In this document: positions 1 through 64,000 of the stretch, one piece after another
Layout: each line of letters starts with the position of its first letter
Position numbering within the stretch: the first letter of the stretch is position 1
DNA from: Pseudomonas cavernicola
Lineage (GTDB): Bacteria; Pseudomonadota; Gammaproteobacteria; Pseudomonadales; Pseudomonadaceae
Assembly: GCF_003596405.1 (NCBI RefSeq)
Contig: NZ_QYUR01000008.1
Span: forward strand, 558,001-622,000
Direction: 5' to 3'
Length of the DNA stretch: 64,000 nucleotides
Notes under the pieces: model-generated
Seen by the model: the letters and a program-made list of their open reading frames with translations, nothing else
Told to the model about the DNA's origin: nothing
Database searches by the model: none
Made by a program: the position numbers and the translations under genes

Positions 1-657
1 CTGGTCAAGTGGCTGCAGGTGCATGGCGAACAGGGGTTTGCCGAACTGCAGCGCTCGCTGCCCTATGTCGCCGACATCCAGCGCCCGCCACTGGAGCTGC
101 TCGCCGAGGAGAGTCAGGCGCTGCTGTTCGACTGTCACGGGCGCAGTGGCCTGAACTGCCTGCCGACCATAGTCGAGCTGGCCCAGACCAAGGTGCTGGA
201 GCAGGGCTGCGTCAATGTCAAGGTGCGCAACTGCCACAACCGCAAGTTCATCCTCAAGCTGCTTGTCGACAGCGCCCGCCACGGCATCAGCGTGCTGGCC
301 TACTGGCAGAACGGCAAACAGCCGGCCAGCGAGCATGTCGCCAGCATCGCGGCGGAGGCGAGCTATCCCAGTTACAGCGAAGCCCTGCTGGCGGACTCGG
401 GGACGGCGGCGGATAGCCAGACCCTGACTCTGATGTTCAGCACCCGCATCGACCTGCAGGGTCAGTTGCACGGCGCAGGAGCCAAACGCTCGGGCTATCG
501 GCAGGTCATCCCGGAGCAGTTCGCCCGTGCGGGCGAGGGGGCCCTGGAGGGCGGCATGGATATCTCGAACGAGCTGTGGCAGAGCCTCAACCACCTGGCC
601 GAGGCGGTACTGGTGGAAAACTCCGAGCACTCGCGCAGCGGCGCCGGCGGGCGCTGA
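1..657 (+). CDS. DUF3726-like protein, 5' end outside the window
   Basis: The reading frame is open from the first base of the window, so the N-terminus is missing; an internal ATG at 19 is not the real start. The visible part is about 218 residues, soluble, with no membrane segment. It resembles DUF3726 proteins of pseudomonads (a WLxxHGxxG-like stretch near the left end and a conserved cysteine in an FDCHGRSGLNC region); this is from memory of the family and not certain. The function is unknown. The TauE/SafE gene begins 24 bp downstream on the same strand, so the two probably form an operon. Codon use is GC-rich, as in other core genes of the window. Confidence 0.5.
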   Translation: MVKWLQVHGEQGFAELQRSLPYVADIQRPPLELLAEESQALLFDCHGRSGLNCLPTIVELAQTKVLEQGCVNVKVRNCHNRKFILKLLVDSARHGISVLAYWQNGKQPASEHVASIAAEASYPSYSEALLADSGTAADSQTLTLMFSTRIDLQGQLHGAGAKRSGYRQVIPEQFARAGEGALEGGMDISNELWQSLNHLAEAVLVENSEHSRSGAGGR

Positions 658-681
658 AGCGCTAGTCGCTGGCAAGCACTC

Positions 682-1419
682 ATGGGCTACAGCGGCATCG
701 AATGCCTGGCACTGCTTATCGTGCTGTTCGGCAGCCTGGTGCAAGGGCTGCTGGGCATCGGCTTCGCCCTGCTGGCGGCGCCCCTGCTGTATCTGCTCGA
801 GCCGCGCTATGTGCCGGGGCCGGTGTTGTTGCTGGGTTTTCTCCTGGCCCTCTGCATGCGGCTCGGCAATCGCCAGCCGCTGGCCTGGCGCCGGCCCATG
901 CCGGCGATCCTGGCAAGGCTGCCCGGCGCCTGGTGCGGGGGGCTGCTGCTGGCCTGGCTGTCCTCGACATGGCTCGGCCTGCTGCTGGGCTGTTCCGTGC
1001 TGCTGGCGACGATCTTCAGCTACCGCTGGCTGGAGGTGCGCTGCACTCCGCAAAACCTGGCCATCGCTGGCTTCTGCTCGGGGCTCATGGGCACCGCGAC
1101 CTCGGTGGGAGGCCCGCCCATGGCGCTGGTCTATCAGGGGCGCAGCCGAGTAAACACCCGCGATGAGTTGGCGGCCTTCTTTCTACTGACCACCCCAGTC
1201 TCCTTGCTGTTCCTGCTCTCCCAGGGGCGCATGCCACTCGACTACCTGAGCGCGACGTTCAAGTTGGCTCCCGGGGTAGTCGCCGGCTATGGCTTGGCGC
1301 GATGCCTGGAGGGACGCATCGACAAGCGCAGCCCGCGACAATTGTTGCTGCTGCTCTCCTTGCTTGCTGCTGGAGGGCTTTTAACGGTCAGCCTATGGAG
1401 ACTATGGGCTAAGACCTAA
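682..1419 (+). CDS. TauE/SafE family membrane permease
   Basis: A 245-residue integral membrane protein of the TauE/SafE (sulfite/organosulfonate exporter-like) superfamily. The sequence alternates hydrophobic helices of about 20 residues (roughly 7-8 segments) and has the family's two-fold repeat: a glycine-rich LGIGFALLAAPLL in the first half and a GLMGTATSVGGPPMAL motif in the second, where VGGPP is characteristic. Length is normal for the family. The start ATG at 682 lies 24 bp after the preceding gene. The transported anion cannot be deduced; family members are linked to sulfite, sulfoacetate or other organic anions. Confidence 0.85.
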   Translation: MGYSGIECLALLIVLFGSLVQGLLGIGFALLAAPLLYLLEPRYVPGPVLLLGFLLALCMRLGNRQPLAWRRPMPAILARLPGAWCGGLLLAWLSSTWLGLLLGCSVLLATIFSYRWLEVRCTPQNLAIAGFCSGLMGTATSVGGPPMALVYQGRSRVNTRDELAAFFLLTTPVSLLFLLSQGRMPLDYLSATFKLAPGVVAGYGLARCLEGRIDKRSPRQLLLLLSLLAAGGLLTVSLWRLWAKT

Positions 1420-1694
1420 ATCTTTGCTTCATTGACTCATTTTCGAGTTGAGCCGTGAATCGCCCCTATTTTGTAGAAGCTATTGAGTATCGGGTCGAAA
1501 GCAGCCTTTCGCGAATGACCGCAACCGACCCGAAGCGGCCGGTCAGGCCGTGGAAAAAAATTAAATCTGTCCCCTTTCTGGTCTATAAATAAATCAGTCA
1601 CCTTTTCGCCGACCGGCTATTGAGGCCGATGCTCGCGCACGAAGGATTGATATGTTTTTTAAGTTTAGATAACCATTGTCGAGAGAGAAAACCT
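1420..1694. other. Intergenic stretch with IS-end-like and dispersed repeats
   Basis: No gene is seen. At 1456-1480 the sequence TGAATCGCCCC followed by TTTTGTAGAAGC resembles the terminal inverted repeat of the IS3 element at 5984-7295 and may be a solo IS end. At 1558-1580 there is an AAATCTGTCCCCTTT motif that recurs at about 45868 and (inverted) 60033, a dispersed intergenic repeat. Confidence 0.4.
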
Positions 1695-1976
1695 ATGCAG
1701 CGCGAACGTCAATTTAAAAAAACTATTTTCGTATTTTCTGGCGTTATTTTCCTAATTGCTTCCGCTCAATCCGCCGAGGAAGATGGAAAATGCTACCCCT
1801 CGCAAATAGATCAAGCCTGGAATACTAATGATAACAAGCCTGGCACTGCCTGTTATGAACAGGTAAAAAAGGTTCGCAAACTCGAATTTGACCCTCGCTT
1901 TGATTGCGCCAAGGAAATTCGGCAAAGTTGGCAACGTGAGTTTGATATTGCGGATAAAATGGGATGCAAGCTTTAA
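1695..1976 (+). CDS. small secreted protein, unknown function
   Basis: Start chosen at ATG 1695, preceded by a purine-rich GAGAGAG, because this gives an N-terminus of signal-peptide form: basic MQRERQFKK, a hydrophobic core IFVFSGVIFLIASA and a likely cleavage after AQSA. The mature part (about 68 residues) has four cysteines (CYPS, ACYE, DCAK, GCKL) that could form two disulfides in the periplasm. No family is recognised. It stands alone between a permease and the integron array, with lower GC than the permease gene, suggesting acquired DNA. Confidence 0.6.
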   Translation: MQRERQFKKTIFVFSGVIFLIASAQSAEEDGKCYPSQIDQAWNTNDNKPGTACYEQVKKVRKLEFDPRFDCAKEIRQSWQREFDIADKMGCKL

Positions 1977-2460
1977 TTTATAGAGAGTTATGACGTTGGG
2001 GTCAGGTCTTACATTTGACATTTGTAGTAGGGCGCCCTGTTTTGTCTACTTGCTGGTCGTAGAGGGCCGGACCCACGTAACTACCTGAGTGAAAAGAAAA
2101 ACATCGAAAGATAATGGCCAAATAACCGCTTAAACAGCCAATTTTGGCATCAAAATTCGTTTTTAAGAGAAGGGATCCCCGTGCGAAAAACAATCGGTGA
2201 CCACCATATTGATGATGCTGAGCGTCAACTTCGAGTTGACTTCGGCCTGTCACGACCGGCAGCAGTCGACCCACTGCGGTCATTCAACTTCGGAAGTTAC
2301 CTGCCTTCGTCTATGAGCGCTTGGCCCCCCGTTGCGCGAACTACAGAGTGGCCAGGGCGGTGACGCCCATTACAGGCCGGATATACGAATGCAACCGCAC
2401 TGACGACAGGGTTGGAAGAGCTTTGCTCACTACTTGTGGGGGAGAGTCCATATACGATTG
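1977..2460. other. Intergenic stretch at the distal end of the cassette array
   Basis: No convincing gene. Contains GGGGTCAGGTCTTACATTTG at about 1996 and a CTGTCACGACCGGCAGCAG repeat at about 2248-2266 that belongs to a dispersed family also seen at 7440 and 61570. The array's last recognisable attC core (GTTAGGC) is at 2461. Confidence 0.4.
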
Positions 2461-2467
2461 GTTAGGC
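2461..2467 (-). repeat. attC half site (array end)
   Basis: A GTTAGGC core overlaps the stop region of the GNAT cassette gene as expected for an attC, but the partner core (a GCCTAAC-like sequence some 60-80 bp to the left) is not visible, so the site looks truncated. Confidence 0.4.
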
Positions 2468-2932
2468 CGCAGACTGAGTACCACTGAGCCCCTTTTGCAT
2501 GAATACGCTAAACGGATGTTCAGGGTAGTCTCCAAACGCGCCGCAGACTTGAAAGCCATGCTTTCTGTAGAACGCCAGGGCTTCGGGCTGGTTAGGCCCA
2601 GTTTCGAGTTGCACAAGGCGGCAACCGCGCTTAAAGGATTCGACTTCGAGTTTCGCCAACACCTGTGCAGCCGCTCCCTGCGCGCGGAAAGCGGGGCGCA
2701 CAAACATGCGCTTGAGTTCCCCCGCCTCGCGACCGAGAACGACCGCTCCACAACCAATGGCTGCTCCGTCGTTGTCCCTTGCAACGACGAACAACACGTT
2801 TTCCTGTTCCAGGGTAATCAGGTCCAGCGCGTATCGTGCTTCGGCTGGATACAAGGTGTCCTGGTAAGCGTCCAGCTCCGCAATGAGCGAAATGACTTCA
2901 GGCTGATTTGGGGGCTCTAGTTGTACGCGCAT
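2462..2932 (-). CDS. GNAT family N-acetyltransferase (cassette gene)
   Basis: A 156-residue protein of the Gcn5-related N-acetyltransferase fold, which transfers acetyl from acetyl-CoA to an amine. The core motif is visible: GAVVL beta-strand, GELKRMFVRPAFRAQGAA (motif A, with the RxxGxA/G pyrophosphate loop) around residues 65-90, then LETGxxQPEALAFYRKHGF (motif B), which is typical. The start at 2932 is 17 bp from the upstream attC, as usual in cassettes. Substrate unknown; cassette GNATs include drug and small-molecule acetylases but none is indicated here. Confidence 0.88.
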   Translation of the reverse strand: MRVQLEPPNQPEVISLIAELDAYQDTLYPAEARYALDLITLEQENVLFVVARDNDGAAIGCGAVVLGREAGELKRMFVRPAFRAQGAAAQVLAKLEVESFKRGCRLVQLETGPNQPEALAFYRKHGFQVCGAFGDYPEHPFSVFMQKGLSGTQSAA

Positions 2933-2948
2933 AACGATACCTTCTGAG

Positions 2949-3024
2949 GCCTAACGGTTGGCTAAGGGGCGGGCTTTAGCCCGTCCCAGTGAGCGAAGCG
3001 AACGATTTGAGCCGCATGTTAGGC
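2949..3024 (-). repeat. attC site A
   Basis: Runs from GCCTAAC to GTTAGGC with internal AAGGGGCGGGCTTTAGCCCG stem and GTGAGCGAAGCGAAC. Imperfect palindrome of about 76 bp; 3' end of the 2951-3127 cassette. Confidence 0.85.
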
Positions 3025-3127
3025 CGCCCTGGCACAACGCGGTAGTGGTAGCAGCGTAAAAAGAAAAGGCTGACGCCACCGATGCGGCGAGTGTACTGAG
3101 TAAGTTATTTGCAGTAGCACATGACAT
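2951..3127 (-). CDS. small hydrophobic cassette ORF running into attC
   Basis: A 58-residue frame starting at ATG 3127 with a GGAG box 9 bases upstream; a GTG at 3163 would add 12 residues. The first half is hydrophobic (LLSTLAASVASAFSFYAATT) and could be a membrane segment; the last 20 residues are read from the attC itself (SNRSLRSLGRAKARPL), as often seen in cassette ORFs. No function known. It may be a genuine small membrane peptide or a chance frame. Confidence 0.4.
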   Translation of the reverse strand: MSCATANNLLSTLAASVASAFSFYAATTTALCQGGLTCGSNRSLRSLGRAKARPLANR

Positions 3128-3263
3128 AAATCCAACTCCGTTTGGCGGTGCAAATAACGGCACTTACTTACAGGCGACGCGGTGTGGCGATGAACCGCCG
3201 ATGTTACGTACATTTTTAGCCGCGCGAAATTTCCAAGTGAACGCTTTAATCAGGCTCCCACTT

Positions 3264-3342
3264 GCCTAACGATTAAGCTAAGGGGCGGCGGAACGCCGTC
3301 CCAGCGAACAAAGTGAGCGATTTGAGCGATTTGTTATGCGCC
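3264..3342 (-). repeat. attC site B
   Basis: From GCCTAAC to GTTATGCGCC with an AAGGGGCGGCGGAACGCCGTC stem loop (loop read in two parts) and GCGAACAAAGTGAGCGA. Lies directly 3' of the Tdi1-type cassette gene. Confidence 0.8.
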
Positions 3343-3343
3343 A

Positions 3344-3781
3344 TTACTCGATAACCCTAAGCTGTACTTTTGCGCCATCAGGGAGTTCGGCGATTTGTTT
3401 GCCAATTTCGCCTGAAAGATGTATTTGCGAAACTTGAGAAACTGTACGGATATTTGATATTCCGTATTCGCCACCCAGCACGCCTGGTATGACCAAGTGA
3501 TATTTACGCCCAGGCTGCAATGGGCCGAGTTTTTCTTTAGCTTGCTCAGCCAAAGCAGCCATGTACCAGTCAGCTAAGAAGTCTTGGTTTGTCGAAAGGG
3601 CATCAAGCTCGTTTCGATTCTCGGCGATAACTTTGCAATAAGCATCTTCAGGGCATAGACGCCAATACCTGCCTCTATAGTCCCTGACTATGAGATTGCC
3701 GAAGTCGTTTTCGCCCACAATTTCTTCTGGTTCAATGCCGACCCAGCTCCACGATTCTTTTATTGCTTCGATGATATTCAT
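3344..3781 (-). CDS. T6SS immunity protein, Tdi1 C-terminal domain type
   Basis: A 145-residue soluble protein matching the Tdi1/DUF1851 family: N-terminal MNIIEAIKESWSWVGIEPEE, a YRGRYWRLCPED stretch and C-terminal PGVLGGEYGISNI are the family's hallmark blocks. In the family's namesake (Tde1-Tdi1 of Agrobacterium) the protein neutralises a secreted DNase effector. No effector gene is next to it, so it is an orphan immunity gene carried as a mobile cassette, which could protect against toxins of neighbouring cells. The ATG at 3781 is next to attC C; the stop is at attC B. Family assignment is confident; the cognate toxin is not known. Confidence 0.82.
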   Translation of the reverse strand: MNIIEAIKESWSWVGIEPEEIVGENDFGNLIVRDYRGRYWRLCPEDAYCKVIAENRNELDALSTNQDFLADWYMAALAEQAKEKLGPLQPGRKYHLVIPGVLGGEYGISNIRTVSQVSQIHLSGEIGKQIAELPDGAKVQLRVIE

Positions 3782-3790
3782 GGCTTATGG

Positions 3791-3866
3791 CGCATAACGT
3801 TCAGGTTAAGGGGCCGCGGAACTCGGTCCCAGTCAGCGAAGCGAACGACTTGAACCGTATGTTAGC
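3791..3866 (-). repeat. attC site C
   Basis: From GCATAACG to TATGTTAGC, with AAGGGGCCGCGGAACTCGGTC stem (read in two parts) and AGCGAAGCGAACGAC. Overlaps the stop of the 3862-4242 cassette gene. Confidence 0.82.
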
Positions 3867-4242
3867 TCCTTTTGGGGCTCGCGCAGTATGCTAGAGGCAA
3901 CAAAATTAACGCTATGATGCCCTCAAATATAACTAATGCGCCAATAACAAAGCCTCCGAGCGTTTCGAGAGCGAGCTTGCTAAATAGTAATGAAAACGCC
4001 AAGACCAATAAGGCGCAAATAATAGAAAAAACTAAGCGGTTCGATATTCTTGCGGCCAGGTATAGGCCGCAGCCTGGGGCCGATAGCCATGTTATTCCCA
4101 GTAATGTGTTTGGTAGCTTTGATAGCAGTTGATTAATGGGGGCATCTGTTGAGTCGAATGCGTGAAGCAGTGTTGCCCATAGCATGAAGATGGCAGGAGC
4201 GAGGAGCGCGAATAAAAACATGACTTTAAGTGTGCGGGGCAT
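3862..4242 (-). CDS. cassette-encoded membrane protein, unknown
   Basis: A 126-residue protein with about four hydrophobic segments (residues near 8-25, 43-66, 68-88 and 96-120). No family recognised. Stop lies inside attC C and start lies just right of it, next to attC D, so it is a complete single-gene cassette. Lower GC than chromosomal core genes. Confidence 0.65.
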   Translation of the reverse strand: MPRTLKVMFLFALLAPAIFMLWATLLHAFDSTDAPINQLLSKLPNTLLGITWLSAPGCGLYLAARISNRLVFSIICALLVLAFSLLFSKLALETLGGFVIGALVIFEGIIALILLPLAYCASPKRS

Positions 4243-4247
4243 AATTA

Positions 4248-4322
4248 GCTAACGTTTAGGTTAAGGGGCCGCGGAACGCGGTTCCAGTGAGCGAAGCGAA
4301 CGGCTTCAACCGTTTGTGAGGC
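4248..4322 (-). repeat. attC site D with an altered core
   Basis: Begins TAGCTAACG and has the AAGGGGCCGCGGAACGCGG stem and GTGAGCGAAGCGAACGGC, but the other core reads GTGAGGC instead of GTTAGGC. The changed T may reduce recombination at this site. Confidence 0.75.
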
Positions 4323-4734
4323 TGGGTTTTCCCGCAAATATTAATTTGATTGCAACTATTAGAATGAATAAACCTAAGCCGAAGAATAGTAACGCAAACC
4401 ACTGCTGACCGATATTGTTGTACAGCCAGCTAAATAGTAGGCAGGCCGCCTTTCTCTTGAGGCTTGAGCAATCTGAATTTGGATCGGAATATCCTAGGAA
4501 GACTTGATATGAATAGAATAGTACGCCTATTGTTACCGGGATTAAGAGCAAGCCAAGCTCTCGTGATCTCGGTTTTCCTGAAAAAATCCATGGAACAACT
4601 GAAAAAATAAGGCAAATACTAATTCCGAGTAGGTGGCTTGCGCTTGGAAAGTTCTCGCTGCGAATTCCTAGCAGAATTATTAATAATGTTATTAATAGGA
4701 GTATTGTCGACAACAAGGCTTTAATAAGTTTCAT
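4306..4734 (-). CDS. cassette-encoded membrane protein, unknown
   Basis: A 142-residue protein with four predicted membrane helices: residues about 5-23, 36-52, 61-78 and 111-133. A two-cysteine loop (SDCSSLKRKAACLLF) separates helices 3 and 4. No family recognised. The stop falls within attC D and the start is about 35 bp from attC E, so this is one cassette. Confidence 0.65.
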   Translation of the reverse strand: MKLIKALLSTILLLITLLIILLGIRSENFPSASHLLGISICLIFSVVPWIFSGKPRSRELGLLLIPVTIGVLFYSYQVFLGYSDPNSDCSSLKRKAACLLFSWLYNNIGQQWFALLFFGLGLFILIVAIKLIFAGKPSLTNG

Positions 4735-4768
4735 GGATTTACACCGAGCGGCCCGTAAACAAGTTAAC

Positions 4769-4828
4769 GCCTAACGTTGGACATAAGGGGCGCGCTTTAG
4801 CGCGTCCCGCTTGATGGACGGGTTAGGC
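4769..4828 (-). repeat. attC site E (short type)
   Basis: A 60-bp site from GCCTAACG to GGGTTAGGC with AAGGGGCGCGCTTTAGCGCG stem; shorter than the 76-bp sites of the array and closer to the classical 59-base element. Confidence 0.85.
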
Positions 4829-5114
4829 GGCGAATTAAACCATAAAGGACAACTAAGCCGCGAAATGCTAGGTAGAACAGCCCAACACCAAATGCGGGCA
4901 AAAGAAACTGAACTAACCATGAAAATAGTCCCGCAGATTTCCATAAGGGCAGATATTCATCCGTAGGTCCATCGCATACTCCCTTAACCCCAGTGAGGTA
5001 TGAACCGCCATGCTCAAGGCAATGATGATGTGCGCTTAATGAATAAAATTGCCACCATAAAACCGCGTAAAGGATGACCAAAGTTACGATTGTATATTTT
5101 GAGCGGTTGGTCAT
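4797..5114 (-). CDS. cassette-encoded membrane protein, unknown
   Basis: A 105-residue protein with an N-terminal helix (residues 8-27) and a second hydrophobic stretch (62-92). Between them lies a loop with HHHCLEHGG and GVKGVCDGP, whose two cysteines may form a disulfide. C-terminus is basic and read from attC E. No family recognised. Confidence 0.6.
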   Translation of the reverse strand: MTNRSKYTIVTLVILYAVLWWQFYSLSAHHHCLEHGGSYLTGVKGVCDGPTDEYLPLWKSAGLFSWLVQFLLPAFGVGLFYLAFRGLVVLYGLIRRLTRPSSGTR

Positions 5115-5122
5115 GGAGTAAT

Positions 5123-5193
5123 GGCCTAACTATTCGGAGCTAAGCACCGCTCGCGTGCTTCTTGCGAGTGTGTGCTTGAGCGACTAGTTATCC
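5123..5193 (-). repeat. attC site F (divergent type)
   Basis: From GCCTAACT to AGTTATCC, 71 bp, with a CACCGCTCGCG/CTTGCGAGTGTGTG imperfect stem unlike the other sites. Its GTTATCC core is repeated inverted (GGATAAC) at 5417. Confidence 0.65.
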
Positions 5194-5423
5194 GACAATA
5201 CTCCCTGCTCTGCGCAGCAGAGTCGTAAATGCAACGAAAAATCAGGTCGGATAAAAACGAAAAATCGCACCGCACCGCTGTATAGACACTCGGTGTGCGC
5301 ATTACTTCGTTATGCTCCACCGAGTGTCTATACAGCGTAATAGCTGCTTTTTTGATTTTTCGCCAACCTGAATCCTTGCCATTTACGGTTTCCCTACTCC
5401 GATGGGGCCTATTGTTGGATAAC
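5187..5423. repeat. non-coding cassette forming a giant imperfect palindrome
   Basis: The unit between attC F and attC G has no credible gene. Its left and right halves are inverted copies of each other: GTTATCCGACAATA pairs with TATTGTTGGATAAC at the ends; CGTAAATG, CAGGT(C/T)GG and CGAAAAATC have inverted partners further in; and the central arms 5277-5295 and 5318-5336 are a perfect 19-bp inverted repeat around a 22-base loop. The whole cassette could fold as a single hairpin of over 200 nt, either as single-stranded DNA or as RNA. Confidence 0.75.
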
Positions 5424-5493
5424 GTTTGGTTAAGGGGCGGGCTTTAGCCCGTCCCGAGTGAGCGAAGCGAACGGCTTGAACCACTAGTTAGCC
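5417..5493 (-). repeat. attC site G
   Basis: From GGATAACG to AGTTAGCC with AAGGGGCGGGCTTTAGCCCG stem and GAGCGAAGCGAACGGC. Lies 3' of the NTF2-like cassette gene. Confidence 0.82.
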
Positions 5494-5513
5494 GATACAT
5501 TGCGCAGGACGTT

Positions 5514-5885
5514 TTAGTTACGGCATGTTGTGTAGTGTAAGTTGATTACACACCATTGCCCTTCAATGTTTTGCCATAGCTCACTAAAGAAAATTTCTGG
5601 CGTTTCATTATTTTTAGATATTGTGCGCCCTTGGCCATGAATAAAAGCAAAATTGCCAAGATGTAATATCTCTAAGCTCAGGTCTTGGGTGCGACTTCCA
5701 GGGGCAAACCAATGGCCGCCATCAATTGCTTTGGAGATATTATTAAGTTGTTCATTTTTATTTTGTGCGCCTAAGTCGTTTATCACAGTAAAAGACTCGG
5801 CTTCGATTTCATGCATTGTGCCAACGTCTCCGGCAATGAAAGCCGAATACCATTTTTCTCGCGTTCTAAGTAATTGTTGATTCAC
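5514..5885 (-). CDS. NTF2-like (SnoaL/DUF4440-type) protein, cassette gene
   Basis: A 123-residue protein with the cone-shaped NTF2-like fold signature: N-terminal helix REKWYSAFIAGD, then SFTVINDLG, and a C-terminal sheet ending in WQNIEGQWCVINLHYT. Members are small hydrolases, isomerases or binding proteins, so the activity is open. Start ATG 5885; stop about 20 bp from attC G. A possible next core (GGATAAC, 5957-5963) lies upstream, interrupted by the IS3 element. Confidence 0.7.
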   Translation of the reverse strand: MNQQLLRTREKWYSAFIAGDVGTMHEIEAESFTVINDLGAQNKNEQLNNISKAIDGGHWFAPGSRTQDLSLEILHLGNFAFIHGQGRTISKNNETPEIFFSELWQNIEGQWCVINLHYTTCRN

Positions 5886-6022
5886 CCGTACTTTCCTTGT
5901 GTCGGTTAACTATAAATAGACACCAAATGGTGCGATAAAGCTTTTGCGGGCGTGGTGGATAACATTCCTCACTCTCTCGTCTATGAATCGCCCCGGCTAT
6001 TGTGGAGGCCGTTTCGTTTAAG

Positions 6023-6865
6023 TCAGGCCGCAATGGCCTGACTGGCTTGTTGCCGGTAGAAGTTTGTCTCAGCCTCCGCCGGCGGGATATAGCCGATTGA
6101 GCCCAGCAGACGCTGGTGGTTGTACCAGTGCACCCACTTCAGGGTGGCCAGCTCGACAGCCTCGCGGCTCTTCCATGATTGCCGGTGAATCAGCTCTGCC
6201 TTGTACAGCCCGTTGATGGTTTCGGCCAGGGCATTGTCATAGCTATCGCCTTTGCTGCCGACCGAGGGCTCGATGCCGGCCTCGGCCAGGCGTTCGGTGT
6301 AGCGAATCGAGACGTACTGGCTGCCGCGGTCGCTGTGATGGATCAGGCCGCCCGTACGACTGGACTGGCGGTCATACAGGGCCTGGTCCAAGGCATCCAG
6401 TACGAAGTCGGTCTTCATGCTGGTACTGACTCGCCAGCCGACGATACGGCGTGCAAATACGTCGATCACGAAGGCCACATACAACCATCCCTGCCAGGTC
6501 GAAATGTAGGTGAAGTCCGACACCCACAGCTGGTTAGGCCGGTCGGCATGGAACTGACGCTGGACACGATCCAGCGGGCATACGGTTTGGTCGCCCGATA
6601 CCGTTGTCCGCACGACCTGACCACGCCGTATGCCCTGTAATCCGACCTGACGCATCAAACGCTCCACGGTGCACCTGGCCACATCGACGCGCTCTCGCCT
6701 GAGTTGCTTCCAGACCTTCATCGCGCCATAGCACTGCATGTTGGCATTCCACACTCGCTGGATTTCCGCGATCAACACCTCGTCACGCCGAGCACGACAG
6801 GAGCGCAGTGCGGGGTTACGAAGCCGGGCTGCATGCTTCCGGTAACCGGATGGGGCGATCCGCAA
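6023..6865 (-). CDS. IS3-family transposase OrfB (rve/DDE integrase core)
   Basis: Catalytic subunit of the IS3 transposase. The region NQLWVSDFTYISTWQGWLY carries the first Asp of the DDE triad, IHHSDRGSQYVS the second, and the Glu is in SYDNALAETINGLYKAE; an N-terminal HTH_21 region (CYGAMKVWKQL) precedes them. The same frame stays open upstream of 6865 (FVDQHRDRLGVESICR) into the end of OrfA, so the active product is probably an OrfAB fusion made by programmed -1 frameshifting, or OrfB starts further upstream. About 281 residues are visible. Confidence 0.92.
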   Translation of the reverse strand: MRIAPSGYRKHAARLRNPALRSCRARRDEVLIAEIQRVWNANMQCYGAMKVWKQLRRERVDVARCTVERLMRQVGLQGIRRGQVVRTTVSGDQTVCPLDRVQRQFHADRPNQLWVSDFTYISTWQGWLYVAFVIDVFARRIVGWRVSTSMKTDFVLDALDQALYDRQSSRTGGLIHHSDRGSQYVSIRYTERLAEAGIEPSVGSKGDSYDNALAETINGLYKAELIHRQSWKSREAVELATLKWVHWYNHQRLLGSIGYIPPAEAETNFYRQQASQAIAA

Positions 6866-6921
6866 GACGCGGCAGATCGACTCGACCCCAAGACGGTCAC
6901 GATGCTGGTCAACAAACGCCC

Positions 6922-7245
6922 TCAGGACTTGGTGCGGCGGTCGAGCTCCGCCTGGGCAAAATACGCACTGGCCAGGCGCAGGATCTCGTTGGCCTTGCGC
7001 AGCTCTCGCACTTCTCGCTCCAGCGTCTTGATGCGCTCATGCTCTTCCGTGGTTTGACCGGGCCGCTGCCCGGTGTTGGTCTGATAACGACGCACCCAGC
7101 CATGTAGGGTTTGCGCTGCACAGCCAATCTTGGGGGCGATGGACTCGATGGCCGCCCACTCGGACGGATAGTCGTTCAGGTGCTCCAGAACCATGCGTAC
7201 AGCACGTTCACGGACTTCGGGGGAGTAGGTCGTGGTCTTTCTCAT
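6922..7245 (-). CDS. IS3-family transposase OrfA (helix-turn-helix)
   Basis: A 107-residue DNA-binding subunit. It begins [19 protein letters not shown], has a helix-turn-helix ([21 protein letters not shown]), and ends in a leucine-zipper-like coiled coil ([19 protein letters not shown]), which is the usual OrfA layout. It recognises the terminal repeats and starts 24 bp inside the right end. Confidence 0.92.
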
Positions 7246-7427
7246 GGCCTCATCTTCTCAAGAGTTGAGGCCTCCACGAAACCCGGGGCGATTCACTATC
7301 CCTGTCTAGGCTACACATTACAGCGGTTCGGTGGAGGTACAAGGGTGTTATACGTCACGCATGAGGCCGGTCGTTTGTCGTGGTATTCGACGAAGGCATG
7401 GGCACAACGCTACTACAGCACTGTGTG

Positions 7428-7482
7428 TCTGGCCAGTGTCTGCTTTTGGCCGATTGTTGCCTGTCGCGACCGGTAGAATCCG
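7428..7482. repeat. dispersed GC-rich intergenic repeat
   Basis: CCAGTGTCTGCTTTTGGCCG followed by CCTGTCGCGACCGG is one copy of an imperfectly palindromic family; related sequences are at about 2243-2282, 54016-54065 and 61556-61620. The rest of 7296-7559 shows nothing else. Confidence 0.5.
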
Positions 7483-7559
7483 ACCTCACGAACTTTTTTG
7501 GCTTCTTCAACAATGACATTTTTTTGTTTTTCGTCGTAGCGCAAGCCATAGGGGCATAG

Positions 7560-7835
7560 TTACGTAAGTCGGTGTGCAGGGGACCATAAATCATCAGTCA
7601 CGGCGCTATGCAACAAGTCAAGAAAGAGCTGCGTCCGAAGTGGCAGCTCCCGCTGGCTGTAGACGATGCAGACGGAGTTGTAAGGCGGTAGTCGTAATTG
7701 CGGTAGCAGACATTCCAGATGACCATCAAGAAGGTCTTGATGCGCAAGAAACTGAGACATGCAACCCCAGCCAGCGCCGCCCTTGATGGCCTGATACAGC
7801 GTTTCCGCGTTATTGCTCCAGAACGCCACGCGCAT
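7560..7835 (-). pseudogene. LysR-family regulator, C-terminal remnant
   Basis: The minus-strand frame encodes about 90 residues of a LysR effector-binding domain: ETLYQAIKGGAGWGCMSQF matches the conserved region where LysR proteins read alxGxGIalLP, followed by LLPQLRLPP and SQRELPLRTQLFLDLL. The N-terminal helix-turn-helix is absent and the sequence left of it is unrelated, so this is a truncated gene. It may once have controlled the adjacent esterase gene, in the usual divergent LysR arrangement. Confidence 0.65.
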
Positions 7836-7884
7836 CGGGGTGTAGGAGGAGGAGGAGGGATAGTGAAGGCAATAAATCACCAGA

Positions 7885-7928
7885 AAATCCAATGGTCTAT
7901 TGAAAGTACCTTTTGGTTGTGAAAGTAT
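7885..7928 (+). promoter_or_regulatory. GGTCTA operator and promoter of the esterase gene
   Basis: CCAATGGTCTAT (7889-7900) matches the motif found upstream of five other transcription units here. It abuts a possible promoter TTGAAA (7900-7905), 17 bp, AAGTAT (7923-7928). Confidence 0.5.
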
Positions 7929-7995
7929 GGCCGGAGCTGCTAACCCTAACTGCCGCTTCGCGGCCCGGCTTCACCTTACACACTGAGGGGGAAAA

Positions 7996-8931
7996 ATGAG
8001 CGATCTGCACCCTATCCTGAAGGACATCCTTGCCCAACCCGAAAACCCGAATGCGGTGCCGGTGGAGGTTCAAGACCCGGACGATGCCCGAGAAGAGTGG
8101 AAAGCTGATATGGCGGCGGTCGATGCGCCTGCCCCACGAATGCGAGAACTGGTCGATTTTTTCATTGAGACGAAGTCGGCAGTACTGATGGCTCGGCGAT
8201 ATGTGCCTCTAATAGCCACTTCACAAGCCAATCCCGCGTTGGTGTATTTCCATGGCGGCGGCTTCATCCGTGGTGACATCGAAACACATGACTCCGTTTG
8301 CCGCGTGCTGGCCAACTCGTCCGGCTGCGTCGTTATCTCCGCTGAATACCGGTTGGCCCCAGAGCATCGATTCCCAGCAGGAGCCCAGGATGCGTATGAC
8401 GTTGTTCAGTACGTCAGCGCAAATGCGGATCGCCTTGGCATAGATCCAGAGCGTATCGCAGTTGGCGGTGACAGTGCTGGCGGTAACATGGCAATCGCTG
8501 CCTGCCTGCAAGCAAAACGCAATGGCGGGCCAAACATTCGATTACAGTTGCTCATTTATCCGGTGACTGATCTCGCAACTGAGACTGAGTCTAAGCGTCT
8601 GTTCTCCGAAGGTTACTTACTGAATAGCATGCCGTTTTATATAGCTAGTTATCTCGGGCCTGACGGTAACTCCGAGGACGAATTGGCATCCCCGGTATTT
8701 GCTAAAGATCTTTCTGGTCTCCCACCTGCCTATATCATTACAGCTGGTTATGATCCACTGCGCGACGAAGGGGAGAATTTTGCGTCGAGGCTTGCAGAGC
8801 ACGGCACCCTTGTCGAGTACAAGTGTTATGGGCAAATGATTCATGGCTTTGTTTCGCTGCGAGGATTGCTGGCTGAAGCGGACAGCGCTCTAATTGGGTG
8901 TGCCATGAAGCTTGCGTCGGCCCTGAAATAA
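7996..8931 (+). CDS. alpha/beta hydrolase, hormone-sensitive-lipase family (esterase/lactonase)
   Basis: A 311-residue cytoplasmic esterase of the HSL (family IV) type. Visible motifs: oxyanion-hole HGGGF at residues 86-90, nucleophile elbow GDSAGGN with Ser160, the acid in GYDPLRDEG (Asp253 or Asp257), and His283 in QMIHGF. Length is normal. A GGGGG box precedes the ATG at 7996 by 5 bases. Beside a cyclohexanone-monooxygenase-like gene and dehydrogenases, the expected role is hydrolysis of the lactone or ester made by the monooxygenase (compare ChnC of cyclohexanol degradation); this is inference. A GGTCTA operator lies about 100 bp upstream. Confidence 0.85.
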   Translation: MSDLHPILKDILAQPENPNAVPVEVQDPDDAREEWKADMAAVDAPAPRMRELVDFFIETKSAVLMARRYVPLIATSQANPALVYFHGGGFIRGDIETHDSVCRVLANSSGCVVISAEYRLAPEHRFPAGAQDAYDVVQYVSANADRLGIDPERIAVGGDSAGGNMAIAACLQAKRNGGPNIRLQLLIYPVTDLATETESKRLFSEGYLLNSMPFYIASYLGPDGNSEDELASPVFAKDLSGLPPAYIITAGYDPLRDEGENFASRLAEHGTLVEYKCYGQMIHGFVSLRGLLAEADSALIGCAMKLASALK

Positions 8932-9680
8932 GTCTGCACAGGAAAGTAGCGAAAGCAGTTAAGTGCGCGAGGCGGATATTTTAGCTCCGTCTTGCCTACT
9001 TTCGCTAACAGGTCTTGATAACAAAGTCGGACAATTCGAGTGTTGCAGTACCCGTGCTTGGATGGGCGCCTCATACCAATGAGCCGTTGCGATCCTGGGC
9101 GTTTTTGGCTAGTTCACGCCAAGCAATGCATATCAGTAATATGCGCTATATTGAAATAACTCAACATTGAGTTTTCGCCCTTTTCGCCCTTTTCGCCAAA
9201 GAAGTGGTTATCAAAAAAAGACAGAATTCACCATGTTGCTATGCCATAGGATTGCATTCATGTAACGATGTTACTAGGTTGGATAGGTATAGATTCGATC
9301 TTTTAGTTGTATTCCGCCGCGTTTTTATTAATGGTTCACTCAGTATTAACTGGCCACCTGTGGAACTTGAAAGCGCGGAGGGGTGGCTAGAGACGCTGAG
9401 TGTACTTCATCAGCTTGAGAGCACCGTCATGGCGCTTCGCCACATAACCTACGGTTAGGTATCTTGCTATAACGTCGATGGAGCCAACCAAGTACTCCAT
9501 CGTTTGTTATCTACTTGTTCTTCTGTATAGACAGCCTCCTGGCTGAGCCGGGCAGATCTGTCACTTGCTGAGGTCATTGGAGAGCTAGGCACGACGGCCA
9601 TTAGGATGGCCGGGCGGAAGAGTTGGGAGGGCCTCGCTTGCCAGTCACCCTCAACGAAAGGTAGGCAAAAATACATTGAT
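8932..9680. other. Long non-coding stretch
   Basis: No gene supported on either strand. It contains three tandem copies of TTTTCGCC(C/A) at 9172-9198. The GntR promoter region follows. Confidence 0.4.
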
Positions 9681-9706
9681 TTTTGTAGACCTTTAGGCCA
9701 TTGTTG
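9681..9706 (-). promoter_or_regulatory. GGTCTA operator upstream of the GntR gene
   Basis: Read on the minus strand, CAATGGCCTAAAGGTCTACA matches the site at 31865 in 19 of 20 bases. It lies about 50 bp before the regulator's ATG, consistent with autoregulation. The half sites form TnGnCn-AAA-nGnCnA, an imperfect palindrome of the type bound by FCD-family GntR proteins. Confidence 0.6.
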
Positions 9707-9744
9707 GCGTGTGACAGGACTTCATACATCTGAGCGCTAAACCA

Positions 9745-10527
9745 ATGCATCCCGTAGAAGCAAATCCCAGTCAGTTCCCCCAACCTGAACAATTGATTGG
9801 CTCTGTTCGAGCCACGGCGGCTTATGAGCTAGTCGTTGAGCAGATCAGAAAATCAATTTTTCTGGGGCGTTTCATGCCTGGTGACAAATTGCCGCCAGAG
9901 CGTGACCTGGCTGAGCAGATGCTTGTGTCGCGTACCACCATTCGCGAGGCTATCCGCGTGCTCGAGGGGGAGGGGCTCGTCTCTACGAAGCGTGGGGCCG
10001 GCGGCGGGCTTACAGTGCTCCAGCAAAATAAGCTAACCCAGGCTGAAGTGGAGATTTATATTGAGTACCAAATGGATCTGCTGGACAGCCTATTCGAATT
10101 CCGCATTGCTAATGAAGCTGCTGCCGCACGTTTAGCGGCGGTTAAGCGAACAGACGCGCACCTTGAAAAAATGCGTAAGGCAGTTGACGCGATGGATGCA
10201 ATTTGCGCTTCTGCTGAGAGCCGATCCGTTCTCACCAACATATCGCGTTTCGGTGCTTGGGACTCTGAGTTCCATCTCGCCATCGCCGAGGCCTCAATGA
10301 ACGAATATCTCCTGAAGGCGGTAGAAGACTCGCGGGCAGCGATGTTCCTTCCTGTCGGTAAAGTGTTCAGTCGCCTAGAAGATCGTGCAAATGAACATCA
10401 TCAAGAGATCCTGCAAGCGATAGAAGCAAAGGATCCTGACCTCGCGGCTGAAAAAATGCGACAACACCTCGAGGCTACTTGGGAAAGCCTGACAGACTTG
10501 GTGCCGAAAGCTCGTCGCAAAAAATAG
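9745..10527 (+). CDS. GntR-family transcriptional regulator, FadR/FCD subfamily
   Basis: A 260-residue regulator. Residues about 25-95 form the winged helix-turn-helix, with the GntR signature GDKLPPERDLAEQ, VSRTTIREAIRVLEGEGLV and the wing TKRGAGGG. Residues about 110-240 are the all-helical FCD ligand-binding domain (LDSLFEFRIANEAAAARLA; FHLAIAEASMNEYL; HHQEILQAIEAKD), whose histidines and Asp usually bind a metal and a carboxylate ligand. It is the only intact regulator in the catabolic cluster. A conserved motif upstream of it and of five nearby units makes it the likely local repressor; the inducer is unknown. Confidence 0.88.
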   Translation: MHPVEANPSQFPQPEQLIGSVRATAAYELVVEQIRKSIFLGRFMPGDKLPPERDLAEQMLVSRTTIREAIRVLEGEGLVSTKRGAGGGLTVLQQNKLTQAEVEIYIEYQMDLLDSLFEFRIANEAAAARLAAVKRTDAHLEKMRKAVDAMDAICASAESRSVLTNISRFGAWDSEFHLAIAEASMNEYLLKAVEDSRAAMFLPVGKVFSRLEDRANEHHQEILQAIEAKDPDLAAEKMRQHLEATWESLTDLVPKARRKK

Positions 10528-11177
10528 TTAAAGGTTTAAGGCTGTCGGTATCGCTCCCGACAGCGCACCCCCGCATCAGAGCAGGTGCAAGAGGCTCATC
10601 AGGCAAAGTTAACCTCACTAATGCGCTCCAGCGTGAAGGATCCTCTGCAGGTTTTCCAACTTGCACCATTTCGCCCTACAGGCTCCGGGCACCTACTTGG
10701 TATTGCCAAGAACTTCGAACTTCAGCCACTTCGGCTCGCTAGAATCCAATCGCTTGGCCTTGCACCAAGGTCGTGTGGCTGGGCGGGGACAACAACCTAA
10801 GCGCTCTGGTTCAACGCCGGGAGGCATCCTGCTAATTTGCTGAGCTTTCGCCCCAGATACTTCAGTGCGAAATGATGGCGCCGCTAGGCACTGATGCCTG
10901 TGCTTTTCAACTTTACCTGGAGTGCGCCAAATGTCTGGTGGCGTGATGAGTCGAATGAGAGGGCAATGGCTAATCAAGGTAAGCCGGACTCCGCCGTCGA
11001 TGAATTCTCCGATCTCAGGGCCATGATAAAAGCAGTTATTATTACTGGTCTATGCACTCGGTTAACTCAAGCTAATTATTCGCGACATCTAGATCATCGC
11101 GGTCTTCGCCATCGATTGCGGAGGCAGTGGTGTCTTCGTTATCAAATTAAGCGGCGGTAGACACGATAAAACTCTCC
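10528..11177. other. Non-coding stretch after the GntR gene
   Basis: A hairpin GCTGTCGG/CCGACAGC (10541-10564) follows the GntR stop, without a clear T run. ACTGGTCTATGCAC at about 11045 resembles the GGTCTA motif but heads no gene. Nothing else is supported. Confidence 0.35.
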
Positions 11178-11212
11178 AAAAAAAAGCGCTGCCCCAAAAT
11201 CAGGGCAACGCC
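11178..11212 (-). terminator. Rho-independent terminator of the minus-strand operon
   Basis: Read on the minus strand, GGCGTTGCCC, a short loop, GGGGCAGCGC, then eight T. It lies about 75 bp after the monooxygenase pseudogene and would end the SDR-SDR-monooxygenase transcript. Confidence 0.8.
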
Positions 11213-11287
11213 AAAGGTTATGCAGCGATGAGTCAGAGTGACGGATACCGATTTTTCACTTCATTCTGAATCATAAAGCCCTAGCCA

Positions 11288-12794
11288 TTACTTCATTCGT
11301 ACTGCAGTAAAGCGTGCGATTTTCAACGAAATCAAGTACTCAGTGGGAGTAAACGGCCATTGCGAAACGATCTTTCCAGTTCCGGCTTGGAAGTAGTTTG
11401 TGGTCGATGCCCAGACTGTCTTGGAGAGGGTCTGCTGGATACGATCATTGAAGCGGCGGAAAGGTTTTTCTTTAACCTCAATGACTTGCTTGCGCTTACG
11501 AACGGCTTTAGAAATCAGCGAGGCGCAGAAGTTCGCCTGAGCTTCATAGTAAGTGACCAGGGGAATTGCGTTGGTGTTTGGGCCATACATCATGAAAAAA
11601 TTAGGGAAGTTTGGAACCATCAAGCCGAGCAGCGCTTCAGGTTCGCCAGCCCAAGTCTCGTGAAGATCTTTTCCATTTATGCCTTTAACCTTAAAGCCAG
11701 CAAGGTAGTTCGCAGCATCAAAGCCGGTTGCATAGACAATCATGTCTACTTCATGCTCGTTACCGGCGTCATCAATAATTCCCTTTTCCGTTAGATCCTT
11801 GGCACCCTGTGGCAGAAGGGTAACCTTGGGATTCTTAATTGTGTCGTAATAGGTATCACTAATTACAGTGCGACGTGCCTCGATGGGGAAGTCAGGTGTA
11901 GCAAGCTTGAGCAGATCAGGTCGGTCTGCAAGGGATTTTTCCAAGAAAGCCTTAGACTTTGCTGCGCGATCCTGGTGGACTTTGAAACCGCTTCTTGCAT
12001 GTTGCGCCCGGAACTGACGGTTGTTGTAGTCAAAGTACAGTTTAAAGCGTTTCCACCAATAGACCGGTGCGAACTTATGCAACTCTCTCTCGAGAGGGCT
12101 GAAATCGCGGGCTTCCTTGGGCAGTAGCCAGTTGGGTTCTTTCTGGAAGATCTTGACTTCCGCTGCATCACGAGCTGCGGCCTCGATTACTTGAACTGCG
12201 GAAGAGCCAGTGCCCAGAATGCGATTTTTTCCTTCCATGCTCCAGCCCGTCCGGCCAGCGCGAAGTGTGCATTGCGGGCCCTTAAATGCGTTGGTGTTCC
12301 GGGCGAAAAGGGAAGCAGCGCGATATTGAGGTAATTTCGATGCGCTGAAACCGAGTGCGTAAAAGCCCCCCAATCTTTTCTTGCGAACTGGTTGTTTCGA
12401 TTCGGTATTCCTTTCGCTCATCCGACCAAGTAACAGATTCTACTCGTTCATTCAGATGGATGTGGCTTTCGAGGTTCCACTTTCTAGCAACATGCTGAAT
12501 GTAACCCAGAAGCTCGCGCCAGCTTGCATGTGTACGTGTCCAGTCATAGTACTCAAACGAGAACGAATATATATGGGACTCGAGATCAACCTCGGCGCCC
12601 GGGTAGCGGTTATTCCACCATGTGCCGCCAAGCCCGGCTTCCTGTTCCAGGATGATGAAATTGTTCAATCCCTTGCGCTTCAATTCGATTGCTGCGGCGA
12701 TGCCACTGAAACCGGCGCCAATAATGGCGACCCGGCCTTCGCTATTAACGGAATTGAACATTCCCATTGTATTCTCCAAAAAGTTGATGCTCAT
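11288..12794 (-). pseudogene. Baeyer-Villiger/flavin monooxygenase, frameshifted
   Basis: Two overlapping frames together make one flavin monooxygenase of about 500 residues. The first (12282-12794) holds the FAD-binding IIGAGFSGIAAA and GGTWWNNRYPGAEVD. The second (11288 to about 12380) holds the NADPH-binding [18 protein letters not shown] and a normal C-terminus. The switch is near 12365, where the minus strand has a run of six G, and the expected FxGxxxHxxxW fingerprint between the halves is scrambled (FKGPQ is followed by a shifted stretch), so there seems to be more than one indel. Either a decayed gene or a sequencing problem at a homopolymer. Its relative at 15713 is intact. Confidence 0.8.
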
Positions 12795-13090
12795 TGTCTT
12801 GTTTTAAATTTCAACGTATCAAGTGCCGAGACATGCGGCAGGCGCCGATGCAACTAAATTTAATCGAGGTTATGTGGCTAAAGATAAATTAGTATTCTAC
12901 AAAGTTTAAATATGTCTAGCTTTCGGTGGTTGTTATCTTCAAGGTATAACCCGCGCAAGACGTTCGCTTTCATATGGCATTGAATCTCAAAGCCATCAGC
13001 GCAGTTTTTAGCGTGGTTAAACTGCTTGATGGCTCCAAGAACAACATTCCGCTGCCGTGCCAGGCTTTTTACCCTGGCGCTTTCAGCTTT

Positions 13091-13852
13091 TTAAGCTGCG
13101 GTGACGCCGCCATCGACCGTCAAGACATGGCCAGTGATGTAAGATGCATCCTCGGATGCGAGGAATAGCACCGGGCCGGCGATTTCATCAGAACGACCAG
13201 GTCGACCCATAGGAGTTTGCTGGGTGCACCAGGCGAGTGCTTCCTCATCATTATCGCCGTGGGCGATAAAGCGCATGGATGGACTCATCGGCAGTACGGT
13301 GATAAAGCCCGGTGCTACTGCGTTTACCCGGATTCCGCTGGGAGCCAGTTCGACTGCAAGGTAGCGAGTGAAAGCTTCAAGAGCCGCTTTCGACGAGCCA
13401 TACATAGCGCCGCCGCGCATACGACCCATTTTTGCAGTAATACTGGAAATGTTTATGATCGAGGCGCCTTCCTTCAGGTGCTTTCTGGCAGCGCGGGAAA
13501 CTCGGGCGGCGCCAGCGATGTTCACGTCCCAGACAGTGTTCAGCGCATCATCGGTGATATTTTCGATAAGCCCGTGGCGCAGCAGACCCGCATTGTTGAC
13601 AACCACTTTCAACTGTCCGAGCGATGCCGCATAGGCGACATACTCCTCGACACTTTCGGTGTCTCGAATATCAACGGAATACGTGATAACCCCTTCAGGT
13701 TGATCAGCGGCAGGCTTGCGGGACTCTTCGCGAGGAACCATCATATCGCCAGCTACAACGATATAACCTGCTTCGACCAAGCGAGCATTAATTTCTCGAC
13801 CGATGCCACCTGTGCCACCGGTTACGATGGCGATATTCTTTTGCTTTGACAT
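13091..13852 (-). CDS. short-chain dehydrogenase/reductase
   Basis: A 253-residue classical SDR. Cofactor motif TGGTGGIG near residues 11-18, VNNAGL, catalytic Ser in INISSITA, YGSSK (Tyr and Lys), and PGFI. Length is normal. Start set at ATG 13852, because GGAGAGGAAAG immediately before it is a good ribosome-binding site that overlaps an ATG at 13867. The C-terminal ITGHVLTVDGG is FabG-like. It follows the next SDR by 47 bp and is probably co-transcribed. Likely oxidises or reduces an alcohol/ketone intermediate of the cluster; substrate inferred only from context. Confidence 0.85.
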   Translation of the reverse strand: MSKQKNIAIVTGGTGGIGREINARLVEAGYIVVAGDMMVPREESRKPAADQPEGVITYSVDIRDTESVEEYVAYAASLGQLKVVVNNAGLLRHGLIENITDDALNTVWDVNIAGAARVSRAARKHLKEGASIINISSITAKMGRMRGGAMYGSSKAALEAFTRYLAVELAPSGIRVNAVAPGFITVLPMSPSMRFIAHGDNDEEALAWCTQQTPMGRPGRSDEIAGPVLFLASEDASYITGHVLTVDGGVTAA

Positions 13853-13899
13853 TTCTTTCCTCTCCATTGAACACCTGCAGCAGAAGTTAACTGAGGTGG

Positions 13900-14679
13900 T
13901 TAGGCTGCGGTTATTAAGCCCGCTGCTTCAGGTAGGATCTGGCCACCGTCAACTACAATGGTCTGTCCAGTGATGTAAGACGCTTCTGAACTTGCAAAGA
14001 ACAAGGCGGCATTGGCTATATCGTCGACAGAACCTATGCGTTGTAGTGGGATCCCAGCAGTTGCAGAATCGGCGTATTCCTGACCGAGTTCCGCAAATCC
14101 TTCGGTGTTTATAGTCCCAGGCATTACCGCGTTAATCGTCGCGTTATGGCGAGCGAGTTCAATCGCGGCGGAACGCATAAAGCCCAGTTGTCCGGCTTTC
14201 GAGGCACTGTAATGTGACAAACCGGGAAAGCCTGTGATAGGGCCGGTTATAGAGGACGTAATTACTACGCGACCGCCTGCCCGTTGCTCAAACTGCGGTA
14301 GACAAGCTTTGACACAGAGGAATGTACTCTTAAGATTCGTCGACATGACGTGATCCCAATCCTCAGGTTGAAGTTCAGCAATGTGCGCTTGCGGATAAAT
14401 ACCGGCGTTGGCACAGAGCACGTCTACGCCACCGAAGGCCTTAATCGTTTCTTCAACGAGGTATTGCACGGAACCCCAATCAGATACATCGCACACGGTT
14501 GCCTTAGCGATGCCCCCTGCTCGGGTTATTTCCTCTACAAGATCATGCAATTCTCTTTCGCTGCGGGCAGCGACCATGACTTTGCCGCCCTTGGATGCAA
14601 ATTTCTTCGCAATCCCTCGGCCAATACCTTTAGAGGCGCCCGTTACAATGATGCTTTTGCCGTCAAGTGCGGTAAACAT
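13900..14679 (-). CDS. short-chain dehydrogenase/reductase
   Basis: A 259-residue classical SDR: TGASKGIG at about residues 13-20, CANAGIYPQ, catalytic SSITG, YSASK, and the C-terminal YITGQTIVVDGG. Position-37 region VAARSERE lacks an acidic residue after the second strand and has Arg, favouring NADP(H). First gene of the minus-strand operon, with AAGGA eight bases before the ATG and a strong promoter about 105 bp upstream that contains the GGTCTA operator. A secondary alcohol or ketone of the pathway is the likely substrate. Confidence 0.86.
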   Translation of the reverse strand: MFTALDGKSIIVTGASKGIGRGIAKKFASKGGKVMVAARSERELHDLVEEITRAGGIAKATVCDVSDWGSVQYLVEETIKAFGGVDVLCANAGIYPQAHIAELQPEDWDHVMSTNLKSTFLCVKACLPQFEQRAGGRVVITSSITGPITGFPGLSHYSASKAGQLGFMRSAAIELARHNATINAVMPGTINTEGFAELGQEYADSATAGIPLQRIGSVDDIANAALFFASSEASYITGQTIVVDGGQILPEAAGLITAA

Positions 14680-14781
14680 AGCTACATCCTTCGGTGTGAT
14701 GGGTTAGTCGTCGACGAGGAGCTATTCAAAGGCGCATCCGGCTCCATGTCAAAAGGGTGTCGGGTCTTTTTGTCTAAAGGG

Positions 14782-14811
14782 ATGCTAAATAGACCAATGG
14801 CCCAATGTCAA
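14782..14811 (-). promoter_or_regulatory. Promoter with GGTCTA operator for the SDR operon
   Basis: On the minus strand: TTGACA (14811-14806), an 18-bp spacer containing GGGCCATTGGTCTA, then TAGCAT (14787-14782). A regulator bound to the spacer would block RNA polymerase. The layout is the same as in the promoter at 31861. Confidence 0.7.
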
Positions 14812-15612
14812 TATGTTTGATGTCAGTCAATGCGTGCCCGCTCAAAGGTCTCACCAGGGCGTGACCGAGCGCGCTGCTATTGCTTCCTGGGGCAAGCGCC
14901 CGGACGCCCATCACGAATCCCGTGAGCGAGGTGAGCTGCCGCTTGTCCGGAGTCGGCGGCCCGGCAATCCATTGGTCTTCGTCAATCAACCGAGCGTGGA
15001 GTTGCTTCCCTGGGCCTTACCGGTGACTGCGGTGGCGTTGATCTCTTCGATCTCTTCGTCCGTGCAGGGAGTTGCTGCGTGGCAACCTTCTTTAAGGGCA
15101 CGTGGCAGATTCCTACTGAGTGACTGGATGAGTCGGGCCTTGATTCAGCGGGTTGAGCAACGGGAATAACGAAGCCGAAGTGCTGGTTACTAGCGGGCAT
15201 GAGGAGTAGGAGACAAGTGCGGTGCGATCCAGCGGCTGTGCTGGATCAGCCTAATTTGGCTGCCTGGCGGTGGGTGATGCCTGCCTTGGTTCCAATCCTC
15301 GTCGATACACGGCCGCGGCTGGCTTAACAGGCTTGAGAGGGATGTTTGCACTGTGTACCCCGACACTCAAAGCAATTGCCGGCTTCACCATCGCGATAAA
15401 TCAACCATCTTGCACCGAGTGGGTCAAACCGAGGCAATTCAGGTCTCGGTGGCGATCGCTGGGTACCGGGCTGTCTTAAGCATCTGCATGCCTATAGAAG
15501 AGGGGGAGGGGGCAGCTCCGAGTGGCGCTAACTCAGGCGAAGGCTCTAGTCACTCCGCCAAGTCAATAATTCTGGCCGCTTCGATGGCGATCCCAGTGTC
15601 GCAAAAAGTAGA
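14812..15612. other. Non-coding stretch between divergent operons
   Basis: About 800 bp without a supported gene on either strand. It may hold remnants of a lost gene; none could be identified. Confidence 0.35.
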
Positions 15613-15614
15613 GC

Positions 15615-15643
15615 TTGCGTCGTTAGGTTTAAAGGTCTAGCAT
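15615..15643 (+). promoter_or_regulatory. Promoter with GGTCTA operator for the monooxygenase gene
   Basis: TTGCGT (15615-15620), 17 bp, TAGCAT (15638-15643), with TTTAAAGGTCTA overlapping the -10 box. About 70 bp before the ATG at 15713. Confidence 0.6.
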
Positions 15644-15712
15644 AAATACCATTAGCCCTATTCATAGGCTATTCATCAGTTATGCAAGCAACCAAATGCC
15701 GAGGGGTTAACC

Positions 15713-17329
15713 ATGAGCACCGTGTCTGGGGTAGTGAAAGCTGAGGCCAAGCATTTCGACGTAATCGTAGTGGGCGCGGGTGTGGGCGGACTATATGCCC
15801 TTCACCGGGCGCGTAGGCTTGGTTTGAACGTGCAGCTATTTGAGGCTGGTGGAGACGTGGGCGGAACGTGGTACTGGAATAACTATCCCGGGGCCCGTGT
15901 GGATGTGCCTAGTTTCGAGTATTCCTTTAGCTTTGATTCTGAATTGGAACAAGAGTGGCGTTGGAGCGAGCGTTACTCTGCGCAGCCTGAGTTGCTGAGC
16001 TATATCCATCACGTGGTGGAGCGTTACGATCTGAGGAGTTCCATCGAGTTCAACACCTGGGTGACCTCGGCTGTCTACGATTCTAAAGCGATGGTTTGGA
16101 CGGTCGAGACAGAGGGCGGCAAATCTGTAGTTACTCGCAGTCTCATCATGGCAACCGGGCCGCTTTCAGTGCCGGTCTACCCAAAACTAATCGGGATGGA
16201 TAGGTTCAAGGGGGAGAGTGTACACACCGGTCGCTGGGCTACAGAAGGCGTTGACGTAACGGGTAAGCGTGTAGCTGTCATTGGCACTGGTTCGTCGGGA
16301 GCTCAAATCGCGCCAGAGCTCGCAAAGGCAGCAGGAAAGCTATATATGCTTCAACGCTCACCTGCTTACAGTGTGCCCTCGCAAAATAGAGCTTTGACAG
16401 AGGAAGAAGTCACTTCCCTTAAAGCTAACTATGCCGCTATTCGGCAGAAGGCAAGGCGTAATCGCTCGTGCCTGGGTGTTGACGTAGGTAATCAGAGTGC
16501 GCTCGAGGTCGGCGCCGCTGAAAGAGAAGCAATCTATCAGGCGCGCTGGAACGAAGGTGGATTGGGATTCTCGGCAGCATTCAATGATATCTACTCTGAC
16601 GTAAATGCTAACAATACGGCTGCAGAGTTTGTTCGGCAAAAAATAAAAGGAATTGTTGCTGATCCTGAGACTGCTCGCAAGCTATTGCCTGACAGTCTGA
16701 TTGGTTGCAAGCGCCTGTGTGTTGACAATGGATATTTCGAAATGTTCAATCGAGATAATGTCCAGCTCATCGACATCAGCGAAAATCCCATCAAAGAACT
16801 CAACGAGACGGGTATTGTTCTTGAGGACGGTGAAATTCCCATTGATGTCATTGTTTATGCAACCGGATTCGATGCAATAACTGGCTCACTTTTGAACATG
16901 GATATCCAAGGTCGCGATGGGATTTCGCTGAAGCAAGCTTGGTCGGATGGCCCGATGACTTACCTTGGACTCGCTGTTCAGGGGTTTCCGAATCTCTTTA
17001 TGGTCAATGGCCCAGGGAGTCCGGCTGGCTTGGCGAATATGGTTGCGCTTGCAGAAGAGAACGTAAGTTGGATTATGTCGTGCCTGGATCATATGAAGAA
17101 GCAGCAGGTCAAGGCGATTGAACCGACAGCGGAGGCACAGTTCGAATGGGCTAAGATCATAAACGCTATGTCAGAAGCATCAATTTATCCTCTGGCTAAT
17201 TCTTGGTATGTGGGATCCAATGTGCCCGGCAAACCGAGAATGTTCATGTCTCACATGGATTATCCTAATTATGTTAAAGCATGTCGTGATTCGGCCAATG
17301 CCGGTTATTCTGGATTCGAATTGAGCTGA
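15713..17329 (+). CDS. Baeyer-Villiger monooxygenase, cyclohexanone-monooxygenase-like
   Basis: A 538-residue flavoprotein that fits type I BVMOs in length and motifs. GAGVGG at 21-26 binds [18 protein letters not shown] (50-64) is typical; [11 protein letters not shown] at 165-175 is the BVMO fingerprint FxGxxxHxxxW; GTGSSG at 191-196 binds [15 protein letters not shown] lies near 385. Such enzymes insert oxygen next to a ketone using NADPH and O2, giving an ester or lactone. The intact fingerprint and 540-residue length favour a cyclohexanone-type enzyme over an N-hydroxylating FMO. Followed by an SDR 90 bp downstream; controlled by a promoter carrying the cluster's operator motif. Confidence 0.9.
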
Positions 17330-17346
17330 TCAAACCAAGGCCTTCT

Positions 17347-17375
17347 ATGATACGTACCGTGAAGGTGCGTATCAT
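17347..17375 (+). terminator. Intercistronic hairpin
   Basis: ATGATACGTACC, loop GTGAA, GGTGCGTATCAT, followed by CGTCTTT: an 11-of-12-bp stem 17 bp after the monooxygenase stop. It may attenuate transcription into, or stabilise mRNA before, the SDR gene. Confidence 0.5.
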
Positions 17376-17418
17376 CGTCTTTGGGTATATGTATAATAAT
17401 AATAGGAGAGCTAGAAAT

Positions 17419-18201
17419 ATGAAGCTCGTTGGAAAGCGCGCTATAGTCACAGGTAGTGCTGGTGGTATTGGAGAAGCCATTGCGGAGCGGCTTGCTGAGG
17501 ATGGTGCCAGTGTTCTCATCGCTGACAAGAATTTTGTCGGTGCGCAGGCGACAGCAGACAGGCTGCGCAATTCTGGCTACACCGCATTACCTATGGAAGT
17601 AGATGTTTCTTCCAGTAAATCAGTAGAAGAAATGGTTGCGTATGCTGTTGAAGCATTTGGTGGCATCGACATCTTGGTGAACAATGCTGGCATCGTCCAT
17701 CGAGACGACACTGATGCAGAATCGACGCCTGAAAGTGTCTGGGATTTGACACTCTCGATTAACCTAAAGAGTGTATTTCTTTGCTCGAAGTTTGCGATCC
17801 CGGCCATGGAGCGTAGTGGCGGGGGTTCCATCATCAATATCGCATCAATCGTTGCGCTCATGGGATCTTGCCCCTCCCAAGTCGCTTACACAGCAAGCAA
17901 AGGCGGTGTAATTTCGCTTACGCGAGAGCTGGCAGTGGTACTCGCTCGACGTAAAATTCGAGTGAACGCAATCTGTCCTGGTCTTACAGCTACTGCTCTT
18001 GCGGCGCAATTGGTAGAGGACGATGATGCGTATCAGCTGCGTCGACTTCACATCCCCATGGGGCGTATGGGGCAGCCGAAGGAGATTGCTTCCACTGTGG
18101 CGTTTCTCGCCTCTGATGACTCTGCATACATCACGGGGCAGGCACTTTCGGTCGACGGCGGGATGACTGGAGCGTATCTGACACCCCCCGACAACGGCTG
18201 A
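17419..18201 (+). CDS. short-chain dehydrogenase/reductase
   Basis: A 260-residue classical SDR. Motifs: TGSAGGIG near residue 12, [32 protein letters not shown] and [12 protein letters not shown]. Start chosen at ATG 17419, with AGGAG 11 bases upstream, rather than an ATG at 17347 that lies in the hairpin. It is the second gene of the monooxygenase unit. Probably the alcohol dehydrogenase that supplies the ketone, or an enzyme acting on the ring-opened hydroxy acid; both are inference. Confidence 0.86.
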
Positions 18202-18227
18202 GAAATGGCTAAAGTAGATTCTCTCTG

Positions 18228-18253
18228 CCCAGTCGAAGATCGATTCGACTGGG
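18228..18253 (+). terminator. Stem-loop after the SDR gene
   Basis: CCCAGTCGAA, GATCGA, TTCGACTGGG: a perfect 10-bp stem 26 bp after the stop. It is followed by G rather than T, so it could be an mRNA-stabilising hairpin rather than a classical terminator. Confidence 0.5.
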
Positions 18254-18660
18254 TGGGGGGGCTCGGCAGTGGCGAGGATCCCGCACTCTGCTTTCGACGT
18301 GGCTTCTATTGATGTCGAGCACTTTGGCCTGGCTGCTTGGCTATCGCTCGTCGTGTAATTTCTGCCTGGGAGGCCTATGCAAAACGAGTCTAAGTGCCGT
18401 GTGCATACCTGATGGACGCTGTCCTCGAGCGGTGGCTACTAAACAGCCCTGGTCGATCTGCAGGAGTGGCGGTTTCATAGGGCAGACCTTCAGCGGCTTA
18501 CCCAATTGAGCAGAATTGCGCCCTGAAAGCGCAGAGCTGCTAGCTGGTTCTCTAGCGATTACGAAGCTCGTGCGCCATGTCATGAGTCATGTGTAGGTGG
18601 TCGTAGGAGGGCGCCATCGGTCAGAGCAAGCTAGCGAAAACTACCACGATCCCATGCCAG
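18254..18660. other. Non-coding stretch
   Basis: About 400 bp with no supported gene, before the promoter of the 18906 gene. Confidence 0.35.
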
Positions 18661-18664
18661 CATC

Positions 18665-18710
18665 TTGACAGCTCCTCTGTCAGTGATTATGGTCTGAAGC
18701 ATAGACCATT
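18665..18710 (+). promoter_or_regulatory. Promoter and palindromic GGTCTA operator of the 18906 unit
   Basis: TTGACA (18665-18670), 17 bp, TATGGT (18688-18693). TGGTCTGAAGCATAGACCA (18690-18708) is an inverted repeat of the motif half site overlapping the -10 and start region. It is the most symmetrical copy of the motif in the cluster. About 200 bp separate it from the ATG. Confidence 0.6.
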
Positions 18711-18905
18711 GGGCTTTTGGAGTTGAGTTGGGTATGCGTGAAGGCATGGCCAACTTCGGTCGTACCTTGTTCAGAAGTATTCAAGCAGGGCTGCGCTAAG
18801 TGCCGTTAAGAAGACTCCTCTCGCAGTTGTGTCGTGCAGAATTGACTGGATCAGATACCGAGCCAAGTTACATACCATATTGATTAGCATGGTGAAGGAA
18901 GAAAA

Positions 18906-20000
18906 ATGAAAGCTGAGAGTGCTTCTGGCCCACTGAGATGGCACGACGCGATAGGATACGAAATACGCCGGGGAGATTACCTGGAACATTCGACGTCTAC
19001 ATACACATTAGCCGAAGAGGCTTTAAAGGCACGACGCTTTTCCGATGCTGAGCAACTTGGTAGGTATACGATTAGAGAGTCCGTTGAGGCACACGAACTT
19101 TATCGTGATTGGATTGTAGAGATAAAAAAATATGTGCTTGACCGTGGGGTGTCAGAAGGGACCTTGAGTGAAGAGGAGGCTCGCATCAAAGATCTTCTCA
19201 AGCACGATAACGGAGAGGATTTCGATGCTGAGGCAGGATGGGAAAGTTATAAATCAGAAATCGAGAGTTTTGCAGTGGCCTGCGCCGCAGAGAACTCGAT
19301 GGAAGCGCTTGATCTTCTGAACAATGCCCGTGAGATCTGGCTAGGTACCCATGATCGAAAATGCGACTGGGTATATGCGCTCTTGGATGTCGCGAGCAGG
19401 CACCTTGGAGAGGAGTGTATAGGAGAACTCTGGGATGCTCTCCTGGCACCCATGTATGCCTATTACGTGCGCTACGATGTAGACAATAATCCCTGGCCGC
19501 GCTCCCTCGACCTGCTCATGCACTTTGCGCTGGAAGGCCTGCGCGGACACCTCAGTGGCCCTGGGCGGCGCGGTGATATCGAGGTTTTCGAGGAAGAAGA
19601 TCGATGGGGTATGAGATTTGCTCCCTGTGGTTCCGGTGGCAGAACCTATCTACCGAACGCAGGAAACCATACGCCGCTGATGGAGCCACCGTTTAATCTG
19701 GCTGTAACTACGGAGGAGCATGACTGGGCGTGGAACAAAAAAGGTATTTGCCTCTATTGCGTCCATTGCTGTGCGCTTAATGAGCGAATGCCGATGAGTA
19801 AATTCGGTTACCCGACGCGGGTTATTGAGCCCCCGACTTGGCCGGATGCGAAAAATGGCGGGAAATGCACCTGGTACATATACAAAGATCCCAGCCTTAT
19901 CCCTGAAGAGATTTATCGTCGTGTCGGCTTCACAAAGCCGCAGCGTATTGGCGGAGCGGCCAAAATTATCGCAAGCGATAGCGGTGGCTCTGACAATTAA
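18906..20000 (+). CDS. conserved-looking protein of unknown function, Cys/His-rich C-terminal half
   Basis: A 364-residue soluble protein that I do not recognise. The N-terminal 200 residues are mostly helical and acidic. The C-terminal half has FAPCGSGGR, TEEHDWAWNKKGICLYCVHC and a following C-A-L, i.e. a cluster C-x2-C-x2-H-C-C plus an upstream EEH, which could bind a metal or iron-sulfur cluster; then GKCTWYIYKDPSLIPEE. A gene for a glutamine-synthetase-like ligase follows 77 bp downstream, and its promoter carries the cluster's operator, so it is likely an enzyme of the same pathway, perhaps acting on the gamma-glutamyl product or the amine. The GAAGGAAG box five bases before the ATG supports the start. 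Confidence 0.7.
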   Translation: MKAESASGPLRWHDAIGYEIRRGDYLEHSTSTYTLAEEALKARRFSDAEQLGRYTIRESVEAHELYRDWIVEIKKYVLDRGVSEGTLSEEEARIKDLLKHDNGEDFDAEAGWESYKSEIESFAVACAAENSMEALDLLNNAREIWLGTHDRKCDWVYALLDVASRHLGEECIGELWDALLAPMYAYYVRYDVDNNPWPRSLDLLMHFALEGLRGHLSGPGRRGDIEVFEEEDRWGMRFAPCGSGGRTYLPNAGNHTPLMEPPFNLAVTTEEHDWAWNKKGICLYCVHCCALNERMPMSKFGYPTRVIEPPTWPDAKNGGKCTWYIYKDPSLIPEEIYRRVGFTKPQRIGGAAKIIASDSGGSDN

Positions 20001-20077
20001 GAATTGGTTATAGGAAAATCTTCCAAATAGCAGTGTTTCAAAAACTCGCAAATAAATATAAATACGAGGTGGGTCTG

Positions 20078-21433
20078 GTGGAAAGAATAAAAACTGTAGA
20101 TCTCAATACTCTGCAAGAGGCAGGCATTAATATCGTTCAGATGGAGACTGTGGACCTGGACGGTGTGCTGCGTGGGAAGTTTTTGCCTGCCTCTAAAGTC
20201 AAGCCGGATGCACTCGGTGGATTTTGTTCGGTTGTCTACCAATTAACACCCAGCGACGATATTTGGATGACGCAGCACAGTTCGTTCGAGAACGGCTTTC
20301 CTGACATGATTGCAGTGCCAGATGTTGAAACTGCCATCCAGTGGTCGTGGAAACCGGAAATTGGAGCAGTCATTTTTGACATGCAGCAGAAAGATGGCTC
20401 GCCGCACCCTCTTGCTCCACGATCGGTATTGAAGCGTGTTGCGACAAGGTTCGCGGAAACCGGTTACCAACCCGTGTTTGGCATTGAGTTCGAAGCATTT
20501 GTCATGCATCGGGATGAGGACTTAATGGCAGCCGGGCGCCACCATGAAATGAAACCGTTTGGTCAGATGCGTAATGCCTACAGGCTCAACGAGGCTGCTG
20601 ATGTGCGCGACCTGGCTGCCGCTTTCATCACTCGTATGCGCGAAGCCGGCATCCCGGTTGAGGTATTTCACACTGAACTCGGCTATGGCGCAGTAGAGTT
20701 TGCACTCTCCCCAGCAGACCCCGTGCGGGCAGCCGACAATGCGACACGGGCCAAAACTTATTTTCGGCAGCTATGCGCGGAAAGAGGTCTGGCGGCCACG
20801 TTTATGGCGAAGTGGAAAGTCGGGGAGTCTGGCTCCGGCGGCCACGTCCATCAAAGTATTTGGCAAAATGGCGAGAATGCCTTTTACGGCGAAAATGGTG
20901 CTTTCTCAAGCGCTTCACTTTCCTACGGCGCTGGTTTGCTAAAGACGATGCCTGACTTCTCTGTCATTTTCAGGCCAAACGTAAATTCATATCGTCGGTT
21001 CAGCCACAAGTCGTGGTCTCCAGAAAACGCTTCTTGGGGTAAAGACAATCGCAGTGCCGCTCTGCGCATCCTTGGAAGTCAAGGTCGCAACGCTTATCGT
21101 TTTGAACATCGTGTACCAGGTGCCGACACGAACTTGTATCTTTCGCTTGCGGCTATGTTGGCCGGGGGGCACTACGGGCTGACACACGAACTTTCCGCCC
21201 CAGCGTTTGCAGAAGGAAACGCTGCCCTTAACACGGATTTCGCCAATCTACCGAAATCACTTCTTGAAGCAAATCGACTATTCAGGGAGTCGGATATTGC
21301 TAAGGACTATTTCGGTGAGCTCTTCGTAGAGCACTATGCAGCGTCGCGAGAGAACGAGTGGCAGCATTGGCTCGATTGGCAAGCCGAACAGGTTACGTCG
21401 TTCGAGCTAAACAGATACTTCAGTACTCTTTAA
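20078..21433 (+). CDS. glutamine-synthetase-family ligase (gamma-glutamyl amine synthetase type)
   Basis: A glutamine-synthetase-fold enzyme, about 451 residues from the chosen GTG at 20078 (GAGG nine bases upstream); an upstream GTG at 20033 would add 15 residues. GS motifs seen: FGIEFEAFV (Glu metal ligands), GYGAVEFALSP, the HVHQSIW motif after ESGSGG, RPNVNSYRRF, and RVPGADTNLYLSLAAMLAGG. The family includes true GS, PuuA (gamma-glutamylputrescine), isopropylamine and aniline ligases; it lacks the regular GlnA adenylylation context, and stands in a catabolic operon, which favours ligation of glutamate to an amine substrate. Substrate unknown. Confidence 0.82.
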   Translation: MERIKTVDLNTLQEAGINIVQMETVDLDGVLRGKFLPASKVKPDALGGFCSVVYQLTPSDDIWMTQHSSFENGFPDMIAVPDVETAIQWSWKPEIGAVIFDMQQKDGSPHPLAPRSVLKRVATRFAETGYQPVFGIEFEAFVMHRDEDLMAAGRHHEMKPFGQMRNAYRLNEAADVRDLAAAFITRMREAGIPVEVFHTELGYGAVEFALSPADPVRAADNATRAKTYFRQLCAERGLAATFMAKWKVGESGSGGHVHQSIWQNGENAFYGENGAFSSASLSYGAGLLKTMPDFSVIFRPNVNSYRRFSHKSWSPENASWGKDNRSAALRILGSQGRNAYRFEHRVPGADTNLYLSLAAMLAGGHYGLTHELSAPAFAEGNAALNTDFANLPKSLLEANRLFRESDIAKDYFGELFVEHYAASRENEWQHWLDWQAEQVTSFELNRYFSTL

Positions 21434-22143
21434 CTCTAAGGAAACCCTGAAGAAGACTTCCCGTTTCTGGTGAGATACGCGGCCCCCATCGGACGAGTTT
21501 TCGCAGATGACCCTCTCTGACGCCGAGTACGCTGGCAAGCGAAAGTGCGCTTTCGTGGTCTGATGAAAAACACCGCTCAGTTGATCACTCTGTTCGCCCT
21601 GTCAAACCTGTGGATGGTGCGAAAACAGCTGATGGGTATGGGTGAGTTGCGCAGGTAACACGGAGAAATGGGCTGAAAAGCCCGACAAGGCGGTGCGTAC
21701 GGGACGTTTCGCAGTAGATAGCGCTGAACGCCACAGAGTTTTCAACTTGCCGCGTGGTTGCGGCAAGTTGATCGGAGCTTCCCTGAAGGATATTGGCAGC
21801 GGCCAGTCCATCGGTGGCTTCTGCTTGGTCAAACAGCAGGCAGGCTACTGAGCACACAGTTTGCGGGTCCGAGCCGAGTTGCTCAATTGCCAATGGGTAG
21901 CAAATGGCGCCAAAGCGCTGTGATTCCCCCTTTTACGCACGGCATCCCCTTGCTCGGGAAGACTATGCAAATTAATTCGATGAGGAGGTGTCCCATGAGA
22001 TCTATGGCATCTGAGCTGGAAAAGGCTCGCTGAGGGACTCTGCTGGCGCCTCGTCGTCACTATTGCCAACCTACCTGACAGATGCTGCTCACGCATCCTC
22101 AGGATGGTACCTGCTTAAAGAAGTTATTCACTGGAGGCTTCAA
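21434..22143. other. Non-coding stretch between the catabolic cluster and pnt
   Basis: About 710 bp without a supported gene. TTGCCGCGTGGTTGCGGCAA near 21748 is a short hairpin. The pnt promoter should lie near the right end. Confidence 0.35.
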
Positions 22144-23265
22144 GTGCACATTGGTGTTCCTCTCGAAACGCAGACAGGCGAGACTAGGGTTGCAGCCACC
22201 CCGGAAACCATCAAGAAATTGGTTGGCCAGGGTCATAAAGTCACTGTACAGAGCGGTGCCGGCATCAGTGCCAGCGTCACCGACAGTGCTTATGAAGCAG
22301 CCGGTGCCACAATTGGAAGCGCCGCCGATACCTTCGGTGCGCAACTGATCCTCAAGGTTGTGGCGCCCAGCGACAGCGAACTGGCCCAGATCAAGAACGG
22401 TAGCGTTCTGGTGGGCATGCTCAATCCTTTCAATAACGAGACCATCGCCAAAATGGCTGAATGCGGCATTACCGCCTTCGCCCTCGAAGCCGCGCCTCGT
22501 ACTTCCCGCGCACAGAGCCTGGACGTGCTGTCCTCGCAAGCCAACATCGCCGGCTACAAGTCCGTGCTGCTGGCCGCTCATTACTATCCGCGCTTCATGC
22601 CGATGCTGATGACCGCTGCCGGTACCGTCAAAGCCGCTCGCGTGCTGATTCTCGGCGCCGGCGTGGCCGGCCTGCAGGCCATCGCCACGGCCAAACGCCT
22701 GGGCGCGGTGATCGAAGCCTCGGACGTGCGTCCTGCGGTGAAGGAACAGATCGAATCCCTGGGGGCCAAGTTTGTCGATGTGCCCTACGAGACCGATGAA
22801 GAGCGCGACTGCGCCGTTGGCGTCGGCGGTTATGCGCGACCGATGCCGGCCAGCTGGATGCAGCGTCAGGCGGTGGCTGTGCATGAGCGCGCCAAACAGG
22901 CCGACATCGTCATTACTACGGCACTGATCCCGGGCCGCAAGGCGCCGGTACTGCTCAGCGCCGAAACCGTCGCCCAGATGAAACCCGGCTCTGTGGTGAT
23001 AGACCTTGCAGCGGCCCAAGGCGGCAACTGCCCGCTGACCGAGGCCGATCAGGTCGTGGTCAAGCATGGCGTGACCATCGTTGGCCTGACCAATCTGGCC
23101 GCCGCGGTCGCAGCCGATGCCTCGGCACTCTATGCCCGCAACCTGCTGGACTTCATGAAGCTGCTGTTCGATAAAGAAGGGCAGTTGGTGATCAACCTCG
23201 AAGACGACATCGTCGCCGCGTGCCTGATGTGCCGCGACGGCCAGATCGTGCGCAAGAACGGCTGA
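22144..23265 (+). CDS. pntAA: NAD(P) transhydrogenase subunit alpha, part 1
   Basis: A 373-residue soluble NAD(H)-binding subunit (domain I) of the proton-translocating transhydrogenase, which reduces NADP+ with NADH using the proton gradient. Start at GTG 22144, with GGAGG eight bases upstream, giving the expected [20 protein letters not shown]. Seen: alanine dehydrogenase/PNT N-terminal domain, the nucleotide-binding [20 protein letters not shown], the RQxxAV loop, and [12 protein letters not shown]. Split alpha subunits (pntAA, pntAB) are the usual arrangement in Pseudomonas. First gene of a three-gene operon with 11-bp and overlapping junctions. Confidence 0.95.
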
Positions 23266-23276
23266 GGATAAAAAAA

Positions 23277-23633
23277 ATGGAAGACATGCTGATCTCTCAC
23301 GGTATCTACAACCTGATCATCTTCGTGCTGGCAATTTATGTCGGTTACCACGTGGTCTGGAACGTGACGCCTGCACTGCACACCCCACTGATGGCCGTAA
23401 CCAACGCCATCTCGGCCATCGTCATCGTCGGCGCCATGCTCGCCGCCGCCCTGACCGTGACCCCGCTGGGCAAGATCATGGGCACCCTGGCCGTAGCCTT
23501 GGCTGCGGTTAACGTGTTCGGTGGTTTCCTGGTCACTCGGCGCATGCTGGAAATGTTCAAGAAGAAAGCGGCACCTGCCAAAGCCGCAGCAACCAAGGCG
23601 CCAGCAATCAAGGCTGAGGTGCAAAAAGCATGA
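23277..23633 (+). CDS. pntAB: NAD(P) transhydrogenase subunit alpha, part 2
   Basis: A 118-residue membrane subunit supplying part of the proton channel (domain II): three hydrophobic helices at about residues 8-27, 36-57 and 63-85, then a Lys/Ala-rich tail ([16 protein letters not shown]). Start at ATG 23277; the stop overlaps the ATG of pntB (ATGA). Normal size for split-alpha enzymes. Confidence 0.93.
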
Positions 23634-25066
23634 GCATGAACCTGGTTACTTCCCTGTATTTGATCGCCTCGGTTTGCTTCATCCAGGCGCTCAAGGGCCT
23701 CTCGCACCCGACCACGTCCCGTCGCGGTAACCTGTTCGGTATGCTCGGCATGGGCTTGGCGATCCTTACCACGGTCGGTTTGATCTACAAGCTGGGCGCT
23801 GAACTGGCCCACGACGGTATCGTCTACGTGATCGTCGGCCTGTTGATCGGCGGCACCGCCGGTTCGATCATGGCCAAGCGCGTCGAAATGACCAAGATGC
23901 CTGAGTTGGTCGCCTTCATGCACAGCATGATCGGCCTGGCAGCGGTGTTCATTGCCGTGGCCGCCGTGGTCGAGCCGCAGTCGCTGGGCATCGTCAAGCA
24001 ACTGGGTGACGCGATTCCGGCCGGCAACCGCCTGGAACTGTTCCTCGGCGCAGCCATCGGTGCCATCACCTTCTCCGGTTCGGTGATCGCCTTCGGCAAG
24101 CTCTCGGGCAAGTACAAGTTCCGCCTGTTCCAGGGCGCACCGGTACAGTTCGCCGGTCAGCACAAGCTCAACCTGCTGGTTGGCTTGGCCATCCTCGGCC
24201 TGGGCCTGTACTTCACCCTCACTGGCAACCTGACCGCCTTCGCCGTGCTGTTGGCTTTGGCCTTCGTCATCGGCGTGCTGATCATCATCCCGATCGGCGG
24301 TGCCGATATGCCGGTGGTGGTGTCGATGCTCAACAGCTACTCGGGCTGGGCAGCAGCCGGTATCGGCTTCTCGCTGAACAACTCGATGCTGATCATTGCC
24401 GGTTCGCTGGTGGGTTCGAGCGGTGCGATCCTCTCGTACATCATGTGCAAGGCGATGAACCGTTCGTTCTTCAACGTGATCCTCGGTGGTTTCGGCGGTG
24501 CAGCCGACGTAGCCGGCCCGGCCGGTTCCAAGGAAGCGCGCCCGGTCAAATCCGGCTCGTCCGACGACGCCGCGTTCCTGCTGACCAACGCCGACACCGT
24601 GATCATCGTTCCGGGCTACGGCCTGGCGGTAGCCCGCGCCCAGCACTCGTTGATGGAACTGGCCGAGAAGCTGACCCATCGTGGCGTGACCGTGAAGTTC
24701 GCGATCCACCCGGTTGCCGGCCGTATGCCGGGGCACATGAACGTGCTGCTGGCCGAAGCCGAAGTGCCGTACGAGCAAGTGTTCGAGATGGAAGACATCA
24801 ACTCCGAATTCGGGCAGACCGACGTGGTGCTGGTGCTCGGCGCCAACGACGTGGTCAACCCGGCGGCGAAGACCGATCCCAACTCGCCAATCGCCGGCAT
24901 GCCGATTCTCGAGGCCTACAAAGCCAAGACCATCATCGTCAACAAGCGTTCGATGGCCAGCGGCTATGCCGGTCTGGACAACGAACTGTTCTACCTGGAC
25001 AAGACCATGATGGTCTTCGCTGACGCCAAGAAAGTCATCGAGGATATGGTCAAGGCGGTGGAATAA
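23630..25066 (+). CDS. pntB: NAD(P) transhydrogenase subunit beta
   Basis: A 478-residue subunit. The N-terminal two thirds hold about eight membrane helices of the proton channel; the C-terminal domain III binds NADP(H) with the motifs [46 protein letters not shown] and [15 protein letters not shown], all well preserved. Overlaps pntAB by 4 bp, showing translational coupling. GC-rich, core-type codon use. Confidence 0.96.
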
Positions 25067-25337
25067 CGGCTTGTCCGTCACAAAATAAACGTCCCATTTA
25101 TGCCTGGTGCTTGTTGGCGATGTTTTGTTAACTGCTGCTGAGCACATGGCGAGCGGAGGCTGATAAGCGTCAAAGAAGTGAATACTCTTTGAAGTATGCG
25201 CGACAAGCGATGTAAGCGGATCAGCCTGCATCGCGCGTCGGTTCCGGAACCGACGCGTGTCAACCTGTCGTAGCGCACGGATTTCGTCCATGACCAGCTG
25301 CACAGCGCGCGCAGTTTTTTGGGTTCTGACGGCAATC

Positions 25338-25488
25338 TGTTGGCGCTGATACGATTTTGACCCAGGCTACCGGAATTCAATGACCCACCTGAATACTCAG
25401 CAAACGATGGCCTTGCACGGGATTTCAGAGGCTGCATATGGGGCAGTCAAAATCAGCAACCTGGCTCAAAATCGTATCAGCGCCAACA
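25338..25488 (+). mobile_element. MITE-like element, copy 1
   Basis: A 151-bp non-coding unit bounded by perfect 23-bp inverted repeats (25338-25360 and 25466-25488, TGTTGGCGCTGATACGATTT plus TGA). The inner sequence is also partly palindromic. It is the inverted, nearly identical twin of the element at 28092-28243. No transposase inside; presumably moved by a transposase acting in trans. The rest of 25067-25612 shows nothing else. Confidence 0.8.
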
Positions 25489-25612
25489 CTCAGGGGGCCA
25501 GTACCACTTGCTGAGCTAACCCGATTCACGTTGCCGCCGGATTCCATCGTCCTCCCGGAAATCCGGGCATCGTCGGACCTTCTACAGCTATCTCCGCACA
25601 AGGACTGCTTAA

Positions 25613-27754
25613 ATGCTCCTCAACCGACTGTCAATCCAGTGGAAGATCACCTTGCTTACCGGCCTCTGTCTGCTGGCCATCGTTGCCCTGCTTATCGGCA
25701 TCTCGCTCTACCGTATGGGGGCCGGTACCACGCTGGTCAAGGCGAGCAGTGCGCAGATGCTGGAGGCCTCGGCCCGCGAACGCATGCAAGGGGAGGGCAA
25801 GGTGCAGGCGTTGACCATTCAGCGCTATTTCATGTCGGCCTACCAGGACGGCCTGAACTTATCCCGCGAGGTATTGCGCCAGCGGCGCCAGGCACAGAAG
25901 CTGAATCTGGGTGGCCAGACTTTGCGTGAAGAATTGAACCAGCAGATCAAAGAGACGCTGCTGGCCAGCCCGCAACTGCTCAGCCTCTACCTGATATTCG
26001 AACCTGATGGGCTGGGCGACGACGATTCTGCCTTTGCCGGCCGTGCCGAAACGGGCAGCAACGAAAAAGGCCGTTTCGCTACTTACTGGGCACAACGCGG
26101 TGAAAGCCTGAGCACGCTTGCGGTGACTGAGGATATGATCAGCGACGCCACGCCCATGCTCGACGGCAGCCCTTTGAATACCTGGTACAACTGCCCCAAG
26201 CAAAGCCTTAAGCCTTGCTTGTTGAGTCCATACTTCGATGACACTTCGGGGCAGAGAACGCTGATCACCACCTTGGCCTTTCCGATAATCGAGAACGGCC
26301 ATGTGATTGCGGTGGTTGGCATGGACATCAGCCTGAGCAATCTCCAGCAGTTGGCAACGGCAGGCAGCCAAGGCCTTTATCAGGGCCAAGGCGCCATCAG
26401 CATCCTCAGCCCGTCCGGCCTGCTGGCCGGCCACAGCGTGGATGCCGGCCTACTCGGCCAAAGCCTGTCCAAGGTCTACCCGAGCGATGCGGCCGAGTTG
26501 CTGGACTTGCAACGCCAGGGTCAGGGGCATGAGCGGCAGGTGAACGACCACCAGCAAGTGCTGGCACCGCTGCAACCTATTCCAGACGCCAAACCCTGGG
26601 CCGTACTGTTGGACGTGCCCATGACAACCTTGCTGGCTCCGGCCATGGCCTTGCAGAAGGATCTGGACGTGCGCAATGGCCAGGGCACGTGGCTGGAGCT
26701 GCTGCTTGGGGTAGCCGCCGCCATCGCCGGTCTGCTTTTGGTGTGGTTGACCGCGCGCGGCGTGACCCGACCGATCCTTGGGGTCGCCAGCATGCTCAAA
26801 GATATCGCCAGCGGTGAAGGCGACTTGACCCGTCGCCTCGACTACGCGCGCAAGGACGAGCTAGGCGAGCTAGTTGGTTGGTTCAATCGCTTCCTCGACA
26901 AGCTTCAACCGGTGATTGCCGACGTGAAGCGCTCGGTGCAGGACGCCCGCAGCACCGCAGACCAGTCTGCCGCGATCGCCAGTCAGACCAGCTCCGGCAT
27001 GCAGCAGCAATACCGCGAAGTGGACCAAGTGGCCACGGCCTCCAACGAGATGAGCGCCACCGCCCAAGATGTCGCCCGCAGTGCGGCACAGGCCGCTGAA
27101 GCTGCGCGTGGTGCCGACCTTGCCACCCGCGAAGGCCTCGGCGTCATTGGCCGCACCACCAGCGTCATCGATGCTTTGGCTCGTGACATGAGCGGTGCCA
27201 TGGCGCAGGTCGAAGGGCTGGCGGCCAGCAGCGAACAGATTGGTTCGGTGCTGGAGGTGATCCGCAGCATCGCCGAGCAGACCAACTTACTCGCCCTCAA
27301 TGCCGCTATCGAAGCCGCGCGTGCCGGCGAAGCCGGGCGCGGCTTTGCTGTGGTTGCCGACGAGGTGCGCAACCTGGCCAAGCGCACGCAGGACTCGGTG
27401 GAGGAAATCCGTCAGGTCATCGAAGGTCTGCAGATGGGTACCCGTGTGGTAGTCAGCTCGATGAGCAGCAGCTACCAGCAAGCACAAGGCAGCGTCGAAC
27501 ACGTCGAACAGGCGGTCGCCGCCTTGCGTCGAATCGGCAAATCGGTTTCAGTCATCACCGACATGAACCTGCAGATCGCCAGCGCCGCGGAGGAGCAGAG
27601 CGCCGTTGCCGAGGAGATCAATACCAACGTGGCAACGATCCGCGATGTCACCGAATCCCTTTCGGGGCAGGCGGAAGAATCGGCCCAGGTGAGCCAGGCG
27701 CTGAACCGCCTGGCCAACCATCAGCAGGGGCTGATGCAGCAATTTCGAGTCTGA
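25613..27754 (+). CDS. methyl-accepting chemotaxis protein with periplasmic sensor
   Basis: A 713-residue chemoreceptor. Membrane helix 1 at about 12-33; a large periplasmic domain of about 325 residues with Cache-like features ([25 protein letters not shown]); helix 2 at about 363-383; HAMP region around 385-440 ([24 protein letters not shown]); then the cytoplasmic signalling hairpin with the conserved tip [19 protein letters not shown]. It senses a periplasmic ligand and controls CheA; the ligand is unknown. No C-terminal CheR-binding pentapeptide. The gene is bracketed by two inverted MITE-like copies. Confidence 0.93.
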
Positions 27755-27974
27755 TTTGGTACAGGGCTTGTGTGAGGTAACTCATGCAGGCTCTTTTTTT
27801 TTGCTTCGCAATGTTTGGGTTGCAGTTGAAAAGCTAATTTTCCGATCTTCAGTTTTCGGCCCCATTTCTCGACATCGTCCAAAGTCAAGCGCGGCATGAG
27901 CGGGATGATCCGCTGTCGAGTATTTCTCGCCCGCTGGCTGCATAAGCTACTGTTTCGCCATTAGGGTGTCCACG

Positions 27975-28085
27975 GGCCGTTCCTGGCCATTCTCTGCCGA
28001 TCATGGTGACAAAGCGTGCTGGTCAAATCCGATGCAATGGTTGGTCAGAACGAATGCAAATGGCCGGTCAGGTCGAATGCAAACG
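27975..28085 (+). repeat. Dispersed repeat, copy 1 (GAATGCAAA units)
   Basis: Contains CTGGCCATTCTCTGCCG, GCGTGCTGGTCAA and then three diverged units ending in CGATGCAA, CGAATGCAAATGG, CGAATGCAAACGG. The same order of motifs occurs at 54025-54140, so the two are copies of one element, possibly an IS end with repeated transposase sites. Confidence 0.55.
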
Positions 28086-28091
28086 GGTGGT

Positions 28092-28243
28092 TGTTGGCGC
28101 TGATACGATTTTGAGCCAGGTTGCTGATTTTGACTGCCCCATATGCAGCCTCTGAAATCCCGTGCAAGGCCATCGTTTGCTGAGTATTCAGGTGGGTCAT
28201 TGAATTCCGGTAGCCTGGGTTAAAAATCGTATCAGCGCCAACA
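28092..28243 (-). mobile_element. MITE-like element, copy 2 (inverted)
   Basis: A 152-bp unit that reads as the reverse complement of 25338-25488, differing at only a few bases near its right end (GGGTTAAAAATCG against GGGTCAAAATCG). Ends again in TGTTGGCGC/GCGCCAACA. With copy 1 it flanks the chemoreceptor gene. 28244-28785 shows no supported gene. Confidence 0.8.
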
Positions 28244-28785
28244 GACGGGGTAAACCTGGTAGGGAATATGAGCCACGGGCGCAGCCTTCAGCTCGATTTT
28301 CAGATGAGGGCCTCGTCAGCGGATTCCATCAGGGCCAGCAGGTTTTTCTTCCTGCACAACAGGCCGGATATAAGACTGCTCCTACCTATGCGCCAGCATG
28401 GCTACCTATTGAGCTCCGGGAGGCGTCCATATAAGGATTTCCCTAAAGAGCTTCCTTAGCCCCCGCATCGAGCACTATCTCCAACTCGTCGACAGCCTCC
28501 ACACGTTACTGAACTACCCACCAAAACCACACCTCGAGCACTCATTCCGTGACGAAATTCATATCGCCATTCATCCCAACGCACAAAAAAACTGACAACC
28601 CCCACCAATGACGTGCAAATCATTGCAAATCCACAATCCCACAGACATATATTCAACGGAACAGAAATTGTATCTATTAGCCCGCCACATGCCGCCAAGG
28701 GATTTACCAAAATCGACTTAAGATATTTTGGGGTTTGGCGCCCCCCCTTCGTTTCCAGTTAACGTATCTTTATAATGAGGTCAAA

Positions 28786-29607
28786 ATGAAAATAGCTCTT
28801 TGTCAACTCAATTCAGGTCAGGATAGACAGGCTAATATCGCTGCGGCCCTCAAAGGCCTGGACGAAGCAGGTGCCAAGGGCGCAAGGCTCGCCATGCTTC
28901 CAGAGTGCATTGACTACATGGGCCCCATCGAAGGTGTTAAGGAAAACTCCGAACCCTTCAATGGCCCCTCGGTTGAAGCATTCGCGGCAAAAGCAAAAGA
29001 GCACCAGATGTGGGTGCTCGCGGGCACGCTCCGGACAACCGATGGGATCGACGCAAGGTGTTCAAACACCGCTTACTTGATAACCCCAGAGGGAAAAATA
29101 GCCAGCTTTTACAACAAAGTTCACATGTTTGATGTAAAAATAAAAGGCCAAGTAGATTTTCTTGAGTCTGCGGTAGTCAAACCAGGATCATCAGTAGGCT
29201 TCAGCGCCATCGATGATATTCCTGTGGGCATATCCATTTGTTACGACCTTCGCTTCCCGGAGCTTTTCCGCGCACAAGCGCTTATGGGAGCAAAGATCCT
29301 GTTCCTTCCTGCAGCCTTCACTATGTTTACAGGGAAAGATCACTGGGAGGTTCTGCTGAGAGCACGCGCGATTGAAAACCAATGTTTCGTGGTTGCAACC
29401 GGGCAATGGGGAACGCATGCACCTGGTATCACTTCCTACGGCCGTAGCCTAGTTGTCGACCCATGGGGCACCGTTATCGCCTGTGCTCCTGACGGGGTCA
29501 ATACAACCGTTGTGGATCTACCTATGGGTCGGATTGAAGACGTCAGGAACAGCCTTCCTTCGTTAGCCAACCGTAAACCCGAGGTCTACAAGGACGCCCT
29601 TCTGTAA
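28786..29607 (+). CDS. carbon-nitrogen hydrolase, nitrilase superfamily (omega-amidase/Nit type)
   Basis: A 273-residue amidase-fold enzyme. The Glu-Lys-Cys triad is present: Glu40 in AMLPEC, Lys111 in FYNKVHMFD and Cys152 in ISICYDLRFPELFR. These blocks resemble the Nit1/Nit2 branch (deaminated glutathione amidase or omega-amidase). Start at ATG 28786, with GAGG six bases upstream. It lies alone on its transcript, but hydrolysis of an omega-amide or gamma-glutamyl-derived amide would suit the ligase and glutaminase genes nearby; this link is inference. Confidence 0.85.
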   Translation: MKIALCQLNSGQDRQANIAAALKGLDEAGAKGARLAMLPECIDYMGPIEGVKENSEPFNGPSVEAFAAKAKEHQMWVLAGTLRTTDGIDARCSNTAYLITPEGKIASFYNKVHMFDVKIKGQVDFLESAVVKPGSSVGFSAIDDIPVGISICYDLRFPELFRAQALMGAKILFLPAAFTMFTGKDHWEVLLRARAIENQCFVVATGQWGTHAPGITSYGRSLVVDPWGTVIACAPDGVNTTVVDLPMGRIEDVRNSLPSLANRKPEVYKDALL

Positions 29608-29626
29608 CGCATCCCGAGCACACTAA

Positions 29627-29659
29627 AAAGCGGCTACCGAACCCTGTCGGTAGCGCTTT
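29627..29659 (+). terminator. Terminator-like hairpin after the nitrilase gene
   Basis: AAAGCGGCTACCGA, loop ACCCTG, TCGGTAGCGCTTT: a strong stem 20 bp after the stop with a short T run. Confidence 0.65.
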
Positions 29660-30039
29660 GCACTTGTGTCTGAAAAATCGATCGACCCTTCGCAAGGCAT
29701 GAACTTGCGAAGGCGTCTTGGTATGAGCGTTTTTCGGGCGCGTGCCCAGCATGCACCAGACAGGCACATGGATAGAGAAAAGGTAGTGAGGGGGGGATTT
29801 CCAGCCAGATTTCCGGTACCGCGATCAAAGGGCTCCCAGCCTGCGGAGCCGCTTGCACCCTTCCACAGAAATGAGCACAGCAGTCCTGCGTTCTCCCTCA
29901 ACGAAAATCGGTTTGCGAGTCGTGATCACCTGATCGAGCAAATCGTCAAAATGGCTCATTGCCCGAGCAACTGACCATCGTTCATCTGCCATGTGCCAGG
30001 CCCTATCTCGAAATCAAAAGGTGGATTTCTCACCATCAT
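29660..30039. other. Non-coding stretch
   Basis: No supported gene or clear structure. Confidence 0.35.
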
Positions 30040-30405
30040 TTAGAAACGGTCGGCGGATTCGAGAAGCTTGAGAAAGCTCGCTCTGCCGAGGTCTCGCTTA
30101 AAGCTAGCGATGACGTAATTACCATCTTGGGTTTCGAGCAGCCAAAACCGCCCTTCTTTCCTCGCTGACTGAATTTTACCTGTGCGAAGAATAGAACCAT
30201 CCGCCCGGTGGTACGCATCGTCACGCTCAGAATGGTCGAAGGAATCACCCAGGCATGTGTCATCCGCGATGAGAGCGTCGCTAACGAAAGCTCTGATCGG
30301 CATCGTGTATTTGCGAAGGCTTGCTCGCACCAAGCGACTCAGTTGAAAGTCACTAAAATCCTTACTGTGGAAATCCAGCTCAATTACTTCAGGCATCCAA
30401 CCCAA
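30040..30405 (-). CDS. hypothetical protein
   Basis: A 121-residue soluble protein, not recognised. It has an acidic N-terminal half (VIELDFHSKDFSDFQLSRL) and a C-terminal LETQDGNYVIASFKRDLGRA stretch that reads like a genuine beta-rich domain. Stop to next gene: it lies 52 bp downstream of the DUF6957-like gene on the same strand, so the two may be co-transcribed. Lies among IS remnants, so probably accessory. Confidence 0.45.
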   Translation of the reverse strand: MGWMPEVIELDFHSKDFSDFQLSRLVRASLRKYTMPIRAFVSDALIADDTCLGDSFDHSERDDAYHRADGSILRTGKIQSARKEGRFWLLETQDGNYVIASFKRDLGRASFLKLLESADRF

Positions 30406-30456
30406 GCTCCAAAACGACTTTAAATAAATTGCCGGCGAGTATCGCTCACCCTGCTT

Positions 30457-30849
30457 TCATCGAAAAAGCAGTGCCAATGCTAGCCTCTTTTCTCGTCCTG
30501 CCCCTAAGAGGAGGTAGACCGTACTCTTGGTTTCAAACATGCAACCCTGGCTAAAAGACACGCCAAAATTGCTGCGTACCCACATGCTGGGCTGAAAACG
30601 ACCTTTGCTGTCTAGAACGATTTCGTGAGCAAAAAGCGTTGCGGGAAGGAGACCGAGCGTCGTCAGCTTGTCTTTCTCAGCAGATGTCACAGTAAGGTTG
30701 ATCAGGATCCACTGCCGAACGATGCAGAATGCTTTTCCTGGGAACATCTTTGCTGCCAATTCAATCAGCTCATCCTGGGTTCCTTGCCAGCCGAGCATCT
30801 CCTCGCCTGCGCCGTAAAGCAGCTGCGAGATCTCTTCTAATGTAACCAT
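30457..30849 (-). CDS. DUF6957-like protein
   Basis: A 130-residue soluble protein. The pattern ISQLLYGAGEEMLGW, FPGKAFCIVRQWILINLTVT, LFAHEIVLDSKGRF and VRSNFGVSFSQGCMFETKSTVYLLLG is one I associate with the pseudomonad family DUF6957; function unknown. Start taken at ATG 30849, because the upstream extension has no family-like sequence. Orphan accessory gene next to an IS66 remnant. Confidence 0.6.
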   Translation of the reverse strand: MVTLEEISQLLYGAGEEMLGWQGTQDELIELAAKMFPGKAFCIVRQWILINLTVTSAEKDKLTTLGLLPATLFAHEIVLDSKGRFQPSMWVRSNFGVSFSQGCMFETKSTVYLLLGAGREKRLALALLFR

Positions 30850-30868
30850 GTAATTTCTCGAATTCGAT

Positions 30869-31132
30869 TTAGGTGAAACTGGCACCAATAGCGGGGCGCC
30901 GACGCCTATACGCGCCGGAATTCCGCTCGCTGAGGGTCATGGCCGAACGGTTGCGGATAAAAGCGGGCAGGTTTTTACTATCCGCGTCGCGATAAAGCGG
31001 AATCCATTTACGCACGAGATTGGCATTGATCCCGTGGCTCAGCGCGACGCTTGCGATGGACGCACCAGCGTGCAGACATTCCTGAACGACTTGGGCTTTG
31101 AAAGGTTTGGGGTAAGAGTGTCGTTGGCGCAT
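30869..31132 (-). pseudogene. IS66-family accessory protein TnpA, 3'-truncated
   Basis: From ATG 31132 the frame reads MRQRHSYPKPFKAQVVQEC, then a helix-turn-helix GASIASVALSHGINANLVRKW, typical of IS66 orf1 proteins. After about residue 55 (LPAFI) similarity stops and the frame runs into unrelated sequence. No IS66 tnpB or tnpC follows, so this is a remnant. Confidence 0.65.
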
Positions 31133-31212
31133 GGCGATCCGCTTAATAAGGCTAAAAATGGTGTCCACTTAAATAGGTGTCCACCATCGCCCTAAGCGTT
31201 GGGATCAGAAAG

Positions 31213-31610
31213 GTGTGTTGGCCGGACGCTTAGAGCGCCAGTTAAAGCTGGCGGAGGATAGTCGATGAAAGTTCGATACTGGTAAGAAATGGCGAATCAA
31301 CCAGACCCCGAGTCATGCATGTTGCACCGCGAGGTGCAGGGTGAAGCGTTGACAGGGGAAACCGATGGGCCAGCCATTGAGCCGCGTAATCAGGAATCCG
31401 GGATGCCGATGCTGTTAAGCGAAGCAGAAGGCAATACGGAGCATGGCGTTATACGCCAGTCATGCTCTGATCCCGCGCGGTCGGAGACCCTGTGCACGTC
31501 GGGAAGTCCTTCGCACAGAAACTGGGAGATCTCAGCGGTGCCCGGTGCGCAAGCACCGGGCGGGGTAGGAAAGGCCAAAAGCCGTAAGGCGCAGTGATCT
31601 CGCCGCTGCT
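31213..31610 (+). ncRNA. probable group II intron, 5' fragment without its ORF
   Basis: Starts with GTGTG, the 5' consensus of group II introns, at 31213. The following 400 bases are rich in small hairpins with GNRA tetraloops: GCACC-GCGA-GGTGC (about 31326), GCCCGGTGC-GCAA-GCACCGGGC (31540-31561), plus CCAG/CTGG, GGCG/CGCC and CTGTGC/GCACAG stems. This resembles domain I of such introns. No reverse transcriptase/maturase gene and no domain V-VI are seen downstream, so it would be a dead fragment. Confidence 0.45.
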
Positions 31611-31860
31611 GGCGAATAGTGGGCTCATCCAGGCTTTTCCATGGCAGCAGGCAGCGTCGCTCAAATTTTTTTACCCGCAAGGCCTGCTCCGACATCCCTT
31701 CTTGAGTGCGCTGCCCGGTAGGCCCGAACGAGCTTGCGTATCAAGTGGATCAGGATGCCTGGCTTATCGCAATTAGCACTCAGCGCCCCAATCTCTTAAG
31801 CCAAAAACGGCATTACTGAAGGCGTGAGCCACGAAATTGTGTTGGCTCTTGATAAGAGTG
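31611..31860. other. Non-coding stretch before the second ligase promoter
   Basis: No supported gene. Sequence left of the promoter at 31861 is unassigned. Confidence 0.3.
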
Positions 31861-31890
31861 TTGACAATGGCCCAAAGGTCTACATAGTAT
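31861..31890 (+). promoter_or_regulatory. Promoter with GGTCTA operator for the second ligase unit
   Basis: TTGACA (31861-31866), 18 bp, TAGTAT (31885-31890), with CAATGGCCCAAAGGTCTACA (31865-31884) filling the spacer. The operator matches the site before the GntR gene in 19 of 20 bases. Confidence 0.75.
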
Positions 31891-32036
31891 CCCATTAACA
31901 ACAAGAACTAATCGACACCGCCATTGGCGGTGACGGTTTGCCGCCTGGCAGCAGGTAGGTCGAATGGACATTCTGTCCATGTGGCGTTAGCGCTAGACCT
32001 CGCTTGCTGGTAGGCCCTTCTACTGAGGTGCATGAC

Positions 32037-33410
32037 ATGAGCGTTATTTCTATCGAAAAGCTTGAGGAAATGGTGCGGGACGGAAGTATCAAGACCGTCG
32101 TTTGCGCGATGCCTGACCTTTGGGGGCGACTCGTTGGGAAGCGCCTGACCGCTAAATCATTCCTGCAATGCGCATCAGGTGCGGAGGGGCTTCATGCATC
32201 CAGTTATCTCTTCTGTGCGGACATGGAAATGGAGCCGCGCCCAGGTTATAAGCTGACCGGATGGGAGCAAGGCTTTCAAGATTGTGCCATGAAACCTGAT
32301 CTTGGCACTCTTCGCGTTGTAAGCTGGATGCCGCAGACCGCGTTTGTCCTGTGTGATGCCATCGATGAGAGCACTGGCGAGCTCCTTGCAATCTCCCCCA
32401 GGGCGATTCTCAAACGACAGATCGAGCGAGCTCAACGCCAAAACCTCGAGTTCAAGTGTGCGACAGAACTCGAATTCTTTACCTATCGCGACACCTATGA
32501 GGAGGCTTGGGCGAAGCGCTATCGCGGCCTTGTCCCAACTTCGCACTACCGCGCGGACTACCACATCCTGCAGTCGACTCGCGACGAGGAAACCATCGCC
32601 AAGATCCGGGATGCTATGACGGATGCCGGTATCGAGGTTGAGAACGCCAAGACCGAATGGGGGCTTGGTCAGCAAGAAATTGCTTTGCGTTATACCGACG
32701 TGCTGGAGATGGCCGATCGCCATGTCATGTATAAGACATGGGTCAAGGAGCTAATGAGTGGTCGTGGGATGTCGGCGACCTTCATGGCTAAGCCTTTCAT
32801 CGACGAGGTTGGATCTTCTTGCCACATCCATATCAGCATGTGGGACAAGGCAACAGGGGAGGCGATCAGCTACGACCCCTATACCGAAAGCAATATGTCC
32901 AAGCAGTTCGGCTCGTTCGTTGCTGGCATGATCGACGGTGGTGCCGACTACACTTGGATGCAGGCCCCTTCCGTAAACTCCTACAAGCGCTATCGCAAAG
33001 CATCCTTCGCGCCGGTGCATTTTGTTGTCGGCAAGGACAATCGTACCTGCGGATTCAGACTGGTGGGACACGATAAGAGTTTCCGTGTGGAGTCTCGGAT
33101 CCCTGGCGCGGATACGAATCCTTACCTGGCTCTGGCTGCCGTGATTTCGAGCGGTCTTGATGGTGTAGATGCCAATCTGCCGACCCCGGAGGTCTACACC
33201 TCGAATGCTTATGAGGATCCAGATCTTCCGCGCGTTCCGTACACGATGCGCGCAGCAATCGCTGCCTTTGCGAAGAGTGCGAAAGTACGTGACGCCCTAT
33301 CGGCGACCGTGCAAGAGCACCTCCTCAATTTCGCCGAAAACGAACTTGATGCTTTCGAACAGGAAACTGTCACTGACTGGGAAGTGATGCGTTATTTCGA
33401 GCGTGTCTAA
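32037..33410 (+). CDS. glutamine-synthetase-family ligase (PuuA-like), second copy
   Basis: A 457-residue GS-fold enzyme. Start at ATG 32037, preceded by GAGGTG. Motifs: ATELEFFTY (metal-binding Glu), GLGQQEIAL, GSSCHIHISMWD, APSVNSYKRY, RIPGADTNPYLALAAVISSG and a C-terminal WEVMRYFERV. It is only a distant relative of the ligase at 20078, so it is not a recent duplicate. Family members ligate glutamate to ammonia, polyamines or alkyl- and arylamines. Shares the cluster's operator and is followed by an SDR 78 bp downstream, an APC permease and a glutaminase, which supports a catabolic gamma-glutamylation role. Confidence 0.84.
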   Translation: MSVISIEKLEEMVRDGSIKTVVCAMPDLWGRLVGKRLTAKSFLQCASGAEGLHASSYLFCADMEMEPRPGYKLTGWEQGFQDCAMKPDLGTLRVVSWMPQTAFVLCDAIDESTGELLAISPRAILKRQIERAQRQNLEFKCATELEFFTYRDTYEEAWAKRYRGLVPTSHYRADYHILQSTRDEETIAKIRDAMTDAGIEVENAKTEWGLGQQEIALRYTDVLEMADRHVMYKTWVKELMSGRGMSATFMAKPFIDEVGSSCHIHISMWDKATGEAISYDPYTESNMSKQFGSFVAGMIDGGADYTWMQAPSVNSYKRYRKASFAPVHFVVGKDNRTCGFRLVGHDKSFRVESRIPGADTNPYLALAAVISSGLDGVDANLPTPEVYTSNAYEDPDLPRVPYTMRAAIAAFAKSAKVRDALSATVQEHLLNFAENELDAFEQETVTDWEVMRYFERV

Positions 33411-33488
33411 CTGAGTTTCGCATGCGGTTTTTTGGCGATAGTTCCAGGTCGGAGAATGACTCTGGCGCTTTTTAAGGTAGGGCTGGTC

Positions 33489-34253
33489 ATGAGTGAATCG
33501 TTCGAGAAGAAAATTGTTGTTGTAACAGGGGCGGGTGGCGGTATTGGTCTTGCTGTGGCCAATGAGCTCGCCCGCCTTGGAGCCACTGTCGAAGCGCTCG
33601 ATATAAAGGCTCCTGCAGGAGAATTACAATACGGCAATATAAATTTCACGAAGATCGATCTTCGTGACGAGAGTACGGTGGCTGAAGTTGTGGCTGAGAT
33701 TGGGAGACGTCATCGACGCATCGACAGCTTGGTTAACTGCGCAGGTGTGTGCCTATTTGGACGAGATGGTTCAGCGCTCGAGAATGACCCCAGTGTATTC
33801 GAGTTCACCTTCGACGTGAACCTCCATGGCACCCTCCGTATGGTGCGGGCTGTTATCCCCTTCATGCGAAAGGCTCGGGGTGGATCAATGGTACATATTG
33901 CTAGTGTCGTTGGGCTGCGCAATATGGAGAACATCCTCGCGGGCGGGCCTTCCGATGCCTATCAACTTTCTAAGGCTGCTGTAGTGTCCCTTTCCCGATC
34001 GCTGGCGATGCAACTCGCGGGTGAGAACATTCGCTCAAACACAGTTTGCCCTGGTGCAATTGCTACACCAATGACCGAAGAGATTTATGCGCAGTCTGCT
34101 CGTATTGAAGATATGAAGGCGCGGACACCGCTTGGGAGAATTGGTCGACCTGAAGATGTTGCTGCTGCAGTGGCTTTCCTTCTTTCGGATAGCGCATCCT
34201 TTATCACAGGAATAGATCTTCCTGTGGATGGCGGAATTTTAGCGAAGCTCTAA
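33489..34253 (+). CDS. short-chain dehydrogenase/reductase
   Basis: A 254-residue classical SDR: TGAGGGIG near residue 12, an Asp (EALDIK) after the second strand indicating NAD(H), VNCAGVC, HIASVVG, YQLSKAA and ITGIDLPVDGG. The start is set at ATG 33489 so that the Rossmann motif sits at the usual position; the ATG at 33456 has a GGAG box and would add 11 residues. Second gene of the ligase unit. Confidence 0.84.
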   Translation: MSESFEKKIVVVTGAGGGIGLAVANELARLGATVEALDIKAPAGELQYGNINFTKIDLRDESTVAEVVAEIGRRHRRIDSLVNCAGVCLFGRDGSALENDPSVFEFTFDVNLHGTLRMVRAVIPFMRKARGGSMVHIASVVGLRNMENILAGGPSDAYQLSKAAVVSLSRSLAMQLAGENIRSNTVCPGAIATPMTEEIYAQSARIEDMKARTPLGRIGRPEDVAAAVAFLLSDSASFITGIDLPVDGGILAKL

Positions 34254-34712
34254 CAGTTATGGGGTCGTGCTCTCAGAAGGAGTGCACGGCTTTAGCGAGC
34301 GATATAGTAAGTTGGAAAAAAACCTGCAGTGTTGGCGTTAGGGAGTGAATGGAAAAGGAAGTGGTGGAAGCTCAGGCTTCTGCAGGAGTGGCGCATCAAT
34401 AAATCGCTTATAGAAGCTGATCGTGAGAGGAAATGGGAGGTGGGCATAACAAAGTAAATTAACGAAAGCCACGTGCGTAGGCAATTTACTCCCTCTCTGC
34501 GCTAAAAGCCGTTACTAAGGAATGCTATCAATTCATGCGTGTCAATACAGTTGGTTGGCGCAGCGAGTTGGTCTGGTTGATACGTGGGACTACCGATTGC
34601 GGCAATTAGCAGCAAAAAGTGAGCCAAAGCATCAGGGTAAAATTTCGCCTGACTTGCCTTCGAGAAAATAACAGTTTGGTTAATTGCCATTATAGAAAGT
34701 CGGAGGTTTTCA
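34254..34712. other. Non-coding stretch
   Basis: About 460 bp with no supported gene. The permease has its own GGAGG box at 34702 and probably its own promoter here, but no clear one is seen and no GGTCTA motif. Confidence 0.35.
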
Positions 34713-36170
34713 ATGAGTAATACATCCACGCTTAGCGCTTCTGAGAGCAAGGTGTCAGGCAAGTCAAAATTGCGCGGCTCTCTCGGAGTTAGTTCTATCG
34801 TACTTATGGTGGTTGCTACAGCTGCACCATTGACGGTCATGGTGGCCAACACGCCGCTAATTATATCAATGGGTAACGGCGCGGCGGCACCTTTTGATGC
34901 ATTGGTGGCTACCGCTATTATGCTTCTGTTTACGATTGGTTTCGTTTCAATGTCTAGCCATATTACGAACGCCGGAGCGTTCTATGCCTATATTCAGAAA
35001 GGCATGGGGCGAATCGTCGGATTGGGATCGGCGACGTTGGCCTTACTGTCATATTTCCTCATCTTGGTGGCGATAGAAGCCTATATGGGTTTTGCGATCG
35101 GAGAGCTCGTTAAAAATCAGACTGGCATCAGCATTCCTTGGCAGGCTATTTCAGTTGCGGTTGTGGTCATTGTTGGGATTCTGGGTTATAGAGATATCGA
35201 GTTGAGTTCTAAATTCTTGGGCCTCGCTTTGATCTTGGAAATTTTGATCGTACTTGCCGTCAATGCTCTAATTTTCTTCGATCATGGCGTCGCCGGCATG
35301 GATGTCACGCCGTTTACGCTTCCAGTAATCACTTCGGGATCGCCCGGCCTGGGGATTATGTTTGCGATTTACTGCTTTATCGGCTTTGAAGCAACAGTAG
35401 TTTACCGAGAAGAAGCGCGTGACCCGGAACGCACCATCCCGCGAGCAACCTACGCAGCCGTGCTCATCGTTGGAGCATTCTATGTGCTTTCGATGTGGTT
35501 TGAGGTAATCGGTTTTGGGGTTGATAATGTTGCTAAAGTAGCCGCTGAGCATCCAGCCGATTTGTACCTCATTCTTACTCAACAGTACTTGGGTAAGGTT
35601 GGGTACGATGTTATTCAAGTGCTGCTCGTAACCAGTCTTTTCGCTTGTGTTCTCTCTGTACACAATATTGTTGTGCGTTATCAGTATGTACTTGGACGCT
35701 TTGGTGTGTTTCACAAGTGTCTGTCTATTGTCCATGAAGAGCATGGTTCCCCGCATGTTTCGTCCATCGTACAAACGATTACGTCGCTCGCTCTGTTGTT
35801 TGTTTTGTTTGTCATCGGTCTTGATCCCGTAACGCAGATATACGCTTGGGGCGCAACCGCCGGCACGCTAGGGTATATGGCAATCTTGTCTCTGACTTGC
35901 GCGTCGGTCATAGCCTTCTTCTGGGGAAGTAAGAGTGCGCGTATGTGGAATACAAAGATTGCTCCACTTGGCGGTCTTGTAGGTCTTCTGTTCTGCCTGT
36001 GGATTGCTATATCGAACCTGCCTTCGCTGATTGGCGGCGATGCGGCTAGCGCTATCGCAATTTATATTAGTGCCGTCATGTCGATTGCGTTCTTGGTAGG
36101 AATTGTTGTCGCCATGACTATGAAGACGAAATTTCCATCTCGTTATGAAAAGCTGCGAGAACTGGCCTGA
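34713..36170 (+). CDS. APC-superfamily amino acid/amine permease
   Basis: A 485-residue inner-membrane transporter with about 12 helices. The first helix region has the APC substrate-binding pattern (SSIVLMVVATAAPLTVM), helix 6 has IMFAIYCFIGFEATVVYREEARDPERTIPRA, the strongly conserved APC block (GFE.....EEa..P.r.iPra). Imports amino acids or related amines. GGAGG eight bases before the ATG. In this cluster it likely brings in the substrate of the ligase or a glutamyl-type compound. Confidence 0.9.
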   Translation: MSNTSTLSASESKVSGKSKLRGSLGVSSIVLMVVATAAPLTVMVANTPLIISMGNGAAAPFDALVATAIMLLFTIGFVSMSSHITNAGAFYAYIQKGMGRIVGLGSATLALLSYFLILVAIEAYMGFAIGELVKNQTGISIPWQAISVAVVVIVGILGYRDIELSSKFLGLALILEILIVLAVNALIFFDHGVAGMDVTPFTLPVITSGSPGLGIMFAIYCFIGFEATVVYREEARDPERTIPRATYAAVLIVGAFYVLSMWFEVIGFGVDNVAKVAAEHPADLYLILTQQYLGKVGYDVIQVLLVTSLFACVLSVHNIVVRYQYVLGRFGVFHKCLSIVHEEHGSPHVSSIVQTITSLALLFVLFVIGLDPVTQIYAWGATAGTLGYMAILSLTCASVIAFFWGSKSARMWNTKIAPLGGLVGLLFCLWIAISNLPSLIGGDAASAIAIYISAVMSIAFLVGIVVAMTMKTKFPSRYEKLRELA

Positions 36171-36400
36171 TTGTGCCGCGAGTGCCGCCTCAGAAATGGC
36201 TCAGATCGTGAGCGATCTAGCGGATACTGGCCTTAGTGCTGATGTATAGGTGTATAAATCGTTTTGGAGTGCGGCACATTCCAAAGATCTAAGCGTTTCA
36301 ATATCAAATTAACTTAGGTTCGTCCAAGGGACGTGCGTGGATTCTTTTGTCCGAATTTCGGAGTAAAAGATACAACTCGATAGAACTGAAGGGTTATCCC

Positions 36401-37657
36401 ATGAGTGATAGAAAACCGTCTAACCTCGACATTGCGAACGAAGAAGCGTTTCGCCGTATGACTTCGGCTGATCCGGTGCTGGTTGATATTCTGCCGGCAA
36501 GAGAAGTAGTACCGGGGATGAATAAACGCATCGTTCTAACCTCTGGCCCAGCCCTCGCTTGGCGTGAATATGAGGGTGGGCAGCGCCAGGGGATAATTGG
36601 TGGTGTAATTTATGAAGGTTGGGCTTCCAACGCCGACGAGGCGGTTGCGCTGCTAGATAGTGGTGAGGTCGCTGTAGGAGCATGTCAAGACCATTCTTGC
36701 GTCGGTTCTCTGGCTGGCATCTACACGCCTTCTATGCCGGTCTTTGTGGTGGAAGATCGAGCGTCCGGACAGCGCGCCTTCTGCAACATGTATGAAGGTA
36801 AGTCACGCAAGCGGTTGAATTACGGTATTTATGATGACGTAGTTCGCGACCAGCTTAAGCTTGTTGAATACGTACTTGCTCCTACCATTGCAGCTGCAGT
36901 TCGTGAGATGGGCGGTGTACCGCTTAAACCTATCATGATCCGCTCGCTGAACATGGGGGATGAACTCCATAGCCGAAACACGGCAGCGTCGCTGCTCTTT
37001 GCACGAGAGCTGTTCCCTTCATTCCTCCGTCTTTACGGAGAGCTGGGTGAAGCTGTCCAGAAGACCATTGAATTGCTCACGGAGGACAACTATTTCTTCC
37101 TTCGCCTCTCGATGGCGTCGTCTAAAGTGGCGGCGGACTTGGCTCACGGCGTGGAGGGCTCTAGCCTGGTGACTGCAATGGCGTTCAACTGCAAGGAATT
37201 TGCGATTCGCGTATCTGGTATCGACGGCTGGATTCGTGGCCCGCATGCGGCTGTAGAGGCCAAGCTTTTTGATGGCCATGATGAATCAGAAATCACCTGG
37301 ATGGGCGGCGAAAGCCCCATTACCGAGACCATAGGCCTTGGAGGGTTCGCTCAAGCCGGAGCACCGACATTGCAGGCTTATCAGGGGGGCTCGTATGCGG
37401 CAATGATGGAACGGAACGAGTCTCTCTATCGTATTACACATGGAGAGAACCCCGACTTTAAACTTGCTGTATTTGCCTATCGCGGCACGCCCACTGGCAT
37501 TGACGTTTTCCGCGTTCTCGAGGAGCGCGTGCTTCCGGTAATGGATATTGGCATCGCAGGCAAAGGCGGTGGTCAAATCGGGGCTGGTATTGTTAGTGCA
37601 CCCGTTGAGTGCTTCCAGAAAGCTGCTGCGCTCTATAAAGAGCTCTATCCGCAGTAA
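36401..37657 (+). CDS. DUF1116 protein (YlbE/AllG-like)
   Basis: A 418-residue soluble protein of the DUF1116 family, starting at ATG 36401 with AAGGG upstream. Family blocks visible: LTSGPALAW, IIGGVIYEGWA, VGACQDHSCVGSLAGIYTPSMPVFVV, HSRNTAASLLFARELFP and DIGIAGKGGGQIGAGIV. In E. coli the member YlbE/AllG acts with FdrA-like proteins in oxamate carbamoyltransfer of allantoin breakdown. No FdrA, carbamate kinase or allantoin genes are here; instead it stands between a permease and a glutaminase. Its reaction in this context is unknown; carbamoyl- or amide-related chemistry is a guess. Confidence 0.82.
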   Translation: MSDRKPSNLDIANEEAFRRMTSADPVLVDILPAREVVPGMNKRIVLTSGPALAWREYEGGQRQGIIGGVIYEGWASNADEAVALLDSGEVAVGACQDHSCVGSLAGIYTPSMPVFVVEDRASGQRAFCNMYEGKSRKRLNYGIYDDVVRDQLKLVEYVLAPTIAAAVREMGGVPLKPIMIRSLNMGDELHSRNTAASLLFARELFPSFLRLYGELGEAVQKTIELLTEDNYFFLRLSMASSKVAADLAHGVEGSSLVTAMAFNCKEFAIRVSGIDGWIRGPHAAVEAKLFDGHDESEITWMGGESPITETIGLGGFAQAGAPTLQAYQGGSYAAMMERNESLYRITHGENPDFKLAVFAYRGTPTGIDVFRVLEERVLPVMDIGIAGKGGGQIGAGIVSAPVECFQKAAALYKELYPQ

Positions 37658-37667
37658 TTTTGTGGAG

Positions 37668-37710
37668 GGTGAAGTTTCCTGCGGTAATGAAGGAGACTTC
37701 ACCATTTTTT
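37668..37710 (+). terminator. Rho-independent terminator after the DUF1116 gene
   Basis: GGTGAAGT...ACTTCACC (perfect 8-bp outer stem, 37668-37703, with an inner TTCCT/AGGA stem), then A and six T. Begins 10 bp after the stop and separates the glutaminase as its own unit. Confidence 0.85.
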
Positions 37711-37916
37711 ATATACAGGATCGGTCGAGGATGCATCCTATTGGCTTCGTAGGGATATAGCCAATTTTTCTTTCCAGTTATGTACTTTTTTTACAGAGTG
37801 CTGCGTTTCATCATCTATTGCGTATTGGTCGGATCGCTAAGAGCGCTGCGCCACAATTTATTATCGCGGGTGCCGTTTAGTGTGTTAATCGCTGGAAGTG
37901 GCCAGGAGAGGGGTTT

Positions 37917-38990
37917 ATGAAAGATGGTTCGGCTCGAGAGGCGCTGTTGAGGCAAGCGGACTGCTCGGCGTCGCCAGATAATTTCCGCTCCACCCATTCT
38001 CGGGTTTATGCTAGAGCGGCGGAGAACTGTGATCAAGACTCGCAATTCAATTCACGCTTCGATTTGGCGCCTCGATTGCCAGAAATATTGGCTGACATCG
38101 CAGATATAATGTCGAGGCGGGCATCCAGAGGAAAAGTGGCAGATTACATAAAGCCGCTGGCCAATGTGGATCCTGCTAAATTCGGGATTGCCGTGACGCT
38201 TGTAAACAATATGCACTACTCAGCCGGGGATGCGGAAGAGTGCTTTTCCATTCAAAGTGTCTCTAAGGTTTTCTCGCTTACATTGGCTCTTGGCAAGGCT
38301 GGCGATGCCCTCTGGAAAAGAGTGGGGCGCGAGTCGTCGGGTAATGCTTTTAATTCGATCGTTCAACTAGAGTATGAACGTGGTATTCCGCGTAACCCCT
38401 TCATAAACTCTGGTGCAATCACAGTTGCTGACGTGCTGCTTTCCAGTCACCAGCCGAAAGAAACGATTGGTGAAATTGTGCGTTTTGTTCGTTTTTTGGC
38501 TAATGATGAGAGCATTGCGATTGATCCTGTTGTGGCAGTTGCTGAAAAAGAGACAGGTTTTCGTAATGAAGCACTGGCTAACTATATGAAGTCATTCGGG
38601 AATATAAAGAATGCTCCCGCACATGTTCTCGGCGTATATTACCATCATTGCGCAATTGCTATGTCGTGCAAACAGTTGGCTGTGGCTGGCGGATTTCTAG
38701 CTTCGGGTGGAGTTAATCCGGTGACAGGGCTTTCTGTTGTTTCTCCTGAACGTGCACGTCGTATAAACTCTCTTATGTTGACCTGCGGCCTCTATGATGG
38801 CTCGGGTGACTACGCATTTAGAGTAGGTTTGCCTTCGAAAAGCGGAGTGGGCGGAGGAGTTCTTGCCATAGTGCCTGGTATAGCTTCAATTGCTGTTTGG
38901 TCTCCAGGTCTCAATGCCCAGGGAAATTCGAAACTTGGAGTCGAAGCGCTGGAGATTTTAAGTGGTCGCGTTGGATGGTCCATATTTTAG
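37917..38990 (+). CDS. glsA: glutaminase (serine-dependent, GlsA family)
   Basis: A 357-residue enzyme hydrolysing L-glutamine to glutamate and ammonia. The beta-lactamase-like catalytic Ser-x-x-Lys lies in SIQSVSKVF; other conserved blocks are [23 protein letters not shown] and [19 protein letters not shown] family-typical protein has about 305 residues; this one has roughly 50 extra N-terminal residues before [12 protein letters not shown]. The start at 37917 is supported by AGGAGAGG seven bases upstream, so the extension is probably real. Preceding terminator suggests its own promoter. It could supply glutamate for the GS-like ligases. Confidence 0.87.
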
Positions 38991-39207
38991 TCGACACTAG
39001 CGATTTGGTATTTCGACGGTGTCATGATGATAGGTGCTCTTTTTATAATCCTGCAACAGAAGTGTGGAGCGTGTCGCCAAAAAGCTTTCAGCTCAGTACA
39101 AGAATACCAATACGAGGAATTAGAACATGCATAACGTAATTGGAGCTTTCGAAATCGGCGTGATGATTGACGAAACACGCCTTATCAAAGACGACTCGCC
39201 GCCATCA

Positions 39208-39432
39208 GCCAAGATATCAATTCTGGAGCGAAGCTTCCGCGCGCCGGGATATCCAATCGTGCCGGTCATTGCGCTGCTGCTGGCAGTGGTCTGCCTGATC
39301 GCCATGGCCTGGTTCAACACGCTGGTCGGGTTGATCTTCCTCGGCTTTATGGCCGCAGGGTCCATCTACTTCCAACTGACTAAGCACCAACGCGCCAGTG
39401 CGCCACTCGATAGCATGCTGACCGGCGTCTAA
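39208..39432 (+). pseudogene. amino-acid/ethanolamine-type permease, C-terminal remnant
   Basis: The frame 39127-39432 contains, from about residue 30, FRAPGYPIVPVIALLLAVV and FNTLVGLIFLGFMAAGSIYF, which is the last two-helix end of an APC permease of ethanolamine-permease type. The first ten helices are missing; the upstream 80 bases are unrelated. Codon use changes to GC-rich here, so the breakpoint near 39205 marks the right edge of the catabolic insertion in core DNA. Confidence 0.65.
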
Positions 39433-39559
39433 GCGGTACTCTCGGCCGGCTCAGGCCCGGCCAGGCTTTCGATATCAGCCTGGACAAGCCGAGCATCGGG
39501 GCTCAAGTAACCCGCTACACGTACGGTAGAAACCTATGCCCAATAAAAAAGGAACCGTT

Positions 39560-41497
39560 ATGTTCGAGACAGCCACATACCCCATCCCCGACTCAGTGCG
39601 AGAACGTGCGTATCTGGATAACGATCAATATCTGCAGCTGTATCAGCAGTCTATCGAAAACCCTGAGCTGTTTTGGGGGGAGCAGGCGTCACGCCTTCTC
39701 AGTTGGTTCAAACCTTGGGATCAGGTACATCACTCCGACATGAGCAGTGGTGCAACCCAGTGGTTCCGGGGCGGGCAACTGAATGTCTCGTATAACTGCA
39801 TCGACCGCCACCTGAGCGAGCGTGGCGAACAGGTCGCCATCATTTGGGAGGGTGATAGCCCTTCAGAGTCGGCGAACATCACCTACAACGAATTGCACCG
39901 TCAAGTCTGCCGCTTGGCCAACGTGTTGAAGAGTCGCGGCGTGAAGAAAGGCGACCGGGTCTGTATTTACATGCCGATGGTTCTGGAAGCAGCCTATGCC
40001 ATGCTGGCATGCACGCGGATAGGAGCAGTCCATACCGTAGTGTTCGGTGGATTCTCCCCGGACGCTCTACGTGACCGCATCAACGATGCGAACTGCACCA
40101 CGGTGATTACCTCCAATGAGGGTGTTCGTGGCGGCAAACGCGTTCCTCTCAAGGCCAATATCGATCTGGCCCTGGTCAGTTGCCCACAGGTTTCTACCGT
40201 ATTGGTCGTGCAGCGTACTGAAAGCCAATGCGCTTGGGTGGCCGGTCGAGATCTCTGGTACCACGAAGCTATAAGCGTTGCCGATGACGTCTGTGAGGCC
40301 GAGCCAATGGACGCCGAAGCGCCATTATTCATCCTCTACACGTCCGGCTCCACGGGTAAACCTAAAGGGGTTGTGCATACCACGGGCGGGTACCTGCTTC
40401 AGGCCTGTATGACGCACAAGTATGTGTTCGACTATCACGGCGGCGATATCCATTGGTGCACCGCCGACATTGGGTGGATCACGGGACACAGCTATGTGGT
40501 CTACGGCCCACTGGCAAACGGCGCTACAACACTGATTTTTGAAGGTGTGCCGACTTATCCTGATGCATCGCGGTTTTGGCAGGTTGTGGATAAGCATCAG
40601 GTGAATATCTTCTATACAGCCCCGACGGCTATCCGCGCGCTGATGCGCGAAGGTGACGATCCCGTGCGGGCCACCAGCAGGAAAAGCCTGCGCATGCTGG
40701 CCACTGCTGGTGAGCCGATCAATCCGGAGGCCTGGGAGTGGTTTTACAATGTAGTCGGTGAACGGCGTTGCCCAATCCTCGACACCTGGTGGCAGACCGA
40801 AACAGGCGCCATCATGATTGCACCGCTGCCAGGTGCGACTCCGCTCAAGCCAGGATCGGCAACCCGTCCATTCTTTGGCGTACAACCGGCATTGTTGGAT
40901 GACAGTGGCCAGGAGGTTCACGGTCCTGGCTCCGGAGTTCTTGCAATCAAAGCCAGCTGGCCAGCCCAGACTCGCACGATTCACGGCGATCATTCCCGGC
41001 ACGTAGAAACCTATTTCAAACCCTACCCAGGCTATTACTTCACCGGCGACGGCGCCCGTCGTGACGCGGACGGCTATTATTGGATCACAGGTCGCGTGGA
41101 TGACGTGATCAACGTTTCCGGCCACCGGATCGGCACAGCCGAGGTTGAAAGCTCGTTGGTGCTTCATGAGTCTGTGGCCGAAGCCGCCGTGGTCGGTTAT
41201 CCCCATGATGTAAAGGGGGAGGGCATCTATGCCTTTGTGACCACAATGCGAAACGTGGAGCCGACCGATGAGCTGAAGCGCGAGCTTGTGGCGATGGTCA
41301 GCAAGGAAATCGGCAGTTTTGCCAAACCCGAGCTGGTGCAATGGGCGCCTGCATTACCGAAGACTCGCTCAGGAAAAATCATGCGCCGGATCTTGCGCAA
41401 GATTGCTTGTAATGAGTTGGACACACTTGGAGACATCAGTACCTTGGCCGACCCTGCAGTGGTGGATGAGTTGATCGGCAAACGTTTGAATCGATAA
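39560..41497 (+). CDS. acsA: acetyl-CoA synthetase
   Basis: A 645-residue AMP-forming acyl-CoA ligase of the acetyl-CoA synthetase size class. Start at ATG 39560, with AAGGA six bases upstream, in preference to one at 39536. Motifs: [11 protein letters not shown] (P-loop), [46 protein letters not shown], and the acetylatable Lys in [11 protein letters not shown]. The Trp in WWQTETG is the residue that limits the acyl pocket to acetate/propionate. Core-type codon use. Activates acetate, for example from ethanolamine or alcohol breakdown. Confidence 0.92.
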
Positions 41498-41579
41498 GCG
41501 ATCCTTTAAATCCAGCAACGCAGAGAGCCCGATTCAGAAGGGCTCTCTGAAATTGTGGCAGACACAGCTTTTTCGAAAG

Positions 41580-42240
41580 CTAAAGTTCCCTGGCACGGGT
41601 TGATGATCCGTCGGCCCAGCGCCCAAACCCTGCAGGGATCAAGAACACGCTCGTTCCCAGTTCCGGTACCGCAATCTCCCAATTCCACTGAAGCTTGCAA
41701 ACTTCCTGCTCCCTGCATCCCGTATTGACTTTGAACAAGGCCATGGTTTGCAGGTGCGCCGGGAGTTCGGCGAACAGAATCGACTGCTCTTCCCATGAAA
41801 GCGGGTAGAGCTTCCGGCTGTTCGTTTTCTCGTCCAGCAGAGAGATCATCGGCACAACATCGAGTAATGGCCGGCGCTCTTCATCCCGCTACTTCCGCGC
41901 ACAAAGGTTCAACACTCGAATCACCCTTTGCAGCGCGATGTTCACAGTACGATTTGTGACGGGCCTGCCCTCAGCCGGGTGAAGCTTCGACTGGATGTAG
42001 GGGGCGAGCGCGTCGTCGTCGATGTGTGTGAGCGGCATATCCCCAATGAATGGGTCGAGCTGCTCCATGTAAGTGGCAGAGATGTGAATGGAGGCTTGAT
42101 CCTTCACTTCGAGCAGGAAGCGAGTCGCCGCCTCCCGCCATGTTCTGACCCGGCGCACTCCGTACACCTTCTGCTGGCGAAGTTGCTCCAGCTTGTGAAT
42201 CAGGTACTGCTCTGCTTCGGCGCGGTTACAAGTGCGCCTC
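41580..42240 (-). pseudogene. tyrosine-family phage integrase, inactive
   Basis: One minus-strand frame runs from an N-terminal part (LRQQKVYGVRRVRTWREAA, then the SAM-like core-binding domain TYMEQLDPFIGDMPLTHIDDD and NIALQRVIRVLNLCARK) through an in-frame TAG at about 41886-41888 into SWEEQSILFAELPAHLQTMALFKVNTGCREQEVCKLQW, which holds the first catalytic Arg. It ends after FLIPAGFG without the HxxR and Tyr motifs. The family normally has Trp at the stop position. So it has both a nonsense change and a 3' truncation. It marks an old integration event at the left of the defence-type island. Confidence 0.75.
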
Positions 42241-42766
42241 CTCGATTTCGCCCCTCGGCGGTGCGGCGACCAACGCGAACACGCACAGTCTGAAAAAATG
42301 CCACTCCAGTAAGTCGGCTGCTCCCCATTCCCTGGCGATCCATGCAGCCGATTTGCAGCGACATCTAATTAAGCCCTACCTTCCCTTAAAGTTGCCATAA
42401 ACGACTTGTCTTTCCGAGGTTCTCTCGTGGGGGGGGGAATGCTCGCCCGATTTAAAATTTAATGACTTCATTTTATTTTCTAATGACCACTGAAGGGACG
42501 GTAGGTAGTAGTTTCAATAGGCTATGTAAACCAAAAGTTTATAGTGCCACGTTTGGAAACCTTCAGGACTATCGAATGCCTTGTGCGCAGCGCCGGGGAC
42601 GGTAGCTTCGCCAACGACGCTCGATAATTGAGCAATACCAGCTGCGGGGCGAAGAGAAAGGAGCTAGGTTCATTCTATGAGTCGGGTACTTGGGACGAAA
42701 AGCATGTGGGGCGGGGAACAAACCCTATCATTTTGACTCACCCATCAGTTATGTGGATGTCTCCTG
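42241..42766. other. Non-coding stretch
   Basis: No supported gene. Contains a run of eight or more G at 42430, otherwise featureless to my reading. Confidence 0.35.
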
Positions 42767-43822
42767 ATGAAGCTCAAGCGGGAAGCTAAAACCCCGAAGA
42801 ACAAGGCTATCGCCTCATTACGGCGCGGGTTGGAGGTCTTCAACGGTCACGACGATCATGGCCGCACAGAATCAGTTCTGCTTCATTTCCAGCACAGCAG
42901 TGAGATGCTGACCAAGGCACTCCTCGTGCAAAAATCAAAGGCGGTCTTCGATAAGCAGAAGGGGATTGCCATTGGACTTGATCGGGCACTGAATGTAGCT
43001 ACCGCCAGAGGGTACTTGACAGCTGCACAGGCAGGCTCTATCCGTGCCCTCGATACCATGCGAGATGCTGCTCAGCATTGGATGATTGTTGTGCCAGAAG
43101 ACGCGTTGTTTGTAAATGCGAGAGCGCTGCTGACAACGTTGGATGAAGTATTGGTCGAACCTTTTGAGGACTCGCTGGCAGACAATCTTCCCCTTCGCGT
43201 CATGCCACTCTCTACCACCGCGCTACCCAGCTTCGATGTTCTAGTGGATCGAGAGTTTCGGCATATCGCCGAACTTCTCGCACCCAATAAGCGCGCCCGA
43301 GACGAGGCAAGAGGACGCATACGAACCCTCCTGGCAATGGAAGCTCATGTAATCGAAACCGTTGAGGTGTCAGAAAGGGACATTGATCGAATCGAGAGGG
43401 CGATCAAGGTAGGCACTCAAGTAGATCAGGTCTTCCCAAGGTTGATTGCCTTAGCGAGCAACATCACTGGTGAGGGCCCTACTCTTCGCGTCCACTTCAG
43501 CAAAAGGGAAGGCGCACCTGTTCGGTATGTTTCAGGCGATGATCCCGAAGCCGCAGGTGCAATTCGGGAAGTGGATTTGCAGAAAAAGTACCACCTCAGC
43601 CCCACTGCACTTTCTGAACGGTTAGGGCTCACCCCGAACAAATGCAAAGCGTTACGGGAGATGCTGGGCCTCGACAACGACCAAGCCAACATAATGATTT
43701 TTGAGTTTGGCAGTCAAAAACACGCGCGCTTCTCAGATAACGCGTTGCGTATTTTGCAGGAGCACAATCACCCCGAAATTGTCGAGGCGGCTTGGCAGGC
43801 ACGTCCGAAACCTAGGCGTTAA
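42767..43822 (+). CDS. DUF3644 domain protein
   Basis: A 351-residue soluble protein. Residues about 10-180 match DUF3644: SLRRGLEVFNGHDD, VLLHFQHSSEMLTKALLVQK, IGLDRALNVA and MRDAAQHWMIVVPEDALF. The HEPN-like helical pattern of this domain and its frequent place in defence islands suggest a nucleic-acid-related role, but no function is known to me. The C-terminal part (YHLSPTALSERLGLTPNKCKALREMLGL) looks like a winged helix that could bind DNA. Stands alone beside a dead integrase. Confidence 0.7.
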   Translation: MKLKREAKTPKNKAIASLRRGLEVFNGHDDHGRTESVLLHFQHSSEMLTKALLVQKSKAVFDKQKGIAIGLDRALNVATARGYLTAAQAGSIRALDTMRDAAQHWMIVVPEDALFVNARALLTTLDEVLVEPFEDSLADNLPLRVMPLSTTALPSFDVLVDREFRHIAELLAPNKRARDEARGRIRTLLAMEAHVIETVEVSERDIDRIERAIKVGTQVDQVFPRLIALASNITGEGPTLRVHFSKREGAPVRYVSGDDPEAAGAIREVDLQKKYHLSPTALSERLGLTPNKCKALREMLGLDNDQANIMIFEFGSQKHARFSDNALRILQEHNHPEIVEAAWQARPKPRR

Positions 43823-43901
43823 ACTCAGTGCTTCTACGATGTTTAGAAAAGCTCGATGAAAGCAAACCTCCAAACCTGGTAGGCAAACGCGAGGCTGCTT
43901 T

Positions 43902-44089
43902 GGGGCGATTTTGCTGAAAAAGTCGACCGTAGGTTGCGCATCAAAAATGTACGCGTCCAAGATTAAGATCTTTGCATTTGGCAGAGGCTTTCGGACTCGG
44001 ATTTCACGTAGCAGCATGCAAAAAAGGCGTTTTCCCCAGTGACTGATCAGGCAGTCTGGGCAGACCGACTTTTTCAACAGAATCGGGCG
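43902..44089. mobile_element. MITE-like element or internally deleted IS
   Basis: Bounded by CGATTTTGCTGAAAAAGTCG (43906-43925) and CGACTTTTTCAACAGAATCG (44066-44085), 20-bp inverted repeats with 18 matches. The interior is about 140 bp without a transposase. The ends resemble those of IS elements with a GAAAAAGTCG terminus. Confidence 0.6.
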
Positions 44090-44762
44090 AATTCTGTCAC
44101 TCGCCAAGTAACCCAGGGACTAGCTGTCGAATACACCATTGCTGGCGTTGGTGGAGCTTTTCAGATCACCGCCCCACGACCTCAGCACACAGATGCTAGT
44201 TTTCAAATACCGAGCATGATGGTGGTCGCATTGGGCTACAGCTTTTCGCTACGAATGCTTCAACATCGGACTCCACCTGGATTACCCTCCACTGCCCTGA
44301 CGCTCAGTTTAGGCTGGGAAGTTCGGGCATTTCCTCAAAACCGCCCAGGTCGGCATCCCTAAATGGGTTTGGCTTTGTTTGGCAACAACCAACGCGCCCG
44401 CCCATGCAGGCTTCTTCAATACCTATCCGATTGATTTTTCAAGAAAATTCATGGGGATCACTCGGAGCTAAAGTCTATTCCGAACTAGCCCTGTATTATC
44501 AATATCGCGAAATCGTTTTTCGAGGATTGGCACATAGCCAGCAGCGCTACTAAGGTCATAGTAATGTCTCGCCGCGCTCTTAGTACAAGACAGCCGATGA
44601 GTTGCTTCATAAATAATTGCTGCTTCAATCGGTATCTGTGTGTCCTCCAGAAGGGCGAATGGCGCTGTGTGTCGTGGACGTATTGGATGAACTTGACTTG
44701 ACTTGACCTGACTCAAGTGACCGAACGTCATCGCTCGTTGCTTAGTCTGCTCTAAATGCAAC
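44090..44762. other. Non-coding stretch
   Basis: About 670 bp with no supported gene; TTGACTTGACTTGACCTGACT at about 44693 is a short tandem repeat of TTGAC (unit 5 bp). Confidence 0.35.
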
Positions 44763-45207
44763 ATGATGGAAAAACAAATGGAATCGAACCCACTGCAAAA
44801 ACCGGCTATAGCCTTGATCATTGCAGGTATTATTCTTGTGATCGGTTAGCTCTTCATGAGTTTTTTCGCGCTAAGCAGTTTTCCACCAACGCCATTTGGC
44901 GCAGGAGATGCAGCGATGAAATATTCGCTGCTAAGAGCTGGTGCATTGATGCTCGCGATAGTTCCTTTTCCGCTCGGTGCGACTGCCATTTATGGCGGGG
45001 TTCTAATGCTCAGAAAGAACCTATTCGTCATGTGCGTTTTAGGTGCTGTCTCCGCAAATACTTGGAAGTATAATGCTAGCGGGGCCACTGGCTCTGCCAA
45101 TCGTGGCAATCGGCATCTGGGCGATTGTTGTACTTCGCAAGCCCAACAATAGAAATCTATTTAAAGCTGTGGCGCAAACTTCCACAGAATCGAGACCAGT
45201 GCCGTGA
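44763..45207 (+). pseudogene. small membrane protein gene broken by a stop and a frameshift
   Basis: From ATG 44763/44766 the frame reads MEKQMESNPLQKPAIALII, a hydrophobic helix, then an in-frame TAG near 44848, then continues in the same frame with LFMSFFALSSF and LRAGALMLAIVPFPLGATAIYGG. After about 45055 the reading continues in another frame as IMLAGPLALPIVAIGIWAIV and VLRKPNNRNLF, ending at 45207. Reassembled it is a protein of about 145 residues with four membrane helices. No family recognised. Confidence 0.5.
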
Positions 45208-45419
45208 GTCAGCACCAGTTTCAGGCATGGCAATCTTTGTAGGCGTGTTGTGCTTTTTTATCTTCAGCCGCAAGCTGAAGTAGTTATCCAAAACGCCCGC
45301 TGGCCCGGTTGTGCTGTCTCGCTTCATTGGAGAGTTTCATGCCTCTCTTTTATACGAGCTGTGGTCACAAGAACGCAGACGACGCAGGCTATTGTGAATA
45401 CAGAGCAAAGGGAACGATT

Positions 45420-45677
45420 ATGCGATTCTCAATCTTGTTGTGCGTCGTAATTTTGGCCCTAACCGCATGCTCTAGTACAAAAAATAATCCGGACCAAAGT
45501 TTTTTGCGACCCTCCCCGGCAGCAGACTGCGATCTTGGGGGACGCCCAGTAGCTCCTGAGAGTATTCATAAATGGTGCACGGGTACACCAGGGCCTGGAG
45601 AAAATATATGCCTCGGCGGCCACTTCATGTGTAAAAGGTGCATAGGTCCACACTGGGCTACCCCCTATCGTTGTTAA
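45420..45677 (+). CDS. small lipoprotein, unknown function
   Basis: An 85-residue protein starting at ATG 45420 (AAGGGA seven bases upstream). The signal peptide MRFSILLCVVILALTAC ends in the lipobox LTAC, so the Cys at position 17 should be lipidated. The mature part has six further cysteines. A zinc-ribbon-like N-terminus (FYTSCGHKNADDAGYCE, 45345-45395) lies in the same frame immediately upstream and is probably the degenerate remains of another gene. Confidence 0.6.
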   Translation: MRFSILLCVVILALTACSSTKNNPDQSFLRPSPAADCDLGGRPVAPESIHKWCTGTPGPGENICLGGHFMCKRCIGPHWATPYRC

Positions 45678-45789
45678 CGAGCCCCCTGAAAGACAGAAGA
45701 CAATAGGGGGGCAGACTACGGTTTTTGCTTTGAGCGGCGACTCTAATTAATCGTGGCGTGTCCCTTATTGTTCTGATGGTCTATGGAGA

Positions 45790-45836
45790 TGGAGGTGAAG
45801 GTGGAGGTGGAGGTGGAGGTGGAGGTGGAGGTGGAT
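45790..45836 (+). repeat. hexanucleotide tandem repeat GAGGTG
   Basis: About seven consecutive GGAGGT units (first ones diverged), which would encode alternating Glu-Val on the plus strand or Ser-Thr on the minus strand. Both strands have open frames across it (45783-46115 and 45743-46159), neither of which I can support as a gene; 45678-46212 is otherwise unassigned. Confidence 0.6.
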
Positions 45837-46212
45837 TTATTGGTTAGGCTGAGCCAATTTAAAAATAAATTCGTCCCCTTTTCTCCGATGCTCGTTGGCA
45901 CACCAGCAATAGCTCTAATTGCCTTGCCCATATCACTATTGTTTTTCGTTGTTGCCGCTTTCGCAGTCTCAGCTTGCCCGCATTGCGGCCACCCGACGCT
46001 TTGCCACTTAACGGTAGGGCTTGGCGCGTTTGCTTTACTAATGGTTGCACCAACTGCAGAGGCGAGGCCTAACCTGTGCAGGTGCCATCTAATAATTCGC
46101 TCACTGGGCTCGTAAAAGCTACGCTTTTTCTCGCCGGTTAGCTTAATCGTTCGGCACATCAGGCGGCACTTGATGGCACCAATTCTATGTGACGAGAAAT
46201 CGGAGGACCGTC

Positions 46213-47631
46213 ATGATCAACTTCGTAAATGTGGGTCCGGGTGGTACCTTCGAGGCCAGTGGCGATCACGCCACAGAAGCGGCCGAGATCGACGCCCTGT
46301 TTCAGCACCTAAGCTCAGCGGGCGAAAAGTCACTGGTGGTGCATTTCCACGGTGGCTTAGTGTCGGAAGGCGCAGGGATCGAGATCGCGCAAAAGATGGT
46401 ACCAGTGTATGAGGCCGCTGGCGCAGTTCCGCTTACCTTCGTCTGGGAAACAGGGCTGATCGAGACTTTTCGCGACAATCTGCAGAATATCCACGACACG
46501 GCGCTGTTCCAGAAACTGCTGAAGTGGCAGCTGCGCCGCGCCGCCCAGCGCTTCGGCGGTTTCGAGGGCCGCGGCGCTGGCGTGGCAATCCCGATGTCGA
46601 AGATTGAGGACGAGTTGGCGAAGCCGAGACCGTTTGCGAGCTACGACGACCTCGCGACCGGCAAGGGGGCGGCGGCGCGCGGTGGCGTCGCGGTGACGGA
46701 GGCTGATCTCGACGTGCTCAAGCAGGAGCTGCAGGCCGAATTCCAGGCAGACATCGACGGCGACTACACCGTGATCGCGGAGGTCGACGCACTGGCCGGG
46801 CGCAGCCCCGATGCCGGGGCCCGCGGCCTGATCGAAGGCCTCAAAACCGCGAAGATGCTGGCGGCGATCGCCTATCGCGTGATCCGCCGCCACATTCGCG
46901 GCCGCGATCATGGCTTCTACCCGACCGTGGTCGAAGAGCTGTTGCGCGAACTTTATCTCGCCGACCTCGGGGCCTGGGTGTGGGGACGGATGAAGGACAA
47001 GGCCACTGCGATGTGGCTGCCGAACGACGGCCTGAGTGGCGACGAGCGTCGCGTCGGCAGCTATGTGCTGGAAAAGATCGCGGCGTTACAGACGACGCGG
47101 CCGGATTTCCGCGTGGACTTGGTCGGCCACAGCGCCGGCAGCATCGCGATCTGTGAGATGTTGCGCGCAGCCGCCGCGCGCGACCTCGCTGTCCGCGTGA
47201 ACACCATTACATTCCTTGCCCCAGCCGGGCGCTCGGAACTCGGTGTCGCGGAACTCGTCCGGCATCCGGATCGTTTCAAACAATTCCGCTGCTACACCAT
47301 GGACGACGACTACGAACGCGAAGACCAACTGGTGCCCAAGGTCTACACGCGATCGCTGCTGTATTTCATTTCCGGTGTTCTCGAGCCGGACGAGGTCGAT
47401 GCACCAATCATGGGGATGATGCGCCACGCTAGTGGCCAAGGTCCATTCAGAAACGGCCCCGCCGCGGACTGGGCTGCGTTCATGACCGCGCAACAGCGGT
47501 TGGTGCTGTCCGACAACACGGTAATCGATCCGAGCGCGGTCGCCGGTCGAAGGACGTCGTCGCGTTCGCACGGCGGTTTCGACGATGACGGGCCGACCCG
47601 CGAAAGCCTGACCGAGTTGCTGCGGGTCTGA
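46213..47631 (+). CDS. alpha/beta hydrolase of a caspase operon
   Basis: A 472-residue cytoplasmic protein starting at ATG 46213, with GGAGG seven bases upstream. It has the hydrolase signature: VVHFHGGLVSEGAG early on (oxyanion/HGG region), the nucleophile elbow VDLVGHSAGS at about residues 305-314, and a TITFLAPA strand after it. There is a helical insert of about 150 residues between the two, longer than in simple esterases. First gene of a tightly packed three-gene operon (3 bp gap, then 14 bp overlap). GC-rich, unlike the DNA to the left. A lipase or peptidase effector, or an NTP-independent switch, could be its role; a defence function is inferred from partners and setting. Confidence 0.8.
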   Translation: MINFVNVGPGGTFEASGDHATEAAEIDALFQHLSSAGEKSLVVHFHGGLVSEGAGIEIAQKMVPVYEAAGAVPLTFVWETGLIETFRDNLQNIHDTALFQKLLKWQLRRAAQRFGGFEGRGAGVAIPMSKIEDELAKPRPFASYDDLATGKGAAARGGVAVTEADLDVLKQELQAEFQADIDGDYTVIAEVDALAGRSPDAGARGLIEGLKTAKMLAAIAYRVIRRHIRGRDHGFYPTVVEELLRELYLADLGAWVWGRMKDKATAMWLPNDGLSGDERRVGSYVLEKIAALQTTRPDFRVDLVGHSAGSIAICEMLRAAAARDLAVRVNTITFLAPAGRSELGVAELVRHPDRFKQFRCYTMDDDYEREDQLVPKVYTRSLLYFISGVLEPDEVDAPIMGMMRHASGQGPFRNGPAADWAAFMTAQQRLVLSDNTVIDPSAVAGRRTSSRSHGGFDDDGPTRESLTELLRV

Positions 47632-47634
47632 AGC

Positions 47635-48669
47635 ATGCCCGAGTACGCAGGCCACTACGCTCTGGTCGTCGGCATCGACCATTACCCGCGCTTCCGCTCG
47701 CTGAAGGGCGCGCGCAAGGACGCCGAAGACTTCCACGCCTGGCTGACCGATCCGGAAGGCGGTGGTGTGCTGGCGGCGAACGTGGAACTGGTGCTGTCGA
47801 GGGAGGATCCAGTGCGGCCGATCCATGACGACATCGACGACGCGTTGGAGAGGATCCTCGCCGCGGCTCGCAATGTTGCGGGCGACAAGCGCCTCTACGT
47901 TTATTTCAGCGGCCACGGTCTCGGCCGCACCAACGTCGGCGCCGATCTGTGCCTAGCGTCGTGGTCGAAGCAGCGACGGGCGATGGCGCTGGATTCGGAA
48001 GGCTATCGGAAACTGGTGATGGGCTGCGGCTATTTCCGCGAAGTGGTCTTTCTGCTCGACTGCTGCCGCGTGCGCGAGGTAGGCTCCACCGCACTGCCGC
48101 CGACGATCGAACTGCCGACGCCTGGCGACGGCGCACCCACCTGCCGCAGCTTCGTCGGTTACGCCACCGAATTCATGAACGCCGCCTACGAAGCCGAGAT
48201 TGGACAGGCCGACGGCGAAAGCGACGTGCGAGGGCATTTCACCCAGGCGCTGATGAACGCGCTCAAAGGTGCGGCGGCGGAACCGACCGGCGGCGTCCGC
48301 GCTTCGAAGCTCAAGGAATACCTTGAAGTCAACACGCCGCTGATTGCCAAGGCCAGCAACCATATCCAGAATTCGGAAGTGGTGAACGGCCTGGACACGA
48401 CTGCCGATCCGCTGTTCGGCCATGCCAAGCCGCCAGCGCAGGCGCCCGGCTTCGCGGTCAATCTCGTCTTCAGGTCCGTCGCGAAAGGCGAGGCGGTGGT
48501 CGAAGACGGCCAGTTGCGTGAGCTCAAGCGCGGCGACGTCTCCACCGGGCCGTGGCGCATCCCGGTGAGCGGCCGCACGATGCTGCTGTTGCGCTATCTG
48601 CCGACCGGTGCCGAGAAGACAATCCGCGTCCAGGGCAACGAAACGGAGGATCTCCATGTCGAGCTCTGA
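47635..48669 (+). CDS. caspase-like cysteine protease (peptidase C14 family)
   Basis: A 344-residue protein. Residues 1-230 form the caspase fold: ALVVGIDHYP (strand 1), LKGARKDAEDFHAWL, catalytic His94 in YVYFSGHGLG, and catalytic Cys143/144 in VVFLLDCCR. The C-terminal 80 residues (FAVNLVFRSVAKGEAVV...) look beta-rich and may be a partner-binding domain. Bacterial caspase-like proteases are often the activated step of abortive defence systems. Begins 3 bp after the hydrolase gene; its stop overlaps the start of the next gene. Confidence 0.88.
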   Translation: MPEYAGHYALVVGIDHYPRFRSLKGARKDAEDFHAWLTDPEGGGVLAANVELVLSREDPVRPIHDDIDDALERILAAARNVAGDKRLYVYFSGHGLGRTNVGADLCLASWSKQRRAMALDSEGYRKLVMGCGYFREVVFLLDCCRVREVGSTALPPTIELPTPGDGAPTCRSFVGYATEFMNAAYEAEIGQADGESDVRGHFTQALMNALKGAAAEPTGGVRASKLKEYLEVNTPLIAKASNHIQNSEVVNGLDTTADPLFGHAKPPAQAPGFAVNLVFRSVAKGEAVVEDGQLRELKRGDVSTGPWRIPVSGRTMLLLRYLPTGAEKTIRVQGNETEDLHVEL

Positions 48670-50467
48670 CCGCCCTGTCTATCGTCTGACCCTCGAAGCG
48701 CCAGAGCCCGGGCTCGGGGTGATAGTGATCGACGCCGAAGGCAACGTCGTCGGCCGGTGCGCGGACGATAAGTCTCGGCTGGATTTGGACCTGCCGCGCG
48801 GGTTGTACACCGTGCGGAGCAGCCGTAGTGGCGCCTTCGCCGAAACTGTGGTCCGCCTCGACGGCCCGCAATTGGTGAAGGCCGCGCCGCCACCGGTGTT
48901 TTCCGCAGCCACGATTCCCGGCGCCGCGACCACACACGAGTACTACACCTGGCCGGCCTGGGCCGCCAGCCAGACACCGACCGCACCTCTGCTGGCCTGG
49001 GACGAGCCGGCGGACGCGCGCCTGTTGCTGTTCGTGCGCGCGGCGCACCAGGGTGCCTATGCTGGCGAAGACCAACTGGCCTCGCTATCGCTGCGCATGC
49101 TCAACGGTCGCAGCTTGTCCGAGTTTAGGGACGATGCGCAGCGCGACTCGGACAAAGGTTGGGCGGCCTACAGCACGCGGCTTCCGCACGGGCTGCTTAT
49201 CCTCGAAGACCTCGGCGAACGTCCGCGCCAGATCCCGGTGCCGTTGATGCCCGGCTGGCAGACGCAGGTGTTCGTGATGCATCACAAGCGCCTGCTCTGG
49301 GAAGACATGCGTCTGGCCACGCTGCACGCCGACGTGATCGATTCACGCAAGTACCGCAGCCCCTACGACCTGCAGCCGGACGATATTCAGCCGTCGCAAG
49401 ACATGGACGCCGGCTTGCTCGCATTACAGAACAACACGCCGTCGGTGGCGCCGCAACTGATTGACGCATTTCTCGGCTCGAAGTTCCAGAACCCGATCCT
49501 CGGCCTCCTCGGCGCGTATCTGATGCTGTTGCACGAGCGGCGCGAAGCGAAAAAACCTGACTATCACGCTGACACTGGGCGCATCCGCATGGTGCTCGAC
49601 AACCTGCATGCACTGCTGCCCGAATCCGCAGACGTGGCGGCGCTGAGGCTGATGGCGGAGCCCTGGCTCGGCAAGCCGGCGCTGGCGCCGGTCGAGCGCG
49701 TGCCGCTGTTCCGCTGCGGCGCCGAAGCGCTTTTGCAGGCCGCGGCCTCCGATCCCGCGCTGCTGCCTGAAGGCTCGCTGCTGGATACGGTGTCGGACAG
49801 ACTCTACGGCGATACGGTGTGGACGACCTGGAAGCCGGTGGCGTTGCCGCTCGGCATGTATGTCGCGGCCAATCTTCCCGGTGCGGGCGCGATGCACGAG
49901 ACGAACTGGGTGGAGCAGGCAGTGGTTGACGCCGTATCGGTGGCCGAGCATCGCGGCGAAGATTTCACAGCGGACGATCTCGTCCGCCGGATCGGAGTAT
50001 CGCCGCATGCCGTGCGTAATGCGATGGATCGCCTCATCACGCGCGCCGCGACCCAACGATTGCTGCCCGACGTGGCGCCGCAGGATATTCGTCTGCTCGG
50101 AGGCAAGGTCGCGCGTACGCTTGCGGACACGCTCGGTTTGAGGGTCGACGAGAGCCTGCTGGCGCAGATCGCGAGCGGCCCTTCCTCCGTCGAAAGCGCG
50201 ACCATGACACCGAGCATCCAGCAGGTGTACTCTCGATTAAAGAAAGCTCTGTCCGAGGTCGCGGCCAAACAAGCAGGCAAGATCTCTGCTGACTCCGTGC
50301 TGACGGAGATCATCAGGCCGGACGACGCGTTGGGTCGTACCTTGTTCAGCAAACGGCTTGCCCGTCAGTTTAGCGAGCACAACATCGCGCTCTCCAACGA
50401 AGAGCTAGACGCTACAGAATCGGTTCGTGATTTAGCTCATCTGATGGCTCGAAAGCTTAGCGAATGA
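48656..50467 (+). CDS. large unknown protein of the caspase operon
   Basis: A 603-residue soluble protein. The ATG at 48656 lies inside the end of the caspase gene and has GGAGG six bases upstream, so translation is coupled. Residues 1-65 look like a beta-sandwich (YRLTLEAPEPGLGVIVIDAEG...LPRGLYTVRSS); 70-240 continue beta-rich; 240-360 are helical, TPR-like in feel; the C-terminal 90 residues (from TPSIQQVYSRLKKALSE to ATESVRDLAHLMARKLSE) resemble a small helical bundle, perhaps acyl-carrier-like with the serine in ATESVRD. I know no named family. Possible sensor, scaffold or substrate of the protease. Confidence 0.75.
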   Translation: MSSSDRPVYRLTLEAPEPGLGVIVIDAEGNVVGRCADDKSRLDLDLPRGLYTVRSSRSGAFAETVVRLDGPQLVKAAPPPVFSAATIPGAATTHEYYTWPAWAASQTPTAPLLAWDEPADARLLLFVRAAHQGAYAGEDQLASLSLRMLNGRSLSEFRDDAQRDSDKGWAAYSTRLPHGLLILEDLGERPRQIPVPLMPGWQTQVFVMHHKRLLWEDMRLATLHADVIDSRKYRSPYDLQPDDIQPSQDMDAGLLALQNNTPSVAPQLIDAFLGSKFQNPILGLLGAYLMLLHERREAKKPDYHADTGRIRMVLDNLHALLPESADVAALRLMAEPWLGKPALAPVERVPLFRCGAEALLQAAASDPALLPEGSLLDTVSDRLYGDTVWTTWKPVALPLGMYVAANLPGAGAMHETNWVEQAVVDAVSVAEHRGEDFTADDLVRRIGVSPHAVRNAMDRLITRAATQRLLPDVAPQDIRLLGGKVARTLADTLGLRVDESLLAQIASGPSSVESATMTPSIQQVYSRLKKALSEVAAKQAGKISADSVLTEIIRPDDALGRTLFSKRLARQFSEHNIALSNEELDATESVRDLAHLMARKLSE

Positions 50468-50624
50468 GCAGTTGATGCGTGGACTTTTCTCTGACTGGGA
50501 ACTGAGCAGTGAATCGCTTGCTGCCTGCCCCTTAACGTCCATCACGACAGCAACTTTCCATAATTGAGGACTTTGCATAACGACCCTTACGGAGAGCTCT
50601 CCATAACGGCCAAAAGCAATGGGA

Positions 50625-51974
50625 TGGACTCCTCCTCACCTCGGCATCTTGAGTGCCAGACTGAAGGTGCGAACCACAGTCAACAGTGAGAAGGAGTCCA
50701 CACATGAAGCTTATGCGCATTGGGGTCAACTTGGCCAAGAACGTGTTTCAGATCCACGGCGTGGATTGCCATGAGAAGCCGGTCTGGCGGCAGCGCCTGC
50801 CTCGCGATCGCTGGCTTCAAACGGTACTGGAGAAGATCGAGCCCGGCTGTGAGATCGGCATGGAAAGTTGCGGCGGTGCGCACCATTGGGCACGGCAGCT
50901 GGAGGCTCGCGGATTTCGGGTGAAGCTGATCGCGCCTCAGTTCGTCAAACCCTACGTCAAGAGCAACAAGAACGACGCCAACGATGCCGAGGCGATCTGT
51001 GAGCCGCCCCAGCATGCGCTTCGTCGCCATCTAGACCATCGAACAACAGGATATCCAGGCGACGCATCGCATCCGAGCCGGCTTAATCGAGCAACGGACA
51101 GCCAAGGCCAATCAGATTCGTGGGCTGGTCGCCGAGTACGGCCTTATCGCCCCAAAAGAATTACTAATGCTACGTCGTGCGATACCGCGCTGGTTGGAAG
51201 AGGCCACTAACGGTTTGACGGTACGCTTCCGGCGTTTGCTGGATGGCTTGTGGGGCGATCTTTGCGCACTGGATAAGCGCGTGGGCGAACTCGACGGCGA
51301 AATATCGGCGATCGCGGCAAGTGAGCCAACTGCCGTCCGTTTGCAGCAGCTGCGTGGCGTCGGCCCCATGATCGCCACCGCGCTCGTTGCTGCCATCGGT
51401 GATGCCCGTCAGTTTGCCAACGGCCGACAACTGGCCGCCTCGCTAGGATTGACGCCGAGGCAACACAGCTCCGGCGGCAAGGATCGGCTGCTTGGCATCA
51501 GCAAACGCGGCGATGCCTATCTGCGAACACTGATGGTTCATGGTCGGCGCTGCGTACGGCCAAGTCCAAAGACGATCGACTCAGCCAGTGGGTCGTCCGT
51601 TTAGCTGAGCGATCTCATCCCAATGTGGCCGCTATAGCACTGGCCAACAAAACTGCTCGCATGGCTTGGGCGATGCTGCGTCATGACACTGATTACCAAC
51701 CGGGACGGGCAGCGGCCTGATCCACTCACCTTAGGAGAAACACCCCTTCACCACGATTGCGAAGCAACCTGAACGATGGCAAACCGGTCGAACCGGCGTC
51801 GGCAAAACCCTCAAATGTCCAGGTGCGAAAAGCACGTAGAAGCGAATGGGAGCCGGCGCGCGAATAGCCCATCATGGCCCAGCATCAATACGATGCAGCA
51901 ATCAGAGGCCGAATATACGTGTGCAGCCGGCACGGGCGCCAAAGCGAAGGGGGCTTGCAATGAGGAGGAGTCCA
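50625..51974 (+). mobile_element. IS110-family (IS1111 type) element, decayed
   Basis: Subterminal inverted repeats TGGACTCCTCCTCA (50625-50638) and TGAGGAGGAGTCCA (51961-51974) are perfect 14-bp partners; such subterminal repeats are typical of the IS1111 group. Between them is a broken IS110-type transposase. The true ends lie slightly outside. Confidence 0.75.
50704..51720 (+). pseudogene. IS110-family transposase, frameshifted
   Basis: The N-terminal DEDD (RuvC-like) domain starts MKLMRIGVNLAKNVFQIHG and contains KNDANDAEAI; the C-terminal Transposase_20 domain is in another frame (LRGVGPMIATALVAAIGDARQFANGRQ; SKRGDAYLRTLMVHG) and the tail up to TDYQPGRAAA returns to a third. At least two frameshifts (about 51005-51090 and 51550) disrupt it. 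In addition the first catalytic Asp (usually GVDLAK) is Asn. Confidence 0.85.
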
Positions 51975-52225
51975 TATACGGACTGTCGGAAAGGGCAGGA
52001 TTGGCTGACATCTGCTTTATGTCTCCCGCGGCCTCGCCACGCAGCAGAATTGCGAGGAATGCCCTCTTGAGCCTAAGGCATACCGCTTAGGTGATGAGGT
52101 TAAATCCACTGGATGCTCGCTGATGGCAGAGCTAGAGCGCTTCATCTTCAATGCCCACCCGCTCACTGTTCGGCTACCCAAATAACCCAATTCCTAGCAT
52201 TATCCTGAAACGATGATTCGACGGA

Positions 52226-53851
52226 ATGGAATTGATGGGTAGCACGAAGGAGCCGGCCGCCAAGCCAGCCAAGCAGAAGAAAAATACCACGCAGGGCAAG
52301 CCCCAACCGAAGCGTGACGATTTTACTCCTACCACTATTCGCGCACTAAAAGACGCAGCGGGGAACATCTGTTCCAAACCTGACTGTCTCGTGTTTACGG
52401 CAGGGTCGAAGGAACTGAACGATGGTCCCATGAGCATTGGCATTGCGGCCCACATCACGGCTGCTGCGCCCGGCGGACCTCGCTACGACGGGACTCTCAC
52501 GAAGGAGGAACGACGGGCCGTGAGCAATGGAATCTGGCTTTGTCAGAACCATGCACGTCAAATCGATGTAGACCCTGTTCCATTTCCTGTTGAGCTTTTG
52601 AAAAAATGGAAAGCCAAGGCTGAACAACGTTCAAACGCTATGGTTGGCCAGAAGTCCATCACCGAGGCGGAGCTTAGAGACGAGATCCGCAAGGAATCGG
52701 GTCTGTCGCTGGAGCGCTTTATCAGACGCGACCTGAACCCTGTCCAGACGCCGGTCGGAGACATTATGAGTGGTTATGAGCAAAGCCTATCCAGCCTGGA
52801 CCCTCGATTCAATGTGAAGGTTATGGCAAACGGCAAGGCCATTTCACACGAAATCACCGCTGCGAGCGCAGACGCAAAATTCAATCTGGTGTTTAGCAAT
52901 ATCCATGAAATTGAGGGTTTTGTAGAGTCTGCGAATGCTTTTTTCGAAGAGGGCCGTGAGTTCACAATTCACAGCCCTAATTTCTCTTTCAAAGGCTCAC
53001 AGCTATTTGAGTCGATCCACGACAACCTCGAATCTGGGAAAATTACGCTTGGCGGTAACAAACGATTGATAAAAACAAATATCTATGTGGTAGATAATGA
53101 AGGTCATGAATTCTTTATAGATTCTTTTGAGTCTCATTCCACGCATGGTCAGAAACGTTTAATCGCAGAAGGAAAAGGCTTGGGTGGCTTCTTTCGGATC
53201 AATTATTGTTTGGAATTTGATACGACTTTGAATAAGCTTGATTTAACTTGTGGCTTGAGCGGCTGGAAAGGCAAAGACATTCTTAAGCTGCCATATTTTG
53301 CGCGCCTAGTTAAATCAATTCCTTATCTCAATGGTGGCAACTTCATTGTCGAGTATGAGTTTGGCAATGAAGTGATTAGATTTAATGCTAAAAATAATCC
53401 GTCAATAGATGATTTCGTAGATCATTATACTTGGCTAGTCTCGGTGATGCAAAAAGCCCGATCCATTGCTGAGAAGCTCGATAAGCCGATAATTTTAAAA
53501 GAATTCGACTTAAGCGCAGATTTACAACGCATTATCAATAAATACGCCGCATTGATGGACGGTAATGTTTTCGGCACAAGGAAGCCGGGGTTGATTTGTG
53601 AAGGGGAATTTGATTTTTACGATGATTATTCCCATGAAGACTTTGACCCTCAGAGCAAAGTTAGTGAATTAAAATATACTGAACATGAAGGTTTGGAGTT
53701 CAATCTGTTTGGGCAGATAGTCAAAGCCCCAAGGGTAGTCACGGATGTCAGGCCAACCGAGTCACTTATTTATTGCCCTTTGGACGAAAGAGATAAGCTA
53801 AAAGTAATCGTAAATGCGCTGGAAGAGTCTAATAGCTTCATCTTTGGCTGA
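52226..53851 (+). CDS. HNH-domain protein with a large unknown C-terminal region
   Basis: A 541-residue protein. After a basic Lys/Gln-rich tail, residues 40-135 form an HNH-type nuclease domain: Cys49 and Cys54, GIAAHITAAAPGGPRYDG with His76, NGIWLCQNHARQID with Asn101, Cys106 and His109, and a closing LLKKWKAKAEQ helix. This HNH variant is frequent in predicted defence proteins. Residues 160-541 are not recognised; they are beta-rich and lower in GC, and may be a sensor for an invader or a nucleotide. Stands alone between a dead IS110 and the large TPR protein. Confidence 0.78.
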   Translation: MELMGSTKEPAAKPAKQKKNTTQGKPQPKRDDFTPTTIRALKDAAGNICSKPDCLVFTAGSKELNDGPMSIGIAAHITAAAPGGPRYDGTLTKEERRAVSNGIWLCQNHARQIDVDPVPFPVELLKKWKAKAEQRSNAMVGQKSITEAELRDEIRKESGLSLERFIRRDLNPVQTPVGDIMSGYEQSLSSLDPRFNVKVMANGKAISHEITAASADAKFNLVFSNIHEIEGFVESANAFFEEGREFTIHSPNFSFKGSQLFESIHDNLESGKITLGGNKRLIKTNIYVVDNEGHEFFIDSFESHSTHGQKRLIAEGKGLGGFFRINYCLEFDTTLNKLDLTCGLSGWKGKDILKLPYFARLVKSIPYLNGGNFIVEYEFGNEVIRFNAKNNPSIDDFVDHYTWLVSVMQKARSIAEKLDKPIILKEFDLSADLQRIINKYAALMDGNVFGTRKPGLICEGEFDFYDDYSHEDFDPQSKVSELKYTEHEGLEFNLFGQIVKAPRVVTDVRPTESLIYCPLDERDKLKVIVNALEESNSFIFG

Positions 53852-54213
53852 TGAGAAATGGAAGGTGATGGATTAACATCGAATCGTAAGGGGTTTAACT
53901 TATAAAATTGGGAGTGGCGTGGCTATCGATCTACTACCTTCCCCTGGCTTTCTGTGAGGGCGAGCCGAGCAGATCGACTCACCTTGGTACGCCAGACGCC
54001 TTCTATACGGCCTTGACAGTCCGCTTTTGGCCGTTCTCTGCCGGCGTCCCTACGGCGTGTGCTGGTCAAGTCGAATGCAAACGGTTGTCAGCACGAATGC
54101 AAATGACTGGTCAGTGGCAATGCAAATGAGTGGTCTAGTGCAATGCCCTTACGCAATTTCAATTGTGCAAGACTAAGATGGCACATCTATATTTCAAGGC
54201 ACAAGAGGTGTCT
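53852..54213. repeat. Intergenic stretch with dispersed repeat, copy 2
   Basis: CTTTTGGCCGTTCTCTGCCGG, GTGTGCTGGTCAAGTCG and three units with GAATGCAAACGG, GAATGCAAATGAC, CAATGCAAATGAG (54018-54135) repeat the motif order of 27975-28085. Confidence 0.55.
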
Positions 54214-54384
54214 ATGAGAAGCAAACAACAGAATCCAAAATCCGCTCTGATTGCGAAGTTCAGTGTTGAAGCGATTCGACGGGGCGGCTCCGTTTCGAGT
54301 AACCAGCGTCGATTTTTTAAGGTTGCTGCTGAGCTCGGGAAAGAGCTAGAGCCAGTCGATGTTTTATCCGGCGCACGTGCATAA
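54214..54384 (+). CDS. small basic protein, hypothetical
   Basis: A 56-residue frame from ATG 54214 with AGAGGTG six bases before it: MRSKQQNPKSALIAKFSVEA followed by a helical, basic RRFFKVAAELGKEL. A good terminator lies 150 bp downstream. No family known; may be a regulator or antitoxin-like peptide, or not a gene. Confidence 0.4.
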   Translation: MRSKQQNPKSALIAKFSVEAIRRGGSVSSNQRRFFKVAAELGKELEPVDVLSGARA

Positions 54385-54536
54385 CTCTTTCTGGCCCATC
54401 CAAAAAAAACGCCTCCGCGACTTATACCCTAATCGTCCATAGTTAAGATGTAAGCCGGCCAATGGGTTACCAAAGAAAGGCTTAGATAGACAACGACACA
54501 TGTATGTATAAATACATCGAAATACATACAAACTCG

Positions 54537-54567
54537 AAAGGGCCAATTCTTAATTGGCCCTTTTTTT
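54537..54567 (+). terminator. Rho-independent terminator
   Basis: AAGGGCCAATT, CTT, AATTGGCCC, TTTTTTT: near-perfect stem and T run. Could serve the small gene at 54214. Just before it, TGTATGTAT/ATACATACA is a second inverted repeat (54500-54530). 54568-54807 is otherwise empty. Confidence 0.85.
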
Positions 54568-54807
54568 CGAACTTCCCTCTGCCGACATAAATAGAGGTCA
54601 AGCGACAGCTGACGACCGAGGCTGATCAGGCAATTGCATTCGTATTGACCACCGCTTGCATGCGGCTTGAGCAGCACAAGCCGTAGTGACGATGCTCCTC
54701 CGCCTCTGGGAGCACCGCGCTGATCGTGCTATTTGGGCTCGTCCGAGAAAGAGTTCGTGAGACAGCATAAGGCGGCAGCTGAGTAATCGCCGAACTTAAC
54801 GCAAGTT

Positions 54808-57800
54808 CTAGAGTTCGGGCGGTCCTGGGATCGGCTCTTCCGTCGCGAAAGTAGCTGGGGTGTCCTCGGGCTTGCTCCTACGCTTGTCGTCTTGAACCGC
54901 CTCCTTCGGAGCAGGATCCTCATCTTCGAGCACGCCAGCAACAAACCACGGTATCACCGTGCCATACAGTACGGTGGCTTTCACGGCAACGGACTTCATT
55001 GGATGCTTGGTCCGTGCTGCCGCGCGAAGCACAAATTGCGCCACATAACGGCACTCTGCCGCATCCTCCCGAGTGAACCCGAGAGCCCAACAGAGGTAAA
55101 CGGTGGAAGAGTATATCCATTCGGCCGGGCAACTATTGTGACGAAGCAACGGCTCGACGAGGTACTCGACAAGCTCAAGAACCACCCCCAGTTCGCAGTT
55201 GCCCCGTCTGTAGAGCCAACCGATGAAGTTCAGGACAACAAGGGCCGCCGAGCCGAATTGGACCGTAGGGTCACATAGGTAGTCACGCAAGCTGTTGACG
55301 CCGATGGTAAGCCAGGAGTTCCCCTGGTCCATCATGGCCGTCAGCTCTTGCACGCTGAGCGACACGAAGGTTCGCCGCCAGAAGAGCATCTTGAGGACGG
55401 AGAGCGAATAGTCGAGAGGACGAATCTTCTCGTTAGCCGCCATGTAGAACAGCAGCTCCTGAGGCCAGACCGACCTCACGCCGAACAGGAACGCGACCTT
55501 CTGAAAACGATCATCTAGCGTCAGCAGGCTGGCCTTTTGCTCCAAGCAAAGCAGCAGGGTCGAGTACTCCTCCGTACTCAGCACCTTGTTCATCCGAAAC
55601 AGATTGGGCTCCACGACTTCCGGCCCATAGGCCGGCATGATGATGCAGTGGTCCTGGGTGGCCTTGCTAATCGTCTGCAGGAACTCTCGCTCGCGGTGCC
55701 AGTCTTCCTTAGTGTTTTCACGGAACCCGAGATGCCCCTCATGCGAGAACATGGTTCCAGATTCTCTGAACATGGAGGATTCCTCGAGCTTGCGCGCAAC
55801 TGCATCACGCGTCGCCGAGCTGACTAGTACCTTCGGAAGGTGTTTGAGCACCTCCAGGTGACCCAGGGTTGCGAGCTCGGTCAGCATCGTGAGGTCAACT
55901 ACCCATACGGCCTCCGTCTTCAACAGCTCTTGCAGGGCATCATGATTCTGGCTCCACCCGGTTCCGACCTCGAGTTTGGGCCCGTTGCTCGACCAGCCTC
56001 GCACGAGGTCGATGACGTCGCAACCCAGCCGCTGCGCGATGATGCCCAAAGGCGCCGGATGTTGTTTGTAGAGGTCCAGGGTCTGGGTGGCAAACTCCAC
56101 CCGCTTCTCTAGCTGACGCCGGATGAGGGTCAGGTCCGGCGCACCGTCCTCTGCAGTGGGCAGGGACAAAGCCGTCATGTACTTGGTCGGGCTGAGTGCC
56201 GTGTTGATGCTGTTGTGGGAAGCCTCAATCAGACGGCGATGCGAGGAGTATAGCTGCGCCACCCTGTACGTTTTGGTCTCACCGAAGTGGTCTTCCACCT
56301 TAATGGAGTCGTTCAGGTGTAGCCCAAACAATCGCTTGGCCTCGGGAGCATCCGGGGAAACGAATTCTTCGGTGGCAGGAAGTCCTTCGATGCCGTCAGG
56401 GTCGATGGTCAGACGACGTTGGCCCCCCTGGGCGTCGGTCAGAACTACGGAGGTACCAGGTCCAACCACCTCTGGCACATCTTCAAGTTCCTTGAGCGGG
56501 AGATCCGTGAGTAGGACAGATGTGAGGTGCAGCGCCGCCGCTTCTGTGTCCCCCATATGAGTGCGCTTTGCCTTGTAGAGGCGCCTCAAGCCCTTCATGA
56601 CATGGCCATGCCGGATTTCGGCAGAGGCTAGCTGAGCCATTTCTCGAACCGAACCCAACAACTCTTCCGGAGCTTCGCCAATTACAGTGTCGAGGTTGGA
56701 CTGCTCGGTGCTCGCCGCAGCCAGGATGCGCAGAAGCCAGGCAGTTGCTCGCTTCGGATCCGCCGTCATTTCATCCTCGGCGAGGGTGGCCACCATCGAC
56801 CAATCCCCGGCGACCTGGCTGAGCTCGAGCGCCATGTGACGGGCGTCCTGTGATAGCTTCCAGGCCGGCTCCATCGTTCGGAGCAGTTCACGGGCCTTGG
56901 CACGTTGCCCTGTGCGCAAGTAGCAAAAGAGCAGGTCAGTGTGCAGCTCAGAGAACGAGTTCGCCGGAAGAATCCGGGCGTAGAGCGCCGCCGCCTCGGC
57001 ATAGCGCTCACTGTGAAACAACAGCTGAGCACCAAGGTACGTTTCACCCTGTTCGGGGCTGTCTATGGACAGCTCGGCCACTCGGTCGATGTATTGCTTG
57101 GCCAGCTTCTTGTCACCACCAGGCACGCGGTGGGCACGCGCCGCGAAAACAAGGTCAGTGATGGACGTGCTGGCAGGTGTGACTCCGGCCACTGTCACTT
57201 CTACTCGAAGCTCCTCGGAGCGGCCATCCCTCAACAGCAGGTCCCAGCGCATGACGCGAAGCGTTCGGTTCAGTCGCTCTGCGTCCGGAGAGGCTGTCCT
57301 CCGCTGCCCCTCTGCCCAGGCTGCATCGAGCTTTTCGAGGTTCCTCGCTAACACGGCAGCCTGCGCATATGCCAACAGTCCGTCATCCGGAAGCTGCGGC
57401 AGCGACGCCTCCACCCGAATCAGAGCTTCTTGCGGGCGATCCAAGTCGCACAAAGCCTCGATTTCGACCCGAAAGAGTGATTCGTCAGAAGCCGCACCAA
57501 GTGCTCTGGCTTCCTCAATGAGCGCCAGGGCTTCTTGCGGTCGCTCTGTTAGCAAGTAGGCGTAGCCCAGGTGTGTCAGCGCCGCGGCCGCTACTCGCAG
57601 GTTCTGAACGGGCCACAAGGATTTCGAACGGTCGGCAAACGCCGCGGTCGCTTCGTGGAGCACGGCGCGCTGCTCCGGAGGCAGCATCCGAAAGCCAATG
57701 TTCAGGTTGTTCTGCATGGCAAGCTGCAGGGCATACCGCAGGAAGGCTTCTTTGGTGAAGAACGAGGCTTCTTCCATTGTCAGCGCCACCTTGGCGGTTT

Positions 57801-59349
57801 CGAAGGCGCCGGCGAGGTCACCTGCGCGCTCTTGTGAGGTTGCCACCACCTGCCAGGCGAGGGCTTGATGGGCGTGCTCCTTTGGAATGTCCGCCTGGGT
57901 GAGCTTGTCGCCGTTGAGAATCCGTGCGTTGGTGGCGGACACCCAAACCACCAGCGAGTCAGGGAAGCGGTCCAACGCTTCCTTGCCGGCTGCAACAGCC
58001 TCCGCGACTTCGTTCTTGAGCATGTGGCCGCGAATGCGTGCAGCCGCAAGCTTATCTTCATCGTCACATAGGGTCGCTGACTTGATGAAGTCATCTGCGG
58101 CGCCCGTTGCGTCGTCATCCATATGCCACCGGCACATGCCGCGCAGCAAGTACCACAGCGCCCGCTGGTAGTCGTCGAAGTCCTTCATGTCCTGACCCAG
58201 CATCTTCAGTTGGGCCATTGCATCACTGTAGCGGTATACCTTCAGCAGGTCGTTGATGCTGTCCAGATGGCGCGAGACGAGCTTGTTGAGTGAGCTGGGG
58301 CGAGCCGCTGGCACTGCATCCGGATAGCTCGGCTCCTGATGACGTGCGGCAGCACCGGGCACCAGGAAGGGGCCAACCGCAGGCGTGGCCAATCCCTGAC
58401 CTTCGGTACTGTGCACCGCAAGACCGAGCTGCACCGACTGTTGATGCTTACGCATCACCCGGAAAGTGTGGAACTGCGTGCTCAGTTGAACTCCGATATG
58501 GCGGCCAACGGTGGCCAGGTCCACGTCGCCGCCGAGGCCATTGAGCTCGGCGCAGGCCTGTACCAGGTGAGCCCATACGTGGCCGGTGTCCGAGTTTGGC
58601 ACGTTGGCCAGCGCCAGGATTTGCTTCTGGAGGGCGACTTCGTTAGTCGAGTCTGAGTCCAGGTCGTGATGGACGAACTTTAGGTGCACGACGAACTGGT
58701 GCAGCTCCTCGAGCGTTACTGGTGCTTTATTGAACAGCTCGGCGGCTGCCTTGATGGCAGCGTACGCTTCCCGGTTGCGTTCGTTGCTAAAGCCTTCGGC
58801 GTGAACCTTTTTCTCCCAAGATGCGGCATCACTGGACGAGCTGGCCATACTGGAGACCTCTACCGCCGGGTCCATCGACTTGGCGCTGGCACTCTGGTAC
58901 ACGATGAGGTTAGTGTCCAGGCCCCTACGGAACGTCGGTTGCTTGAAGTCGAGCCACGCCAACCCGATGGCTTCTTCGAAGGTGCCGTTCTTGGTGGTAG
59001 GCGTCAGGGCCCGCTTCATTTGCATCCGCAGCGTCCCGGTATCCCCGTTGGGAGCCGCGATGGTCAGGACTAGGTCGTCCGTATTGTGCTCATGAACTCG
59101 GCCCTGGAAGGTGAGCTTGACGATGGTGAAGTTGTCCGGAACGCCCACGCAGGGCATCTCCGCACACATGGCCAGGAGCCTGACGGCTTGTACTCGATGC
59201 TCAAAAGAGACGCCGCGGGCACCAGTGGCTTTGGGGCTGGAGACTTTCTTCTGGAGCCCGCGCTTCTTCTCGGCCAGCTGCTTCGCCTGGTTATCCTTCG
59301 CGCCTCGCTGGCCTTTAATTTTTGGGGGCTGGTCCTTGGGCATACTCAT
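54808..59349 (-). CDS. giant nuclease-TPR-GreAB-C-PIN protein, predicted conflict/defence system
   Basis: A 1513-residue soluble protein. Residues about 45-230 look like a DUF4297/Cap4-type restriction endonuclease-fold domain: FEHRVQAVRLL with Glu50, HNTDDLVLTI with Asp91-92, and RMQMKRAL with Gln110 and Lys112 (D...QxK). Residues about 350-900 are a helical repeat rich in TPR-like units (ALALIEEARALGAASDESLF; YAEAAALYARILP). Around 980-1060 lies a GreA/GreB C-terminal-like domain (GTSVVLTDAQGGQRRLTI; LFGLHLNDSIKVED), and from 1150 a PIN-type RNase domain (VVDLTMLTELATLG; LLTLDDRFQKVAFLFG). The tail is helical and charged. This order matches TPR-GreABC-PIN proteins described in bacterial conflict systems. 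Two nuclease domains in one chain suggest a suicidal effector. Confidence 0.78.
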   Translation of the reverse strand: MSMPKDQPPKIKGQRGAKDNQAKQLAEKKRGLQKKVSSPKATGARGVSFEHRVQAVRLLAMCAEMPCVGVPDNFTIVKLTFQGRVHEHNTDDLVLTIAAPNGDTGTLRMQMKRALTPTTKNGTFEEAIGLAWLDFKQPTFRRGLDTNLIVYQSASAKSMDPAVEVSSMASSSSDAASWEKKVHAEGFSNERNREAYAAIKAAAELFNKAPVTLEELHQFVVHLKFVHHDLDSDSTNEVALQKQILALANVPNSDTGHVWAHLVQACAELNGLGGDVDLATVGRHIGVQLSTQFHTFRVMRKHQQSVQLGLAVHSTEGQGLATPAVGPFLVPGAAARHQEPSYPDAVPAARPSSLNKLVSRHLDSINDLLKVYRYSDAMAQLKMLGQDMKDFDDYQRALWYLLRGMCRWHMDDDATGAADDFIKSATLCDDEDKLAAARIRGHMLKNEVAEAVAAGKEALDRFPDSLVVWVSATNARILNGDKLTQADIPKEHAHQALAWQVVATSQERAGDLAGAFETAKVALTMEEASFFTKEAFLRYALQLAMQNNLNIGFRMLPPEQRAVLHEATAAFADRSKSLWPVQNLRVAAAALTHLGYAYLLTERPQEALALIEEARALGAASDESLFRVEIEALCDLDRPQEALIRVEASLPQLPDDGLLAYAQAAVLARNLEKLDAAWAEGQRRTASPDAERLNRTLRVMRWDLLLRDGRSEELRVEVTVAGVTPASTSITDLVFAARAHRVPGGDKKLAKQYIDRVAELSIDSPEQGETYLGAQLLFHSERYAEAAALYARILPANSFSELHTDLLFCYLRTGQRAKARELLRTMEPAWKLSQDARHMALELSQVAGDWSMVATLAEDEMTADPKRATAWLLRILAAASTEQSNLDTVIGEAPEELLGSVREMAQLASAEIRHGHVMKGLRRLYKAKRTHMGDTEAAALHLTSVLLTDLPLKELEDVPEVVGPGTSVVLTDAQGGQRRLTIDPDGIEGLPATEEFVSPDAPEAKRLFGLHLNDSIKVEDHFGETKTYRVAQLYSSHRRLIEASHNSINTALSPTKYMTALSLPTAEDGAPDLTLIRRQLEKRVEFATQTLDLYKQHPAPLGIIAQRLGCDVIDLVRGWSSNGPKLEVGTGWSQNHDALQELLKTEAVWVVDLTMLTELATLGHLEVLKHLPKVLVSSATRDAVARKLEESSMFRESGTMFSHEGHLGFRENTKEDWHREREFLQTISKATQDHCIIMPAYGPEVVEPNLFRMNKVLSTEEYSTLLLCLEQKASLLTLDDRFQKVAFLFGVRSVWPQELLFYMAANEKIRPLDYSLSVLKMLFWRRTFVSLSVQELTAMMDQGNSWLTIGVNSLRDYLCDPTVQFGSAALVVLNFIGWLYRRGNCELGVVLELVEYLVEPLLRHNSCPAEWIYSSTVYLCWALGFTREDAAECRYVAQFVLRAAARTKHPMKSVAVKATVLYGTVIPWFVAGVLEDEDPAPKEAVQDDKRRSKPEDTPATFATEEPIPGPPEL

Positions 59350-59486
59350 CAGTTTTTAGAAAATTAAGCACATTATCTTAGCAAGGCACTACCCGCGCAT
59401 GCGTTGGCCAGCCTATGTTGCGGCGCTAGCATGGTACAGATTCTGGCGGCGGTGCAGTGACCAATCTGCAGGGAAAATGGGCACCC

Positions 59487-59915
59487 CTACCCGCTAGCAA
59501 GAAGTGGTTGACTTGAACCGGCAAGGCCGGTCATTGGCTCGGAATAGCCGGCCAGTTGCACCTCGCTCTTGGCCTTGATGTGGCGATGGCCGTGCGGCGT
59601 CGTCCCCAATGCCTTGCCCACCGTAAGGCCGATGCGCTTGCCATTCGGCTCAATGGCAATCATGTCCAGGCAATCCCTCTTCATCTGAGCAAGCTGTCTG
59701 TCAAACTCTTTCTGAAGACTCGCCATGTTGTGGCCATCCAGCTCCAAGCGGCGCCGTAGAGTTGCACCCGACATCACATATTTGTAGATGAGATCACCCG
59801 TGACCGGTTCCTTCTCAAGGACCCGTTCCGATTTTCGGAAGTACCAGATGTTGAAGTGGTTCTGCGTCTCGATGAGGCTCATGCCGCCCAATCGAATATC
59901 AGTCCAACTAGACAT
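59487..59915 (-). CDS. HEPN/Toprim-associated N-terminal domain protein, short
   Basis: A 142-residue protein starting MSSWTDIRLGGMSLIETQNH, then WYFRKSERVL, ATLRRRLELDGHNMASLQKEF. This is like the N-terminal domain linked to HEPN/Toprim proteins, which occur in defence loci. Homologues I recall are longer, so this is either a stand-alone domain or truncated: after residue 100 the sequence is low in family character. AAGGA seven bases before the ATG supports expression. Function unknown. Confidence 0.5.
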   Translation of the reverse strand: MSSWTDIRLGGMSLIETQNHFNIWYFRKSERVLEKEPVTGDLIYKYVMSGATLRRRLELDGHNMASLQKEFDRQLAQMKRDCLDMIAIEPNGKRIGLTVGKALGTTPHGHRHIKAKSEVQLAGYSEPMTGLAGSSQPLLASG

Positions 59916-59989
59916 TTCAAATCCTTTTGTGCGATCAGGGAGGGCTCAAGAGCGCGAGGGAAGAGCCGTGGGCAGTTATTTCTAAGGAT

Positions 59990-60222
59990 AGTCTGAAGAA
60001 GTCATGTATTTCTGGTCGACTTCAGCCCCCGAGTAAAAGGGGACGGATTTACTTTTCCTACTCTAATCAGTTGCTCCTGACTGGCAGCTTAGGGTCGACT
60101 AACCATTGCTCTTCAGTTGCAGCCATCCGTGGCCGGCGGCTGGCGAGTCAAAATGGACACTAACGTTCGATATGAGCGGCGCCCCAAGGCTCAGCCTTTG
60201 AGACTCCCACTCGATGGAGGTG
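59990..60222. other. Intergenic stretch with dispersed motif
   Basis: AAAAGGGGACGGATTTACTT at about 60036-60055 is the inverted counterpart of motifs at 1563 and 45868. No gene. Confidence 0.4.
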
Positions 60223-61389
60223 TTAGCCGTCCTCGGGCCAGTCCCCAGGTAGCCCCAGCACGTCGCTTAGTGTCGAGCCTGGATGCCATTGCATCTCTCG
60301 TTCGTTAGCGACCGCGTGTGGCATCGTTTTCAGTGCTTCAGGGAGCGGGTTTGTAGCCCACGGATTGAAGTAAATCGTGTGACGGCGCGAAGCGAGCGAG
60401 TATGCCGTGAGATCGTTAAATAGCCATGCACCACTAACACACCTCGCTTGGGGGCCCGACTTACCAAACCAAGCTCCATTTGGTGCACGTTTAAGCCTAG
60501 GCTCCTTCTCCGGTTTTCCAACGGCCAACACGTACTGTTCCTGCCCGAAAAGTGCTTGAAGCTCGTCAATTCTGTCGAGATGAAACGAGCCGAAGTTCAC
60601 AGCCACCAAGAGTGGCTTGTCTAGATGGCCGTACTTTGAGCCTTTGAACTTGATGGCGTCCCGAATCGGGGTCCACTCGTCGATGAGTCCTGCACCGCCA
60701 TCAAGTAGTCCAATCAATGTACGCGCGTTGCCGCGTCTCTCGGGCTTCAGCGGAATGGCACGGAGGAGGACTTGCCACTCTTCATGCCCCCAGCTGAATG
60801 TGGGGGCGGAATACAATCCATCACGATCGATTTCGGCTTGAACTTCATCAGGGTCGAGCGAATCTAGCCACCTTAGCGCGGCAGTGAGCAGTCGCTTACC
60901 ACTTGGCTGAGTGTCGGGCACGCCTTCGTGCTCAACAGCAACCATGAAATTGGCGTGACTTGCCTTAGCCAAGGCATCGAGCGTTGAGCCAATCCTTGCC
61001 TCTGCTGCTGGATCAGTATCGTCATCAGCAGAAGCCAGAACGGCTTCGAGATAGAATTCTTCGCCACTCGGAGCTATCACATGAAAGTCTGGGCGCGCTT
61101 TCGAACCGTTCGGGAGCTCGGGGTGCGGACGCAAGGTGTAGCCAAGCCGGACAAGAAATGCGTGGAGCACAAGTTCAAATATCGACGACTTGAAGTGCGT
61201 GTCATTTCCGCTTCGAACCCGAGTGACTAACTCCGCAAGTTCCTCTTCCGGATAACCCATCGCGAGTGTTTCCAAGAACTGGCGGACTCGTTCAATTTCT
61301 GGCCGAGCCGAGCGATCCAAAAAGCCGAATTCACTCTCTCGATTTGTTTTCGCACTTGAGTCGTTGCGCTGATAGTTGGTGAATAGCAT
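60223..61389 (-). CDS. predicted PD-(D/E)xK-nuclease-like protein
   Basis: A 388-residue soluble protein. Between residues about 70 and 125 is a pattern fit for the restriction-endonuclease fold: FELVLHAFLVRLGYTLRPHP (helix with Glu), KARPDFHVI (Asp) and EEFYLEAV (Glu, with Ala-Val in place of a Lys). The missing Lys leaves catalytic activity in doubt. The rest is unrecognised but well formed. Lies in the defence-type island without close partners. Confidence 0.55.
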   Translation of the reverse strand: MLFTNYQRNDSSAKTNRESEFGFLDRSARPEIERVRQFLETLAMGYPEEELAELVTRVRSGNDTHFKSSIFELVLHAFLVRLGYTLRPHPELPNGSKARPDFHVIAPSGEEFYLEAVLASADDDTDPAAEARIGSTLDALAKASHANFMVAVEHEGVPDTQPSGKRLLTAALRWLDSLDPDEVQAEIDRDGLYSAPTFSWGHEEWQVLLRAIPLKPERRGNARTLIGLLDGGAGLIDEWTPIRDAIKFKGSKYGHLDKPLLVAVNFGSFHLDRIDELQALFGQEQYVLAVGKPEKEPRLKRAPNGAWFGKSGPQARCVSGAWLFNDLTAYSLASRRHTIYFNPWATNPLPEALKTMPHAVANEREMQWHPGSTLSDVLGLPGDWPEDG

Positions 61390-61764
61390 GCTCTGACTGC
61401 TTACGTGGAGCTAATCGGCCGGTGCGGATTTTCTCGTCGGTCCGGTTAAGCGCAGGGTTGCCTCTTCTGCAGGTCCCCTGCTGCGTAGTGTTTTGGCTTG
61501 GCGGAGAGTAGTGCCAAGATACCTGCTATCAACCGTCACCATCTTAACCTTGGTAACTGTCCGCTTCTGGCCGGGCTGCGCCGGTCACGACCGGCACGGA
61601 TCGACCCACAGCAGTCGGTCGTGACTCCTACGAAACCAGGTAGCGACTCAGTGAACATGAGCGTCGTGATCTCGCTCTCATCAATGCCAAGGATGGATCC
61701 ACTGAATATTTTCTAAGCCTAGTAACAACGCGGTACGTTACAAACCTGAGCTTCGATTCCGACA
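61390..61764. other. Intergenic stretch with dispersed GC-rich repeat
   Basis: GTCCGCTTCTGGCCGGGCTG, CGCCGGTCACGACCGGCACG and CAGCAGTCGGTCGTG at 61558-61624 form an imperfect palindrome of the repeat family also at 7428 and 2243. No gene. Confidence 0.5.
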
Positions 61765-62892
61765 TCAAACCAGATTGGCGCGTTCAAATAGCACGAGGCT
61801 CACCAACACTAGAATCAGCCAAGATATTCGGGTCAATGTGCGCAACCTGGATTTCGCCGCAGATGATGAACCTGAAAGCTTGGATCTGGAGCGATTTATC
61901 TCTTCCTTGATCTCGTCAATGCCCACGACCACGTCATCGTATTTGGATACTGACTGCTCAAACTCTTCGCCCAGCAAATCGATATGACCAATAACGTTGC
62001 TGTTGAGGGACGCGATCATCCATGTCGAAATCAACAGGCCAACAAAGACCACAAAAAAATCCCAGCCGGTAGTCGTAGACTTCAGTATCGCGCCTACGGC
62101 AACCACTCCTCCTGGTATCGCAAATGCCTTGGTCTGCTGAGCCATGATCGCGTCTTGGACCTTGCATAAAAATCCAACGCGTTCACTCTCAATCCCGGCC
62201 AAGATTTTGTTCACCGAAAACTTGCTTACATAAACCTTGTAGCGCTCGGTGTAGCCTTGATAAAACTTGCCCAGCGAGGACATCAAGAATTTGATGTTTC
62301 GGCTGTCTTCTTCCTTGAAGAAGTCGATCAAAGCTTCTCGCATGACGTGCCGCCGCTCATCGCAGTGGACATCATCTTCCTCGCCGACAGCCGACTCTAA
62401 CGTCTTGGCGCGCTTAGCCCAAGCCTCGTCGACATCAATCGACATCAGTTCGCTGTAGCTCATTGCGTACCGGACTTCCAGCTTCGTGAGGAACGATTCC
62501 TTAGAGCTGAAAAACACGTATTTCATCGGCTGGGCCTCATCACCTTCGTGATGACAAAGGGACTTGAGCATTGAACGCAATGAGAAATACACACCCAGCC
62601 GGAGGTTGAATGACGCCATCCCTTGTGCATCCATCCCGATCACATAGTGGTGCTCGGGCTTTGTCGCCTTAGTCCGTACCGCATGCCATAGAGCCTCGGC
62701 ATCAGCGAAGAAAGGGATATAGCGGTCAGTCCACGCAGCGCTCGTCAAAAGGTAAATATGATTGCCAATGCGCTCCAGACTTTGAGGGCTTTCGCAACCG
62801 TGTCGAGTCAGAAAATCATTGATTTCTGCGTCGTCCAGCGACTCAGCATTGAGCACCAGTTGATCGTCATCCAGTGAGATCCGGTCTAGCAT
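61765..62892 (-). CDS. membrane-anchored protein paired with an NdpA-like protein
   Basis: A 375-residue protein from ATG 62892 (GAGGG seven bases upstream). Most is soluble and helical; the C-terminal third has hydrophobic segments at about 270-285, 290-310 and 355-375 (WLILVLVSLVLF), giving a membrane anchor. No family recognised. It starts just after the stop of the NdpA-like gene, so the two are one operon. Could be a membrane effector whose activity is set by the partner. Confidence 0.65.
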   Translation of the reverse strand: MLDRISLDDDQLVLNAESLDDAEINDFLTRHGCESPQSLERIGNHIYLLTSAAWTDRYIPFFADAEALWHAVRTKATKPEHHYVIGMDAQGMASFNLRLGVYFSLRSMLKSLCHHEGDEAQPMKYVFFSSKESFLTKLEVRYAMSYSELMSIDVDEAWAKRAKTLESAVGEEDDVHCDERRHVMREALIDFFKEEDSRNIKFLMSSLGKFYQGYTERYKVYVSKFSVNKILAGIESERVGFLCKVQDAIMAQQTKAFAIPGGVVAVGAILKSTTTGWDFFVVFVGLLISTWMIASLNSNVIGHIDLLGEEFEQSVSKYDDVVVGIDEIKEEINRSRSKLSGSSSAAKSRLRTLTRISWLILVLVSLVLFERANLV

Positions 62893-62902
62893 CCGTGCAC
62901 CC

Positions 62903-64000
62903 TCAAATGTTCTCTGCACCTATGCCTTTTAGCTTTTCCGAGACATCGCTTGGCAGCTTTATCGTCAGATAAACGAAATCCTTATCAACGCTCAAGTCAG
63001 CGCCCTTGTCACCAATGGCCACAGCATCAAGCTTGATGCGCCCGTCAAAATCTCCAGACGGCAGTTTGACGTCGACGAAGCCCATATTTTTCGCGGTCAC
63101 ACTGGAGGGCTGGAATTCTTCACTGACCTTGAAACGCTCTGAGTTTTCAGAAATAAACTTGGTGAGCCCGCCATGGTGTGGGGATTTCGATGGCAAGCAC
63201 TTATCGATTTCACGCTGAATTTCCGAAAGGTGCACCCTTTCCCCCGCTCTGTTTTCAATGTAATTGACCACGCGGGTGTGGATTTTTCGCCTATCGGCTG
63301 CCGATAGGTCTTTCGCCTCCTCAACAAAATATGCTGCCAGCGCGCTCTTTAGGTTGTCGACGCATACCTTGCCTGGGATGGAGTCGGAGCAGCCTAGGGC
63401 AGCGTTGAAAAACTCGCTCTTGGAATTTCCCTTGATGAAGTAGAGATATGCCTCCCCTTTATTTTCGGGAAAGCTAGACGCAAAGGCGGTCAGATCCATG
63501 CATGCAGCCTGCCTGAAGTCCTGGAGGTTTAAGCTTTCCGTGCCTTTAGGGGTGAGATTGTCGTTGTCGTCAAAATCATAGCCACCCTTCTTACCCAACA
63601 TTACAACCAGGACATGATCACGCTCTTGGAAGTCCTGATAGTGGGCAAACACGACATAGCCCTCACTGAGGGAACGGCGCGCAGGATCGTTCGCTTCATG
63701 GCAAAGCCTATCCATTACTCCGGTGACGAAAGCATTAAAATCGGCGTTGGTGCAGTAATTAGAGAAGTTTTCAGCCGCCGAAACGATGCCTGGATCGACA
63801 TAACCGTAAATTCGACCGCTGCGTGAAAATTTCTTACCGATCAAATTGACGAAATCCACGCAAACGCTGGATTTCAGATTCCAATCCTTGCCTTTCTTAC
63901 TGTCATAGAAAGTGAGCCCTCCGAGGGAGGTTTTGAAAAACCTCGCAGCGCAGGCACTCACCACCACGAGTGATTTTTTCTCTACTTCTTCACTGGCCGC
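62903..64000 (-). CDS. nucleoid-associated protein, NdpA/YejK family, 5' end outside the window
   Basis: The frame is open to the last base; a GTG at 63967 is unlikely to be the true start. The visible 366 residues match NdpA: VVFAHYQDFQERDHVLVVMLGKKGGYDFDDN, QAACMDLTAFASSF and YLYFIKGNSKSEFFNAALGCSD. YejK binds DNA on the nucleoid in E. coli; divergent homologues occur in mobile and defence loci. Here it is followed directly by a membrane protein gene instead of the core yejL-type neighbour, which supports a specialised function. Confidence 0.75.
   Translation of the reverse strand, partial: AASEEVEKKSLVVVSACAARFFKTSLGGLTFYDSKKGKDWNLKSSVCVDFVNLIGKKFSRSGRIYGYVDPGIVSAAENFSNYCTNADFNAFVTGVMDRLCHEANDPARRSLSEGYVVFAHYQDFQERDHVLVVMLGKKGGYDFDDNDNLTPKGTESLNLQDFRQAACMDLTAFASSFPENKGEAYLYFIKGNSKSEFFNAALGCSDSIPGKVCVDNLKSALAAYFVEEAKDLSAADRRKIHTRVVNYIENRAGERVHLSEIQREIDKCLPSKSPHHGGLTKFISENSERFKVSEEFQPSSVTAKNMGFVDVKLPSGDFDGRIKLDAVAIGDKGADLSVDKDFVYLTIKLPSDVSEKLKGIGAENI

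What the first reader, a model, noticed from the sequence alone, without database searches (positions are those of the whole stretch)
46213..50467. Three-gene operon: alpha/beta hydrolase + caspase-like protease + unknown 603-residue protein
The genes are translationally coupled (3-bp gap, 14-bp overlap), keep the catalytic residues (GHSAGS; FSGHG and DCC), are GC-rich against their surroundings, and lie in an island with nuclease and HEPN-type genes. Caspase-like proteases often act as triggered effectors in bacterial defence. I do not know a named system with exactly this trio, so it is a candidate undescribed system.
Basis: partly seen in the sequence, partly recalled or inferred. Interest (0 to 1): 0.8.

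Follow-up and report, generated by a model that had tools for sequence, protein, structure and literature searches.

The report
Caspase operon predicted to unlock lipase
Three overlapping bacterial genes form a widely exchanged unit in which a caspase-like protease and a partner protein with a matching domain probably cut a lock out of a lipase-like enzyme; if confirmed, it would be a new variant of the bacterial self-destruct defences that resemble animal cell death.

Summary
In detail: hydrolase 46213-47631, caspase 47635-48669 and third gene 48656-50467 form one operon (3-bp gap, 14-bp overlap) with intact catalytic residues. It is not local: of 75 loci with a full-length hydrolase relative, 68 (two of them broken copies) carry all three genes together, from Pseudomonadota to Bacteroidota, Streptomyces and Planctomycetota. 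Yet it is sporadic (third gene in 3 of 398 genomes of the phylum, the window's own included). The caspase's C-terminal and the third protein's N-terminal domains are homologous beta-sandwiches, and the two proteins are fused in some genomes: a caspase-adaptor core. In third-gene-led searches, slot 1 held this hydrolase in 13 of 17 genomes, otherwise another alpha/beta hydrolase, a GDSL lipase plus metallopeptidase, or a metallopeptidase. Some loci append protease, nuclease or phospholipase-D modules. The hydrolase carries two R/K-small-residue sites (R120, R204) around a hypervariable insert; the caspase's acidic S1 pocket is invariant, like MALT1's. Best reading: the caspase excises this insert and unlocks a lipase-like effector, as Canu's caspase unlocks a nuclease.

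The parts
46213..47631 (+). Slot 1: alpha/beta hydrolase, predicted caspase-gated pro-lipase/esterase (472 aa); nucleophile S307, His453
   Evidence: S307 in 59 of 60 and H453 in 60 of 60 aligned relatives; weak DUF900/Ser_hydrolase/lipase matches
46570..46575 (+). Predicted caspase site 1: R120-G121 of the hydrolase
   Evidence: R45/K14 of 60; next residue G37 A12 S8 T3; also basic-small in 3 of 5 hydrolases lacking the partners
46573..46821 (+). Hypervariable insert of the hydrolase (residues 121-203), predicted gate
   Evidence: 83-127 residues long in 60 relatives; 12 of 12 shorter hydrolase relatives (L096-L107) skip about 190 profile positions that include it
46822..46827 (+). Predicted caspase site 2: R204-G205 of the hydrolase
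   Evidence: R44/K16 = 60 of 60; next residue G48 A10 S2; basic-small in 0 of 5 hydrolases lacking the partners, though 3 of the 5 are basic there
47635..48669 (+). Caspase (C14) protease, H94/C144, acidic S1 pocket D29/D142/E186
   Evidence: invariant in 59 of 59; metacaspase and weak MALT1 matches
48400..48666 (+). C-terminal beta-sandwich (Ig-like) domain of the caspase
   Evidence: profile match to the third protein's N-terminal domain, prob 92.3%, E 7e-8; 40 column-shuffled controls max 0.33%, reversed 1.1%; fold name inferred, no structure
48656..50467 (+). Third protein (603 aa): adaptor/platform
   Evidence: family in 68 trio loci; no Pfam family above cutoff in the window copy
48656..48859 (+). 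Third protein N-terminal beta-sandwich (res 1-68), homologous to the caspase C-terminal domain
   Evidence: gingipain C-terminal domain match E 3e-4
48860..49351 (+). Second beta domain (res 69-232)
   Evidence: weaker profile match to the first (prob 64%, E 9e-6) and to the caspase domain (prob 17%, E 3e-4)
49946..50044 (+). Winged-helix-like region near the third protein's C-terminus (res ~431-463)
   Evidence: weak MarR_2/HTH_11; HTH families in a few of 56 relatives; winged-helix PDB chains, best E 0.0097
48656..48669 (+). 14-bp overlap of caspase and third gene
   Evidence: overlap of exactly 14 in 22 and 11 in 13 of 68 loci, with starts chosen by rule

Best explanation
A mobile, exchangeable conflict (probably anti-phage, cell-sacrificing) module. 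SHOWN by sequence: caspase and third protein form a recurrent, co-inherited core, fused in some genomes, and share a homologous beta-sandwich domain; the hydrolase is normally encoded just upstream (downstream in L059), keeps its Ser and His, and carries two conserved R/K-small-residue sites around a hypervariable insert; the caspase's S1 pocket is acidic and invariant; slot 1 and appended modules are swapped for other lytic enzymes. INFERRED: the third protein senses the trigger (its winged helix or C-terminal cargo may contact nucleic acid or a phage product) and holds the caspase through the paired Ig-like domains; on activation the caspase cuts the hydrolase at R120 and R204, removing the insert that blocks the active site; the freed lipase/esterase attacks membrane lipids or another ester and stops the infected cell. 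Accessory protease-nuclease or protease-PLD cargo adds a second killing arm where present.
For: Trio in 68 of 75 full-length hydrolase loci, nearly all HYD-CASP-THIRD with short gaps or overlaps. Distance matrices of the three proteins over 55 loci correlate 0.90-0.93, 0 of 2000 permutations as high. CASP-THIRD fusions L052, L054-L056 (the three Stenotrophomonas loci score alike), L138, L139. Beta-sandwich homology prob 92.3%, controls at most 1.1%. Catalytic residues kept. R120 and R204 are the only two of 447 well-filled hydrolase columns with R+K of at least 90% in which Lys is common (14 and 16 of 60); the caspase's two such basic columns (of 323) hold no Lys. MALT1 D365/D462/E500 set P1 Arg (PMC4357240, passages). 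Slot-1 replacements and lytic cargo; some cargo matches defence models in PADLOC. Canu precedent: CanAB caspase complex activates gated CanC nuclease (PMC12799240, section 8).
Against: The R/K-small sites could be structural and rest on one alignment program. Site 1 is basic in 5 of 5 and basic-small in 3 of 5 hydrolases without partners, so only site 2 tracks the partners, and 3 of those 5 still have a basic residue at site 2. The third protein is a poor control for the R/K scan, since none of its 417 columns is 90% basic at all. Lipase activity is inferred from weak matches and the acid of the triad was not assigned. One core (L108) has a metallopeptidase and no lipase in slot 1. PADLOC matches near relatives were mixed: 4 of 10 large neighbour proteins matched at E 1e-5, to widely shared helicase or ATPase domains and once to a generic TPR model, with no control set. 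No relative was found in phage records or viral contigs. The matrix correlation also reflects shared ancestry.
Confidence: 0.58

Rival explanations
1. It is a detached piece of the published NTPase-dependent conflict systems (VMAP/MoxR-vWA, GAP1-GTPase), where caspase and alpha/beta hydrolase are paired effectors; the trigger NTPase lies elsewhere or was lost.
For: Kaur et al. 2020 state that caspase-VMAP genes always have an alpha/beta hydrolase neighbour (PMC7159879, passages). A VMAP system with its own hydrolase lies next to the trio in Rugamonas (L013). L133's slot-1 hydrolase looks by eye like that VMAP hydrolase. Helicase- or ATPase-like genes lie within the flanks of L003, L015 and L034, not tested as partners.
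Against: No NTPase among the 10 nearby proteins scanned; the third protein is not VMAP by Pfam (0 of 56); in L013 the VMAP system has a separate hydrolase, so the trio is a second system. Neighbours were scanned only in part.
Confidence: 0.15
2. The hydrolase is not the effector but a regulator or sensor (for example it removes an acyl group or binds a lipid); the effector is the caspase itself, or the third protein through its winged helix and C-terminal cargo.
For: Cargo with clear lytic domains sits on or beside the third protein in some loci; the third protein has the highest dN in all four close pairs; hydrolase residues outside the triad (R226, H233, E241, E242, E368) are invariant in 60 rows.
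Against: Most third proteins have no recognisable cargo domain (pYEATS, trypsin or thermolysin in 11 of 56); slot 1 is swapped among enzymes, as effectors are; dual R/K-small sites fit activation.
Confidence: 0.2
3. Not immunity: a stress, developmental or housekeeping proteolysis pathway.
For: Present in Streptomyces and Bacteroidota with complex lifestyles (recalled); no phage data exist; PADLOC context of relatives is mixed.
Against: Very sporadic: only the window's own genome among 198 of the family, and 3 of 398 of the phylum (own included) have the third gene; on seven plasmids of rhizobia, beside IS21 genes in L002 and L007; toxin-like cargo swapped between loci.
Confidence: 0.12

Closest known systems
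Canu (caspase-nuclease; CanABC, Klebsiella aerogenes), PMC12799240
   Same: Three genes; caspase with a C-terminal Ig-like fold (here inferred from profiles); a partner protein (complex with the caspase shown for Canu, predicted here); a second enzyme with conserved-glycine sites at insertions that the caspase opens (shown for Canu, predicted here)
   Different: Effector here is an alpha/beta hydrolase (or GDSL lipase, metallopeptidase), not an MBL nuclease, and lies upstream; relation of the third protein to CanB not tested (no CanB sequence at hand)
VMAP/MoxR-vWA ternary conflict systems (Kaur et al. 2020, PMC7159879)
   Same: Caspase with a neighbouring alpha/beta hydrolase; variable effectors; homologous adaptor domains in adjacent genes (the EAD principle)
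   Different: No VMAP domain in the trio or in 56 third proteins; no MoxR or vWA gene among the window neighbours and relatives' neighbours scanned, save the separate VMAP system in L013
EACC1-caspase two-gene systems (PMC7159879; NCBIfam NF047832)
   Same: Caspase similar (E 1.1e-18, 67.5 bits), constant core with variable cargo
   Different: Below the curated cutoff of 140 bits; no EACC1 search of its own was run
Nuclease-trypsin pairs of Hachiman/AVAST (PMC12799240)
   Same: Proteolytic unlocking of a co-encoded effector; trypsin+nuclease cargo in two loci (L004, L108)
   Different: Main protease here is a caspase; cargo nuclease is Endonuclease_NS, not MBL

Membership tests
Canu | Caspase with C-terminal Ig-like domain | tested here: inconclusive
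   Caspase met; C-terminal beta-sandwich inferred from profiles only, no structure
Canu | Gated MBL-fold nuclease CanC | tested here: not met
   No MBL domain in the window trio, in 56 third proteins or 60 hydrolases by Pfam; neighbours scanned only in part
Canu | CanB partner protein | not testable with these tools
   CanB sequence not held; only the paper's text was read
Canu | Effector carries dual caspase-cut insertions | tested here: inconclusive
   Two R/K-small sites around one hypervariable insert; cleavage untested
VMAP ternary system | VMAP-C/VMAP-M domains, MoxR and vWA genes | tested here: not met
   No VMAP domain in the trio or third family; in L013 a VMAP system is a separate neighbour; MoxR and vWA looked for only among the neighbours that were scanned
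EACC1-caspase system | Caspase above the NF047832 cutoff | tested here: not met
   67.5 bits against cutoff 140
EACC1-caspase system | Adjacent EACC1 transmembrane gene | not tested
   No EACC1 search was run
Paracaspase/metacaspase-type protease | His/Cys dyad and acidic S1 pocket (P1 Arg/Lys) | tested here: met
   H94, C144, D29, D142, E186 in 59 of 59; D29 aligns to the metacaspase Asp; MALT1 pocket from PMC4357240 passages; D142 and E186 equated with MALT1 by position, my inference; activity not tested
Lipase/esterase (alpha/beta hydrolase) | Ser-His-acid triad in an alpha/beta fold | tested here: inconclusive
   Ser and His conserved; acid not assigned; fold from weak Pfam/PDB matches

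The most novel reading that the evidence does not exclude
A polymorphic caspase-adaptor platform, found across many bacterial phyla, in which an Arg/Lys-specific paracaspase excises an R/K-G-flanked lid from a pro-lipase: bacterial membrane-lytic cell death by caspase-gated lipolysis, with the lipase slot and extra protease-nuclease cargo exchanged between loci.
Probability: 0.42. Interest if true: 0.86.

Novelty: new variant of a known kind. Interest (0 to 1): 0.74.

Why it matters
If right, it extends caspase-triggered bacterial immunity from nucleases and gasdermins to lipases, gives a defined Ig-like adaptor pair between caspase and platform, and names two exact residues (R120, R204) whose mutation tests the mechanism. 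It would also suggest that the hydrolase-caspase pairing reported in several predicted conflict systems is a protease-substrate relation.

Tried and rejected
Considered and dropped: (1) trio as a relic of one lineage: rejected. (2) Third protein as a VMAP or a known defence family: 0 of 56 members match VMAP in Pfam at E 0.01; window copy no PADLOC or NCBIfam match. (3) T9SS sorting domain: the gingipain match is taken as a fold hint only. (4) Z-DNA sensing: apart from four gingipain chains, ZBP1/ADAR1 winged helices are among the best PDB matches for the C-terminus, but at E 0.01 among many winged helices; not claimed. (5) Phage carriage: no match to the window hydrolase in 50,697 phage records; 27 pattern hits in viral contigs, none confirmed. 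(6) Promoter and terminator scans: counts at chance. (7) A first single-protein scan with the window's third protein found no relative in genome contigs; the hydrolase alignment did.

Literature: search listings 33, 34, 42, 50, 80, 81, 108, 109, 111. Read: passages of PMC7159879, PMC8195603 and PMC4357240; passages and section 8 of PMC12799240. No paper describing this caspase + third-protein family turned up in these searches of an open-licence library; subscription papers and supplementary tables were not searched.
Full report
OBSERVATION. The three ORFs are as described. The caspase is a Pfam C14 domain (E 2.9e-11); the hydrolase has only weak matches (DUF900 E 0.026) and the third protein none above cutoff. 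The trio is GC 0.642 in a window otherwise 0.535. The neighbourhood is an island-like patchwork: PADLOC candidate PDC-S19 at 42767-43822, a PDC-M68A/HNH-effector-like ORF at 52226-53851, a PIN-TPR-GreABC protein at 54808-59349, an IS110-type remnant at 50686-51210 (E 7.1e-6, below cutoff) and ORFs at 41506-42167 that read like a broken integrase (by eye; not tested).

CONSERVATION. tblastn searches of plasmids found the third protein in 3 and the hydrolase in 7 records of rhizobia; all 7 carry the trio (the caspase start of L006 looks out of frame). A scan of genome contigs with a 7-row hydrolase alignment gave 187 relatives, of which the best 80 loci were kept. With the window and the 7 plasmid loci, 88 loci had a hydrolase hit; 75 had the full-length family (E below 1e-70) and 13 (L077-L089) a shorter, differently built relative without the partners. 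Caspase and third gene adjoin in 68 of the 75; two of the 68 (L045, L060) are broken copies, so 66 if they are left out. The other 7: L065 and L076 are cut by contig ends (L076 still shows the third gene), L075 has an insertion-sequence-like ORF soon after the start of its caspase (by eye), L050, L064, L073, L074 lack the partners (in L064 and L074 the contig ends within about 1 kb). Record titles span Pseudomonadota, Bacteroidota, Streptomyces, Chloroflexota, Planctomycetota, Verrucomicrobiota, Calidithermus, Armatimonadota and others (phylum names recalled). Order is hydrolase-caspase-third in nearly all (L059: caspase-third-hydrolase), with a caspase/third overlap of exactly 14 nt in 22 and 11 nt in 13 of 68. 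Yet it is rare. The third gene was found in 1 of 198 genomes of the family (the window's own), 3 of 398 of the phylum (own included), 1 of 289 in the class of G566 (G566 itself), 6 of 295 in the genus of the Streptomyces locus L036 (seed included), and 4 of 197 and 4 of 199 in the families of L025 and L014 (seeds included). In most genomes only part of the first-look candidates were scored, so these are lower bounds.

RESIDUES AND SELECTION. For counts I aligned 60 hydrolases (A5), 59 caspases (A6) and 56 third proteins (A4) of the 68 trios; left out were duplicates, broken copies and some near-copies (L009, L024, L038, L045, L055, L056, L060, L063; for A6 also L006; for A4 also the fused L052, L054 and the split or cut L037, L048). 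Hydrolase S307 59/60, H453 60/60; caspase H94 and C144 59/59. Four close pairs give dN/dS 0.05-0.46 (one pair, L025/L026, has dS above 1.2), with dN highest in the third protein in all four. Distances of the three proteins over 55 loci correlate 0.90-0.93.

CORE. The caspase C-terminal domain and the third protein's N-terminal domain are homologous by hhalign (prob 92.3%, E 7e-8); 40 column-shuffled controls reach at most 0.33%, the reversed one 1.1%, and the helical part of the third protein 0.03%. A second beta domain of the third protein matches the first more weakly (64%) and the caspase domain at 17%. Caspase and third protein are fused in L052 and Stenotrophomonas L054-L056, and in L138 and L139. 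L045 scored both profiles on one short frame, but is a broken copy and not counted as a fusion.

SLOT 1 AND CARGO. Because the first survey was led by the hydrolase, I repeated it led by the third protein. Of 17 positive genomes (four of them seeds: window, G579, G580, G581), slot 1 is this hydrolase in 13, a different alpha/beta hydrolase in G867 (L133), a GDSL lipase fused to an astacin/matrixin-like metallopeptidase in G1523 and G1433 (L138, L139), and such a metallopeptidase alone in G566 (L108). Six of the 13 besides the seeds are loci already seen (L024, L031, L048, L049, L058, L070), so the independent sample is small. Motifs are intact in the replacements (GDSW, DELHP, HEFGHALGLIH, GHSLG), and so are the caspase dyad and S1 residues in their cores. 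Third proteins carry pYEATS in 8 of 56, Trypsin_2 in 2 (one with PLD, one with Endonuclease_NS) and thermolysin domains in 1. In L108 trypsin + Endonuclease_NS is a separate downstream gene. In L023, L028 and L030 a caspase + subtilase gene adjoins the trio (no other locus then held has it). Shorter hydrolase-like domains fused to caspase, amidase or papain domains occur elsewhere.

GATE. Between residues 121 and 203 the hydrolase is hypervariable (83-127 residues). Flanking it are two columns in which Arg and Lys interchange freely: 120 (R45, K14 of 60) followed by G/A/S/T, and 204 (R44, K16) followed by G/A/S. Among 447 columns at least 80% filled, six have R+K of at least 90%; four of these hold Arg with 0-3 Lys, and only 120 and 204 hold Lys often. 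The caspase has two such basic columns of 323, both without Lys; the third protein has none of 417, so it is no strong control. R/K interchange suggests recognition by an Arg/Lys-specific pocket rather than a catalytic role. The caspase has the matching pocket: D29, D142, E186 invariant, corresponding to MALT1 D365, D462, E500 (passages of PMC4357240; D29 also aligned to metacaspases; the other two equated by position). As a control, four further trio or near-trio hydrolases (L076, L131, L136, L137) keep both sites, and so do L065 and L075. Five hydrolases without partners (L050, L064, L073, L074, L109) keep basic-small at site 2 in 0 of 5 (L-G, R-R, R-R, K-R, A-V) but at site 1 in 3 of 5 (R-A, K-G, K-G, K-V, K-I). 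So site 2 tracks the partners; site 1 only partly. Five is few, and three of the five resemble each other. Twelve of 12 shorter hydrolase relatives (L096-L107) skip about 190 profile positions that include the insert.

MECHANISM AND COMPARISON. The closest published precedent is Canu: CanA (caspase with Ig-like domain) forms a complex with CanB, and CanAB converts the gated nuclease CanC to an active enzyme; the operon protects E. coli against T4 (PMC12799240, section 8). The window system has the same logic with a different effector fold and gene order, and fails the MBL-nuclease criterion, so I do not file it as Canu. Caspase-hydrolase pairing is noted in VMAP systems (PMC7159879), which suggests the relation is general. 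Steps shown: conservation, core, domain homology, R/K sites, swapping. Steps inferred: cleavage, gating, lipase activity, trigger, defence.

Noticed in passing
L083, L085, L087, L089, L079, L081 (genome-contig loci): Single proteins (777-1138 aa open frames) that fuse a hydrolase-like domain to a caspase, in L083 with an N-terminal Amidase_2; in L083 and L085 a ~640-aa gene follows (the L083 one has no Pfam match). A related, distinct system.
   Followed up: partly
L110:3043-6111 (G000 contig 2, 2087042-2090110): The window's own genome has a second, shorter hydrolase relative fused to papain and peptidoglycan-binding domains; no caspase or third-gene hit in the 10 kb read.
   Followed up: partly
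L013:2047-6168: A VMAP-type conflict system (caspase-VMAP by Pfam; MoxR-like AAA and its own alpha/beta hydrolase by eye) lies on the opposite strand next to the trio in Rugamonas.
   Followed up: partly
window 54808-59349: PIN-TPR-GreABC protein (PF20698), a predicted conflict-system component beside the trio.
   Followed up: no
window 41506-42167 and 50686-51604: Integrase-like (by eye) and IS110-type remnants on either side of the trio.
   Followed up: no
L075:10391-10966: The caspase reading frame appears interrupted soon after its start by an insertion-sequence-like ORF (by eye), while the hydrolase keeps both R/K sites.
   Followed up: no
L023:13260-15854, L028:13166-15733, L030:6357-8966: Caspase + subtilase double-protease genes adjacent to the trio in three Bacteroidota.
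   Followed up: partly
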